IMG/VR virus record: IMGVR_UViG_3300012359_000033
Location: 1-39,608 of that record
Length of the DNA stretch: 39,608 nt
Reading direction: 5' to 3' (one strand)
Source: a virus
The notes below the pieces were generated by a model. The model did no database searches. It saw nothing but the letters and a program-made list of their open reading frames with translations, and was not told where the DNA came from. Positions within the stretch are counted from its first letter, which is position 1. Every line of letters starts with the position of its first letter. Shown in pieces: positions 1 through 39,608 of this stretch. The position numbers and the translations under genes are program-made.

Positions 1-132
1 GCCGCTGGCGTTCAGTGAGACCGCCACGGGGCCGTACGATCCACTGGCGCTAACCCCACTCAGGTCCGCAGCGAGCGGCGCTCGGAAGAGCCCGACGTCC
101 GGATTGACCTTGTCGTACCGGGGATCTGCCAT
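1..132 (-). CDS. capsid-region structural protein, N-terminal 44 residues (truncated by window edge)
   Basis: The first 44 codons of a leftward gene lie here; the rest is outside the window. The start ATG at 132 follows GAGGTGAAAC, a good ribosome site, and lies 8 bp after the scaffold stop. The visible N-terminus (MADPRYDKVNPDVGLFRAPL) is followed by Ser/Gly-rich sequence. A gene directly after terminase, portal and scaffold is normally the major capsid protein or a capsid decoration protein, so context rather than a domain supports the call. I cannot tell which of the two it is from 44 residues. Confidence 0.55.
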   Translation of the reverse strand, partial: MADPRYDKVNPDVGLFRAPLAADLSGVSASGSYGPVAVSLNASG

Positions 133-140
133 GTTTCACC

Positions 141-878
141 TCAATCTTTCTTGTCGGTGCCACTCGCCCGGACTGCGGTGCGCAGTGCGGGAAACCTTCT
201 GGCAAGCTCGGTCCGGCTGGCGCCGCCGGTCTGCTTGCCGGATCCTGCCCCAGCGAACTTCGGACCGCTGGTCGGCGTCTTCTTGGTCCCGCCAGATCCG
301 TCGCCACTGGGCTTCAGTAGATAGGGTCGCTCCTTGGCGAGCGCCTTCACCGCCGTCTTGATCTCGGACTCATTCCACACCACCTGGGAGGGATCGTCGT
401 CGTCCTGGGCGAACTCGAAGAGGTCAGTCTCCAGGAACCGATAGACGTCGCTGGGGTCCTGGAAGTTGGCGGAGTTGTCGGCCACCAGCTTCTGTAGCGT
501 CGACATGCGGAAGGCCTCGGATAGCCGGTCCAGCTTGGCCTGGGAGGCTGTGTCTGCTCCACCCGAGTCGGTCTTCTTGTCGTCGCTGGCGTCCGTCTTC
601 TTATCGTCGACGGGGGGCTTAGCTCCGGTGGCGTTCTTGCCGAGGATCTTGATCTTCTTCTCGGCGGTCGCCCGGAGCTTCCGCTCCTTGTCCAGGGCCT
701 TCTTCAGGCCCTCCAGGCTCCCCTCGTCGTCGGTGTCGTCGGCGTTCTCATCGCCTGCACTATCGACGCCCGTGCCGTCGTCACCCGCACCACCCTCGCT
801 GCCATCTCCGTCGTCGTGTCCCATCACGAACTCGAAGTGGAGCCACTGGAGATCCTGGTCCTTGATCAGTGACAGCAT
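141..878 (-). CDS. head scaffolding protein
   Basis: This 245-aa protein probably forms the internal scaffold that guides capsid assembly and then leaves the head. About residues 20-50 are a run of Asp, Glu and Gly. A charged heptad-like coiled coil follows (LEGLKKALDKERKLRATAEK), then a Lys/Asp/Gly linker, a helical segment, and a basic C-terminus ending GTDKKD. This acidic - coiled coil - basic tail order is typical of actinophage scaffolds. The ATG at 878 is chosen because AGGA sits 8 nt upstream, just after the portal stop; an adjacent GTG at 881 is also possible. It lies between portal and the capsid-region gene, where scaffolds are expected. No protease signature is visible in it. Confidence 0.8.
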   Translation of the reverse strand: MLSLIKDQDLQWLHFEFVMGHDDGDGSEGGAGDDGTGVDSAGDENADDTDDEGSLEGLKKALDKERKLRATAEKKIKILGKNATGAKPPVDDKKTDASDDKKTDSGGADTASQAKLDRLSEAFRMSTLQKLVADNSANFQDPSDVYRFLETDLFEFAQDDDDPSQVVWNESEIKTAVKALAKERPYLLKPSGDGSGGTKKTPTSGPKFAGAGSGKQTGGASRTELARRFPALRTAVRASGTDKKD

Positions 879-888
879 CACGCATGTC

Positions 889-2664
889 CTATCTGCTAGC
901 TCTGGCGGGGGGCCTCGCGCCCCTAGCCTGCTTGGTGAGAGATTGCCCGGACTCACTCCCGGCGCTCTCGTTGACCTTACCCTTGTTGTTGCTCTGGTTT
1001 CCCCGGGGGGGAAGTGTGGTGCTCTTCTGGCCGTTCACTCCTTGGGGCAGGTTCTCAGGATCACCCTGATCACCGGGCGTCACGCCCGCGTTCTGCTCCG
1101 CGGTGATGTTGGCCAGCTGGCCCTTGCGGACATTGAACTGCAGTTCGTCCTCAAGCTCCTTGTCGATCTGATCCTGGATATCATCCGGGAACTCATACCC
1201 AAGCTTGCCCATCTCCACCCGGTAATACTGCTTGGAGATGATGTCTCGGTCGAGCATGTTGTTCAGCTCGTTGACCCGCGCAGTACGGTCCTGGGGCAGT
1301 TTGTCGCCGACCTCGATGCGGAACTTGGCCTTGACCGGCCAGGCCCGACTCTCGTAGGCCTGGCGCCACTTGGTCCAGTCCCAGAACAAGTTCTTGAGCC
1401 TGCCCAGCGCCAGCTCCTCCCGCTCCTGGATCTTGGCGAGGGTGGGCGTGAACTTGATCGAGAGGGCCATGGGGTTCGACGCAGTCTGGGCGTCGACCTC
1501 GCCCAGCGAGACACTGGAGATGCCGCCGGCCTCGTAGATCTTGGACTCAGAGTATTTGATCCAGTCCAGCGCGGGCGTTATGGACTTGATGCCGTCGACC
1601 CGTTTGAAGTACGTGCCGTTCTGGAGCTCTAGGATCTGACCCGGTTCAATCATCCAGGCGATCTCTTTGCCGGAGTCGTTCTTGGGCCGGGAGGCGTCGG
1701 TGACATAGTTGCCAAGACCGTCCAGCGCAAGCCCCACACCGAGGTCGGTGGCCTCCTGAGAGATCCCCCTGATCTGGCGCTCAAACCCCCTCACGTCAGA
1801 CGAGCCGAACGGCTGCCCGTCGGTGGGGATGTTCTTGAACCAGTAGACTGGGATGCAGTCGATGGGGTCTGGGAGTTGCTCTGGCTGCATGACGACCGAG
1901 ACGACCTCCTCCTTATCGGTCCACAGATCGTCGTCGACCACCAGAATCTCGAGCTCTCTCATGACCCGACGGACTCCGGTCAGCCCCTCACGGATCTCGT
2001 TGTAGTCCGGGGGGGGCACTGTGGAGTCGTTGTCGTCGGAGCTGTACGGAGTGGATCGATCGTCGACGTCGTCGTCTCCATCGCTGTACCAGTAGTGCAG
2101 CCGCCGGATGAGCTCTCGGGTCTTGTCCTTAGGATCTTCATACGGCTCAGCGATCCAGACGTCGGTCACCGCCTCGCCGTCGTCGTCTTCAAACTTTCGG
2201 ACCACCTTGCCCGGGTAGATCGAGGTGACCGACAACCGCTGGCCGGCGGGCTTGTCGCCGTCGGCGGTCAGGTGCAGCACGTAGTCGCCCCGCATGCACC
2301 CGTCGTGCTTGGCGACATGGAACTTGGGCAGGAACATCTGGCGGTCCAAGAAATCCTGCAGATCGGCGGACTCACGTTCGTACTTGTCTGGGTCCTGAAG
2401 TCCCACCGTCAGGCCCTTGAGAAGATAGTGGGCCATGGTGTCGACCAGAATGCGGGCCAGGGGAATGTACACCGGCTGCTCGGTGACCAGCACTCGCAGA
2501 GTATAACAGTAGTCTTCGCTCCAGTAGATGGAGCTGTACCCCTCGTACGCCCCACACCGGTCGGAGTCATCCTTGGGCAGCCACGACTTGCCCATGGAGT
2601 CGGGAAACTGGAAGGTCTCCCAGGGCAGCGAGCCGCCGAACCTCTTCTTGTAGGTCGTGCTCAT
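889..2664 (-). CDS. portal protein
   Basis: This 591-aa protein is the likely portal, the dodecameric ring at the capsid vertex through which terminase packages DNA and to which the tail joins. Support is its size, its position between large terminase and scaffold, and a sequence style typical of siphovirus portals: aromatic N-terminus with YSSIYWSEDYCYTL, a central region with VYWFKNIPTDGQPFGSSDV, then SKIYEAGGISSVSLGEVDA and a helical stem region (KIQEREELALGRLKNLFWDW). The last 60 residues are Asn/Gln/Gly-rich and probably disordered. The start ATG at 2664 overlaps the terminase stop (ATGA), implying translational coupling. Confidence 0.85.
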   Translation of the reverse strand: MSTTYKKRFGGSLPWETFQFPDSMGKSWLPKDDSDRCGAYEGYSSIYWSEDYCYTLRVLVTEQPVYIPLARILVDTMAHYLLKGLTVGLQDPDKYERESADLQDFLDRQMFLPKFHVAKHDGCMRGDYVLHLTADGDKPAGQRLSVTSIYPGKVVRKFEDDDGEAVTDVWIAEPYEDPKDKTRELIRRLHYWYSDGDDDVDDRSTPYSSDDNDSTVPPPDYNEIREGLTGVRRVMRELEILVVDDDLWTDKEEVVSVVMQPEQLPDPIDCIPVYWFKNIPTDGQPFGSSDVRGFERQIRGISQEATDLGVGLALDGLGNYVTDASRPKNDSGKEIAWMIEPGQILELQNGTYFKRVDGIKSITPALDWIKYSESKIYEAGGISSVSLGEVDAQTASNPMALSIKFTPTLAKIQEREELALGRLKNLFWDWTKWRQAYESRAWPVKAKFRIEVGDKLPQDRTARVNELNNMLDRDIISKQYYRVEMGKLGYEFPDDIQDQIDKELEDELQFNVRKGQLANITAEQNAGVTPGDQGDPENLPQGVNGQKSTTLPPRGNQSNNKGKVNESAGSESGQSLTKQARGARPPARASR

Positions 2665-4070
2665 CGTCTCACCGTCCTTCTCATGGCCAGCTTGGTGACT
2701 CTGGTCTGACCCGTCGGTGTGGAGGCCTCCATGTGACCCTTGAAGAATCTACCCAGCGCCTCGGGACCGTGGTTGTTCTTGTCCAGGGGCAGCTCGCTGG
2801 CGTTTCTACCCTCGCCGGCCCGGTGCCCTCGATCCTCGGGCCAGCGGTAACCTTGCTTCATCTCCCAGATCAGAACGTTGCAGGATCTGTCCACGAAGAG
2901 ATCTGGGTGCTTGTCGGGATGGCCGTTGGGCAGATGCTCCGGTCGAGGCTTCAGAGCCCGCCTCATGAGCCGGATTCTCTGCAGCACCTCGCCGCCGGTC
3001 TTGTTGTTGGTCACCTTGTCGAGCGTCCTGGCGAGCACCGCCGCGTCGTCGGGTGAAGCGGGATCCACGTAGATGGTCTGAAGATAGGGCATTAGAGGGT
3101 GGTGTAGCAGATCTCGTCGGGCGATGTCCTCGGTGTCCCTGAACCTGAATCGCTCTTCGCCGATGATGTAGACCTTGCCCCACACATCCAGCTGAATCCA
3201 CAGCCAGACCCAGTCGTTGGTGTACCCGAAGTCCACCGCGGCGTACAAGGGCAGCCGGCGGTCGTACTCCAGATCCTTGACGTGGATGTCGTCGTCCCAC
3301 TCGGCCATGACCCGGCCGACCCTCTCGACGAACTCCGCGCCGTACTGTCGCTTGAACTCATCCTCAGTAAGGTCGTCCTCGGCCTCGAGAATCTCGGGGT
3401 CGGTGCGGCCACCGGGGAAGACGATGGGGTTGGTCCAGGACGGCATCCGAGTGGACCACCATGACTTCTTGCTGGGGTCCATCCCCCTCATGAACAGAGA
3501 ATAGAGCAGTGAGTCCTCGGCGGCACCCTCCGGCACTCCGGAGGTCAGCGACCATCCCCGCTTGTCCGAGAGCGCGGGTCGAACGTAGTCGCCCCACATC
3601 TTCCTCTTGTGCCTGCCGGCCTCGACCAACAGCACGAAGTCCAGCCCCTCGCCCACCAGGCTCTCGGGGTGTTTCGCCGACCGGCACTCCAGGTCGAAGC
3701 CCCACTTGGTCCGGATGTGCATGTTGCCGTTCTCGACGTTGTTCAGAAACCGTGTGGACACCATGTCGATGCCCAGCCCCTTGAACGTATCGTAGACGAC
3801 CCGGAACTCCTTCTCACAATCAGAGTACTCTGGCCCGATGATCCAACCTCGCTGATGGTCGCCGAGGAAGTTCTTCACAAACGCAGCGCACTCAGACTCT
3901 TTGCCTCCGACCAGCGTCTTGCCCCACCGCCGCCCGTTGCACAGTACTCGGTGCCGTGTGGGGTTGTAGTGGACTAGGCGTTGACCCCCGTGAGGTTCGT
4001 AGTTGGTCCGGGAGAACCACACGTCCTTGCGAAATACCTTGACCCTGCCCTCGGTCGTCGTGGCGGTCAT
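2661..4070 (-). CDS. terminase large subunit
   Basis: This 469-aa protein is the packaging motor: an ATPase that drives DNA into the prohead and a nuclease that cuts the concatemer. Visible motifs are a Walker A-like GRRWGKT (about 46-52), a Walker B-like strand LDFVLLVEA (about 143-151), a coupling motif LTSGVPEG (about 175-182), and the RNase H-fold nuclease strand YAAVDFGYTNDW with Asp280. A second acidic cluster follows at IYVDPASPDD (about 333-342). Walker B ends in VEA rather than the common DE pair, which is a mild oddity. Its stop overlaps the portal start. The length is normal for the family. The small subunit is not adjacent; a possible candidate is 9344-10609. Confidence 0.92.
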   Translation of the reverse strand: MTATTTEGRVKVFRKDVWFSRTNYEPHGGQRLVHYNPTRHRVLCNGRRWGKTLVGGKESECAAFVKNFLGDHQRGWIIGPEYSDCEKEFRVVYDTFKGLGIDMVSTRFLNNVENGNMHIRTKWGFDLECRSAKHPESLVGEGLDFVLLVEAGRHKRKMWGDYVRPALSDKRGWSLTSGVPEGAAEDSLLYSLFMRGMDPSKKSWWSTRMPSWTNPIVFPGGRTDPEILEAEDDLTEDEFKRQYGAEFVERVGRVMAEWDDDIHVKDLEYDRRLPLYAAVDFGYTNDWVWLWIQLDVWGKVYIIGEERFRFRDTEDIARRDLLHHPLMPYLQTIYVDPASPDDAAVLARTLDKVTNNKTGGEVLQRIRLMRRALKPRPEHLPNGHPDKHPDLFVDRSCNVLIWEMKQGYRWPEDRGHRAGEGRNASELPLDKNNHGPEALGRFFKGHMEASTPTGQTRVTKLAMRRTVRR

Positions 4071-4081
4071 GAGGGCCTCCC

Positions 4082-4297
4082 TCAGCTCTTGTGGTTCTTG
4101 AAGTAGGGCAGACTGGGGTACCGCCGCTTCACGGCCGCCCTGACCTGAGCCTTCTGCTGGGAGCTCCCGTTCTTGTCCACACGGGACAGTGCGTTGGCGC
4201 CGTGCTCGCGGTCGTGGATCGGGTAGTCCCGTGTGGCGGGGATGGCGAACATGGAGTTCGGCAGCTTCTTCCTCATAGCCGCGGTCAACTGTGCCAC
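4082..4297 (-). CDS. small DUF6582-like protein
   Basis: This 71-aa basic protein carries the pattern LPNSMFAIPATRDYPIHD, then HGANALSRVDKNGS, then VRAAVKRRYPSLP. This resembles the short DUF6582-type module found in many actinophage proteins, often inside or beside head-morphogenesis genes. Its biochemical role is unknown. The start is a GTG at 4297 preceded by GGAGGTGACAAT; an overlapping ATG at 4299 is in a closed frame. It sits 11 bp before terminase, which fits co-expression with packaging genes. Confidence 0.65.
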   Translation of the reverse strand: MAQLTAAMRKKLPNSMFAIPATRDYPIHDREHGANALSRVDKNGSSQQKAQVRAAVKRRYPSLPYFKNHKS

Positions 4298-4316
4298 ATT
4301 GTCACCTCCTCCCGGG

Positions 4317-4634
4317 TCAGATCCAGTTCTGGGTGGCGTCGATGATCTCCTGGGCGGCCTGCCATGCCTCGCCGTAGGTCGGTCCATAGGGCTGGCCGGT
4401 GACGAACCAGGACGGCCGGCCGTCGGAGCGTCGGAGCCCCACCATCTGCCGGCGATCTTCCAGCGACATGGAGTCGTTATCTCGACCGGTGAGATAGCCC
4501 AACCTCATGCACTCGTCGGCGGTGAGAGCCGACGGATCCTTGGGCTGGACCGTGTTGGTGGTGATGCGACCGGAGTATGAGACGCCGCCGTACTCCGACC
4601 CTAAACGCTGGTCGTATAGGAATCTCCAGGACAT
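4317..4634 (-). CDS. hypothetical protein in structural operon
   Basis: I do not recognise this 105-aa protein. It starts MSWRFLYDQRLGSEYGGVSY and ends with an aromatic, helical segment (YGEAWQAAQEIIDATQNWI). No transmembrane segment or Cys cluster is present. The ATG at 4634 follows GAGGAGG with a 6-nt gap and is preferred over an in-frame start further upstream that would overlap the neighbouring gene. It lies in a tight series between the beta-sandwich protein and the DUF6582-like gene, all just before terminase, so a virion or packaging role is plausible but unproven. Confidence 0.6.
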   Translation of the reverse strand: MSWRFLYDQRLGSEYGGVSYSGRITTNTVQPKDPSALTADECMRLGYLTGRDNDSMSLEDRRQMVGLRRSDGRPSWFVTGQPYGPTYGEAWQAAQEIIDATQNWI

Positions 4635-4656
4635 GGACGACCTCCTCGGGGTTGGA

Positions 4657-4989
4657 TCAGAACGTGTACCCCTCGAACTTGATGTTCGCGTTGTCACCGT
4701 TGATCAGCATGGTTGAACCCCAGTCGTATGTCGAGAACGGCCCATACCAGATCGGCCGGGCGGTGGAGGCGGGGATCGCGAAGCTGACCGCCGTCGCGTT
4801 GCCGCCCCCGTCGGTGCGGGTGGGAGTCACGGTGAAGTTGTGGATGGCGGTGTCCGCGTTGGTCACCCCGATCTTGAGCTGACCGCTGTTGGCCATCGAG
4901 TTGCCATTGGCCACGTCGGCCGCCACCACCGTCATCGACGCTGTGCCCGCCCTGGTCACCTGCACGGGAGTGACCGGAGTTCTTGGCAT
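4657..4989 (-). CDS. decoration-like beta-sandwich virion protein
   Basis: This 110-aa protein starts MPRTPVTPVQVTRAGTASMT and is nearly all short beta-prone segments rich in Thr, Val, Asn and Gly, with no helix, membrane segment or cysteine. It resembles small beta-sandwich proteins of actinophage heads or tails (head decoration or tail-tip Ig-like modules). That assignment is from sequence style and context, not from a motif. AGGAGG lies 5 nt before the ATG. It falls between the tail fibre gene and the packaging genes. Confidence 0.55.
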   Translation of the reverse strand: MPRTPVTPVQVTRAGTASMTVVAADVANGNSMANSGQLKIGVTNADTAIHNFTVTPTRTDGGGNATAVSFAIPASTARPIWYGPFSTYDWGSTMLINGDNANIKFEGYTF

Positions 4990-5105
4990 GTGTGCCTCCT
5001 AACCTCTAGACTGTGCCGAGATCTTCGACATAGAACTTTCTGACTTGGGTGCCATTAACCCCCGAGATAGGAGATTGACGACCTCGTGGCGGTAGACCGG
5101 GGCGT
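4990..5105. other. short gap after tail fibre gene
   Basis: This 116-bp gap between two leftward structural genes holds no convincing gene or terminator. An 18-codon leftward reading frame (MAPKSESSMSKISAQSRG) with GGGGG just upstream is present, but it is too short to call. Confidence 0.4.
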
Positions 5106-6944
5106 TCACACGTTGCCCACGTCGTATATGGCCAGCTTGCGAGGCTGCGTTCCAGTTAGGGGGGTAAAGATGCCGCTGCCGGCTATGCGCTGGCTGAACA
5201 TGGCGAAGGTGTGCGTGCCGCTGGAGCCAGCGACGAAGGTGTCGAATAACTGGATGGTGGTCTGTCCGGGGCCGCCCGTGGTCTGGCACTCCCAGACGCT
5301 CAGAGCAACGAGCGCGGAGGCGGTAGTCGGGGTGCTGGAGGACCCCGAGTCGCGGATCTTGACCTGGACCAGGTCGTTGGCCACCGTCGAGCCGCCGAGC
5401 AAACCGGTGACCTCCACCCGGTAGCGGCGCCCGGACACCAGGGTGGCCTGCAGGGTGCCCAGGACGCTGTCCATGATCTCGGTGCTGCTGGAGGTCGGCG
5501 TACCGCTGGAGACGGTGCTGGTCGGCGCGACCACGATGCCTCGACCCAAGCTGACCCCCGCGGCCTGGACATCGGTGGTGCCGTTGATGGTCGTGCCGGC
5601 GACGAACGCGGTGTCTGTCGTGAGCGTTCCCACCCCAGACCGATACAGGTTGGTGTCTCGCGTGGCGGATCCGGTGCCCCACGCAAGTTTGCCCGTGGCG
5701 TCTAGGGTGAGCCGGTGGACCGAGTCTCCGGTGACCTCGGCCTCGAAGGCTATGGTGGTTGTGTCCGCCGCGATGGCCCGATATATCTGCCCGCCCGTGA
5801 CCGAGCTCTGGGCCTGCACGGTGATGGTGGCGCCACTGGTCACCACATGAGCGCCGGTGAAGGTCTTGGAGCCCGCGATCGTGGCCTGAGTTGTCGTCAG
5901 GTCCACGAAGTTTTGAGTGGTGGATCCAGTGCCGCCGTTGGCGATGGCCACCGTGCCGGTGACGTTCGCGGCGGTGCCGGTGGTGTTCTGGTTCAACGTC
6001 GGAACGTCGGCGACCTGGATCACGCCCCACGCGGGAGCCGCAGATATAGTGCCGTTACCGGTCTGGGTCAGGAACTGCTTGGTCGCCGACGTGGACCCGG
6101 CCAATCGAACATTGTTGCTGGCGCCTCGATACTCCACGTCGCCCAGAGTGGTGTTGGGCGACAGCGCGTCGTAGGCGGCCGCCTTGGCGGTCTGGCCGGT
6201 GCCGCCCTGGGCGATGGCCAGCGCGGTGCCCAGCGTCAGCGATCCACCGATCGTCATGCTGGTGTCGGTGGTCAACACTCCCACACCGGAGCGGTAGAAG
6301 TTGGCGTCGCCGGCGGTGCTTCCCCCCGGGCCCCACAGCAGCTTGCCGTTGGCGTCTGAGGTAAACCGGCCGACAGTGTCGCCGGTGACATCCAGCCTCA
6401 GGGTGGCGGTCGTGCCGGTGGCCTGCCGGGTGTGGATGGGAGTCGACGGAGCGTTCAGCCCCACACCGAGGCGGTTGTTCACCTCGTCGTAGGCTGACGT
6501 GCCCAGCAGGATCTTGCCCTTGGTGGCGTTCGACGTGCTGTTCAGCGTCAGAGTGCCGCCAGACGAGCTCGAGCCGTAGACCTGGGGCGTGGTCGCAGAC
6601 ACCGACAGAATCGTCGCTCCGCTGAAGGTCTTGATGCCCGCGGCGGTCTGGTTGGTGGCCAGGTCCATGAAGTTGCCGGCAAGACCGGTCAGCGGCAGCT
6701 CCCCGATCGGCACCAGGCCGCCCGAGTCCAACTGGGCCACTCCGTTGACCGCGCCCCGGGTGGCCAGGTCTAGAGCTCCGACGTCAGCGGCGTTTAGGGT
6801 GATGCTGGCGCCCGTGTGGCCGTTGACCGTGGTGGGTAGACCCTGAGGACCCTGTAGACCCAGCGAAGACACCGTGACCTGTGTGGACGGACCGTTGTCG
6901 ACGACGGTGACGACCCGCTGCTGGTCCAGGACAACGACGCTCAC
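5106..6944 (-). CDS. tail fibre / receptor-binding minor tail protein
   Basis: This 612-aa protein is a probable trimeric tail fibre contacting the host surface. After an N-terminal attachment region (VVVLDQQRVVTVVDNGPS) there is a short collagen-like GLQGPQGLP. It then has degenerate repeats of the tail-fibre type: IAQGGTGQ and IANGGTGS, two YRSGVGTLTTDTA/YRSGVGVLTTDTS motifs, and two KTFSGA/KTFTGA motifs. The last 140 residues look like a compact beta (jelly-roll) domain (RRYRVEVTGLLGGSTVANDL, SGTHTFAMFSQRIAGSGIF). The start is a GTG at 6944 overlapping the upstream stop (GTGA). It is transcribed before the terminase, which is not the usual siphovirus order. Confidence 0.8.
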   Translation of the reverse strand: MSVVVLDQQRVVTVVDNGPSTQVTVSSLGLQGPQGLPTTVNGHTGASITLNAADVGALDLATRGAVNGVAQLDSGGLVPIGELPLTGLAGNFMDLATNQTAAGIKTFSGATILSVSATTPQVYGSSSSGGTLTLNSTSNATKGKILLGTSAYDEVNNRLGVGLNAPSTPIHTRQATGTTATLRLDVTGDTVGRFTSDANGKLLWGPGGSTAGDANFYRSGVGVLTTDTSMTIGGSLTLGTALAIAQGGTGQTAKAAAYDALSPNTTLGDVEYRGASNNVRLAGSTSATKQFLTQTGNGTISAAPAWGVIQVADVPTLNQNTTGTAANVTGTVAIANGGTGSTTQNFVDLTTTQATIAGSKTFTGAHVVTSGATITVQAQSSVTGGQIYRAIAADTTTIAFEAEVTGDSVHRLTLDATGKLAWGTGSATRDTNLYRSGVGTLTTDTAFVAGTTINGTTDVQAAGVSLGRGIVVAPTSTVSSGTPTSSSTEIMDSVLGTLQATLVSGRRYRVEVTGLLGGSTVANDLVQVKIRDSGSSSTPTTASALVALSVWECQTTGGPGQTTIQLFDTFVAGSSGTHTFAMFSQRIAGSGIFTPLTGTQPRKLAIYDVGNV

Positions 6945-7336
6945 GGCTGGGCCACCCTTCTGACCACTATCTGGCCGTTCAGCGACGACTGGGACGACGC
7001 GGTGCCGGGCTGGTACCATAGCGACCAGTAGACGTAGCCGCCGCGGGTGTTGAACATGGCCACAGTGGCCAGGCCGGTCAGATTCAGAGTCAGCTGGCCG
7101 TTGGTGGCCGGTGTGCCGACGACGAGCGAGCCCATGGGGTTGCTGACGTCGGTCGTGAGAATCGAGACGACCTTGGTGCCGTCCAGAGCCTGCGCGACGA
7201 ACTCTAAGACGATGCCGGTCAGGTTGATCGGGTTAGGCGGAGTCGCGGAGTCCTGCAGGGTGAACGCCAGACTCCTCACGGCTCCTTCGTCGGCCGTGAA
7301 GTTCAGCTGGTCGGCGACCACGGTGGCGGATGGCAC
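6941..7336 (-). CDS. tail/baseplate protein, BppU N-terminal-like
   Basis: This 131-aa protein is made of beta strands: NFTADEGAVRSLAFTLQDS, INLTGIVLEFVAQALDGTK, GQLTLNLTGLATVAMF, YVYWSLWYQPG. The theme 'linear polarising term, then a material law applied to a user-set value' is that of the N-terminal BppU-like domain that anchors receptor-binding proteins in Gram-positive phages. It directly precedes and overlaps the tail fibre gene, which fits an adaptor that attaches the fibre. The start is GTG, directly abutting the upstream TAG stop, so it is likely translationally coupled. Confidence 0.6.
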   Translation of the reverse strand: MPSATVVADQLNFTADEGAVRSLAFTLQDSATPPNPINLTGIVLEFVAQALDGTKVVSILTTDVSNPMGSLVVGTPATNGQLTLNLTGLATVAMFNTRGGYVYWSLWYQPGTASSQSSLNGQIVVRRVAQP

Positions 7337-7873
7337 CTACTTCACCCCCCGGGCGGAGTTCATCGACACATACAGCTTGCGAAACTTACCCGGAGTCACG
7401 TAGCCCTGCCAAATCCCGGCGAAGATGTGCCACCCGGCGTCGTTTGCAGCCTGGTCGGCCAGCTGGGAGCAGATCATGTGCTTGGTGGCCTGGATGTACG
7501 CCCTCAGACCCGGAACGGGCAGGTGAAGGCGGTGCAGGGAGCACGCGAAGTAGTCCAGGAAGCTGTAGCCGACGTTCAGATACGACCGGGCGGCTCTCAC
7601 CAAACCGTCGCAGTACTCCGGAGGAGTCTCGATCCACACGGTCGTGGCCAGGTCGTAGTGGAACGGCACCTCGACGGCGCCTCCCGGCTCTGCCTCGACG
7701 ACCATGATGAGTGGCTCGCCGCCGGACTCGCTCCCGACGACGTCTGAGACCACCAGGACGTGCTCGAAGTTGGCGAAGCCGTCGCCATTGAGCCACTGCA
7801 TCAGCCGGATCATGAAGCTGACCTCACCCGAGATCTGGGTGAGACCTATCCAACCCTTGCGAGGAGTCTGCAT
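7337..7873 (-). CDS. permuted papain-like (YiiX/NlpC-P60 type) hydrolase
   Basis: This 178-aa protein has the signature of the circularly permuted NlpC/P60 superfamily (YiiX/YaeF, LRAT-like). An early His sits in a strand (FEHVLVV, His38), and a late nucleophile Cys starts a helix (HMICSQLADQAANDAGW, Cys135). The family acts as peptidases, amidases or acyltransferases. In a phage tail-gene neighbourhood a peptidoglycan-cleaving or virion-associated role is plausible. The third catalytic residue cannot be assigned by eye. The ATG at 7873 has GGAGGTGAG 5 nt upstream. No signal peptide is visible. Confidence is good for the fold, low for the substrate. Confidence 0.6.
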   Translation of the reverse strand: MQTPRKGWIGLTQISGEVSFMIRLMQWLNGDGFANFEHVLVVSDVVGSESGGEPLIMVVEAEPGGAVEVPFHYDLATTVWIETPPEYCDGLVRAARSYLNVGYSFLDYFACSLHRLHLPVPGLRAYIQATKHMICSQLADQAANDAGWHIFAGIWQGYVTPGKFRKLYVSMNSARGVK

Positions 7874-7898
7874 GGTCTCTCACCTCCGGGTGAAGTAA

Positions 7899-7928
7899 GA
7901 AGGAGAAGGAGAAGGAGAAGGAGAAGAG
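7899..7928. repeat. GAAGGA hexamer tandem repeat
   Basis: Five near-perfect copies of a 6-bp unit (GAAGGA) lie between the Tad2-like and YiiX-like genes. Leftward transcripts would read this as CU-rich RNA, so it is not a ribosome-binding site for the leftward gene. It is a simple-sequence tract that could vary in copy number. Confidence 0.8.
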
Positions 7929-7936
7929 TGTGGGTC

Positions 7937-8278
7937 CTACTCGACCACGGCCCAGTCGGTGGCGAACAGATCGCCCTGACTCGGGGTCCACGGAACGAAG
8001 TGGCCCTGAGCGTTGTGTAGCATCAGGTATGGATCGAAGATCATTACCGTGCCCACCGGCCTCCCGGTGGCTCGAGCGGTGTTCTCGTTGATGGCGATGC
8101 CATCAGGATAGGCCCGCTGGGCGACCACCCACTGGCCGGGACCGTTCCATCCCAGCCGGGCGATCTTCTTGCCCATCTTGACCCAGATGAGCGCCTCCTC
8201 GAACGGAGCGTCCACGATCACGTCTGGGGTGTCCACGAGGGGATCACCGCCTCTCTTGTCGCCTGCGACCACGGTCAT
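7937..8278 (-). CDS. Tad2-like (DUF2829) candidate anti-Thoeris protein
   Basis: This 113-aa protein matches the DUF2829 layout: PFEEALIWVKMGKKIARLGW near the start (about 25-44), NGPGQWVV, a central variable stretch, DPYLMLHNAQGHFVPW (about 82-97), and the end SQGDLFATDWAVVE. DUF2829 proteins include Tad2, a phage protein that binds and sequesters the cyclic ADP-ribose-derived signal made by Thoeris ThsB, blocking defence. The family role is established knowledge; activity of this copy is inferred. ATG 8278 is chosen because upstream in-frame residues would overlap the JAB gene; the ribosome site is weak (AGGACGTGAAG). It sits among virion genes, so expression may be late unless there is another promoter. 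Confidence 0.75.
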   Translation of the reverse strand: MTVVAGDKRGGDPLVDTPDVIVDAPFEEALIWVKMGKKIARLGWNGPGQWVVAQRAYPDGIAINENTARATGRPVGTVMIFDPYLMLHNAQGHFVPWTPSQGDLFATDWAVVE

Positions 8279-8292
8279 GTTGTCTTCACGTC

Positions 8293-8664
8293 CTAGAACT
8301 CTGTGACGACCAGGTCGCCGTCGGGTGTGGGTGAGACCACCATGTACGTGAGGTCCTCCAGCCTGGCTCTCATGTCGCCCCGCGACGGGCCGACCGAGCC
8401 GCTGGGGTGGCTGTGCCATACCACCAGATCGCCGGGATCAAACGTCTGGCCGATGTCGTCGCCCAGGAGAAGCTCGATGCCCTTCAAGATGTCGTTGACA
8501 CGGACGGCGTAGGATGTCGTGGGCTCGTCGCTGATATTACTCAGCTCAAGCACTATCTCAGGCTCCCCAGGACGTCTCCAAAGCATCCCCACGGCCTCCT
8601 GAGGGGCCCGCGAGGCGATGATGCGGGCGATGGCCGCGTGGGTGACGGGCTCCAGTGGGCTCAC
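8293..8664 (-). CDS. JAB/MPN (Mov34) metalloprotease-like tail assembly protein
   Basis: This 123-aa protein has a complete JAMM zinc-hydrolase signature: Glu23 in APQEAVGML, then HSHPSGSVGPSRGD with His84, His86, Ser94 and Asp97. The family cleaves isopeptide or peptide bonds. Phage members resemble the N-terminal half of lambda K and act in tail-tip assembly, so that is the likely role; a separate NlpC-like half is encoded nearby at 7337-7873. The start is a GTG at 8664 that overlaps the stop of the small membrane gene upstream (GTGA), so translation is probably coupled. Confidence 0.8.
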   Translation of the reverse strand: MSPLEPVTHAAIARIIASRAPQEAVGMLWRRPGEPEIVLELSNISDEPTTSYAVRVNDILKGIELLLGDDIGQTFDPGDLVVWHSHPSGSVGPSRGDMRARLEDLTYMVVSPTPDGDLVVTEF

Positions 8665-8777
8665 CGCTGATCATCTTCGCTCTTGAGTGCGTCGAGCACC
8701 AACCAAGAGATCAGCCCGACCGCGCTTCCGCCGCACAGGCCCATCATGAGCCTGCCGACGATGTGGAGTGTGTTCAT
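8661..8777 (-). CDS. 38-aa membrane peptide, translationally coupled
   Basis: A 38-codon gene fits exactly between its neighbours. Its ATG (8777) overlaps the upstream stop as ATGA and its TGA overlaps the next start as GTGA. The product starts MNTLHIVGRLMMGLCGGSAV and continues with a hydrophobic stretch (GLISWLVLDAL) before a charged end (KSEDDQR), giving one predicted transmembrane helix. The two overlaps argue that it is a real gene despite its size. The function is unknown; a holin-like or membrane-targeting role would only be a guess. Confidence 0.65.
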   Translation of the reverse strand: MNTLHIVGRLMMGLCGGSAVGLISWLVLDALKSEDDQR

Positions 8778-9082
8778 GTCGCCGGCCGCCCCAGATCGAG
8801 AGTGTTCGACAGTTCGACCATGGCGTCCAGCTGGGCCTGTGTCACCACGCCCAGATCGACAAGGAGCCGCCGGAGCGCCAGGTCGGGAGCGGGAGCCACC
8901 ATGATGTTGACCCGGTTGAGTGGCGAGGTCTCGGTCGACCCAGACTGAGGGGAGTCGGTGAGTGTGGATCGAACAAGCTGGCCGGTCAGAGTGTGGGAGT
9001 GCTTAATCTCACCCGCGGCCTCCTTCACAAAGTGCTCGGTCCGAGGCACCCCGCACGTCTTGCACCGCTGGTCGTCCATCAT
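8774..9082 (-). CDS. hypothetical protein with N-terminal CxxC
   Basis: I do not recognise this 102-aa protein. It opens MMDDQRCKTCGVPRTEHFVK, with a Cys-x2-Cys and nearby His that could bind zinc. It has a polar Ser/Thr linker and a C-terminal helical part (LALRRLLVDLGVVTQAQLDAM) that may dimerise. The start overlaps the upstream stop (ATGATG across TGA), with GGAGGG a few bases upstream. It belongs to the tightly overlapping chain of small genes before the JAB protease. Confidence 0.55.
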   Translation of the reverse strand: MMDDQRCKTCGVPRTEHFVKEAAGEIKHSHTLTGQLVRSTLTDSPQSGSTETSPLNRVNIMVAPAPDLALRRLLVDLGVVTQAQLDAMVELSNTLDLGRPAT

Positions 9083-9351
9083 CCCACCGCCCTCCACTCG
9101 CCGTCGATCCAGAAGCCGTGGGTCCCACACCGGCCGCAGTCTATCGACGGGTGTATGGTGCGACCAGGTTCACCGATCCACACCCAGCCGGAGTGACCCG
9201 AACTGCTTAGTGGCAGTGAGCGCCGTGAGGCCGGGTCCGGCGACAGCTCGGTGGTCTCTCCCAGGTATGTTAGGCAGTCGTGCACGAAGACGAACGTGTT
9301 CTCGTCGCCGACCTCACAGCGGGGCAGACTGGCCGGGAGCGTCTCACTCAT
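9079..9351 (-). CDS. hypothetical protein with CxxC zinc knuckle
   Basis: This 90-aa protein is unrecognised. It has an N-terminal segment with FVFVHDCLTYLGET, a Ser-rich middle, and a C-terminal motif HPSIDCGRCGTHGFWIDGEW whose CGRCG looks like half of a zinc site. The ATG at 9351 overlaps the end of the 421-aa gene (ATGAGTGA), and its own stop overlaps the next start, so it is translated as part of the chain. Confidence 0.55.
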   Translation of the reverse strand: MSETLPASLPRCEVGDENTFVFVHDCLTYLGETTELSPDPASRRSLPLSSSGHSGWVWIGEPGRTIHPSIDCGRCGTHGFWIDGEWRAVG

Positions 9352-10609
9352 CGTCCACCACCTCTGCGTCGACCACGTTATCTATGGCCAGCGTGTGGCC
9401 CAGGGTGCTGCGGTACACGGACTGTAGCGCCTGGTCGTCGTGGCCCTGGCGGACACCCCGCTGACCTGCGCTATAGCGGCCCGTGGGTACCACGCCGTCC
9501 TCGGTGAGCTCCACGCCGGGAGCGACCATGACGTCGGCCAGAATGGACGACAGGCGTATGGAGATGTCCTCCTGCACGACCTGCTTGGGCTTGCCGATCA
9601 GGTGGTCCACAAGGAACTCTGCAGTCCTGACCTTCACGCCCGCCGGCACGAGAGGTCTGCCGCGGGAGTCCGAGCCGTCCTCGGTGAGCACGTGCCGCAG
9701 GGCGGCCAGCGCCTCGACGGTCAGCCCGTTCATGTCGAGCTTGACGTGGCGTCGGAACTCCTCGTCGATCTTCTCTCGGATCTGGCCCCTCATGAACTGC
9801 GAGGGCGGCCGCGAGGGCCAGCGGCCCTCCTTGGTGCGGCAGTATCCCTTGGCGAGTTCGTCGATGGTCCACTCGGAGATCGGCTTGAACAACATCTCGA
9901 ACTCTTCGTCCGTGATGGCCATGCCCCGCTTAAGCTTCCGCTCGGCCCGCCGGCGGGTCTGGCGCTCGGTCATCAGCGCCTCGGTCTGTGGGTCCATGGC
10001 CCGGTCGTCGAGCAGGGCGGCCCGCTCAGCGAAGGCGACGTGCTTGTCCGACCGGGGAGGGTATGGATTGAAGTCCGCCGGCAGATCGCCGGCGTCCATC
10101 CGCTCCCAGTAGTGCACGTCCCGTCGCAGCCTGTTCTCCTGGCCGGGATAGAGTCTGCGGGCCTCGTCGATGGCTGGACCCCACACCGCCCGCAGAGGGT
10201 GCTCGGACTTGTTGTGCCAGGGCCTCGTGGTCGACGGAAACACAGGCATCTTCACGTCGCTGAAGTCGATGATCAGCGGCGTGGCCGGTATGGTCTCCCA
10301 CACCCGCCTCAGCTCCCTCCTGCGTCGCCAGAACTCGGCTGGGGTTATGTCCTCCTCGCCGAGGGCGTCCAGGTCGTCGGGGTGGTACTGCGACGGCGGA
10401 TAATGCCGGATGTTTCGGCCCTCGGGGGGGTCTGGCTCGTACTGGGGGACGTAGTGCGGATCGCAGGGTCGTATGACCTCCACGCCGAACTCATCCCGCG
10501 TGGCTATTCGCCGCTGGGTCCTCTTGCGGTGGCTGAACTTCTCGTTGCTGTGGCCGTGGAGAGTGCCCCGCGGCCACTCCACGGAGGCGTTCGTGCGGTG
10601 TGTGGCCAT
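9344..10609 (-). CDS. large hypothetical protein, possible terminase small subunit
   Basis: This 421-aa, highly charged protein has a His/Arg-rich N-terminus, many Trp and Pro in the first 200 residues, an Arg-rich helix near 215-230 (TERQTRRRAERKLKRG), and a C-terminal region with VRTAEFLVDHLIGKPKQVVQ followed by DISIRLSSILADVMVAPG. That last motif resembles the C-terminal half of some actinophage small-terminase or DNA-packaging proteins. It is longer than a normal small terminase (150-250 aa), so it may be a fusion or something else. The ATG at 10609 follows GGAGGTGA with a 9-10 nt gap. It is the first large gene of the leftward virion module, where a small terminase is expected. Confidence 0.4.
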   Translation of the reverse strand: MATHRTNASVEWPRGTLHGHSNEKFSHRKRTQRRIATRDEFGVEVIRPCDPHYVPQYEPDPPEGRNIRHYPPSQYHPDDLDALGEEDITPAEFWRRRRELRRVWETIPATPLIIDFSDVKMPVFPSTTRPWHNKSEHPLRAVWGPAIDEARRLYPGQENRLRRDVHYWERMDAGDLPADFNPYPPRSDKHVAFAERAALLDDRAMDPQTEALMTERQTRRRAERKLKRGMAITDEEFEMLFKPISEWTIDELAKGYCRTKEGRWPSRPPSQFMRGQIREKIDEEFRRHVKLDMNGLTVEALAALRHVLTEDGSDSRGRPLVPAGVKVRTAEFLVDHLIGKPKQVVQEDISIRLSSILADVMVAPGVELTEDGVVPTGRYSAGQRGVRQGHDDQALQSVYRSTLGHTLAIDNVVDAEVVDDE

Positions 10610-10618
10610 GGGCGAGAG

Positions 10619-10828
10619 TCACCTCCGCGGAGCGGTCTGGATCAGGCCGAGAGTTGCGGCGAGGATCGGGGGAGCGACGGCCACGCACAGGATCCTGAAG
10701 GCGAGGTGGCCGAGGAGGACCCTCAGGGCCGCGACGCGGCGGTCGTGCCTCTGCAGCCTCTGGAGGCTCCGCATGTCCTGGGCGAAGGAGCTCGAAGTGT
10801 GGCGGATGGGGGTGTCGGTGGTCATCAT
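10619..10828 (-). CDS. small membrane protein, leaderless start
   Basis: This 69-aa protein has a polar, basic N-terminal half (helix around SFAQDMRSLQRLQRHDRRVA) and a hydrophobic C-terminal helix (LAFRILCVAVAPPILAATLG) followed by TAPRR, so it is probably a tail-anchored membrane protein. The start chosen is the tandem ATGATG at 10828, exactly 7 nt after a -10 box; the mRNA would begin at or next to the start codon. A TTG at 10864 opens a longer frame, but it overlaps the -35 box. It heads the leftward virion module. The function is unknown. Confidence 0.5.
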   Translation of the reverse strand: MMTTDTPIRHTSSSFAQDMRSLQRLQRHDRRVAALRVLLGHLAFRILCVAVAPPILAATLGLIQTAPRR

Positions 10829-10835
10829 GCCCCCT

Positions 10836-10864
10836 ATCATTGCGCCCGCGAGGGCGGTTGTCAA
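10836..10864 (-). promoter_or_regulatory. leftward promoter of the virion module (TTGACA-17-AATGAT)
   Basis: A perfect -35 TTGACA (10864-10859), a 17-bp spacer and -10 AATGAT (10841-10836) point left. The -10 is followed by AGGGGGC and then ATG at 10828, so initiation would give a leaderless message. It is the only clear promoter seen ahead of the structural genes. Confidence 0.65.
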
Positions 10865-10879
10865 GGCGATCTGGGTCGT

Positions 10880-11131
10880 CTAGGACGTGGCGGTCTGAGT
10901 GGCGATGTCCGCGATGGCCGCGGCCTTCGTGGCGTACGTGGCCGTGCCGATCTGGACCTGCCGGCCCTCCTCCACGGTGGCGAAGATACCCCACAGAGGA
11001 GCCGAGGCGCCGGCGTCGGGGGCGAGGGCCTGAGTGTTGTTCACCGGAAGTCGAGCCACCCGGATCTCCTTGAGGGCCGTCACGTTCACCGAGCTCTCGC
11101 CGTCGACCGAAGTGACCCACTTGCTGGCCAT
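10880..11131 (-). CDS. hypothetical 83-aa protein
   Basis: I do not recognise this protein. It starts MASKWVTSVDGESSVNVTAL and looks like a small beta protein with a Gly/Ala-rich loop (DAGASAPLWGIFATVEEG) and an Ala/Thr-rich C-terminal helix. There is no membrane segment or cysteine. The ATG at 11131 has AGGAGG 5 nt upstream, a strong ribosome site. It has its own promoter and a long leader with a hairpin (11237-11334). The next leftward gene also has its own promoter, so this one may be expressed independently. Confidence 0.6.
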   Translation of the reverse strand: MASKWVTSVDGESSVNVTALKEIRVARLPVNNTQALAPDAGASAPLWGIFATVEEGRQVQIGTATYATKAAAIADIATQTATS

Positions 11132-11236
11132 GTCTGCCTCCTGGGGGGTGTGGATGATCTGTGGGGACGCAGTGACCCTTACGTCTGGGCCTCGCCCTCC
11201 GAGGAGGTTTGTCCCAGCCTGGCGGATCCCCGTGAA

Positions 11237-11294
11237 GGCCACCAGAGTGGATGATCGGTGAGCCGGGAAGGGCCGGTCTCCCACTCTGGTGGCC
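11237..11294 (-). repeat. 14-bp perfect inverted repeat in the 5' leader
   Basis: GGCCACCAGAGTGG (11237-11250) pairs perfectly with CCACTCTGGTGGCC (11281-11294) around a 30-nt loop. It starts only a few bases after the predicted transcription start of the 83-aa gene, so it would fold at the extreme 5' end of that mRNA. No U-run follows, so a simple terminator is less likely, although it could also end transcription from the upstream lipoprotein gene. Confidence 0.7.
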
Positions 11295-11304
11295 GTTCGA
11301 GAAG

Positions 11305-11334
11305 ACTATATGATCATAGTGTGTGTGGAGTCAA
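11305..11334 (-). promoter_or_regulatory. leftward promoter (TTGACT-18-TATAGT)
   Basis: The -35 TTGACT (11334-11329) and -10 TATAGT (11310-11305) are 18 bp apart. Transcription would start near 11298, giving a leader of about 165 nt before the ATG at 11131 that contains the 14-bp inverted repeat. Confidence 0.55.
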
Positions 11335-11387
11335 TTATCGACGGACAGGGTCGCTGGAACGAGACTCATGTCATCGGAAATTTATGT

Positions 11388-12014
11388 CTACTTGCAGGTC
11401 AGACGCTGGGCGGGCGTGCGGCCCTCGGCCGAGAAGGGCAGGCCGTCGGAGCCGATGCCGGCGACCGCGATGTACATGCTCCACACCCCCGGGTAGCAGA
11501 GCGAGGTCACGACGTGGACCGAGGGCAGATTGGCGCCGCGGGGGATCTTGAGCGAGATGTAGGGCGGGAACTCGTCGATCCAGCCGCCGGTGGTGGAGTC
11601 CTTCTTCTGCAGGCGGATGGTGATGGTGTGGGTGCGTGGTGCGGTGGCGCACATGATGATGACGCCCCCGTCGACGTGGATACCGTCGGTGACCTTGATG
11701 CCCCCAGTGTCCGGCGGGCTCAGGTACAGGTGGCAGAGGCCGAGAACGAAGTACGGGTCGATCTTGAAGGGGTTTGCGGCATCGGCCGAGGGGATGGGCT
11801 GGTTGGGGATGGCGTTGAGATTGGTTGAGGAGGGCTGGGGTCCACACGAGGTGTCGAAGATGGAGCAGTACGTGGAGGCTGTGGCGGGGGAGTTGGGATG
11901 GGAGGAGGCGGGGGGCGGGTTCTGGGAGGACGGGTCGTTGCAGGACGCCGCCGCGAGGGCGATGGACGTGGCGATGATCAAGGGCGCGATACACGCGCGG
12001 GCGATGAGCTTCAT
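11388..12014 (-). CDS. secreted protein or lipoprotein with signal peptide
   Basis: This 208-aa protein begins MKLIARACIAPLIIATSIAL and then AAASCNDPSSQ. A basic n-region, a hydrophobic core and a Cys after small residues suggest export, possibly as a lipoprotein; the -3 residue is Ala rather than Leu, so the lipobox is imperfect. A Pro/Ser-rich linker follows, then a beta-rich domain with two more Cys (YCSIFDTSC), the segment GLCHLYLSPPDTGG, and a C-terminus ending RLTCK. The start ATG lies exactly 6 nt after a TATACT box with no ribosome site, so it is probably leaderless. Surface exposure in the infected cell fits a superinfection-exclusion role, but that is speculative. Confidence 0.6.
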   Translation of the reverse strand: MKLIARACIAPLIIATSIALAAASCNDPSSQNPPPASSHPNSPATASTYCSIFDTSCGPQPSSTNLNAIPNQPIPSADAANPFKIDPYFVLGLCHLYLSPPDTGGIKVTDGIHVDGGVIIMCATAPRTHTITIRLQKKDSTTGGWIDEFPPYISLKIPRGANLPSVHVVTSLCYPGVWSMYIAVAGIGSDGLPFSAEGRTPAQRLTCK

Positions 12015-12020
12015 GGGTCG

Positions 12021-12029
12021 AGTATATCA
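12021..12029 (-). promoter_or_regulatory. extended -10 promoter (TGATATACT) of the lipoprotein gene
   Basis: TGATATACT is an extended -10 (TG-n-TATACT). It is followed by CGACCC and then the ATG at 12014, a 6-nt gap. The -35 region is poor (TTATTC at about 16 bp), which is acceptable with an extended -10. Confidence 0.5.
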
Positions 12030-12522
12030 GGTCCGTGATCCAGAATAATTAATGATATAAAGGCTGGGTGAAAGAGCGCTCAGCCGGCACTATATATCAT
12101 ATATGGCTCTCATGAGATCTCTCAAGCCGGCACGAACTACCGTCCGAAAGATGGATATTCGTTATAACCCCGCCATTCCACCCGGGCGGGTTCATATCGG
12201 ACATATGGGGATACATGCCGCACATCTGCCGACAACCGACATGACCGACATCTCATCCACATCCGATGATATATCCATACATACGGACAAACACGGATCA
12301 ATCATCTCATCAAGGATATCATGCAATGATCATGATGAAGATGATATACATACATGAATAATCAATGATGATGCGCGATGAGGGCGCCGATATCAATACA
12401 TGGATATATGAATGATGATTAATCAATATCCTGATGCAGTCATCTATACACCCTTATATGGAGCGGCGTATATAACCCCCTTACAATGCCCCCTCATAAA
12501 ACATCTCCACACACATGATCTT
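12030..12522. other. AT-rich non-coding stretch
   Basis: About 490 bp without a credible gene. It is far richer in A/T than its surroundings and full of ATAT, ATACAT and GATGAT strings, with two direct copies of AGCCGGCAC (12082-12090 and 12125-12133). Rightward it stays open for 84 codons from 12103, but the composition (His, Ile, Asp, Ser) is what AT-rich simple sequence gives. Leftward, AAGGGGGTTATATA near 12470 resembles the G-run/-10 arrangement of nearby promoters, but no gene follows it. It could be a regulatory or replication region. Confidence 0.5.
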
Positions 12523-12540
12523 GCCCCCGCGATCAGGGGC
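12523..12540 (-). terminator. hairpin after the 70-aa gene
   Basis: GCCCC and GGGGC pair around an 8-nt loop, 22 bp past the stop of the leftward gene at 12562. No U-run follows; the downstream bases AAGATCATGTGTGTGGA resemble those after the hairpin at 14422. Confidence 0.45.
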
Positions 12541-12561
12541 ATGATCAGATCGGCAGGATGA

Positions 12562-12774
12562 TCAGTCGACGGGATTCAAGATCATGTTTGTCATGATCAG
12601 TCGCAGTTCAGGAATGATCATGTCATCGTCAAGATCGGTGTCGAATTCGGTGTCAGTGTGATCGGCATATGCGATGAGCAGATCGGCGAGTTCGATCGCG
12701 TCGCGCGTCGCGTGAAGATCGGCGATGTCATAGCGCGAGAGGATCGTGTATGCGAAGGTGTCGAGCGTGATCAT
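12562..12774 (-). CDS. small acidic protein
   Basis: This 70-aa protein (start MITLDTFAYTILSRYDIADL) is unrecognised. It is predicted to be helical, with a centre rich in Asp and Thr (ADHTDTEFDTDLDDDMI) and a hydrophobic Met/Ile-rich end. AAGGGG lies 6 nt before the ATG, so it uses a normal ribosome site. It has its own promoter (12805-12833) and hairpin terminator, so it is a single-gene unit. Small acidic phage proteins often act on host enzymes or mimic DNA, but nothing here proves that. Confidence 0.6.
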   Translation of the reverse strand: MITLDTFAYTILSRYDIADLHATRDAIELADLLIAYADHTDTEFDTDLDDDMIIPELRLIMTNMILNPVD

Positions 12775-12804
12775 GATTTCCCCTTCATTTGATCGATTAA
12801 TTAG

Positions 12805-12833
12805 ATTTTATCATCGCGCCCCCTCGCGCGCAA
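12805..12833 (-). promoter_or_regulatory. leftward promoter (TTGCGC-17-TAAAAT)
   Basis: -35 TTGCGC (12833-12828), a 17-bp spacer that includes GCGAGGGGGCGCG, and -10 TAAAAT (12810-12805). The start would fall near 12798, giving a leader of about 25 nt. The spacer is part of a terminator-like inverted repeat (12813-12851). Confidence 0.6.
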
Positions 12834-12851
12834 GGTTTGAGGGGGCGCGAT
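12813..12851 (-). terminator. 13-bp inverted repeat, terminator overlapping a promoter
   Basis: A 13-bp perfect inverted repeat (12813-12825 with 12839-12851, core CGCGCCCCCTC/GAGGGGGCGCG) with a 13-nt loop begins 11 bp after the stop of the 101-aa gene. On the leftward strand it is followed by AAAATCTAATTAAT. It overlaps the -35 and spacer of the next promoter, so termination and re-initiation share the same DNA. Confidence 0.65.
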
Positions 12852-12862
12852 TTGAAGATGTT

Positions 12863-13168
12863 TTATTCGTGATCGTCGCAGCAAGTTGAGCAGTTGTCGG
12901 GGTGATCGTTGCAGTTTTCGATCATGTCGGTCGCGTGCGAAAGATCATGCGTCATGTCGTCGTGATCGTCATCGTATCCGCTCAAGGCGTTGATGATCAA
13001 GATCATCGTGATGCGCGGGTCGTTGATCGCGTCGTAGGCGTGATGATCTTGTTCATCGATCGCGTCGAATGCGTAACCGATCAAGTCGGCGTCGTCGATG
13101 TTCAGCGCGTGAGCGGCGGCGATGATCGCGTTCGTGCGAATCGGATGTTCGATTTCGTATTCGTTCAT
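12863..13168 (-). CDS. Asp/His-rich small protein with C-terminal Cys cluster, leaderless
   Basis: This 101-aa protein begins MNEYEIEHPIRTNAIIAAAH and is unusually rich in Asp and His. It ends with the metal-binding-like cluster NCNDHPDNCSTCCDDHE (Cys x4, His x2). A zinc or other metal ligand set is visible, but I recognise no family. The ATG at 13168 is exactly 6 nt after a TATGAT -10 box and has no ribosome site, so I choose it over an in-frame start 9 codons upstream that would lie within the promoter. It is a single-gene unit. Confidence 0.6.
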   Translation of the reverse strand: MNEYEIEHPIRTNAIIAAAHALNIDDADLIGYAFDAIDEQDHHAYDAINDPRITMILIINALSGYDDDHDDMTHDLSHATDMIENCNDHPDNCSTCCDDHE

Positions 13169-13174
13169 GATGCA

Positions 13175-13203
13175 ATCATACCCCCTCGCGAGCATGATCG
13201 CAA
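13175..13203 (-). promoter_or_regulatory. leftward leaderless promoter (TTGCGA-17-TATGAT)
   Basis: -35 TTGCGA (13203-13198), a 17-bp spacer ending CGAGGGGG, and -10 TATGAT (13180-13175). TGCATC and then the ATG at 13168 follow. The layout matches the promoters at 14108 and 14958. Confidence 0.65.
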
Positions 13204-13322
13204 GGATGCGTTATCAATTCGTTATCCCCCTCATTCGCCCCCTGCGACAAGATCATCCCCCCTTCAATGCTAGCATTCAGGGATAAAACATCTTGCCCAA
13301 AAACCCCCTTGCGCGCTGTCAC
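13176..13322 (-). CDS. possible 48-aa gene (low confidence)
   Basis: A GTG at 13322 lies 4 nt after a perfect extended -10 (TGATATAAT) and opens a 48-codon frame. Its TGA falls inside the -10 box of the next promoter. The predicted product (starts VTARKGVFGQDVLSLNASIE) has no recognisable motif. The spacing is shorter than the 6 nt seen for the other leaderless genes, and G-runs dominate the codons, so this may be non-coding. Confidence 0.25.
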   Translation of the reverse strand: MTARKGVFGQDVLSLNASIEGGMILSQGANEGDNELITHPCDHAREGV

Positions 13323-13326
13323 GGTC

Positions 13327-13335
13327 ATTATATCA
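13327..13335 (-). promoter_or_regulatory. extended -10 element (TGATATAAT)
   Basis: A consensus extended -10 on the leftward strand. The -35 region is poor. It would start a transcript near 13320 running toward the 101-aa gene. Confidence 0.4.
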
Positions 13336-13360
13336 ATGATTTAATATTCACCCCTGAACC

Positions 13361-13389
13361 TTGACGACCCTCTCTGATCATGGTATCAT
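13361..13389 (+). promoter_or_regulatory. rightward promoter (TTGACG-17-TATCAT)
   Basis: -35 TTGACG (13361-13366), a 17-bp spacer and -10 TATCAT (13384-13389). It is the only convincing rightward promoter in the 10.8-20 kb region and faces no clear gene. Confidence 0.55.
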
Positions 13390-13395
13390 AAATTG

Positions 13396-13585
13396 ATCGG
13401 AAAAATCATCGATCGCGATGTCGATCAAGGAGAAAACGGACATTTAACACATGTCGCCCTTTAACGGACATAAGATGATAGGGGCGACATTTCACGATCG
13501 ATCCCCACACCAAACCTCAGCCAAAACAACAAGTGATTTCCAGTTCTTTTATGGACATGCGAATACCCCGCGCGCAGCGGGGCAT
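13396..13585 (+). ncRNA. candidate small RNA
   Basis: The rightward promoter at 13361 would give a transcript of about 190 nt ending at the GC hairpin at 13566-13582. Inside is a 9-bp inverted repeat (ATGTCGCCC at 13451-13459, GGGCGACAT at 13482-13490). Two copies of a GTCCGTT-type element lie in it on the opposite strand. No open frame has a well-placed ribosome site; an ATG at 13451 is 20 nt past AAGGAG and its frame runs antisense into the next gene. Confidence 0.4.
13566..13582. terminator. GC hairpin between opposing transcripts
   Basis: CCCCGC and GCGGGG form a 6-bp stem with a 5-nt loop, 13 bp past the stop of the leftward gene at 13595. It can act in both directions. Confidence 0.55.
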
Positions 13586-13594
13586 TGCAGGGTC

Positions 13595-13945
13595 CTACTT
13601 ACGCGTCGTGCCGATCGGGCAGTCGACCATCGGCTCGCTGTGCGCCTTCTCGTAGGTGCAGTTGGTCTTCGCGGTGTCGCCGTTCGGGTTCAGTCCCTCG
13701 CAGACCTCAGGCGCGAAGTTGTCCTTCGAGGCGAGCGCCAGGCAGTCCCGGTAGTCCTGTGCGATCGTCGGCGTCGACCCCCCAGAGGTGCTCGCGGCGG
13801 GCGCCGTCGCGTTCCCTGAGACCGACCCAGTGATCCCCTGCACCGACCCGATGATGACCGCGAGCAGCAGCGGCACCGTCACGATGCCGATCACGGACCC
13901 CAGAGTGATCTTCAGCCAGCGCGGCATGCGGTTCTTGGTGCTCAT
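13595..13945 (-). CDS. single-pass membrane protein with external Cys-containing domain
   Basis: This 116-aa protein has a basic N-terminus (MSTKNRMPRWLKI), one strong transmembrane helix (VIGIVTVPLLLAVIIGSVQG), a Gly/Ser/Thr linker, and a C-terminal domain with four Cys (YRDCLAL, EVCEGL, KTNCTYEK, MVDCPIGT) that could form disulphides outside the membrane. GAGGAG 6 nt before the ATG at 13945 supports this start. The same frame is open to a leaderless ATG at 14101, adding 52 Pro/Arg/Thr-rich residues, so either a longer form or a leader exists. A role at the cell surface, such as blocking superinfection, is possible. Confidence 0.6.
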   Translation of the reverse strand: MSTKNRMPRWLKITLGSVIGIVTVPLLLAVIIGSVQGITGSVSGNATAPAASTSGGSTPTIAQDYRDCLALASKDNFAPEVCEGLNPNGDTAKTNCTYEKAHSEPMVDCPIGTTRK

Positions 13946-14107
13946 GGTGTTCTCCTCGGTGATCTTGGTGTTGTGTGTCGGAGTGTGTTCAGTGGAGCTC
14001 AGTCCCACACCCGGTGTGCGCGTGGGCAGAGGCAGGGGCCTCTCGGTGCGTGTGATCGCGGCGGGGCGTCGTACGGGGCGCGGAGGTGTCGTTTCGTTCA
14101 TGCCTTA

Positions 14108-14136
14108 ATACTACCCCCTAGCCTCGTCATTGTCAA
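14108..14136 (-). promoter_or_regulatory. leftward leaderless promoter (TTGACA-17-TAGTAT)
   Basis: -35 TTGACA (14136-14131), a 17-bp spacer ending CTAGGGGG, -10 TAGTAT (14113-14108), then TAAGGC and the ATG at 14101. The block TAAGGCATGAACGAAACG is identical to that at the 14958 promoter. Confidence 0.7.
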
Positions 14137-14466
14137 GGCGGTCATTCAGCGATTCTGAGTGCCCCAGGGAAGGGCGGAATGCTGGCATTCAGGCCCGCCC
14201 TGCGCGTCGATTCTAGCCCCCTCCCAGAGCCTCCTACCCATATGCCTGCTTTATCGATCAGCTTTTTGATGGACTCAAGATCGGCGAGCATGAACGGCGC
14301 CTATGTCAATATATGAATATTAATCTAAACGCAGAAATTGCATTGCATGCAATAATAACGGTGTTGATATCATTCATTAATCATCAATCTATTAAGATGA
14401 TGGCCTTTCCACACACGACTTGACCCCTCGGGGAGGGGTCGTGTCGCGGATATTCAGTTGTTGAGA
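14137..14466. other. non-coding gap with palindrome and hairpin
   Basis: About 330 bp with no gene. It holds a 12-bp palindrome ATTGCATGCAAT (14342-14353) extended to ATTGCATGCAATAATA, which recurs at 23290-23305. It also has an AT-rich stretch (14300-14400) and an 8-bp-stem hairpin (14422-14440) near the end of the helix-turn-helix gene. Confidence 0.55.
14422..14440 (-). terminator. hairpin after the helix-turn-helix gene
   Basis: GACCCCTC pairs with GAGGGGTC around a GGG loop, 26 bp past the stop at 14467. No U-run follows; the downstream AAGTCGTGTGTGGA resembles the sequence after the 12523 hairpin. Confidence 0.55.
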
Positions 14467-14886
14467 TCAGGCCTCGTCGGTGTCCTCGGCGTCGAGTTCG
14501 GCGAGCGCGTTGGTGATCACCGCGTCGTCGGCCCAGTTGTCGATCTCCTCGTCGGTCATGTTCTCGAAGTCGATCTCGTCCTCGTCGACCTCGTCAACCC
14601 CCTGAGATGCGGGGGTCGAGGTCAGGACGTTGAGCGCCTTCGCGGCCTTGTCCTCGTCCCGCGCGGCCTTGGCGGTCTTCGCGGCGGCGGTCCAGTCGGC
14701 GAAGTTCTTCTTCACCTTGCCGAGCTGCGTCGGGGTGAACTCCAGCGAGTAGCGGGCGCCCTTGCCGACGGGGTCGATGCCGGAGTCCTTCGAGCGGAGG
14801 AACTTCCGCAGCGTCCTGGCGTCGGTCTCGCACTCGGTGGCGAGCGTTGCGGCGGTGAACGCGGTCTTCACGGTCTTTGCGGCCAT
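14467..14886 (-). CDS. helix-turn-helix-like protein with acidic tail
   Basis: This 139-aa protein has an N-terminal domain of about 60 residues (ATLATECETDARTLRKFLRS, then PVGKGARYSLEFT) shared with the protein at 25144-25728. It resembles the small actinophage helix-turn-helix modules that bind DNA. A Lys/Ala-rich helical linker and a strongly acidic end (DEVDEDEIDFENMTDEEIDN) follow. GAAGGA 9 nt before the ATG at 14886 supports the start; upstream TTG and ATG codons in frame are alternatives. It is preceded by a 14-codon leaderless frame under a strong promoter. A DNA-binding regulator or nucleoid-associated role is inferred. Confidence 0.55.
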   Translation of the reverse strand: MAAKTVKTAFTAATLATECETDARTLRKFLRSKDSGIDPVGKGARYSLEFTPTQLGKVKKNFADWTAAAKTAKAARDEDKAAKALNVLTSTPASQGVDEVDEDEIDFENMTDEEIDNWADDAVITNALAELDAEDTDEA

Positions 14887-14906
14887 TGTGATCATTCCTT
14901 CAGTTG

Positions 14907-14951
14907 TCAAGCGCGTCGGGGGGCGATTCCCCCTCGTCGCGTTTCGTTCAT
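14907..14951 (-). CDS. 14-codon leaderless upstream ORF / leader peptide
   Basis: The ATG at 14951 sits exactly 6 nt after a TATATT -10 box and encodes MNETRRGGIAPRRA, ending TGA 20 nt before the next gene's ATG. Its first four codons (ATGAACGAAACG) match those at 14101. Arg-rich and followed closely by the real gene, it may be a leader that controls its translation, or simply a leaderless entry point. Confidence 0.4.
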   Translation of the reverse strand: MNETRRGGIAPRRA

Positions 14952-14957
14952 GCCTTA

Positions 14958-14986
14958 AATATACCCCCTCGCACCCCCCTTGTCAA
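14958..14986 (-). promoter_or_regulatory. leftward leaderless promoter (TTGACA-17-TATATT)
   Basis: -35 TTGACA (14986-14981), a 17-bp spacer ending CGAGGGGG, -10 TATATT (14963-14958), then TAAGGC and the ATG at 14951. It is one of the best consensus promoters in the window. Confidence 0.75.
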
Positions 14987-15902
14987 GCTCCAAATCACCC
15001 TAAAACGGACGACTTTTGAAGATCTTTTATTAATAACTATTGGCTGTCAGCCGCCCCTCGAGCCTTTACTTATATCATGATCTATGGTATCGCGCGCAGG
15101 CGTGATCTAATACTGCCTGGCGATTTGTCCGTTTTGTCCGATCCCTCATATTTAGCCGATTCGCACCTGTCTGTCCGGATATAACAGATCTAGACTCTCA
15201 CCGGAGCGAAAAGTCTCTTTCCAGTTTTTTTGATGAAATATCGTGGCGCATCGCAAAACCGCGCGGAAACCGCCCCATTTTATTATTTGTGTTTGTCGTC
15301 ATGCATTGACCTGCATCCCACACCCACGTGTCGATCGCGACTCGCATCATTTTCCGATGATTGTGTGGTTTTTACTCCAGATTGAGCCCAGTTTTTGTCC
15401 CAGATCTCACTCGCGCGCATCATGACGTGCAGGTGTGCGTCGTAGGCATGACGTGCCTATGACGCGCGTATCGCACCTTGCGCACGTCAAGGTGAGAGAA
15501 GCGCTCAACACCTTTATAAATACCCCGACATTGTCCGTTTTGTACATGCCGCACCGTTTTTTCCCAGAATTCACACCTTTTTCGGGAGTTGATCATGCTA
15601 AATACCGTTGACGCCAGCGACAGAACGGACCTTAACACGCCAGGCCTGTCCGGTCGTGAGGAAACTGTCCTATATTTAGTGTTTATGTACACCCCGTGTC
15701 CGATTTAGAGATCGAACGTGGATGACTCTGTTCCAGATCCACTAGAGTTCCTTGTTGTCTCTCGATCTCCTTCGACCTTCATTAATCGACCCCGTGGCAT
15801 CTAACGGGGAGCGACATAAACTCTTCCGAGTGAACTCCCGAGCCCCTGGCCCCTCTCCCGACCCCTTGATTCTTCCCCAAGCATTCCTCACGACATGAAG
15901 AA
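14987..15902. other. 0.9-kb control region without convincing genes
   Basis: No gene with a good start and codon bias is visible. Features seen: TGTCCGTTTT at 15126-15135 and 15532-15541, a reverse-strand GTCCGTTTTA at 15001-15010 (see also 13433-13442), two hairpins (TAGGCA-5-TGCCTA at 15443-15459 and CACCTTG-7-CAAGGTG at 15474-15494), and repeated TGACGTGC-like strings near 15422-15455. A leftward 90-codon frame (15420-15692) lacks a ribosome site. The region separates the early-looking operon on the right from the single-gene units on the left, so a regulatory or replication-origin role is plausible. Confidence 0.5.
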
Positions 15903-15931
15903 GGCCCCCGCATCAATCGATGCGCGAGGCC
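15903..15931 (-). terminator. terminator of the 16-20.6 kb operon
   Basis: On the leftward strand CGCATC-GATT-GATGCG forms a perfect 6-bp stem, extended by an outer GGCC/GGCC pairing with small bulges, and is followed by TTCTTC. It lies 65 bp past the last operon stop. Confidence 0.55.
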
Positions 15932-15995
15932 AACCCCACCCTTCCCAATCACCTTCCCCGGCTTCCCAATCAAGCCCTCAAATCAAATCGTCGCG

Positions 15996-16634
15996 TCATT
16001 CATCAGTCGATGGCGCGGCCACATGACGCATCAGAGCCAATCGATCAAAGTCCACCCTCCGGGTCTGCATCTCATCCCCTCTCCCCCCCTCCCCCGTCAG
16101 CCCTATCCCCAGCCGATTCAGCTCCTCGAAGATCTCCCTGGCCATGCCCCGGAGCCGCTTGTCGATCCTGGCCTTCAGCTCTAGAGCCTCCTCGTCGCCC
16201 AGTCTGAGTCCCGCCGCACTACCCTTAGCTGCCCCACGGACCCCACGCCTAGAGCTTCCGCCAGATCTAACAACCACCTCAGACATTCGCTCTCTGCTGC
16301 GCTCAGTGTCCTTGACTCTGCCCCCTGCGCCACCGCCCTTGTTCTTTGGATCTCCGACCTTACCCACCTCGGCCTTCGCCGCATCTCGTCCTCCGCCTCC
16401 TTGTCTTTCATGGTCCACACCCACCAGAGCCCTATCCCACAGCAGCTCGTAGGCCTCCACGAAGCTCTGCGGCAGATCGAACAAGACCTCGACCCCTATC
16501 CGCCCCTGGTCCACCCCCGCGGCGCTCATGATCTCCGCGATCCGAGCTCTGACGGCCCTCTCCACCGTCCGCCAGTAGTCGCCCCGGTCATCTTCGACCC
16601 TCCTCTTATCGCCGGTCATGCCCACTCTACTCAT
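15996..16634 (-). CDS. hypothetical basic protein, last gene of operon
   Basis: I do not recognise this 212-aa protein. The N-terminal third is helical (YWRTVERAVRARIAEIMSAA, then DLPQSFVEAYELLWDRALV), the centre is a Gly/Lys/Arg-rich disordered linker (about 75-130), and the C-terminal part is helical and charged (ALELKARIDKRLRGMAREIF). The ATG at 16634 follows GAGGG by 5 nt and overlaps the upstream stop as ATGAGTAG. It ends the operon before the terminator at 15903. Confidence 0.5.
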   Translation of the reverse strand: MSRVGMTGDKRRVEDDRGDYWRTVERAVRARIAEIMSAAGVDQGRIGVEVLFDLPQSFVEAYELLWDRALVGVDHERQGGGGRDAAKAEVGKVGDPKNKGGGAGGRVKDTERSRERMSEVVVRSGGSSRRGVRGAAKGSAAGLRLGDEEALELKARIDKRLRGMAREIFEELNRLGIGLTGEGGRGDEMQTRRVDFDRLALMRHVAAPSTDE

Positions 16635-17106
16635 TGCGTCCCTCACTTCTCTTCAGTCCCAGCCACTCCCACACCTGATCCTCCGTCATGCCCCATCGTC
16701 CACACCAGCCGTGGGGACAGCCGCCTCTCGTTCTCAGGCAGGCCTCGACGTCCGTGATGACCCCTATCTCTCGCCAGCCACCCACCATATTCACCACCGG
16801 CCACGACCCAGAGACCCACGACCCGCAGAAGCTCCTGCCCTGCAACTTCCAGAGCTCACTCCCGCCTCTACTCACGTCGACAACCAGCAGCCGCCGCTCG
16901 ACCCACTCCCCCGGCCCCAGCTTATCATCTCTGACCTGCGCTCTTACCTGATCGTGGCCGGGTCCCGTGGCGAGCCATCCACGGGCAGATCCATGGTCGA
17001 CTACGTCCTGTCTTTTCTCCCACAGTCGTGAGAAGAAGTCGGACCACTCGGCGTGTCGTGTGACACAGATCGCGAGCCACTGCGTGTCCTTGCCCTCGAT
17101 CGGCAT
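16627..17106 (-). CDS. hypothetical Trp-rich protein
   Basis: This 159-aa protein (start MPIEGKDTQWLAICVTRHAE) is unrecognised. It has many Trp and Gly residues, a central LLVVDVSRGGSELWKLQGRS, several Cys (SFCGSW, ACLRTRGGCPHGWCG) that might bind zinc, and a C-terminal helix EDQVWEWLGLKRSEG. The start is uncertain: this ATG has GGAAGG about 11 nt upstream, while a GTG at 17145 would add 13 residues and overlap the gene before. It overlaps the next gene's start. Confidence 0.45.
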   Translation of the reverse strand: MPIEGKDTQWLAICVTRHAEWSDFFSRLWEKRQDVVDHGSARGWLATGPGHDQVRAQVRDDKLGPGEWVERRLLVVDVSRGGSELWKLQGRSFCGSWVSGSWPVVNMVGGWREIGVITDVEACLRTRGGCPHGWCGRWGMTEDQVWEWLGLKRSEGRNE

Positions 17107-17114
17107 CTCCCCCA

Positions 17115-17345
17115 CTACCTTCCGCTGCCCGGTATCGACCGCCACCCGAGCTCTGCCATCGTCTGTGTCAGATCTCCGCAGTCGAAGACAGCGTCACCGA
17201 CCTCCCACACCAGCGGAGCGATGAGCTGGTCGATGATCACCTCAGCGTAGTCCCTGTCGACCATTCCTGACCCCAGAAGCTCGTGGAGCAGCTCCTCGCG
17301 CTGAGTGGGCTCGCGATCTTGCCCCTCATCATTCTCCTCGCTCAT
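17115..17345 (-). CDS. hypothetical small acidic protein
   Basis: This 76-aa protein starts MSEENDEGQDREPTQREELL and is unrecognised. It is acidic and helical in the first 50 residues (ELLHELLGSGMVDRDYAEVI), then has VWEVGDAVFDCGDLTQTM. GGAGAG sits 8 nt before the ATG, which overlaps the preceding stop, so it is a coupled member of the leftward operon. Confidence 0.5.
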   Translation of the reverse strand: MSEENDEGQDREPTQREELLHELLGSGMVDRDYAEVIIDQLIAPLVWEVGDAVFDCGDLTQTMAELGWRSIPGSGR

Positions 17346-17764
17346 TCTCTGTTCTCTCCTTCAGTTTTTACTCCCTTGACGGCCCGGATCGCCGTGGGCG
17401 TGACCGATGTGTACAAGCTGCGGAGCCGTACCATTGGAGCGATGGACCCTGAGAGCATGTCCTCGACATAGTTCTCATGACACTCAATCCACCCCAGCGA
17501 GTCCGGATCGAGGTAGAGCCACCGCCCACCGGTCTCAAGCATCAGCACCTCGAAGTAGTCCCCCTCATCCCCCCAGACTACCCGGCAGTAGACGCCTGGC
17601 CGAGTCGTCAGCTCAGCCGGTATGTGCCACCTGACCCGGGTCAGCTTCTCGATCACCTCTGAACCCAGTCCCCGCTTCCTCAGCCGAGCGTCGACCGAAC
17701 GGATACTGTCCTCCACCACCCTGTTCCTGCCGCCCCTTCCCCCACTCTCATCCTCACCCATCAT
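17342..17764 (-). CDS. hypothetical protein
   Basis: This 140-aa protein is unrecognised. After a Gly/Glu/Arg-rich N-terminus it has a helix (IRSVDARLRKRGLGSEVIEK), then a beta-rich core (GVYCRVVWGDEGDYFEVLML, GGRWLYLDPDSLGWIECHEN). The start is the first of two ATG codons at 17764 that overlap the upstream TGA (ATGATG). It is closely packed in the operon on both sides. Confidence 0.5.
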   Translation of the reverse strand: MMGEDESGGRGGRNRVVEDSIRSVDARLRKRGLGSEVIEKLTRVRWHIPAELTTRPGVYCRVVWGDEGDYFEVLMLETGGRWLYLDPDSLGWIECHENYVEDMLSGSIAPMVRLRSLYTSVTPTAIRAVKGVKTEGENRE

Positions 17765-18123
17765 GCCGGGCCTCCCAGCTGTGCGCGGTGGCCGATCCAG
17801 ACCTCGTCGGCCTCCACACCCACGATGTCGGGCCCGCCGGGCGCAGTGTCCACCTCCTCGTTCAAGATCAGTCGCCAGCCGGGATCTCCCACACACCTGT
17901 CATTCACAATGTGCCTGGCGGCCACCTGGCAGACGTGCTGGGCGTGCTCAGCCGCCTGCCTCAGCGAGTCGCCGCCCGTGTCGTCGGCGTGGCGCTGGTC
18001 GCCCCACTTCGCGAGCTGCTTGACCCGCTCCCGGTAGACCGACGCGGCCCACAGACAGAACAGATTCTCTTCTGCCTCAGGCAGCAGGTTGTCGCCGGTC
18101 TCATACAATACATCAATCTTCAT
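17761..18123 (-). CDS. MazG-like / NTP-pyrophosphohydrolase-like phage protein (tentative)
   Basis: This 120-aa protein has a layout seen in many actinophage proteins: VYRERVKQLAKWGDQRHADD, then a helix (SLRQAAEHAQHVCQVAARHI), then GDPGWRLILNEEVDTA with two adjacent Glu. It resembles the all-alpha NTP pyrophosphohydrolase (MazG-like) arrangement of an N-terminal W-G-x-Q-x-H segment and a later E-E-V helix, but the full metal-binding ExxE..ExxD set cannot be confirmed. If right, it would hydrolyse a nucleotide. GGGAGAAGA precedes the ATG. Confidence 0.4.
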   Translation of the reverse strand: MKIDVLYETGDNLLPEAEENLFCLWAASVYRERVKQLAKWGDQRHADDTGGDSLRQAAEHAQHVCQVAARHIVNDRCVGDPGWRLILNEEVDTAPGGPDIVGVEADEVWIGHRAQLGGPA

Positions 18124-18155
18124 TCTTCTCCCTTGTGCCTAGTGAGCTTCAGCCC

Positions 18156-18530
18156 TCATGATATCACTACCCCGTGCCTGGCCCACTTGTCGAAGTCCGA
18201 CGAGAGGATCGGCATTATCTGGGACGTCGTGGCGTGCCCCCCGTCACCGCCCAGATTAAGCCTCACGGCGACGGTGTAGATGTCCTCCCGGCGATGTCCA
18301 CGAGCTCTGTTCCGAGTGGCTCCGGAGTCCACCGACAGCAGTTTCACCGCGTGGCTCAGATCCATCCTGATCTGTCGATACCAGCCCAGACCCATCATCC
18401 AGCCCAGTGTGGCGTCGTGGTAGTTTCGGCTGGCCTCGACCAGCGCCTCACCCCCCACACTGAACTCGTCGAACATGGGTGGGACCGGTCGGTAGTCCGG
18501 CTCGTCGGTCCGCCTGAGACTCAGCTTCAT
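18156..18530 (-). CDS. hypothetical protein
   Basis: I do not recognise this 124-aa protein (start MKLSLRRTDEPDYRPVPPMF). Visible pieces are a helix with Trp/Met (ATLGWMMGLGWYRQIRMDLS), a Lys/Arg/Gly stretch (TRNRARGHRREDIYTVAVRL) and a C-terminal segment IMPILSSDFDKWARHGVV. GAGAGTAGG lies before the ATG. It is separated by 32 bp from the next gene downstream. Confidence 0.5.
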   Translation of the reverse strand: MKLSLRRTDEPDYRPVPPMFDEFSVGGEALVEASRNYHDATLGWMMGLGWYRQIRMDLSHAVKLLSVDSGATRNRARGHRREDIYTVAVRLNLGGDGGHATTSQIMPILSSDFDKWARHGVVIS

Positions 18531-18531
18531 C

Positions 18532-19200
18532 CTACTCTCCCCTCATCTCTTCGTCGAGACTCTCGGTCTGGAACATCCAGCTCTCTGCGTTGGGCTCCAC
18601 CCAGGCGTGCTCGACCACCGAGCCCTCGGGCAGATAGAACCTCTGGGAGACCTGGGCGGTCTGCTGCTGGATGGCCAGGCTCCAGTGTTCGATGGCCTCG
18701 GCCTTGACCCGCCAGGGTGTCTTGTGCCAGCCTCGGATGTTGGTGTGACCTCCCTGCAGCGGCGGGACCACGATGCGGTGGAGATAGTGCCAGCCCGCCT
18801 GACCTTCGCCCACCTCAACCGGCTCGTCGAGGGCGATCCTGATCAGCCCCGGGCCGTCGCCCTGGCGAGGTTCATATCTGGGCCGAGTGTCCATGGTCAG
18901 TCGGAGGGTCTGGCCGGCGTAGATCATGTCTGGCGGCATGATGCCCCCGCTCTCGTGTCCGGTCGTCGCGTCGTTCACCCACGATCTGCCGTGCAGGCGG
19001 TCGTGGAGCCTGACGATGGTGGACCGTAGCTCATCGATCGTGGTGTGGTCTAGTGTGGGTGTCTGCGTGTCTCTCCCCCCACCCTCCCCGGTGTCTGTCA
19101 CCTGCTTACCCCACACCGCGTTCTGGACGAACGTGTTGACTTCGTCGAACTCCTCCTGGGGCAGGCTCGCACACCAGGTCCGAAACTCCTGCGCCTTCAC
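18532..19200 (-). CDS. hypothetical protein
   Basis: This 222-aa protein is unrecognised. It starts at a GTG (19200) overlapping the upstream stop as GTGA, giving VKAQEFRTWCASLPQEEFDE. A helical N-terminus is followed by a beta-rich middle (IYAGQTLRLTMDTRPRYEPR, LIRIALDEPVEVGEGQAGW) and a C-terminus with IEHWSLAIQQQTAQVSQRFY. There are no motifs I can tie to a function. GAGGGAG is 8 nt upstream. Confidence 0.5.
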   Translation of the reverse strand: MKAQEFRTWCASLPQEEFDEVNTFVQNAVWGKQVTDTGEGGGRDTQTPTLDHTTIDELRSTIVRLHDRLHGRSWVNDATTGHESGGIMPPDMIYAGQTLRLTMDTRPRYEPRQGDGPGLIRIALDEPVEVGEGQAGWHYLHRIVVPPLQGGHTNIRGWHKTPWRVKAEAIEHWSLAIQQQTAQVSQRFYLPEGSVVEHAWVEPNAESWMFQTESLDEEMRGE

Positions 19201-19460
19201 TTCGTGTCTCCCTCTTCGGCCAACCTCAGGCCTGCCGCGAGAGCGTTGTCGACGCACGTCTGACAGGTGACTTCGTTGAGCTTCATGGTCATGACCCCGA
19301 ACAGTGAGCCCACGACGTATGAATATCCCCCACACCAGGCGATGTTGACCCCGTTCTGGTGGATCGTGAGTCGGCGCATGTGCACCAGCCCGTCCTGGCC
19401 GTTGAGGTAGGTTCGCGGACGACTTCGACGGACGGATCGTGGTTTCGGTCTATGAGACAT
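19197..19460 (-). CDS. hypothetical basic protein with Cys pairs
   Basis: This 87-aa protein has an Arg-rich N-terminus (MSHRPKPRSVRRSRPRTYLN), a short hydrophobic stretch (GGYSYVVGSLFGVMTM) with WCGG before it, and VTCQTCVDNAL, so three Cys could bind a metal. It is unrecognised. GAGAGAC precedes the ATG, and directly upstream lies the 11-bp purine repeat (19467-19550), which offers many Shine-Dalgarno-like GAAGGA copies. Confidence 0.5.
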   Translation of the reverse strand: MSHRPKPRSVRRSRPRTYLNGQDGLVHMRRLTIHQNGVNIAWCGGYSYVVGSLFGVMTMKLNEVTCQTCVDNALAAGLRLAEEGDTK

Positions 19461-19466
19461 AGTCTC

Positions 19467-19550
19467 TCTCTTCCTTCTCTCTTCCTTCTCTCTTCCTTCT
19501 CTCTTCCTTCTCTCTTCCTTCTCTCTTCCTTCCTTCTTCCTTCTTTCCTA
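19467..19550 (-). repeat. 11-bp purine tandem repeat upstream of a start codon
   Basis: On the leftward strand about six copies of AGAGAAGGAAG are followed by degenerate GAAGGAA units, filling the gap between two genes and ending 6 nt before the ATG at 19460. Each copy includes a GAAGGA or AAGGA ribosome-binding core. Copy number could change by slippage and tune translation. Confidence 0.8.
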
Positions 19551-19844
19551 CCCGATCCCGTGGCAGGAGGAGCACTCAGGGTGGTTGATGTCGTGTAGAG
19601 TCTTCATGGCGTCGATGAGCTTGTCGGTCTGGGCGGTTATGACCTCCACACGGTCGATGTTCTTGGCGAAGATCGTGTCTCGGGCGTCCTCCACGATCCA
19701 CCCGGCGAGATCGCGGCAGGCCTGTAGAGTCCAGGCCTCCCCGAACTGCGTGTGGGCCCACACCTGAATCTTGCGGCCCAGCGCCTCAGCGCCAGAGATC
19801 TGTCTCAGAGCCATCTCCTGCTCGTTGCGTTCGGTGTCGCTCAC
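19548..19844 (-). CDS. hypothetical protein with C-terminal CxxC
   Basis: This 98-aa protein is mostly helical (ALRQISGAEALGRKIQVWAH, ACRDLAGWIVEDARDTIFAK, VEVITAQTDKLIDAMKTLHD) and ends HPECSSCHGIG, a Cys-x2-Cys-His zinc-like motif as in DnaJ-type knuckles. The start is GTG 19844 overlapping the upstream stop (GTGA); a GTG three codons earlier is possible. The function is unknown. Confidence 0.5.
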   Translation of the reverse strand: MSDTERNEQEMALRQISGAEALGRKIQVWAHTQFGEAWTLQACRDLAGWIVEDARDTIFAKNIDRVEVITAQTDKLIDAMKTLHDINHPECSSCHGIG

Positions 19845-20389
19845 GGCTTCCACTCCCAGAGTGTGTTGGTGTGTGAATCGTCGGACTTCAGGTATTCCAG
19901 CAGGTGGGTGAGGGTCGCACCGTCGTCTATCCCGGAGTAGGCGAAGTCGGTGCCCGCGGCCTCGGCGAGAGCGTGGATCTCAGCGAAGACGTCGCCGGCC
20001 CACAGGGCGATCAGCTTCAACTCACGAGGGCCCAGATCAGTGTCCGGATCGTTGTCGAGCAGCCTCCGGCCGAGATCCTGGGCGAGATCCTGCAGAGAGC
20101 TCTGGGTGATCAGGTGTAGGAACGGCCCGTCGAGAGCTGCCCTCGGTCGGTCAGAGGAGGGATGCTTCTTCACCCCCCCGCTCTGTGTCCCGCCCTCGGC
20201 TTGCCGGCCCAGCACGGCCACGGCCCGGTCGTAGATCTCTCGGCGGATGAGTGAGAGGGGCCTGTCGTCGTGCTCGGGCAAGAAGATGATCTCAGCGCTG
20301 ACGAATGTCACGACAGCCTGGGCCGAGGGCGTCAGATTGTCGTGCCAGGCCTGAAACGCGGAGCCCGACAGAGGCTCGATCTCACTCAT
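19841..20389 (-). CDS. hypothetical protein
   Basis: This 182-aa protein is helical and acidic, with no recognised family. Segments include WHDNLTPSAQAVVTFVSAEI, DLAQDLGRRLLDNDPDTDLG and LKLIALWAGDVFAEIHALAE. The ATG at 20389 overlaps the stop of the upstream ribbon-helix-helix-like gene (ATGAGTGA), and its stop overlaps the next start. It is the second gene of the operon. Confidence 0.5.
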   Translation of the reverse strand: MSEIEPLSGSAFQAWHDNLTPSAQAVVTFVSAEIIFLPEHDDRPLSLIRREIYDRAVAVLGRQAEGGTQSGGVKKHPSSDRPRAALDGPFLHLITQSSLQDLAQDLGRRLLDNDPDTDLGPRELKLIALWAGDVFAEIHALAEAAGTDFAYSGIDDGATLTHLLEYLKSDDSHTNTLWEWKP

Positions 20390-20633
20390 TGTCGGTGCCT
20401 TCGCTGTCAGAGCTGATGGTGCGGGCCTGTCCGAGCAGCTCCTTGGTGCCGATGATCAGAGCCCGGCGGATCATGACCGCGGTCGCGACCCCCTCGCGCT
20501 CAGCCAGCCTGACCAGAGCGTCCTTCAGCCTCCGCTCGGCGGAGACCGGGCCGATCGTGACCTGGTCCTTGAACAGCGGCGGGCGGCCCAGGGGAGCGGC
20601 CTGCAGTCTCTTCCCCTCTATCTTAGCGCTCAT
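20382..20633 (-). CDS. ribbon-helix-helix-like DNA-binding protein
   Basis: This 83-aa protein has a basic N-terminus (KRLQAAPLGRPPLFKDQVTI), a beta-like segment before ERRLKDALVRLAEREG, and a second helix TAVMIRRALIIGTKELLG. A strand followed by two helices of this size resembles MetJ/Arc/CopG repressors, which bind operators as dimers. This is a fold guess from pattern only. AGGAAG lies before the ATG. As the first gene of the operon it could autoregulate the promoter at 20675-20703. Confidence 0.45.
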   Translation of the reverse strand: MSAKIEGKRLQAAPLGRPPLFKDQVTIGPVSAERRLKDALVRLAEREGVATAVMIRRALIIGTKELLGQARTISSDSEGTDNE

Positions 20634-20674
20634 GTCTTCCTGTCCGGGTGTTGAAGCGAGTTGGTGATGCCCCC

Positions 20675-20703
20675 ACTATATCATCGATCATGTCCCCGTG
20701 CAA
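20675..20703 (-). promoter_or_regulatory. promoter of the 16-20.6 kb operon (TTGCAC-17-TATAGT)
   Basis: -35 TTGCAC (20703-20698), a 17-bp spacer, and -10 TATAGT (20680-20675) with an upstream TG (TGATATAGT, extended -10). The start would be near 20668, leaving a leader of about 35 nt. Confidence 0.7.
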
Positions 20704-20724
20704 TCAGCCCCACCCCGTCACTCC

Positions 20725-20763
20725 CACACCGTGCGAGCGGCGAAGCCGGCGATGCGCGGTGTG
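20725..20763. repeat. nested inverted repeat upstream of the operon promoter
   Basis: CACACCGTGC (20725-20734) pairs with GCGCGGTGTG (20754-20763) with one G-T pair. Inside, CGGC-GAA-GCCG forms a second stem. It lies about 20 bp upstream of the -35 box, so it could be a terminator of read-through or a protein-binding site. Confidence 0.5.
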
Positions 20764-20948
20764 TGGTGAGATGTGATCGGGGTAGGGCGATGAGAGAGAG
20801 AATATAATATATCCCCCCACTCAGTGTTGTCTCAGGTCAGAGTTAGGGTCTCGTCATGCTCCGTCAGTCGCTCACTCCGAGCGCAGCGAGGATGAGGGGA
20901 TGACCCGCCCTTTGTGATTCTATCTCTCATACGCCCACTGCACACCCA

Positions 20949-20971
20949 TGCCCCCCACCTTCGGTGGGGCA
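20949..20971. terminator. strong hairpin after the primase-helicase gene
   Basis: CCCCACC-TTC-GGTGGGG gives a 7-bp stem, with further pairing outside through a 2-nt bulge. It sits about 65 bp past the primase-helicase stop and can act in both directions. Confidence 0.6.
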
Positions 20972-21036
20972 GGGGTGCAGGGGCATGTATGAGGGCGCGC
21001 GCCCGCGTGGGGGCGCCTCCGGGCTGCTGATTTGGG

Positions 21037-23256
21037 TTACTTGAGGGACCAGAGCTTGAGGTTGGGGTCGAAGGTCAGCTTGCCGTGGGCCAGGGCGGAC
21101 TCGAGGGCTCGGCGTGTCTGGGTGTATGTGTCGGCGGCTTGGTGGGCGATAGCCTGGTGGGTGTGGCCGCCGGGGCCGAGGGCTGTCAGGGCCGTGAGGG
21201 CGCGGGTGGCTTGTGTGATCGGGGGCAGGTACCACAGGGTGCCTGTGCGGTGGGCCAGGCCGCGTGAGTGAGATCGCTCGAGCTGTGTCTTGGCGGCGTT
21301 GTAGGTCACGCCCAGGTGATCCGCCACGGCCTGCACCGTCTGAGGCTCGGGGCCGAGCTCCGCCAGAGCCGCTATGGCTCGGTTGGAGGGCTTGGGGCCC
21401 GGTCGTGGTTGCTCCACGCCGGCGAAGTCCAGAGTCTTGGGTGTGCTGTCTGTCGCGGTCGTGTGTGTGGGCAGCCAGACGCCCGTGGAGCCTGTGAAAC
21501 TGAAGCGGTGTGTCGATGACTCGGCGCTCTTACTCTCCACGTCGAACACCAGGTCCGCTGCGTCGGCGGTCACGTAGATGCTGTCCTCCGCCCACGCGTG
21601 GAGGGCCTGAGAGCCCAGCATGCGCTGGCCCCCGCGTGTGGGGCCGTTGGTGGACTGTTTCTTGAAGTGGTGGATGACCACGATGTTCAGGCGGTGTCGT
21701 CGTGAGAGCAGAGTGAGAGGGCCCAGCAGTTTGTTCATGAGCTCCAGAGACTTGTTCTCATCCACGTCGCCGGCGCTGCGCATGAGAGTGTCCACGATGA
21801 GCATTCTGTAGGGCCGGCCGGTGCCGAGCTTGCCCTCACCGATCATGGTCGAGAGCCACTCCTGGCTTCTCACAGAGCTCAGCTGCACGAGGCAGTCTCC
21901 CACATAGTCCACCGAGGGATCGGGTGTGGAGCCCAGATAATCTCGGCCGTACTGGAGCTGTCCCTCCTCGAAGGCCAGCGTCCAGGCGGTCTCCCGCTTG
22001 GCCGACCAGATACGCTCGCCCCGTGACTTCACCACCGGCAGGGCATCCTCGAGAATCATGTAGAGAACTGGGCCGCCGTCGAGGATGTCGAAATGGTTCA
22101 AGAACCTCACCGCGTGGCCGTCGCCGCTCATCGCCACGCTGAAGGCGAGATCCAGCCCCACCCAGCTCTTGCGTGTCTTGGGCTCACCGGCTATGAATCC
22201 CACACTGCCCTGTGTCATCACGCCGGGTATGAGCCAGGATGGTCTCTTGACGTCGGCCATGCCGGCGGCCCAGCCTCGCTTGGTTGGAAGGGGCCCGCCG
22301 GCGGACTTCTCGTCGTGGGCGTCGACAGCCGCGGCTGCGTCCGAGCCTAGGCGCCTGAGCTCGTCGGCTCGTCCGTCGAACTTGTTCCACACTGTCGGGC
22401 GGACCATGGCGATAATCTCCGCCACCGTGCACTCGGTCTCAGCCAGGCACTGCACCAGATACCACAGAGTCTTGCTGCGATCGTCGCCGTTGACCGAGCG
22501 AGCCTTGAGCAGGTTCTGCGCGCGTCGCGGTAACAGGGGGCCGATGCGCTTGGCGAGCTCCGCTCGGTCGACATCCTCGATCTCCGCCATAAGCTCGTCG
22601 TCGAACTCCACGACATGGAAACCCTTGGGCAGCGACGGCAGTCTGTTGAAGTCCACCGCATCGTATCTGGGCCCGTCGTGCCACAGCAGCTTGCCCTGGG
22701 CCCTCCGACCGGCCACATTGTACTCGGGCTTGTGGTTGTTCCAGCCGGGCACCCTAAGTAGTTGAGTTATGTCCCATCCGCTGGGGTCCGCCTTGACCAT
22801 GTGGGTCATGAGGCGGTTCTCCCCGGTCTGACGGGCGGCGCCGTAGAGATCCTCGGTCTCGGGGTCGTTCAGCAGCCAGAGCGCCTGATATCGCCCGGGT
22901 GAGGTCTCCCAGGCCACCGTGGGTCGCCACTGCTCGTCTATACGGTGGGGATCGGCCTCGTCCAGGTCGGCCCAGAGTGAATACTCTTCGTGGGCGTCGG
23001 CGGCCCTGCGGTGTGGAGCTCCGAAGATGACCGGGCACCAGTACAGATCGTCGTTCTGATGGGCCAGCATGTGGTCGACGATGTCGTTCCGCTCGGTCGG
23101 CCACTCGAAGGGCGGACCATCGTGGAAGCCCTTCTTGCCTTCACTCTGCTCTTGCCGGTCGATCCAGGAGAAGAAGCAGTAACCCTTGTTGGCTCTCGGT
23201 CCCCATGCCTGTGAGATGACATCCAGCGTGTCCTCGATCTGCTGTCGGCTTTTCAA
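21037..23256 (-). CDS. replicative primase-helicase (RepB-like prim-pol plus RecA-like ATPase)
   Basis: This 739-aa protein probably primes and unwinds DNA at the fork. Residues 1-200 resemble an archaeo-eukaryotic primase: the DLD metal motif in YSLWADLDEADP (about 97-99) and RVPGWNNHKPEYN (about 168-180). Residues 335-560 are a RecA/RepA-type ATPase with Walker A GEPKTRKSW (357-365), acidic strand LYMILEDAL, Walker B RMLIVDTLMR and VVIHHFKKQ. Two C-terminal winged-helix-like repeats follow (VQAVADHLGVTYNAAKTQLE and HQAIAHQAADTYTQTRRALE). The start is TTG 23256 because GGGGAGG precedes it by 4 nt; an ATG at 23304 lies in the promoter region. Confidence 0.75.
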   Translation of the reverse strand: MKSRQQIEDTLDVISQAWGPRANKGYCFFSWIDRQEQSEGKKGFHDGPPFEWPTERNDIVDHMLAHQNDDLYWCPVIFGAPHRRAADAHEEYSLWADLDEADPHRIDEQWRPTVAWETSPGRYQALWLLNDPETEDLYGAARQTGENRLMTHMVKADPSGWDITQLLRVPGWNNHKPEYNVAGRRAQGKLLWHDGPRYDAVDFNRLPSLPKGFHVVEFDDELMAEIEDVDRAELAKRIGPLLPRRAQNLLKARSVNGDDRSKTLWYLVQCLAETECTVAEIIAMVRPTVWNKFDGRADELRRLGSDAAAAVDAHDEKSAGGPLPTKRGWAAGMADVKRPSWLIPGVMTQGSVGFIAGEPKTRKSWVGLDLAFSVAMSGDGHAVRFLNHFDILDGGPVLYMILEDALPVVKSRGERIWSAKRETAWTLAFEEGQLQYGRDYLGSTPDPSVDYVGDCLVQLSSVRSQEWLSTMIGEGKLGTGRPYRMLIVDTLMRSAGDVDENKSLELMNKLLGPLTLLSRRHRLNIVVIHHFKKQSTNGPTRGGQRMLGSQALHAWAEDSIYVTADAADLVFDVESKSAESSTHRFSFTGSTGVWLPTHTTATDSTPKTLDFAGVEQPRPGPKPSNRAIAALAELGPEPQTVQAVADHLGVTYNAAKTQLERSHSRGLAHRTGTLWYLPPITQATRALTALTALGPGGHTHQAIAHQAADTYTQTRRALESALAHGKLTFDPNLKLWSLK

Positions 23257-23289
23257 GGCACCTCCCCTGCTAGTCGATGATGATATCCA

Positions 23290-23305
23290 TATTATTGCAT
23301 GCAAT
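23290..23305 (-). promoter_or_regulatory. shared palindromic element ATTGCATGCAATAATA
   Basis: On the leftward strand this 16-mer contains a 12-bp palindrome (ATTGCATGCAAT, 23294-23305) and lies about 35-50 bp upstream of the primase-helicase start. It overlaps a possible promoter (TTGATC-18-AATAAT), so it may be an operator. An identical copy in the opposite orientation is at 14342-14357. Confidence 0.45.
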
Positions 23306-23356
23306 AGCTTTGATGATCAAGTCCACAAGATTTTGCGCTATGAGGGGCCCCGTTGG

Positions 23357-23385
23357 TTGCGCGATTAATTCCGAGGCGATAAAGT
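23357..23385 (+). promoter_or_regulatory. rightward promoter (TTGCGC-17-TAAAGT)
   Basis: -35 TTGCGC (23357-23362), a 17-bp spacer and -10 TAAAGT (23380-23385) point toward the gene at 23431, with a leader of about 40 nt. It makes this gap a divergent control region with the primase-helicase. Confidence 0.55.
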
Positions 23386-23430
23386 GATGCCATCGACGCG
23401 CCCCTGTTATTCGACTAGGAGTCACACCGC

Positions 23431-23976
23431 ATGACAGCCATGATCCCGATCGGAGAGTTGCTTCAGGACAAGACCTTCCGACGGTTCTTCACCACCACTC
23501 CTGATCTATACCCCACACAGCTCACTCGGGCCGCGTGGAGGATCTGGGTGAAGACCCACACCAACAGCGCTTGGAGGCGCAAGGATGTTGTCCAGTACCA
23601 GGCAGGAGTTCGATTCATTCTGCGTGGGATCGATGAGGGTTCGGTGCACGACGCCGTCCTCCAGTCCCGGGGGGTATCCTACAAGCCTCCCATCCGCCAT
23701 GTTCGGGCCATCAAGAACGGTGAGCCCATCATTCTGGTGGGCGCCGACGGCATTCCTCGACCCAAGGTCACGAGCTCTATCTGGCGGACGCCCTCTCAAC
23801 TCATCCAAGACTACGGGTCGCATGAGTGGTGCTTCTACTGCCGCCGACCCACGATCTTCGGCTACTTCGTCCAACACCACAATTTCCGTGGCACGGTGCT
23901 GGAGGGTTTTTACGACGGCTCTGTTCGTCGCTGCGCTGTATGTGGTATCTCAATCGATAGCATTCGTCGCTCCTAG
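23431..23976 (+). CDS. hypothetical protein with C-terminal zinc ribbon
   Basis: This 181-aa protein is unrecognised. The N-terminal two-thirds is basic and helical/beta mixed (LTRAAWRIWVKTHTNSAWRR, VQYQAGVRFILRGIDEGSVH). The last 55 residues hold two Cys pairs, WCFYCRRPT and RCAVCGI, 37 residues apart with HHNF between them, a likely zinc ribbon. AGGAG lies 9 nt before the first ATG; a second ATG follows four codons later. Zinc ribbons in small phage proteins often bind nucleic acid, but no specific role can be given. Confidence 0.55.
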   Translation: MTAMIPIGELLQDKTFRRFFTTTPDLYPTQLTRAAWRIWVKTHTNSAWRRKDVVQYQAGVRFILRGIDEGSVHDAVLQSRGVSYKPPIRHVRAIKNGEPIILVGADGIPRPKVTSSIWRTPSQLIQDYGSHEWCFYCRRPTIFGYFVQHHNFRGTVLEGFYDGSVRRCAVCGISIDSIRRS

Positions 23977-23990
23977 AGTCAGAGGTTCAC

Positions 23991-24218
23991 ATGCTCGACG
24001 AAGGTTCCAACGAGCTCGTAGGCGAGCTGCTCGATTCGCCCGTCGCTGGTGTGGATTCTATGTCCATGCCCTGCAGACACGACTGGCTCCTCATGCAGTT
24101 CACCGCTGGTGTGATCATGGGCGCCGACTCGACCGGCCGACCGGTGTTTGTGCCGACCGGCGACACCGAGTCGGCCTACGGTTGCGCTCGATGCGACGAG
24201 CCCTGGAGGCCGAGCTAG
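23991..24218 (+). CDS. hypothetical small protein with Cys/His motif
   Basis: This 75-aa protein starts MLDEGSNELVGELLDSPVAG and carries MPCRHDWLL near the middle and YGCARCDEPW at the end, giving C-x-H and C-x2-C that could bind one zinc. It is unrecognised. AGAGG lies 6 nt before the ATG. It follows the zinc-ribbon gene by 14 bp and is presumably co-transcribed. Confidence 0.5.
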   Translation: MLDEGSNELVGELLDSPVAGVDSMSMPCRHDWLLMQFTAGVIMGADSTGRPVFVPTGDTESAYGCARCDEPWRPS

Positions 24219-24409
24219 CCTGCCGAGCTGAATTGCTGCACGACGACATCTGCAATATACTGAGCAGGCTGCCATCGAGCGGCCCCATACAGGACCCAAT
24301 CTACTCTGGCCACAGACTTCCCGGGAGAGATCACAACTATGACTCGCATGTTAGACGCGAACCTGGAACCGGTCTTCGCGGACCTCGTCACCGACCCGCG
24401 TTTCGCTGA
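24191..24409 (+). CDS. possible overlapping small gene (low confidence)
   Basis: An ATG at 24191 opens a 72-codon frame that fills the 120-bp gap between its neighbours and overlaps both (28 and 71 nt). The first 27 residues look like a real amphipathic helix (MRRALEAELACRAELLHDDI), but the C-terminal third is Arg/Pro-rich and reads like an out-of-frame shadow of the next gene. The ribosome site is weak. Confidence 0.3.
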   Translation: MRRALEAELACRAELLHDDICNILSRLPSSGPIQDPIYSGHRLPGRDHNYDSHVRREPGTGLRGPRHRPAFR

Positions 24410-24680
24410 TGTCGCCAACGAGCTCTTGGCGCCTCGATCCTACAGCGACCGTCACGACACCACACCCCTGCTCGGTGTGGAGTGCACGGCCTGCGCCCCG
24501 TTCAGCATCATGTTCCTGGCCTCCCCGGAGAACCAAGGCCACTTGATCGACCAGGACAGGTTGCCTCGCGAGGGTGTGGTGACTCTCGAGTCCGCACAGG
24601 TTCGCCGGGCGCGGGCTCGCTCCTTCGGCCCCAAGCCCACCTCCACGAAGTCCACCCCCCCGAGAAGAAGGTCGTCCTGA
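24339..24680 (+). CDS. hypothetical protein
   Basis: This 113-aa protein is unrecognised. The N-terminal half is acidic and helical (DANLEPVFADLVTDPRFADV), the middle has GVECTACAPFSIMF with a Cys-x2-Cys, and the end is a basic, Ser/Pro-rich tail (KPTSTKSTPPRRRSS). GGGAGAG lies before the ATG. Its stop is 2 bp before the next ATG. Confidence 0.5.
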   Translation: MTRMLDANLEPVFADLVTDPRFADVANELLAPRSYSDRHDTTPLLGVECTACAPFSIMFLASPENQGHLIDQDRLPREGVVTLESAQVRRARARSFGPKPTSTKSTPPRRRSS

Positions 24681-24682
24681 CC

Positions 24683-25069
24683 ATGAATGAGTTCAAGCTG
24701 ATCAAGCTGCCGGTGGATCTCCACAAGGCGCCTGAGCTCAGGACCATCAAGCACAGGAACATGAGTGATCTGCTGGCCAGCATCCACGCCGAGCTCGATG
24801 GATACATGGAGCGGGTCAACACTCTCGCCACTCTGGCCCTCGCTGATCGGGATCGGTCGAGGCTGGGGATCGTGATGGTTGTGGATGAAGACGGGGTCCA
24901 GAAGTGCAAGTCGGTGAACTTCAGAGCCTCCAAGTTCTACGGTGGCACCCACGACTACATCTACGGCGACGTTCTGTTCATGGCCGAGAGCTGGGGCCCA
25001 GACGGCATAGACTTCGTGACCCTGCCCGACTACTTCACTCTGGAGTACTTCATCGCGAAACTCGGCTGA
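24683..25069 (+). CDS. hypothetical protein
   Basis: This 128-aa protein (start MNEFKLIKLPVDLHKAPELR) is unrecognised. It has a helical N-terminal half (MSDLLASIHAELDGYMERVN) and a beta-rich C-terminal half (LGIVMVVDEDGVQKCKSVNF, YIYGDVLFMAESWG). The start ATG is chosen because it directly follows the upstream stop; longer upstream frames overlap that gene. It ends about 75 bp before the next gene, with a promoter in between. Confidence 0.5.
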   Translation: MNEFKLIKLPVDLHKAPELRTIKHRNMSDLLASIHAELDGYMERVNTLATLALADRDRSRLGIVMVVDEDGVQKCKSVNFRASKFYGGTHDYIYGDVLFMAESWGPDGIDFVTLPDYFTLEYFIAKLG

Positions 25070-25076
25070 GGCTGCC

Positions 25077-25106
25077 TTGACGCTCCTCGTGGAGAGGTGA
25101 TAGCAT
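25077..25106 (+). promoter_or_regulatory. rightward promoter (TTGACG-18-TAGCAT)
   Basis: -35 TTGACG (25077-25082), an 18-bp spacer with a CTCCTCGTGGAG hairpin-like string, and an extended -10 TGATAGCAT ending at 25106. The same TAGCAT box is used at 26465-26470. Confidence 0.55.
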
Positions 25107-25143
25107 TATGCTGACGCCGCACCACGATGACTAGGAGCCACGG

Positions 25144-25728
25144 ATGGCCGACACGTTGAATACGGGGCAGATGGCCGAGGAGATTGGGACCGACTCTCGC
25201 ACCTTCAGGAAGTTCCTGAGGTCCGACGCCAGTCCCTACGAGCCGGTGGGTCAGGGGGCAAGGTACATCTTCGATCACGACGATGTCGCCGACATCCGGA
25301 CTCGATTCTCCGATTGGTCGGGAGGACGACGAGGGCCGCGAGCCACCTCGATCTCTCCCGCGACTCGTTCTACGCCCCGGTCGAAGCGCAGCAAGATCGT
25401 CGAGAAGATCGATCCGCTGGAGGCCGACGACCTCATGACCCGGCTCACCAGCAGCATCGCGGACAGGCAGCGCCGGCAGGGCATCATCTGCAACTTCCAG
25501 ACCTCACACCCCAGAGTCCGAGGGCTGGACGTGAAGTGCGGTCACCCCACGGTCGATAGTACGATGTTCTGCAAGAGGCACCAGCAGATCAAGTGGTGCG
25601 GCGACTGGGAGCCGGTGCACGAGCTCTGTGGCCCGGGCCACTACTGCGGCTACCACAACGGCGACATCAGCGACGAGGAGTTCGAAGCACTTCGGGTGGG
25701 TGCGGAGATCGACGAAGAGCTTCAATAA
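25144..25728 (+). CDS. helix-turn-helix-like protein with Cys/His zinc domain
   Basis: This 194-aa protein has the same N-terminal module as the gene at 14467: MAEEIGTDSRTFRKFLRSDA, then PVGQGARYIFDHDD, then DIRTRFSDWS. After a basic Ser/Arg/Thr linker comes a helix (ADDLMTRLTSSIADRQRRQG) and a Cys/His-rich end (ICNFQ, KCGHP, FCKRH, WCGDW, ELCGPGHYCGYH) that can bind one or two zinc ions. AGGAG lies 8 nt before the ATG. A DNA-binding regulator is likely, but the target is unknown. Confidence 0.55.
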   Translation: MADTLNTGQMAEEIGTDSRTFRKFLRSDASPYEPVGQGARYIFDHDDVADIRTRFSDWSGGRRGPRATSISPATRSTPRSKRSKIVEKIDPLEADDLMTRLTSSIADRQRRQGIICNFQTSHPRVRGLDVKCGHPTVDSTMFCKRHQQIKWCGDWEPVHELCGPGHYCGYHNGDISDEEFEALRVGAEIDEELQ

Positions 25729-25820
25729 ACTTAACAGACCCAGCCGGCCGGGGAGATACTTCCCCCGCCAATCCCCGAGTCGGCTGATGAGAGGGGAATC
25801 CCGAGTTCCTCTCCCGTGGG

Positions 25821-25856
25821 CCCCGCCGGCTCTCCCCGATCCACAGACCGGCGGGG
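25821..25856 (+). terminator. terminator after the zinc helix-turn-helix gene
   Basis: CCCCGCCGG (25821-25829) pairs perfectly with CCGGCGGGG (25848-25856). An earlier imperfect hairpin (25741-25787) and GAGAGG/CCTCTC pairing (25790-25814) lie just upstream. Confidence 0.6.
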
Positions 25857-25869
25857 TTCACTGGTGTCG

Positions 25870-25878
25870 TGATATCAT
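25870..25878 (+). promoter_or_regulatory. extended -10 leaderless promoter (TGATATCAT)
   Basis: TGATATCAT is an extended -10. It is followed by ACCTGC, then the ATG at 25885. The -35 region is poor. The 6-nt gap matches the other leaderless promoters. Confidence 0.5.
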
Positions 25879-25884
25879 ACCTGC

Positions 25885-26094
25885 ATGGCCATCACCAAGC
25901 GGGCACTCATGGAGATGCTTGAGTCGCTCAGGGAAGAAGATCTGATCGAGTTCGCATTGACTCATGATGCAGTGCAGGGTGACTTCATCCAACCCCTACA
26001 CCTGGACAGTCAGGCCACGGTGGACTTCGCTGTCGTGAGTGTCGGTGACCCCTATTATTGCCCCGAGCCTGAGGTAGGATGGGGAGGATATTAA
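25885..26094 (+). CDS. hypothetical acidic small protein, leaderless
   Basis: This 69-aa protein starts MAITKRALMEMLESLREEDL and is acidic, with an N-terminal helix and a beta-rich end (ATVDFAVVSVGDPYYCPEPE). It is unrecognised. The ATG is 6 nt past a -10 box with no ribosome site, so translation is probably from a leaderless message. It ends in GGGGAGG followed by ATG at 26095, a good ribosome site that opens a frame different from the coding frame further downstream. Confidence 0.55.
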   Translation: MAITKRALMEMLESLREEDLIEFALTHDAVQGDFIQPLHLDSQATVDFAVVSVGDPYYCPEPEVGWGGY

Positions 26095-26103
26095 ATGATC
26101 ACC

Positions 26104-26132
26104 TTGACATCCATGCTCCAAGCCCATATACT
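26104..26132 (+). promoter_or_regulatory. rightward promoter (TTGACA-17-TATACT)
   Basis: -35 TTGACA (26104-26109), a 17-bp spacer, -10 TATACT (26127-26132), and TATCTC before an ATC codon at 26139. In the sibling promoters an ATG sits at this exact distance. Confidence 0.7.
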
Positions 26133-26138
26133 TATCTC

Positions 26139-26359
26139 ATCGCCGCCCAGGCCAAACCGGCACCGTCCGCTTCACCGGCCTCCGCAACGCGGACAAGAAC
26201 ACCGGCGGCACCACGGCCCCGAAGATCGGGGTCAAGGACCTCAAGGAGTTCTTCGGCTACACCAAGCTCACCGACTTCAGCCGCGAGTGGAAGGAACTCT
26301 CCGACGAGGACCGCGACCAGCTCCGCGGCGGCATCCTGGACGGTACCTTCAACTACTGA
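26139..26359 (+). pseudogene. small phage protein without a usable start codon
   Basis: The frame ending TGA at 26357 is clearly coding: from 26150 nearly every third base is C or G, and it reads GQTGTVRFTGLRNADKNTGG, PKIGVKDLKEFFGYTKLTDF, SREWKELSDEDRDQLRGGIL, DGTFNY. No ATG, GTG or TTG occurs in frame after the last in-frame stop (26105). A leaderless ATC (26139) lies exactly where the start should be, but one base out of frame; one extra A in AAACC and ATC to ATG would restore MAAQAKTGTVRFTGL. Either the gene has decayed, the sequence has two errors, or an unusual start/frameshift is used. It is followed by a strong hairpin. Confidence 0.55.
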
Positions 26360-26361
26360 TC

Positions 26362-26414
26362 CACACCGACCGCCGGCCCGAGGGCACCCCACGCTCCTCG
26401 GGCCGGTCGGTGTG
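26362..26414 (+). terminator. long stem-loop terminator
   Basis: CACACCGACC (26362-26371) pairs with GGTCGGTGTG (26405-26414), and GGCCCGAGG (26375-26383) with CCTCGGGCC (26396-26404), giving 19 base pairs with a 3-nt bulge and a 12-nt loop. No U-run follows. Confidence 0.65.
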
Positions 26415-26441
26415 TGAGGGCTTATCGTTATATCAGGGGCC

Positions 26442-26470
26442 TTGCAGGGAGTCGATGGACGAGGTAGCAT
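26442..26470 (+). promoter_or_regulatory. rightward promoter (TTGCAG-17-TAGCAT)
   Basis: -35 TTGCAG (26442-26447), a 17-bp spacer and -10 TAGCAT (26465-26470). It drives the gene at 26520 with a leader of about 45 nt. Confidence 0.6.
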
Positions 26471-26519
26471 GACTATGTCGATCTGATCGATCGGCGACCA
26501 CACGACTAAGGAGCTTGAC

Positions 26520-26906
26520 GTGAGCTCAGTCTCAGCGCCCCGATCCCTATTCGAGGTCATCCACGATGTGACCGACGCGATCGTCGATGTCGCCCAGCAG
26601 CAGACCTTCCTGCAGGCCCTCACCCTCGACGACTGGGTGACGATGTACCGACTGAGCCAGGCCGCCTTCGTCACCCACAACCTGAGCCACGAGCAGATGT
26701 TCGCCGAGCTCACCCACAACGGCATGCACAAGATGGTCAGCTCCATCGTCGGAGTGATGGCCGAGAACGTCTACGGCGAGCAGTTCGACTGGACCCACGA
26801 GATCAACAACTACAGGTTCGCCCTGATCGCGACGCTCGAGCAGTCCATCGTCCAGTCGCTTTGGGGGTTCGACGACGGTCATCTAACCGACATGCAGATT
26901 CGATAA
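26520..26906 (+). CDS. hypothetical helical protein
   Basis: This 128-aa protein is almost entirely helical (SLFEVIHDVTDAIVDVAQQQ, WVTMYRLSQAAFVTHNLSHE, HEINNYRFALIATLEQSIVQ) with a His/Met-rich middle and no membrane segment. I do not recognise it. It starts at a GTG (26520) with AAGGAG 6 nt upstream. It is the last rightward gene of the block and ends at a bidirectional hairpin. Confidence 0.55.
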   Translation: MSSVSAPRSLFEVIHDVTDAIVDVAQQQTFLQALTLDDWVTMYRLSQAAFVTHNLSHEQMFAELTHNGMHKMVSSIVGVMAENVYGEQFDWTHEINNYRFALIATLEQSIVQSLWGFDDGHLTDMQIR

Positions 26907-26914
26907 GCAAGATG

Positions 26915-26930
26915 GCCCCCGCGAGGGGGC
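26915..26930. terminator. bidirectional hairpin between convergent genes
   Basis: GCCCCC-GCGA-GGGGGC lies 9 bp past the rightward stop and is followed by ATTCTTGTG. It separates the rightward block from the leftward nuclease gene. Confidence 0.7.
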
Positions 26931-27038
26931 ATTCTTGTGTGTGACTATCTATCAGGTTCCCTGAGGACCTTAAGTATTGATCGCGCATCATTGGTCATCG
27001 ACGACATCTGATCGATCCTAAAGCATCTCTCAGACTTC

Positions 27039-27356
27039 CTAAGGTAGCGTCGACGATTGCGCATCGGCCCTCATGCGCTCGATGATTCTCACCGCTTGAT
27101 GGGTACTCCACACCACATGACACTCGCCGCCGGCGCGCCTGATCTGGTCGTGGATGTACGCCTGCTTGGGGCTGACATTATTTCTAGTCTCAGGCGTCTT
27201 CACCTCCAGACCTAGATACACACCGTCCACGCAGCAGATGAGGTCGGGTAGCCCCACGGTCATCAATGCGCTGCCGTGAACCTTGAACACAAAGACTCTC
27301 ATGGCAGTGAGTTTCTTTTGGATGTCTTGCTGAATGCGTGCCTCAGGCCCACTCAT
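27039..27356 (-). CDS. VRR-NUC domain endonuclease
   Basis: This 105-aa protein is a compact PD-(D/E)XK nuclease of the VRR-NUC type. Visible are the N-terminal Glu helix (PEARIQQDIQKKLTAM), GLPDLI with Asp38, the EVK motif in GLEVKTPE (Glu51, Lys53), and the SPKQ helix (Gln65), with a C-terminal HVVWS strand. VRR-NUC proteins act as structure-specific or Holliday-junction nucleases, and in phages they process recombination or replication intermediates. GGGAGAGTAAG precedes the ATG. It fits with the nearby SSB-like, Sak4 and Cas4 genes. Confidence 0.85.
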   Translation of the reverse strand: MSGPEARIQQDIQKKLTAMRVFVFKVHGSALMTVGLPDLICCVDGVYLGLEVKTPETRNNVSPKQAYIHDQIRRAGGECHVVWSTHQAVRIIERMRADAQSSTLP

Positions 27357-27396
27357 CTTACTCTCCCGTGGTCACTCTCATAGCTTCCTACGACCA

Positions 27397-27426
27397 ACTA
27401 TAGGTCGGGCCTTCGCCCTCGCGCAA
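27397..27426 (-). promoter_or_regulatory. leftward promoter (TTGCGC-18-TATAGT)
   Basis: -35 TTGCGC (27426-27421), an 18-bp spacer and -10 TATAGT (27402-27397). It would drive the VRR-NUC gene with a leader of about 35 nt. Confidence 0.5.
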
Positions 27427-27443
27427 TGACCCCACACACCAGC

Positions 27444-27495
27444 AGGACCAGCGGTCGACGCGCACCCTGACTAGGTCAGTTGCACCGCTGGTCCT
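27444..27495. repeat. nested 12-bp palindrome
   Basis: AGGACCAGCGGT (27444-27455) pairs perfectly with ACCGCTGGTCCT (27484-27495). Inside the loop CTGAC-TAG-GTCAG (27467-27479) forms a second stem. It lies between two leftward genes, about 100 bp past the SSB-like gene stop. Confidence 0.75.
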
Positions 27496-27593
27496 GAGGT
27501 GAGGCTCTAACCTCCGTGCGCGTCGCGCGGCCTGGCGATCGGCGACAAGGTCAATCATCGCATGAGCAGGCCCGACGAGTCAACCTCGGTGGT

Positions 27594-28316
27594 CTACAGA
27601 CCTTCGAGATCGAGCTCCTCCAGCTCGTCGTCGTCCACCATCGCCGGCTTCTTGGCGGCGGCTCGCCGGCTGGCTGGTGTGGAGACCGGGGCCGCGGCCT
27701 TCTTGGTCCGCCGAGGCGGAGGCGGAGGCTCCTCCTCTTCGATCTCCTCCTCTTCCTCGACTTCCTCCCCGTCCTCTTCTTCCTCGGGCTCAGGCTGAGG
27801 GATAGGCTTGGCCTTGGTGCGAGTGCGGGGGGCAGGCTTGGCCGGAGGAGCTTCTTCCTCCTCTTCGTCCACCTCCTCCTCTTCGTCCTCGGTGTCGTCG
27901 ATGTCCGAGGCGTCCGCGTCCGACTGGACCTCCGAGGCCGGGATGGCCCACTGCACCTCGGACTGGATCTTGTCGTTGTACTCGGTGTCCTGCAGGGTCA
28001 CGCCGATGTACTTGCCGACCAGCTTGTTGGGGTCGACCCGGACCCGCTTCTTCGGGATGACCACGCCGGCTGCGCCGAAGATGGCTCGCAGCTTCCAGAG
28101 CTGAGTCTCCTCGAGTACGCAGTAGTACGGGTAGGTGCCGGTGCCCGACTTGTCCTTCACCTCGATGGTGAAGAGCCACATCGGCTTGCCCTGCTTCGAC
28201 TCCTTGTCCTCGACCTTGGTGATGCGCGCCTTGTAGTCGCCCTCGGGCCGCCGCTTCTTGTTGAACTGCCCGCCGTCACGAACATTCGTGAAGTCGAGAT
28301 TGTGTGCACTGACCAT
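27594..28316 (-). CDS. SSB-like (DUF669-type) ssDNA-binding protein with acidic tail
   Basis: This 240-aa protein has an N-terminal OB-fold-like region (about 1-120: GGQFNKKRRPEGDYKARITK, SKQGKPMWLFTIEVKDKSGT, LWKLRAIFGAAGVVIPKKRV, KYIGVTLQDTEYNDK) resembling the DUF669-type phage proteins that bind single-stranded DNA. The remaining half is low complexity: runs of Glu, Pro, Lys and Ala with EEEEE and PPPP strings, ending DDDELEELDLEGL. The acidic end recalls SSB tails that recruit partners. Start: AGGAG lies 5 nt before the second of two ATGs. Its neighbours are recombination genes. Confidence 0.6.
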   Translation of the reverse strand: MVSAHNLDFTNVRDGGQFNKKRRPEGDYKARITKVEDKESKQGKPMWLFTIEVKDKSGTGTYPYYCVLEETQLWKLRAIFGAAGVVIPKKRVRVDPNKLVGKYIGVTLQDTEYNDKIQSEVQWAIPASEVQSDADASDIDDTEDEEEEVDEEEEEAPPAKPAPRTRTKAKPIPQPEPEEEEDGEEVEEEEEIEEEEPPPPPRRTKKAAAPVSTPASRRAAAKKPAMVDDDELEELDLEGL

Positions 28317-28377
28317 CATGTCTCCTGTGTGGAGGTCGTTGGTGATATCTATCTTATCATCCTGCAGTCTGAAGATC

Positions 28378-29157
28378 TTACTTCGTTGAAGACCGAGGTC
28401 GGGTGACCTTGCCTTCATCCAGCAGCTGCAGAAGCCTAGGAACCGTGGGGTTCTTAAGGTAGTTAGGAAGCACGTACTCCGACCTGGCCCCAGTGTCGTA
28501 CATCGGGTGCTCACCAAGCCACAGCCGACGCTGCTTCTTCTCGACACCGTTGAGCTCGATGGGCGCCACGTAGATCCGACCGATGACGTCAGCCAGAGAG
28601 TTGACCGCGCCTCGCACCCCCTTGGGCAGGTCGGCCACGAAGGCCATGACTTCCGCCTCGACATCCTCGTCGGCCTCCGAAGACATGGTCTCCATGGGCC
28701 TCTCCTGAGCGGTGTAGATGACACCCACAGACTTGAGGTTGTAGAAGTTGACCATCATAGTCTTCATGAGCTTGCCGGCCTGACCCCAGTCCTTCTGGGC
28801 CACCATCCCCGGCTTGGCGTCGATCGATCGCTCCTCGCGAACGTTCATGGTGTAGTCGAGAGCCATGTCGTTGAACCGAGAGAGACCGTCGAGCGCCACC
28901 CAGGTGTAGGGATGATCGCCAAGCCGGAGATAACCATAGAGCTCCTCCAGATCTTCCCACTTATCGACAGGCCAGACGTGAGGGTTCACCGACTTCATGT
29001 AGTCAGTGCCGGTCTCGGGGTCCGCGATCAGAGTGTTATCCACACCAGCTGAGGTGCAGAACGTGGTCTTACCCTTCTTGTTGCGACCGTAGACTAGGAT
29101 GCGAGGCAGCTTCACGACCTCGGCGGGTCGTTGGATGCGGCGGGCCGCGATGGCCAT
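28378..29157 (-). CDS. Sak4-like RecA-fold ATPase / single-strand annealing protein
   Basis: This 259-aa ATPase has Walker A GRNKKGKTT (24-32), Walker B YTWVALDGLSRF (about 84-95), and a third strand VGVIYTAQERPM. It matches the AAA_24 phage nucleotide-binding family, which includes Sak4, an annealing/recombination protein that works with an SSB. The ATG at 29157 has GAGAAAG upstream; longer upstream frames overlap the exonuclease gene. The order SSB-like, Sak4-like, Cas4-like on one strand supports a recombination cassette. Confidence 0.75.
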   Translation of the reverse strand: MAIAARRIQRPAEVVKLPRILVYGRNKKGKTTFCTSAGVDNTLIADPETGTDYMKSVNPHVWPVDKWEDLEELYGYLRLGDHPYTWVALDGLSRFNDMALDYTMNVREERSIDAKPGMVAQKDWGQAGKLMKTMMVNFYNLKSVGVIYTAQERPMETMSSEADEDVEAEVMAFVADLPKGVRGAVNSLADVIGRIYVAPIELNGVEKKQRRLWLGEHPMYDTGARSEYVLPNYLKNPTVPRLLQLLDEGKVTRPRSSTK

Positions 29158-29177
29158 GTAGTCTTTCTCGGCGATGG

Positions 29178-30233
29178 CTACTGCCCTCCCTTGGGGTCGC
29201 CAGATCGATCCTGATAGTACTCCATCGGGTCGCCCTGGCGGAAGTTGTTGGTGCGAAGGTATCGAGGGTTGCCCCCCATGAGCTCGATGGTACAGAGATC
29301 CTTGTACGAGCACCACGAACAGCTGCGATCGGCGACCCTCTCCACCGCATCGATCTTGTCGAAGGGGTAGCGCTGGATCCTCTGCACCGTGTGGTAGTTC
29401 TCGGTGGCCACCCGGCGCAGCATGTCCGAGTCTTTCTCCAACGTGTCGCGGCGGAAGAATGGCGAGGTCTGTGGCTCACCCGGCACATACCTGACGGCCT
29501 TAAGCTGGGCGAGCTTCTCTTTGATGTCGGGAGTGACCCGGACCAGCTTCTTGTCCTTCAACAACTGCTTGATGGTCGAGCCGTAGGTGTGGTAGTCTGT
29601 GTCGCCCATCACCTTCGACAATCGGCTGCCGTCCTGGATCGCCTTGGGCCGGGATAGTCCCTCGGTTCTAAGATAGTTCCACACGAACCCCTGGATGTCG
29701 TACTTCTTGAGCGCCGCCCACAGGTAGAGTGCGCTCTGTGCGTCGAGCAGCCGGAAGTTGATGTCCGGCAGAGTCTTGTGGGTCTTGTGGTCGCCCAGCC
29801 ACAGGCCGTACTGATTCTCGAACATGATGTCGACCTTGCCACGGTAGATCACCCCGTTGGGCAGTTCGACCTCGATCGTGAACTCAGTCTCTATGGTCCT
29901 CCACGGATCGTCCTGGTAGTAGTGGACGTAGGCCCGCATCAGATCGTGGCAGTCCTGGGGCAGGTTGCCGTAGTAGTCTTTCTCCTCGTCGAGGAGCTCT
30001 TCGTACTTGAGACAAAGTTCACGATGCTTGATCCGCCAGTCCTCGCCTTTGTGGTGGGACTCTAGCAGCTCGTGCATCCAGGTGCCTCGGCGGAGAGGAA
30101 CTCCCAGGGCTCGGGGCTTTAGTCGTTGGATGTACTTGTAGTCATACTGCTTGGGACATCGACGAAAAGTCTTGAGCGAGGAGTGTGTCACCACCTCTCG
30201 ATCGATGGCGGGATCAACATAGAGATTAGTCAC
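29178..30233 (-). CDS. Cas4-like (RecB/PD-DExK) exonuclease with Fe-S cluster
   Basis: This 351-aa protein is a Cas4/AddB-type nuclease. An N-terminal Cys (FRRCPKQYDYKY, Cys26) and a C-terminal CSWCSYKDLC (Cys305, 308, 314) can hold a 4Fe-4S cluster. Between them is the PD-(D/E)XK core (GKVDIMFENQYGLWLGDHKT). Such enzymes resect DNA ends, giving single strands for the neighbouring Sak4-like protein. The GTG at 30233 is chosen since it overlaps the stop of the 33-aa gene upstream; a TTG at 30251 is the longer alternative. The ribosome site is modest, so coupling matters. Confidence 0.85.
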   Translation of the reverse strand: MTNLYVDPAIDREVVTHSSLKTFRRCPKQYDYKYIQRLKPRALGVPLRRGTWMHELLESHHKGEDWRIKHRELCLKYEELLDEEKDYYGNLPQDCHDLMRAYVHYYQDDPWRTIETEFTIEVELPNGVIYRGKVDIMFENQYGLWLGDHKTHKTLPDINFRLLDAQSALYLWAALKKYDIQGFVWNYLRTEGLSRPKAIQDGSRLSKVMGDTDYHTYGSTIKQLLKDKKLVRVTPDIKEKLAQLKAVRYVPGEPQTSPFFRRDTLEKDSDMLRRVATENYHTVQRIQRYPFDKIDAVERVADRSCSWCSYKDLCTIELMGGNPRYLRTNNFRQGDPMEYYQDRSGDPKGGQ

Positions 30234-30327
30234 GGCTTTTTTCCACCACAATCAGTTGACTAACTCCAAACTCAGAGTCTCGAGGATGGCGACCAACGAG
30301 AGTGATGGCAGAGTCCATCACCTTCAT
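30226..30327 (-). CDS. 33-aa peptide upstream of the exonuclease
   Basis: An ATG at 30327 with GGGGGTGAATCC upstream encodes MKVMDSAITLVGRHPRDSEF then GVSQLIVVEKSRD. Its TAA overlaps the GTG start of the exonuclease (GTGACTAA). It is too small for a domain. The overlap suggests a leader peptide whose translation is coupled to the nuclease, or a short helper gene. Confidence 0.45.
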   Translation of the reverse strand: MKVMDSAITLVGRHPRDSEFGVSQLIVVEKSRD

Positions 30328-30453
30328 GGATTCACCCCCCCACATTAACTCGATGCCCTTTGAGCAGGGGGGGGGGGTAAGCTGCCCTCCCACAAGTCTT
30401 TACCCCCCACATATCTAACTATTGTGTGTATCATGTCAACATCCTATCAGACG
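30328..30453. promoter_or_regulatory. intergenic region with G-tract and leftward promoter
   Basis: Leftward -35 TTGACA (30439-30434) and -10 TAGATA (30417-30412) are 16 bp apart, with AT-rich bases around. Downstream of the start are two C/G-rich tracts, including an 11-base G homopolymer (30367-30377, read as C on the message). Confidence 0.5.
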
Positions 30454-33018
30454 TTAGTGACTCTTGGCGAGGACTCTCTCGAGACCCGGGAAGTCGTACA
30501 CTTGGTCGGCATTGAGTTCTACCGAATCTCCCCAATGCCTACCGATCTTGAGATCTGCGATGATCGGCACGGTCATGTTGAGCCCGAACCTACGATGCAT
30601 GCTCTGCATGTCCTCCATCCCATCTTTGATCAGGGGCAGAACGTCGGCCACCAGGTCGTCCCTGACCTCAAAGTTCACCGCGTCGTGGACAAGCCCCAGA
30701 CAGTGGACTCCGTCGGACATGCCCAGTTCGTGCACTCTTGAGACGATGTTGTTCATGCCGTTGAGCGCCATGTCGGAAGCCAGCCCCTGAACCGGGCTGT
30801 TGATCGCCTGCCTCTCGGCCTCGGCACGAACCCCCTGCTCAGGTGAGTTGATGTCGGGCAGATGCCGAATGCGTCCGATCGGCGACTGCACCCGGCCGTT
30901 GGCGTGGACTAGTGCCCGCTGTCGGTCGTGCCAAGACACCAGGTCTGGATAGAGATCGAAATACGCTTTTCGATAGGCTCTTGCCTCGGACTCTGTGAAT
31001 CTCACCCCGTAGTTGTTGAACGCAGTGAGAATGAACTTCATCCAGCCCATACCGTAGAGGAAGCCGAAGTTCACCGGTTTGGCCTTCTTTCTCTCCTCCT
31101 TTGTCACCTTGCCGGCGGGCTTGCCGGTCATTCTCATGGCGGTCACCATGTGGATGTCGGCGCCCTCCTGGTACAGTCGGATCATGGTCCGTTCTCTAGC
31201 GCAGAAGGCGGCGATCCTGAGTTCGACCTGCGAGAAGTCGGCCTCCACCCACGTGTAGCCCGGTGCCGACCCGAATAGTCCCCGGATGAATGGGTCTCTG
31301 GGCACCTGCTGGAGGTTGATGCCTCGGACTGCGGATATCCGGCCGGTGAGCTTGGAGGTGTCTTCCTTGCCGGAGCTGAGTCGGCCGGTGACCGTGCCGT
31401 ATAGCTTGAAGGAGCTGTGGACTCGATGGTTTGAATCGTGTAGAAGTTCGTAGGGCGTGAAGAATGACGACAGGGCCTTCTGCCACTCCACGCGAGCCAG
31501 CATAAGATCCACGACTGGATGGTGGTCGGGCGCCTCACGTAGAGCGAGCAGCACGCCCTCCGCCATACTTGGATCACCAACTGAACCATCAGGCTTCTCT
31601 TTACCCCTCACCCAGACCGGCTGCTCCAGCCAGGTGAACAACATCCACCGGGCGAAGTTTGATGCGTTGAAGTTGATGGCGAGCGGTCGCCCCCGTGAGT
31701 CGGTCGGCCAGGCCACACTGTCGGTGTGGGGCAGCCAGGCCTTAATCTCATTCTCAATGGCGTCGAGCTTAGCCTGTGCGATCGGCCGTCTCTCGCGCAG
31801 CCGGTCGACATCCAGCCACATACCTCGACTCTCGACTGGAATGAGATTCTTGTTGGAGGGCATCAGCAGGAGTCTGTCGAGTCTGAGCAGTCGTCGCTCC
31901 TGTTTCAGCTCTTCCTTAAGTTGTAGGTAGATTAGGTAAGTGTAGTATGTGTCCAGGAAGTTGTACTCTAGGATCTTGGCCAGCAACTCACCGAGTAGAT
32001 CCTTGGTGTCTATGCCCCACGGTGAGACCCCGAGCCTCATCTGAGCCTGGGGTTTGAGTCCCTTCTGAGCGTTCTCATCCAGAAGATGAACAGCCAGCAT
32101 CGTGTCGAAGGTATTCCACAGACCCTCCACACCAAACTTTCTGAGCCACCGACAGTCGAACTTGCCGTTGTGGGCGATGCGGATTGGCACGGCGTTGATG
32201 CTGGCCGACAAGAATCTCAGCACAGATCGCCAGGTTGTCCTGAACGGCGACTCGGGGTGGTAGAGAGGAAGAGCGAAGCCCCTTACCACAAGCTCTCGTG
32301 TCGCTTCGTCGGGCACCACATACGTGCCGGCGAGAGATATGATCTTGGCTCTAGGATCATTCTCTTGCAGTGGAACTATGTTGGTCTCGATGTCGAAGCT
32401 GAGCAGAGTGGCCTCGGCCAGATCCGCCTTAAGATCGTGCAGCTTGGTGACAGTGTCGACAACCACATAGTCTATCATGGGCACATTATGTGCGACCCTG
32501 CCGGCGACCATCGACACGAAGAGTTTCAGGTCAGCCTGATAGCCTGGTCTATTCTGGGGACGGGCCATCACCGCCGCCGGCGATATAGTTGGCATCACCG
32601 TAGCCCCGTGATGCTCCTCGGGTCGTCCTCGCCACTTGGTGATGCCGGAGTGACCGGTGACCGACAGCAGAGCTTCATTACCCAATGTCAGGATCCATTT
32701 GGGTTTGACCGCAGCCATCTCGGCCTCAAGGTAGGAGCGACATGCCTTGACGTCCGAATTGCTGGCGTTGGCCTCGAAGTTCCTGCACTTCAGCGCGGAT
32801 GACCAGAAGATTGTGTGCTTGGCGGGTAGTCCAGCATCCCGCAGGTCATTCTCTAGCGCGGTCTGATAGCGACCTGAGTTGGGCATCTTACCCACCACCA
32901 TGATGGAGGCCGTAGTGTCGCCGAATCCTGGCTCGCAGACCTCCTCGACATCTCCTCGACTCATCTTGCACTTGGTGCAATCTGAGTCGTACATGGCCAG
33001 CGGCAAGAACCTACTCAT
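30454..33018 (-). CDS. family A DNA polymerase with N-terminal UDG-like domain
   Basis: This 854-aa protein is the replicative polymerase. Residues about 1-175 match a family 4 uracil-DNA glycosylase fold with cluster cysteines C14/C17 and C79/C93, but the family catalytic motif is replaced by VGKMPNSGRYQ and the late HPS motif by TISPAAV, so it may be inactive. Residues 203-400 hold a 3'-5' exonuclease (LLSFDIETN with Asp209/Glu211, AHNGKFDCRWL, YNFLDTYYTYL). The polymerase follows with motif A DFSQVELR (594-601), motif B KKAKPVNFGFLYG (644-656) and motif C VHDAVNF (about 777-783, HDA instead of HDE). The start overlaps the stop of the 36-aa membrane gene. Confidence 0.9.
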   Translation of the reverse strand: MSRFLPLAMYDSDCTKCKMSRGDVEEVCEPGFGDTTASIMVVGKMPNSGRYQTALENDLRDAGLPAKHTIFWSSALKCRNFEANASNSDVKACRSYLEAEMAAVKPKWILTLGNEALLSVTGHSGITKWRGRPEEHHGATVMPTISPAAVMARPQNRPGYQADLKLFVSMVAGRVAHNVPMIDYVVVDTVTKLHDLKADLAEATLLSFDIETNIVPLQENDPRAKIISLAGTYVVPDEATRELVVRGFALPLYHPESPFRTTWRSVLRFLSASINAVPIRIAHNGKFDCRWLRKFGVEGLWNTFDTMLAVHLLDENAQKGLKPQAQMRLGVSPWGIDTKDLLGELLAKILEYNFLDTYYTYLIYLQLKEELKQERRLLRLDRLLLMPSNKNLIPVESRGMWLDVDRLRERRPIAQAKLDAIENEIKAWLPHTDSVAWPTDSRGRPLAINFNASNFARWMLFTWLEQPVWVRGKEKPDGSVGDPSMAEGVLLALREAPDHHPVVDLMLARVEWQKALSSFFTPYELLHDSNHRVHSSFKLYGTVTGRLSSGKEDTSKLTGRISAVRGINLQQVPRDPFIRGLFGSAPGYTWVEADFSQVELRIAAFCARERTMIRLYQEGADIHMVTAMRMTGKPAGKVTKEERKKAKPVNFGFLYGMGWMKFILTAFNNYGVRFTESEARAYRKAYFDLYPDLVSWHDRQRALVHANGRVQSPIGRIRHLPDINSPEQGVRAEAERQAINSPVQGLASDMALNGMNNIVSRVHELGMSDGVHCLGLVHDAVNFEVRDDLVADVLPLIKDGMEDMQSMHRRFGLNMTVPIIADLKIGRHWGDSVELNADQVYDFPGLERVLAKSH

Positions 33019-33121
33019 ACCCGCCCCAACCCTTCCATCCTCGCCTGAAGGCCATGGACACTAGAGCGACCACCACGCCGGCGTAGATGATCACGCCGAC
33101 GAGAAGGCCACTGAGCATCAT
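33011..33121 (-). CDS. 36-aa membrane peptide, coupled to the polymerase
   Basis: An ATG at 33121 (tandem ATGATG) encodes MMLSGLLVGVIIYAGVVVAL then VSMAFRRGWKGWGGYE: one transmembrane helix with a positive C-terminus. Its TAG lies within the first codons of the polymerase gene (ATGAGTAG), and its start is just after the upstream TGA. The tight packing supports a real gene. The function is unknown. Confidence 0.6.
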   Translation of the reverse strand: MMLSGLLVGVIIYAGVVVALVSMAFRRGWKGWGGYE

Positions 33122-33123
33122 GT

Positions 33124-33534
33124 TCACGTGGTCTCGGCGACCTTCCTATACTCGACCTTGAAGCCGACCGGCTGGGAGATCTGCATGACCGTGTCGTACA
33201 TGACCTCGGCGAATGCCTCGCACATGGTGCTGGCAAGCTGCAGGGTGAAAGATAGGTTGCCCCCCTCGTCAGAGAAGTGCCACCGATGGGCATAGGCGTC
33301 GGGCTCGAAGCCCCTGTCCTCCTCGGCGAAGCCGGTCAGGTTGTGCTTGTTGGAGAGTTCGCTCAGGAACTCATAGATCGAGGCGATGTTCTCGTCGGTC
33401 ATGCCGAAGAACTTATCCCACCTGACATCCAGGCGGTACAAGATCTCGACCTCGTCGAGGAACCAGTTGTCGGGCAGCCAGCTCTTGATCATCTCGGCGG
33501 GCGTGCCCTTGCCAAGGAATTGTTGGATCGTCAT
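33124..33534 (-). CDS. hypothetical protein
   Basis: This 136-aa protein is unrecognised. It starts MTIQQFLGKGTPAEMIKSWL and has aromatic, acidic segments (DNWFLDEVEILYRLDVRWDK, ENIASIYEFLSELSNKHNLT) and a C-terminal helix (ASTMCEAFAEVMYDTVMQIS). There is no metal or membrane motif. The ATG is one base after the dCMP deaminase TGA. It sits between the nucleotide genes and the polymerase, so a replication role is possible. Confidence 0.5.
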   Translation of the reverse strand: MTIQQFLGKGTPAEMIKSWLPDNWFLDEVEILYRLDVRWDKFFGMTDENIASIYEFLSELSNKHNLTGFAEEDRGFEPDAYAHRWHFSDEGGNLSFTLQLASTMCEAFAEVMYDTVMQISQPVGFKVEYRKVAETT

Positions 33535-33535
33535 G

Positions 33536-34030
33536 TCAGTATTTTACCACTTCCACGCCTGCGGATAAAAGCAGGTTGACCCCGGACATGTCGCGATGTG
33601 CGAAGTCGTAGACCACGCGGTATATGCCGGCGTTGATGATCAACATGGCACAGTTGGAGCACGGTGAGACCGTGGTGAAGAGCTGAGAGTCCTGCAACCC
33701 TACACCATGCTTAGCGGCGTAGGCGACCGCGTTGGCTTCGCCATGCACGGAGATCAGACAAGGTTGCACCATCTTGCAACTACCCAGATGCTGCCCCGGC
33801 CATACATCTTGATCGGGGAGTATGTATGCAGTCTTGCAGGTGCATTCATGGCTGCAATGGACCATCCCCGCCGGCGCACCATTGTAGCCGGTGATCAGAA
33901 TTCGTGCGTCGCGTTTGGCAACAACGACTCCCACCTGGGCCCGGCTACATGTGGATCGTGAGGCCCATAGCTTGGCGGACTCCATGAGAATGTGGTCACG
34001 CGATGGGCGGGAGTCGATCAAGTTGTTCAT
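33536..34030 (-). CDS. deoxycytidylate (dCMP) deaminase
   Basis: This 164-aa enzyme deaminates dCMP to dUMP. The zinc deaminase motifs are clear: HGEANAVAYAA (His96, Glu98) and SPCSNCAMLIINAG (Cys124, Cys127). Extra Cys/His residues (HCSHECTCKTAY) match the second structural site of T4-type dCMP deaminases. Length is normal for the family. The ATG at 34030 overlaps the stop of the ThyA-like gene upstream. The dUMP made here is the expected substrate for the ThyA-fold enzymes next door. Confidence 0.92.
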   Translation of the reverse strand: MNNLIDSRPSRDHILMESAKLWASRSTCSRAQVGVVVAKRDARILITGYNGAPAGMVHCSHECTCKTAYILPDQDVWPGQHLGSCKMVQPCLISVHGEANAVAYAAKHGVGLQDSQLFTTVSPCSNCAMLIINAGIYRVVYDFAHRDMSGVNLLLSAGVEVVKY

Positions 34031-34896
34031 CTCATCGCTCCCATGAGTCTCTCAGACAGCTTCAGGCGCATCTCCTCGACAATGCGACCCATGGTCGGCT
34101 GATCGCCATCGAACACGTGCAGCGATCCGATGTTCAGAGTCAGACTGCCCGGGGGGACAGGCGACTTCAGCTGCTGGCCGACCCAGTGCTGAAGCCGCAT
34201 GGCCATGTAGATGTCGTCTCGGAGGTGCCGCAGATAGTCGCAGGATCGTAGGTTGTAAGTGCAGTTTATGGCTTCGTTGCGGATCCTGAACTGATAACCC
34301 AGACTGCATGGTACCCGCTGGCCTTCAACCGAACCCGTGTCCTCGGGGAACCACACCGGCAGGTACGCCTGGCGTGTGGCTGGGTCTCGATCGAGCAGAC
34401 TCAGCACATCGTCGAGATCGCCGTAGTCATATCGAATGCCTCGGTTCACCTGGAAGTCGCAATAAGTGTATCCCACTGCCGCATCCTGGTTACACTGTGC
34501 AGGCCCATGGCCCGCGTGCTTGGGCCAGAATCGTTCAGGGTAGGTGTGAGAGAATCGACCCCCATTGTCGACATGCTCGGCGTGACCCGCCTGCTGGTAC
34601 GGCCAGATTTTGTTGGACGGGGGCGGGTTGAGCGGCTTACCCCCCACACGCTCGGCGAAGTGCTCGTCGGTCCAGGGTAAGTTTGGCTCCACCAGCATGG
34701 CCATCTGGTGTAGAGTGTATGGCACCGCGATCTGGAGACTGACGTCCTCCAGCTCCCATGTGACCGCCATGCCGGATCGACCTTCGGTGGACTGGGACTG
34801 CCAGGTAGCGCTGTTGACCCGCTCGGCCGAACTGTTTAGTCTCTGGCCTAGGTCGTACATGATGCCCTCGAACGAGGATCCTCGGATCTTGATCAC
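34027..34896 (-). CDS. thymidylate synthase-fold enzyme (ThyA / dNMP hydroxymethylase-like)
   Basis: This 289-aa protein has the thymidylate synthase landmarks: VPCSLGYQFRIRNEAINCTY with nucleophile Cys197, NLRSCDYLRHLRDDIYMAMR (about 215-234), and GSLHVFDGD near the C-terminus. Members methylate dUMP or hydroxymethylate dUMP/dCMP with methylene-THF. The Cys-Ser-Leu order and RSCD fit the family, but whether the product is dTMP or a hydroxymethyl base cannot be read off. The first 100 residues are less typical. It overlaps dCMP deaminase (ATGA). Confidence 0.8.
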   Translation of the reverse strand: MIKIRGSSFEGIMYDLGQRLNSSAERVNSATWQSQSTEGRSGMAVTWELEDVSLQIAVPYTLHQMAMLVEPNLPWTDEHFAERVGGKPLNPPPSNKIWPYQQAGHAEHVDNGGRFSHTYPERFWPKHAGHGPAQCNQDAAVGYTYCDFQVNRGIRYDYGDLDDVLSLLDRDPATRQAYLPVWFPEDTGSVEGQRVPCSLGYQFRIRNEAINCTYNLRSCDYLRHLRDDIYMAMRLQHWVGQQLKSPVPPGSLTLNIGSLHVFDGDQPTMGRIVEEMRLKLSERLMGAMR

Positions 34897-34914
34897 GTGA
34901 GTCCTTCCTCCTTA

Positions 34915-35973
34915 TCAATCATCAGAACCACACTCCAGGCAGATGTTGTCGTCCACCTCTTCTGGTTCGATGTTGGCGAACAGAGTGGTGTCCAGCGCCC
35001 GGAATGGCATCTTGATCGCCGACAGATCTAGCCCACTGACCATCACATGAGGCAGGGGTCGGTAGGCCTTGAAGAATTCTCGCTCTTGCCCTTCCTTGGG
35101 ATGACCCTCCTTGTAGTAGGACCATCCCTCAAACTTGCGTCCGTATTCGACTCCGAAGAGCTCAGTGTGCCACCGACGTCGGATGCGACGGTAAGTGTTG
35201 TAGTTCATGTCGCCCAGCGTCACGCCGGCGGCGTCTTCCCGACGGACCTTGTTCAGCCATACCCTGCTGGCCTTCACAGCCGGAGCGGTGATCAACAGTC
35301 GCTCTTCAACCGTCAGCTGGTCGAGGGGCTTCAGCAGCACCCTTCTGCCGGTGCGTCGGATGTCTTCGTCTGCGTTGCACAGCAGGTATGCAAGCGACTT
35401 GAACGAGTGGTACTGGATGGATTCGATCATCCACACGAAGTGGAAGGATTCGATGGGAATACCGAGGATCTTGCCAACGTATCGGCCCAGAGTCTGGGCC
35501 ACGCTCAAATCCAGGACGCTGAGATAGCCCATGTACGACGTCCGACTGTGCAGAGTGATGGTGGGTGTGGGAAGAGCCTTGTAGCTCATGGACAGCATGC
35601 AGCTGCCCCACCGCCGTCGCTCACGATTGGTCATGCCGTTGGCCAGACCGCCCTGGGACTGCACCGTGCGAGTCCTCAGGGTCGCAGTGCCTCGGCCCTT
35701 GTGACCCACCTTGGCGCACATCTGCAGCCACTCTGAGACCGCCTGAGGATCCAGGTACTGTCGAACCATGGTGCTCCATCGAGCCTTGCCCAGCCATAGG
35801 TTCTTGAGGTTGAAGTCCCATTTCATGCTGTCGGCGGTGGCTATCACGTTGTGCATAGAGACGTCGATCAGCGACTGGGTGTCAAGCTCAGCTGACGGGG
35901 CGTAGGCCAGAGTCAGACACATGTCGTCGTGCAGCTGGTTCATGTCGGGTGCGTTAAAGATGTGAGATGTCAA
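34915..35973 (-). CDS. second, divergent thymidylate-synthase-fold protein (tentative)
   Basis: This 352-aa protein has a segment that aligns with ThyA in order: WGSCMLSMSY (Cys125) in the place of the nucleophile loop, then LHSRTSYMGYLSVLDLSVAQ (about 141-160) in place of YQRSxDxFLGxPFNIA, then LGIPIESFHFVW and IESIQYH in place of the GLxxGxFxH...DxHxY strand. The N- and C-terminal parts differ, and it ends with CLEC. The start is a TTG at 35973 with GGAGG 6 nt upstream; it overlaps the membrane gene. Adjacent to a ThyA-like enzyme, it could act in making a modified pyrimidine. The fold is inferred, not certain. Confidence 0.5.
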   Translation of the reverse strand: MTSHIFNAPDMNQLHDDMCLTLAYAPSAELDTQSLIDVSMHNVIATADSMKWDFNLKNLWLGKARWSTMVRQYLDPQAVSEWLQMCAKVGHKGRGTATLRTRTVQSQGGLANGMTNRERRRWGSCMLSMSYKALPTPTITLHSRTSYMGYLSVLDLSVAQTLGRYVGKILGIPIESFHFVWMIESIQYHSFKSLAYLLCNADEDIRRTGRRVLLKPLDQLTVEERLLITAPAVKASRVWLNKVRREDAAGVTLGDMNYNTYRRIRRRWHTELFGVEYGRKFEGWSYYKEGHPKEGQEREFFKAYRPLPHVMVSGLDLSAIKMPFRALDTTLFANIEPEEVDDNICLECGSDD

Positions 35974-36136
35974 GGAGGACCTCCGCGATGAGTTGGACGA
36001 TCAGCACGACCAGATACAAGCAGAATGAGACCACGGTGGCGCCGAGAGCCACCACCACGATCCTCCCCACCAACCGGCCCAGTTTGCTGCCGGTGTTGTA
36101 TCCCGGCGACCTAGTATCCGGAGTCTTGTCGTCCAC
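35954..36136 (-). CDS. 60-aa single-pass membrane protein
   Basis: A GTG at 36136 with GGAG 9 nt upstream encodes a polar N-terminus (VDDKTPDTRSPGYNTGSKLG) followed by a long hydrophobic helix (VVVALGATVVSFCLYLVVLI) and a short end. It overlaps the MazG-like gene by 26 nt and the next gene's TTG start by 20 nt. The function is unknown; it is one of several tiny membrane genes wedged between enzyme genes. Confidence 0.6.
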   Translation of the reverse strand: MDDKTPDTRSPGYNTGSKLGRLVGRIVVVALGATVVSFCLYLVVLIVQLIAEVLLDISHL

Positions 36137-36560
36137 GGTTCTTACTCCAAGCCTTGAAGTATTCGGCGAACAGTTCGTCGGCCGAGATTCCGGCGGTGAT
36201 GCAGATCTCCACGAAGAAGTGGAGTGAGTCGGCCATCTCCTCACGGAACTTGTCCGGGTCGCTGGCGACGAAGGTCTGCTTCCACGGTTTGCTGATCTTG
36301 AGCTCCTGCATGCCCTCGCCCAGCTCGCGGACCAAGAAGCCGAAGAGTTCGTGGATGCGAGCCTGAACCAGCCGAGAGTCCAGATCTCCGAGATCGGCAA
36401 TCTCCACGACATGGCCGAAATTGGTCTTCTCGATGCCGTGGTATCGGGCCATCAATATCTCCTGGCCCGAGAAGATGGTGCGGAGAAAGTCGACGGCGTT
36501 GATACCGTCGGGAGTCCATGGCGAAGCGTAAGGAATCAAGTCAGTGTGATCGTCGGTCAT
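36111..36560 (-). CDS. all-alpha dUTPase / MazG-like NTP pyrophosphohydrolase
   Basis: This 149-aa protein resembles dimeric dUTPases and MazG-type enzymes that cut NTPs to NMP and pyrophosphate. Visible are the first acidic helix (FGFLVRELGEGMQELK), the E-x-x-D helix FREEMADSLHFFVEICITAG, DELFAEYFKAW, and the C-terminal KNRGRQDSGY common in this family. A dUTP-clearing role fits with the UDG-like polymerase and deaminase. AAGG lies 9 nt before the ATG, which overlaps the upstream kinase gene. Confidence 0.7.
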   Translation of the reverse strand: MTDDHTDLIPYASPWTPDGINAVDFLRTIFSGQEILMARYHGIEKTNFGHVVEIADLGDLDSRLVQARIHELFGFLVRELGEGMQELKISKPWKQTFVASDPDKFREEMADSLHFFVEICITAGISADELFAEYFKAWSKNRGRQDSGY

Positions 36561-37098
36561 GGTGTTTCGCCTTCATGTCGCATCGAAGTAGGATTGAGTC
36601 AACCAGCTGGTCGAACCGGACGTCGACATCCTGCGCGGTGTAGTCGAACGATAGCGCCTGGGGGTCCAACGCCATCCGGTTCAGGTAAGCGTTGTATAGC
36701 TGTTGGACGTGCTGCCTGACCACCACGTTCTGGACGTCGTCTCTGACATTGGCCCACACGTGGGGGAATGGTGGCATGCAGTAGACCACCACCGGCTGGA
36801 TGTGAACAACCAGCTTCGTCATAGACTCCTGAAACCACCGAGGGTCCCAGAACCTCTCGTCGACCTCACGGTTGTTGAGCACCGCACTGTAGATGGGCTC
36901 GGAGATCAACCGGTGGCGATCGTAGATGGCCCGATGGAACCCTTTGGCCAAATTGTCATCGGTCCATTGCCGTAGATCTACCATGGGCCGAGTGTCGCTG
37001 TCGACCACCTTGCGAGCCACCGGCATGTTCAGCGCTCGGGACAACTGCCAGGCCAGCGTGCTCTTGCCGGATCCGTCGCATCCTTCGATAATGATCAT
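36541..37098 (-). CDS. thymidylate kinase-like dNMP kinase
   Basis: This 185-aa protein has a P-loop GCDGSGKST (6-14) at the N-terminus, the DR motif in YDRHRLISEPIY (Asp60, Arg61), and the length and topology of thymidylate/deoxynucleoside monophosphate kinases. It would phosphorylate dTMP or a modified dNMP to the diphosphate. It sits in the pyrimidine cluster, and its start overlaps the preceding stop (ATGA). Confidence 0.75.
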   Translation of the reverse strand: MIIIEGCDGSGKSTLAWQLSRALNMPVARKVVDSDTRPMVDLRQWTDDNLAKGFHRAIYDRHRLISEPIYSAVLNNREVDERFWDPRWFQESMTKLVVHIQPVVVYCMPPFPHVWANVRDDVQNVVVRQHVQQLYNAYLNRMALDPQALSFDYTAQDVDVRFDQLVDSILLRCDMKAKHHDRRSH

Positions 37099-37412
37099 GA
37101 AGATGCAACCCCCTTCTTGCCGGAGCCTGTGCAGGTGACATGAGGCCGACTAGCACTGGTATGGTGGGGCAGAATCCAGTCGCCTGTCACATGCTGCCTG
37201 GACAGCTCTATCGTCTGGAACTCCCTGCCGCAACCATTCTCGTCGCAGCGGTAGATCTTGGCGCCCAGCGGAGTCTCGACCCAGAGATCGATTCCCACAC
37301 CCACCAGGCCGATCGGCGTTCTGTCGACGTAGCCTAGAGTCTCTGCTCGCTCCACGAACGTCTTGACGTCCTTGAGACTCAGCACTGTGCCGTTGAACTT
37401 CTCGATGAGCAT
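37095..37412 (-). CDS. hypothetical protein with Cys pair
   Basis: This 105-aa protein is unrecognised. It starts MLIEKFNGTVLSLKDVKTFV, has a beta-rich core (IGLVGVGIDLWVETPLGAKI) and IYRCDENGCGREF, whose Cys-x4-Cys plus a later Cys might bind zinc. AGGAGG lies 6 nt before the ATG. It is co-transcribed with the kinase; the stop overlaps the kinase start. Confidence 0.5.
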   Translation of the reverse strand: MLIEKFNGTVLSLKDVKTFVERAETLGYVDRTPIGLVGVGIDLWVETPLGAKIYRCDENGCGREFQTIELSRQHVTGDWILPHHTSASRPHVTCTGSGKKGVASS

Positions 37413-37456
37413 CGTTTACCTCCTTCAACTAAGTCTATCACTCTCCAATCCCGGCA

Positions 37457-38947
37457 TCAACCTTCCCGAAGCAGGGACTCGGGGGACGCCATAACCGCCT
37501 TCGCGACATCACCATCCTGCTGGAGAGTCTCGTAGACCACTTCGTCGATGGTGCCCCAGGCTAGTAGATACACGAAGCGGTTACCTTTAGCTGCGTGCAG
37601 AGCGATTCTGTCCTCAGCTTGAGTATAGTCCACGTAGCTGAGAGTCAGTGAGAACCAGATGAACGTGCCGGCGGTCGATAGATCGATGCCCAGCGAACCA
37701 GCCGCCGGCTGCATCACAAACACCGCACACCCGTCGGTGTGGGCCCTGAACGACTTGATGTTTTTATCTCGGTCCAGGCGACTGATCGCCCCATACAGCT
37801 CGAAGCATTTGATCTTGAGCTGGTCACAGACTGAGACGATAGCCTTGATGTCGCTCACGAACTGAGCGGCGATGACCACCTTCTCATCATTCTCCTGAAG
37901 ATCCACCAACAGATCTCGAAGAACATCCAGTTTCTCCTGGCCCACCCGGTGCAGTCGGCCGTTGGGATACTCGTCGGACGGCACCGTGCGGGCCACTCCG
38001 GAGGTGATCTGTCTCAATCTGATCAACTGGACTATCTTTAGGGAGGCTTCAGTGATCTCGCCAGTCTCTATGCGATGGATCATGTCTCGGGCCATGTCGT
38101 CGTAGGCAGGCCCAGAGTCTGTGAGTGGCACCCAGATTATTTCAGGGGGCAGTCTCTCCGGTAGATCGAAGCACTCCTCGCGGGTGATGGCGAAAGCGTC
38201 TTGATGAATTCTTCGATGCAATTCTCGAGTGTTGATGTTGCCCAGCCACTTGGAGTAGCCGTTCAACTGTATCCACCTACCGAAGTGGGCCTTAAACTCA
38301 CGGAAGCTCATGTCGTCGAATCGACTAGGGTTCAAGAACTGCCATTGAGACCAGATGTCGAACACCCGCTTCTTTTTGGTGACCACCGTACCGGTCATGA
38401 TCACCCGATAGTCCGCGGAGTCACCCAGCTTCCACACCAGCTTGGACTTCTTGGCTGTGGGGGACTTGATGCGATGACTTTCGTCGAGGCCGATGGCGTG
38501 AGGCTGCCAGGCGTCCAGAGCGGCGAACACGGTGAACCTACCCCCCCGGCTCTTAGACCGACGCTTGTAGCCCCCCTTGTCTCGATAGACTGAGCCGGGA
38601 GTGGACAGCGCGTCGTAGTTGATCACCACCACATCCAACAGGCCGTCGCCGAATCGGGGTAAAGGTGTGGTCTTGCGAGAGTCGCTGTCCCACACCAATA
38701 GACGATAGTTCACGGGGCAGTGGGCTTCAAACTCATCTCTCCACACGCCCATGACCGACACCGGGCAGAAGATCAGCACTCGGTCGACCCTGCCCAGCGT
38801 GTGGAGAATCGACACGTAGTCGATGAACGTCTTGGTCTTGCCGGTTCTTGGGGCCATCAGAAGCGCGCCGCCGAACCCGTTGTTCAACAACGTCTTGACC
38901 GCGGCGACTTGGTGCTTGTAGGGCTGGGTTTTGAATCTATACTTCAT
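37457..38947 (-). CDS. SNF2-type superfamily 2 helicase
   Basis: This 496-aa protein has SF2 motifs: a Q-like YKHQVAAV, Walker A MAPRTGKTK (31-39), RVLIFCPVSVMGVW (motif Ia), the DESH box in IGLDESHRIKSP (155-158), a GT motif (VIMTGTVVTKK), VVIAAQFVSDI, and motif VI YTQAEDRIALHAAKG. It probably remodels or unwinds replication and recombination intermediates using ATP. The length is typical of compact phage SNF2 helicases. Its start overlaps the stop of the gene upstream (ATGA). Confidence 0.85.
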   Translation of the reverse strand: MKYRFKTQPYKHQVAAVKTLLNNGFGGALLMAPRTGKTKTFIDYVSILHTLGRVDRVLIFCPVSVMGVWRDEFEAHCPVNYRLLVWDSDSRKTTPLPRFGDGLLDVVVINYDALSTPGSVYRDKGGYKRRSKSRGGRFTVFAALDAWQPHAIGLDESHRIKSPTAKKSKLVWKLGDSADYRVIMTGTVVTKKKRVFDIWSQWQFLNPSRFDDMSFREFKAHFGRWIQLNGYSKWLGNINTRELHRRIHQDAFAITREECFDLPERLPPEIIWVPLTDSGPAYDDMARDMIHRIETGEITEASLKIVQLIRLRQITSGVARTVPSDEYPNGRLHRVGQEKLDVLRDLLVDLQENDEKVVIAAQFVSDIKAIVSVCDQLKIKCFELYGAISRLDRDKNIKSFRAHTDGCAVFVMQPAAGSLGIDLSTAGTFIWFSLTLSYVDYTQAEDRIALHAAKGNRFVYLLAWGTIDEVVYETLQQDGDVAKAVMASPESLLREG

Positions 38948-39300
38948 ACTGCCCTCGGGTCGTCGGGATAGTACCCTTCGTCGTGGATCATGACCGCGTC
39001 GACCACTACTCGGGGTACGTTAGGATTGTATGTGATGTTGCGCTTGATGATGTTGCCCAGCCTGAGGATACCCCCGGTTGGCCTACCACATTCCCTATGG
39101 ACCCACCATCTATATTTAGTGCCTAGGCTGCTTAACTTTCCCCCGTGGCGATTGAACCGATCGTCCGGACATTTGCATCGAGTGCGGGGAACTTGAAAGA
39201 TCCCGACAATCCTGAGTGACTCCGGTGAGTCTAGCTTGTCCACAAGCTTGGCCACTCGGTCGTCGTCGAGATCGACCTCCAGCAGCAGATATTGAGTCAT
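38944..39300 (-). CDS. hypothetical protein, first gene of the leftward metabolism operon
   Basis: This 118-aa protein (start MTQYLLLEVDLDDDRVAKLV) is unrecognised. It has an acidic N-terminus, then RTRCKCPDDRFNRHGGKLSS and WWVHRECGRP, with three Cys and two His that could bind zinc. The ATG at 39300 is 5 nt after a TAGTAT -10 box with no ribosome site, so it is probably leaderless. It leads the long leftward set that contains the helicase and nucleotide enzymes. Confidence 0.55.
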   Translation of the reverse strand: MTQYLLLEVDLDDDRVAKLVDKLDSPESLRIVGIFQVPRTRCKCPDDRFNRHGGKLSSLGTKYRWWVHRECGRPTGGILRLGNIIKRNITYNPNVPRVVVDAVMIHDEGYYPDDPRAV

Positions 39301-39305
39301 GCTCA

Positions 39306-39335
39306 ATACTACCACATATCATGACCACGCAGCAA
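39306..39335 (-). promoter_or_regulatory. leftward promoter of the metabolism operon (TTGCTG-18-TAGTAT)
   Basis: -35 TTGCTG (39335-39330) and -10 TAGTAT (39311-39306) with an 18-bp spacer. The -10 is followed by TGAGC, then the ATG at 39300. It drives the genes to the left from the divergent gap with 39473. Confidence 0.55.
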
Positions 39336-39394
39336 GGTGAGAAGATACCTCATATGCGCGCTATATGAATCGCCTCGTCGAGCTTCCCGTCGCC

Positions 39395-39423
39395 TTGACA
39401 CTGTCGCCCCATACCGATAGATT
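39395..39423 (+). promoter_or_regulatory. rightward promoter (TTGACA-17-TAGATT)
   Basis: -35 TTGACA (39395-39400), a 17-bp spacer and -10 TAGATT (39418-39423). A leader of about 45 nt precedes the acidic-protein gene and includes GGAGG. Confidence 0.65.
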
Positions 39424-39472
39424 GGTTATGTATTGATCGCCCCGCCTGGGGCACCCTAACCTGGAGGACGAT

Positions 39473-39608
39473 ATGGCGACTGCCACCAGCCGCACTCGGA
39501 AGGCCACGGCGGCCAAGGCCAAGCCGGCGCCCGAGCCGGAGCCCGAGGAGATCGAAGAGGTCGAGGACGAGGAGTTCGAGGAGATCGAGGAGGCCGAGGA
39601 GAGCTCGA
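39473..39608 (+). CDS. acidic protein, N-terminal 45 residues (truncated by window edge)
   Basis: A rightward gene starts at the ATG at 39473 with GGAGG 5 nt upstream and runs off the window. The visible N-terminus is Ala/Lys/Pro-rich (MATATSRTRKATAAKAKPAP) and then a run of Glu and Asp (EIEEVEDEEFEEIEEAEESS). This basic-then-acidic head could belong to a DNA-associated or structural protein, but 45 residues do not allow a family call. Confidence 0.55.
   Translation, partial: MATATSRTRKATAAKAKPAPEPEPEEIEEVEDEEFEEIEEAEESS

Follow-up and report, generated by a model that had tools for sequence, protein, structure and literature searches.

An exact 6-nt gap between -10 hexamer and ATG points to leaderless genes in an actinobacteriophage family, with an AGGGGG run as an apparently separate promoter feature

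In phage lambda, the cI mRNA made from PRM is leaderless and begins at the AUG; just one promoter is involved, and it is regulated, with CI as its activator. Leaderless genes with a -10 hexamer a short, defined distance before the start codon are established in Actinobacteria (PMC3898074; PMC3160421, in which the lambda case is mentioned), and in M. tuberculosis about a quarter of the genes with mapped starts are leaderless (PMC3898074). The cluster K mycobacteriophage Adephagia is predicted to have a leaderless gene, along with a repeated family of SigA-like promoters termed ESAS (PMC11373665). The ESAS promoters have hexamers 17-18 bp apart, are located before small genes and carry a 15-17 bp imperfect inverted repeat; they pair with an SAS of 13 bp that lies at the start codon.

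Here, we analyzed a stretch of 39,608 bases from an IMG/VR virus record (hereafter the window; GC 0.61), which encodes a portal, terminase, primase/helicase, DNA polymerase I, exonuclease and thymidylate synthase. Relatives were found via the DNA polymerase, which shares 65-68% identity with its counterparts in the IMG/VR phages G001 and G002 and ~50% identity with the polymerases of Microbacterium phage Huwbert and Curtobacterium phage Shrew. By sequence comparison, the window is assigned to an actinobacteriophage, of which it is a part, in a wider family with Huwbert and Shrew. Megablast of the window against named phages gave no useful match, no IMG/VR relatives of the 14467 and 12863 proteins were confirmed, and the integrase profile PF00589 had no match in five phages. 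A tRNA-Ala (anticodon cgc) was called by ARAGORN at window positions 5931-6012 (+), within a long ORF on the opposite strand, and is probably a false positive.

Five ATGs of the window are located exactly 6 nt past a -10 hexamer, with coordinates and motifs as reported in the initial annotation: TATACT-N6-ATG at 12014, TATGAT-N6-ATG at 13168, TAGTAT-N6-ATG at 14101, TATATT-N6-ATG at 14951 and, on the (+) strand, TATCAT-N6-ATG at 25885. Equally accurate were two sites of near spacing (AATGAT-N7 at 10828 and TAGTAT-N5 at 39300) and the AGGGGG run (G-run) abutting the -10 hexamer at 13168, 14101 and 14951, where the -35 hexamers TTGCGA, TTGACA and TTGACA, respectively, lie at 17 bp. An eighth site at 33534 (TAAAAT-N6-ATG, 136 aa) and the perfect TTGACA at 17 bp for 10828 had been overlooked. 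No good -35 hexamer (3-4 mismatches) is present at 12014, 25885, 33534 and 39300. The predicted features at these sites, with those at 14101 and 14951 given further below, are:

10619-10864 (-): gene 10828, 69 aa, with TTGACA 10859-10864, AATGAT 10836-10841, AGGGGGC 10829-10835 and ATG 10828
11388-12026 (-): predicted leaderless gene 12014, 208 aa, with -10 TATACT 12021-12026 and without a clear -35
12863-13168 (-): predicted leaderless gene, 101 aa, start conserved in G002
13166-13203 (-): predicted leaderless promoter of gene 12863-13168, with -35 TTGCGA 13198-13203, AGGGGG 13181-13186, -10 TATGAT 13175-13180 and ATG 13166-13168
25873-26094 (+): predicted leaderless gene 25885, with -10 TATCAT; predicted leaderless starts also at the G001 and G008 orthologs
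33124-33546 (-): predicted leaderless gene 33534, with -10 TAAAAT 33541-33546; TAAAAT-N7-ATG in the G001 ortholog
38944-39311 (-): predicted leaderless gene 39300, with -10 TAGTAT 39306-39311 (5 nt)

Among the window ORFs that begin with ATG and have at least 60 aa, six have TANNNT at 6 nt and, on average, 1.9 have it at any other distance (Poisson P = 0.013), which by itself is a modest excess. Summed over seven phages, TANNNT at 6 nt reaches 63 versus 19.6 (P = 5×10−15), and when promoter-like sites (a TTGACA-like hexamer, a 17-18 bp spacer and TANNNT) were counted in the window and four relatives, an ATG at exactly 6 nt was found in 24 of the 92 sites of these five phages, with other distances averaging 1.8 (P = 3×10−19), although such spacing P-values are too small because orthologous sites are not independent. 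Ten decoy spacers together gave an ATG at 6 nt in 2 of 78 sites, with no peak, and the 6-nt peak across the family is not in doubt. Among 150 sites in ten phages, 42 are leaderless by this spacing, 32 of which head ORFs of at least 60 codons. The base before the A of the ATG is C or T in 97% of these 42, which fits a predicted transcription start on that A. The starts annotated by depositors fall on such sites at Huwbert genes 56 and 60 and Shrew genes 93 and 105. In IMG/VR, the pattern TTGACA-N17-TANNNT-nnAGGC-ATG occurs at least 120 times versus 17 times with a spacer of 14, and GC ranges from 0.24 to 0.72 among the matches listed; these counts and this GC range suggest that the geometry is common in phages at large.

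Two further observations concern the same spacing. At Huwbert gene 108 (L230, 44995 vs. 45031), an in-frame ATG located 36 nt upstream of the annotated start stands 6 nt past TTGACA-N17-TATACT, and the gene start is probably misannotated. G003 (L188-L190) and G004 (L191-L193) have their own repeated cassette, TACGTT-AGATGC-ATGACGAA, again with the ATG at 6 nt; sister copies of the form TACGTTAGwyACATCA.. are without the ATG, and an SD-led gene then follows.

The sites resemble the leaderless sigma-A promoters of Actinobacteria (PMC3898074; PMC3160421) in the location of TANNNT, about 7-12 nt before the start, and in the purine at +1, the C at -1 and the lack of an SD sequence. No conserved -35 was found in the M. 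tuberculosis study, and TGn before the -10 is rare there (PMC3898074), whereas a TTGACA-like -35 is frequent in the window family and AGGGGG precedes some of its -10 hexamers. As in the ESAS promoters, SigA-like hexamers 17-18 bp apart are repeated in the genome and located before small genes, but neither an ESAS-type inverted repeat nor an SAS was seen when the aligned sites of the window family were read by eye. With lambda cI, the window phage would share a phage mRNA starting at AUG; the lambda case, however, is one CI-activated promoter, whereas here many unrelated small genes are concerned.

In the orthologs of 25885, 39300, 33534, 10828 and 13168, the aligned ATG is still preceded, at 5-7 nt, by a -10-like hexamer. 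The G002 ortholog of the 12863-13168 protein (69% identity) is preceded by GATGAT-N6-ATG, and codon-position GC of the window gene holds from the first codons; its 101-aa product had no match in Pfam or PHROG. The G001 ortholog of the 10828 gene carries TATGATagggggcATGATG, and a predicted leaderless 238-aa gene at 8946, next in order in G001, is a candidate counterpart of 12014. Orthologs of 39300 have leaderless spacing in G001 (5 nt) and in G002 and G008 (6 nt), whereas those of G007, Huwbert and Shrew have an SD-led start; the initiation mode thus appears to change within the family. Taken with the exact peak in related phages, the pyrimidine at -1 and the agreement of annotated Huwbert and Shrew starts, the conserved orthologous starts support the earlier proposal of leaderless promoters. 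At 10828, the sequence AGGGGGC (window 10829-10835, (-)) sits between the -10 hexamer and ATGATG and is identical in G001; from its place downstream of the -10, this G-run might offer the second ATG a weak ribosome site.

Such conservation of starts was not found for 14101 and 14951, where the features are:

13595-13945 (-): likely true gene below the 14101 promoter, SD-led, GAGGAG-aacacc-ATG
14099-14136 (-): predicted G-run promoter, with TTGACA 14131-14136, AGGGGG 14114-14119, TAGTAT 14108-14113 and ATG 14099-14101
14467-14886 (-): predicted SD-led gene of an HTH-like protein (phrog_15118, HTH DNA binding protein), GAAGGA..ATG 14886
14912-14941 (-): predicted hairpin with a GGGGG/CCCCC stem, in the 5'UTR that leads from the 14951 promoter to the SD-led HTH-like gene
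14949-14986 (-): predicted G-run promoter, with TTGACA 14981-14986, AGGGGG 14964-14969, TATATT 14958-14963 and ATG 14949-14951

Below the 14101 promoter, the SD-led start at 13945 reads GAGGAGaacaccATG. Homology of the 14101 product with a G001 protein begins at residue 47, near the ATG at 13945, codon-position GC changes near the same point in the 14101 reading frame, and in G008 the ortholog retains the AGGGGG-TAGTAT promoter but lacks an ATG at 6 nt. At 14951, the reading frame that starts with the ATG spans just 14 codons. The 14951 promoter is conserved in G001, G002 and G008; G001 and G002 keep TATATT-taaggc-ATGAACGA, the frame after the ATG is not conserved (44 and 113 codons, respectively), and the G008 counterpart has ATC at +1 and no ATG. 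Given the SD-led starts downstream and the G008 promoters without an ATG, neither 14101 nor 14951 is probably a gene start. The initial annotation was right that the ATGs it named have no ribosome site, but it missed the SD-led starts downstream of 14951 and 14101. The GGGGG/CCCCC hairpin is kept by sequence in G001, G002 and G008 (L182, 12139-12187; L187, 4845-4893; L202, 755-840); three of the four were folded computationally, and only that of the window is clearly beyond shuffles. It is possibly an element of RNA control or an mRNA stabilizer.

The G-run was then considered apart from the ATG. GGGGG-TANNNT occurs 7 times in the window versus 0.7 expected and 12 times in G011 versus 0.15 expected, and IMG/VR has 18 copies of the full cassette versus none with the spacer shortened by 3. 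Within the family, the run is present at 13 of 42 leaderless sites versus 8 of 108 other sites, so G-run and leaderlessness are not fully independent there; shared ancestry may explain the excess. The run also stands before SD-led genes in G008 (57310 and 56487). G011, G013, G014 and G018 have no protein in common with the window at E 1e-6, and megablast of G011 and G013 against named phages gave no useful match. Because these four phages were retrieved by the G-run pattern, one copy in each is expected, but not the copy number in G011, in which 14 of 15 sites have the run and nearly all are followed by an SD-led gene 30-40 nt downstream; G-run promoters likewise precede SD-led genes in G014 and G018. 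On this sequence evidence, AGGGGG-TANNNT appears to be a genuine promoter feature that is separate from leaderlessness and is no proof of a special regulator.

A different arrangement was seen in the unrelated phage G013 (L218-L220; e.g., record positions 25607 and 26518), which has about a dozen TTGACACCCAC-N-GTGGG-TANNNT promoters. Their spacers form a CCCAC..GTGGG dyad, which suggests an operator in G013, and similar SD-led leaders follow throughout; these promoters look like a repressor-controlled family. A host counterpart of the cassette was also sought in genome contigs by a scan that demanded exact TTGACA, AGGGGG and ATG, and that looser host cassettes would escape. The 37 full-cassette matches were taken as chance because none was titled Actinobacteria and there was no sign of a shared cassette.

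The initial annotation had suggested that one dedicated regulator or sigma factor reads the G-run cassette, a proposal that these data do not support. A phage- or host-encoded regulator that binds the G-run as its operator and co-regulates the set would account for the enrichment in the window and G011 and for the 18 cassettes in IMG/VR, and the dyad in G013 spacers offers a parallel in an unrelated phage. However, no dyad of that type was seen in the window family, the abutting run is found at just 3 of the 8 window sites, and 4 of the 7 window copies of GGGGG-TANNNT are not promoter-like. In place of the fixed position across all or orthologous promoters that marks the regulon of a single regulator, the run is shifted between orthologs (13168 vs. 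G002 and 14951 vs. G008), and it precedes leaderless and SD-led genes alike, the latter in G008 and in the unrelated G011, G014 and G018. A dedicated regulator is thus considered unlikely. We give a low probability to the reading that AGGGGG abutting the -10 is a distinct element of several unrelated actinophage groups, one that serves leaderless and leadered genes and is recognized either by a phage regulator or by an accessory factor of the actinobacterial polymerase.

That a phage-encoded or alternative sigma factor reads the promoters is very unlikely. The sites do form a recognizable family, and about half of the group's TTGACA-type sites lie in other contexts, but TTGACA, 17-18 bp and TANNNT are the primary-sigma consensus, and Pfam Sigma70_r2 and Sigma70_r4 had no match in the window or four relatives, whose records may be incomplete, while the controls matched. 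A small novel regulator would be overlooked by such a domain search, and the window family encodes HTH-like proteins. Chance spacing in a genome rich in ATGs and TANNNT hexamers would suit the weak excess in the window alone and may hold for 14951 and 14101 as gene starts; against the sharp 6-nt peak in relatives, its absence with decoy spacers and the conserved starts of orthologs, we regard it as exceedingly improbable.

We consider it likely that these are ordinary sigma-A-type promoters that place +1 at the A of the ATG and give leaderless mRNAs, and that the G-run is a spacer variant. The host primary sigma factor (sigma-A/HrdB-type) would recognize TANNNT and, across a spacer of 17-18 bp, a TTGACA-like -35 that is weak at some sites. 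Transcription is predicted to start with the A of the start codon, 7 nt past the -10, and from this we infer a leaderless mRNA. The fixed 6-nt gap would then be the normal distance from -10 to +1, translation would initiate at the 5' AUG, and no ribosome-binding site would be needed since the genes begin where the mRNA is predicted to begin. AGGGGG would be a spacer variant at some of the promoters that serve small accessory genes of the leftward region, common to several of them perhaps by duplication. Its most likely role, independent of leaderlessness, is to adjust how polymerase binds or melts the DNA immediately upstream of the -10. The 14951 and 14101 promoters most likely give a leadered mRNA for an SD-led gene, with the +1 ATG being incidental or a short upstream ORF.

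Leaderless starts are a well-known habit of such hosts, and predicted leaderless promoters of exact spacing are common in the actinophage family of the window. Such promoters can be found by a simple pattern, so start-codon calls could be corrected. Relatives apparently differ in whether the same genes are leaderless or SD-led, which opens the switch between the two modes to study, and the G-run is a testable promoter feature common to unrelated phages.
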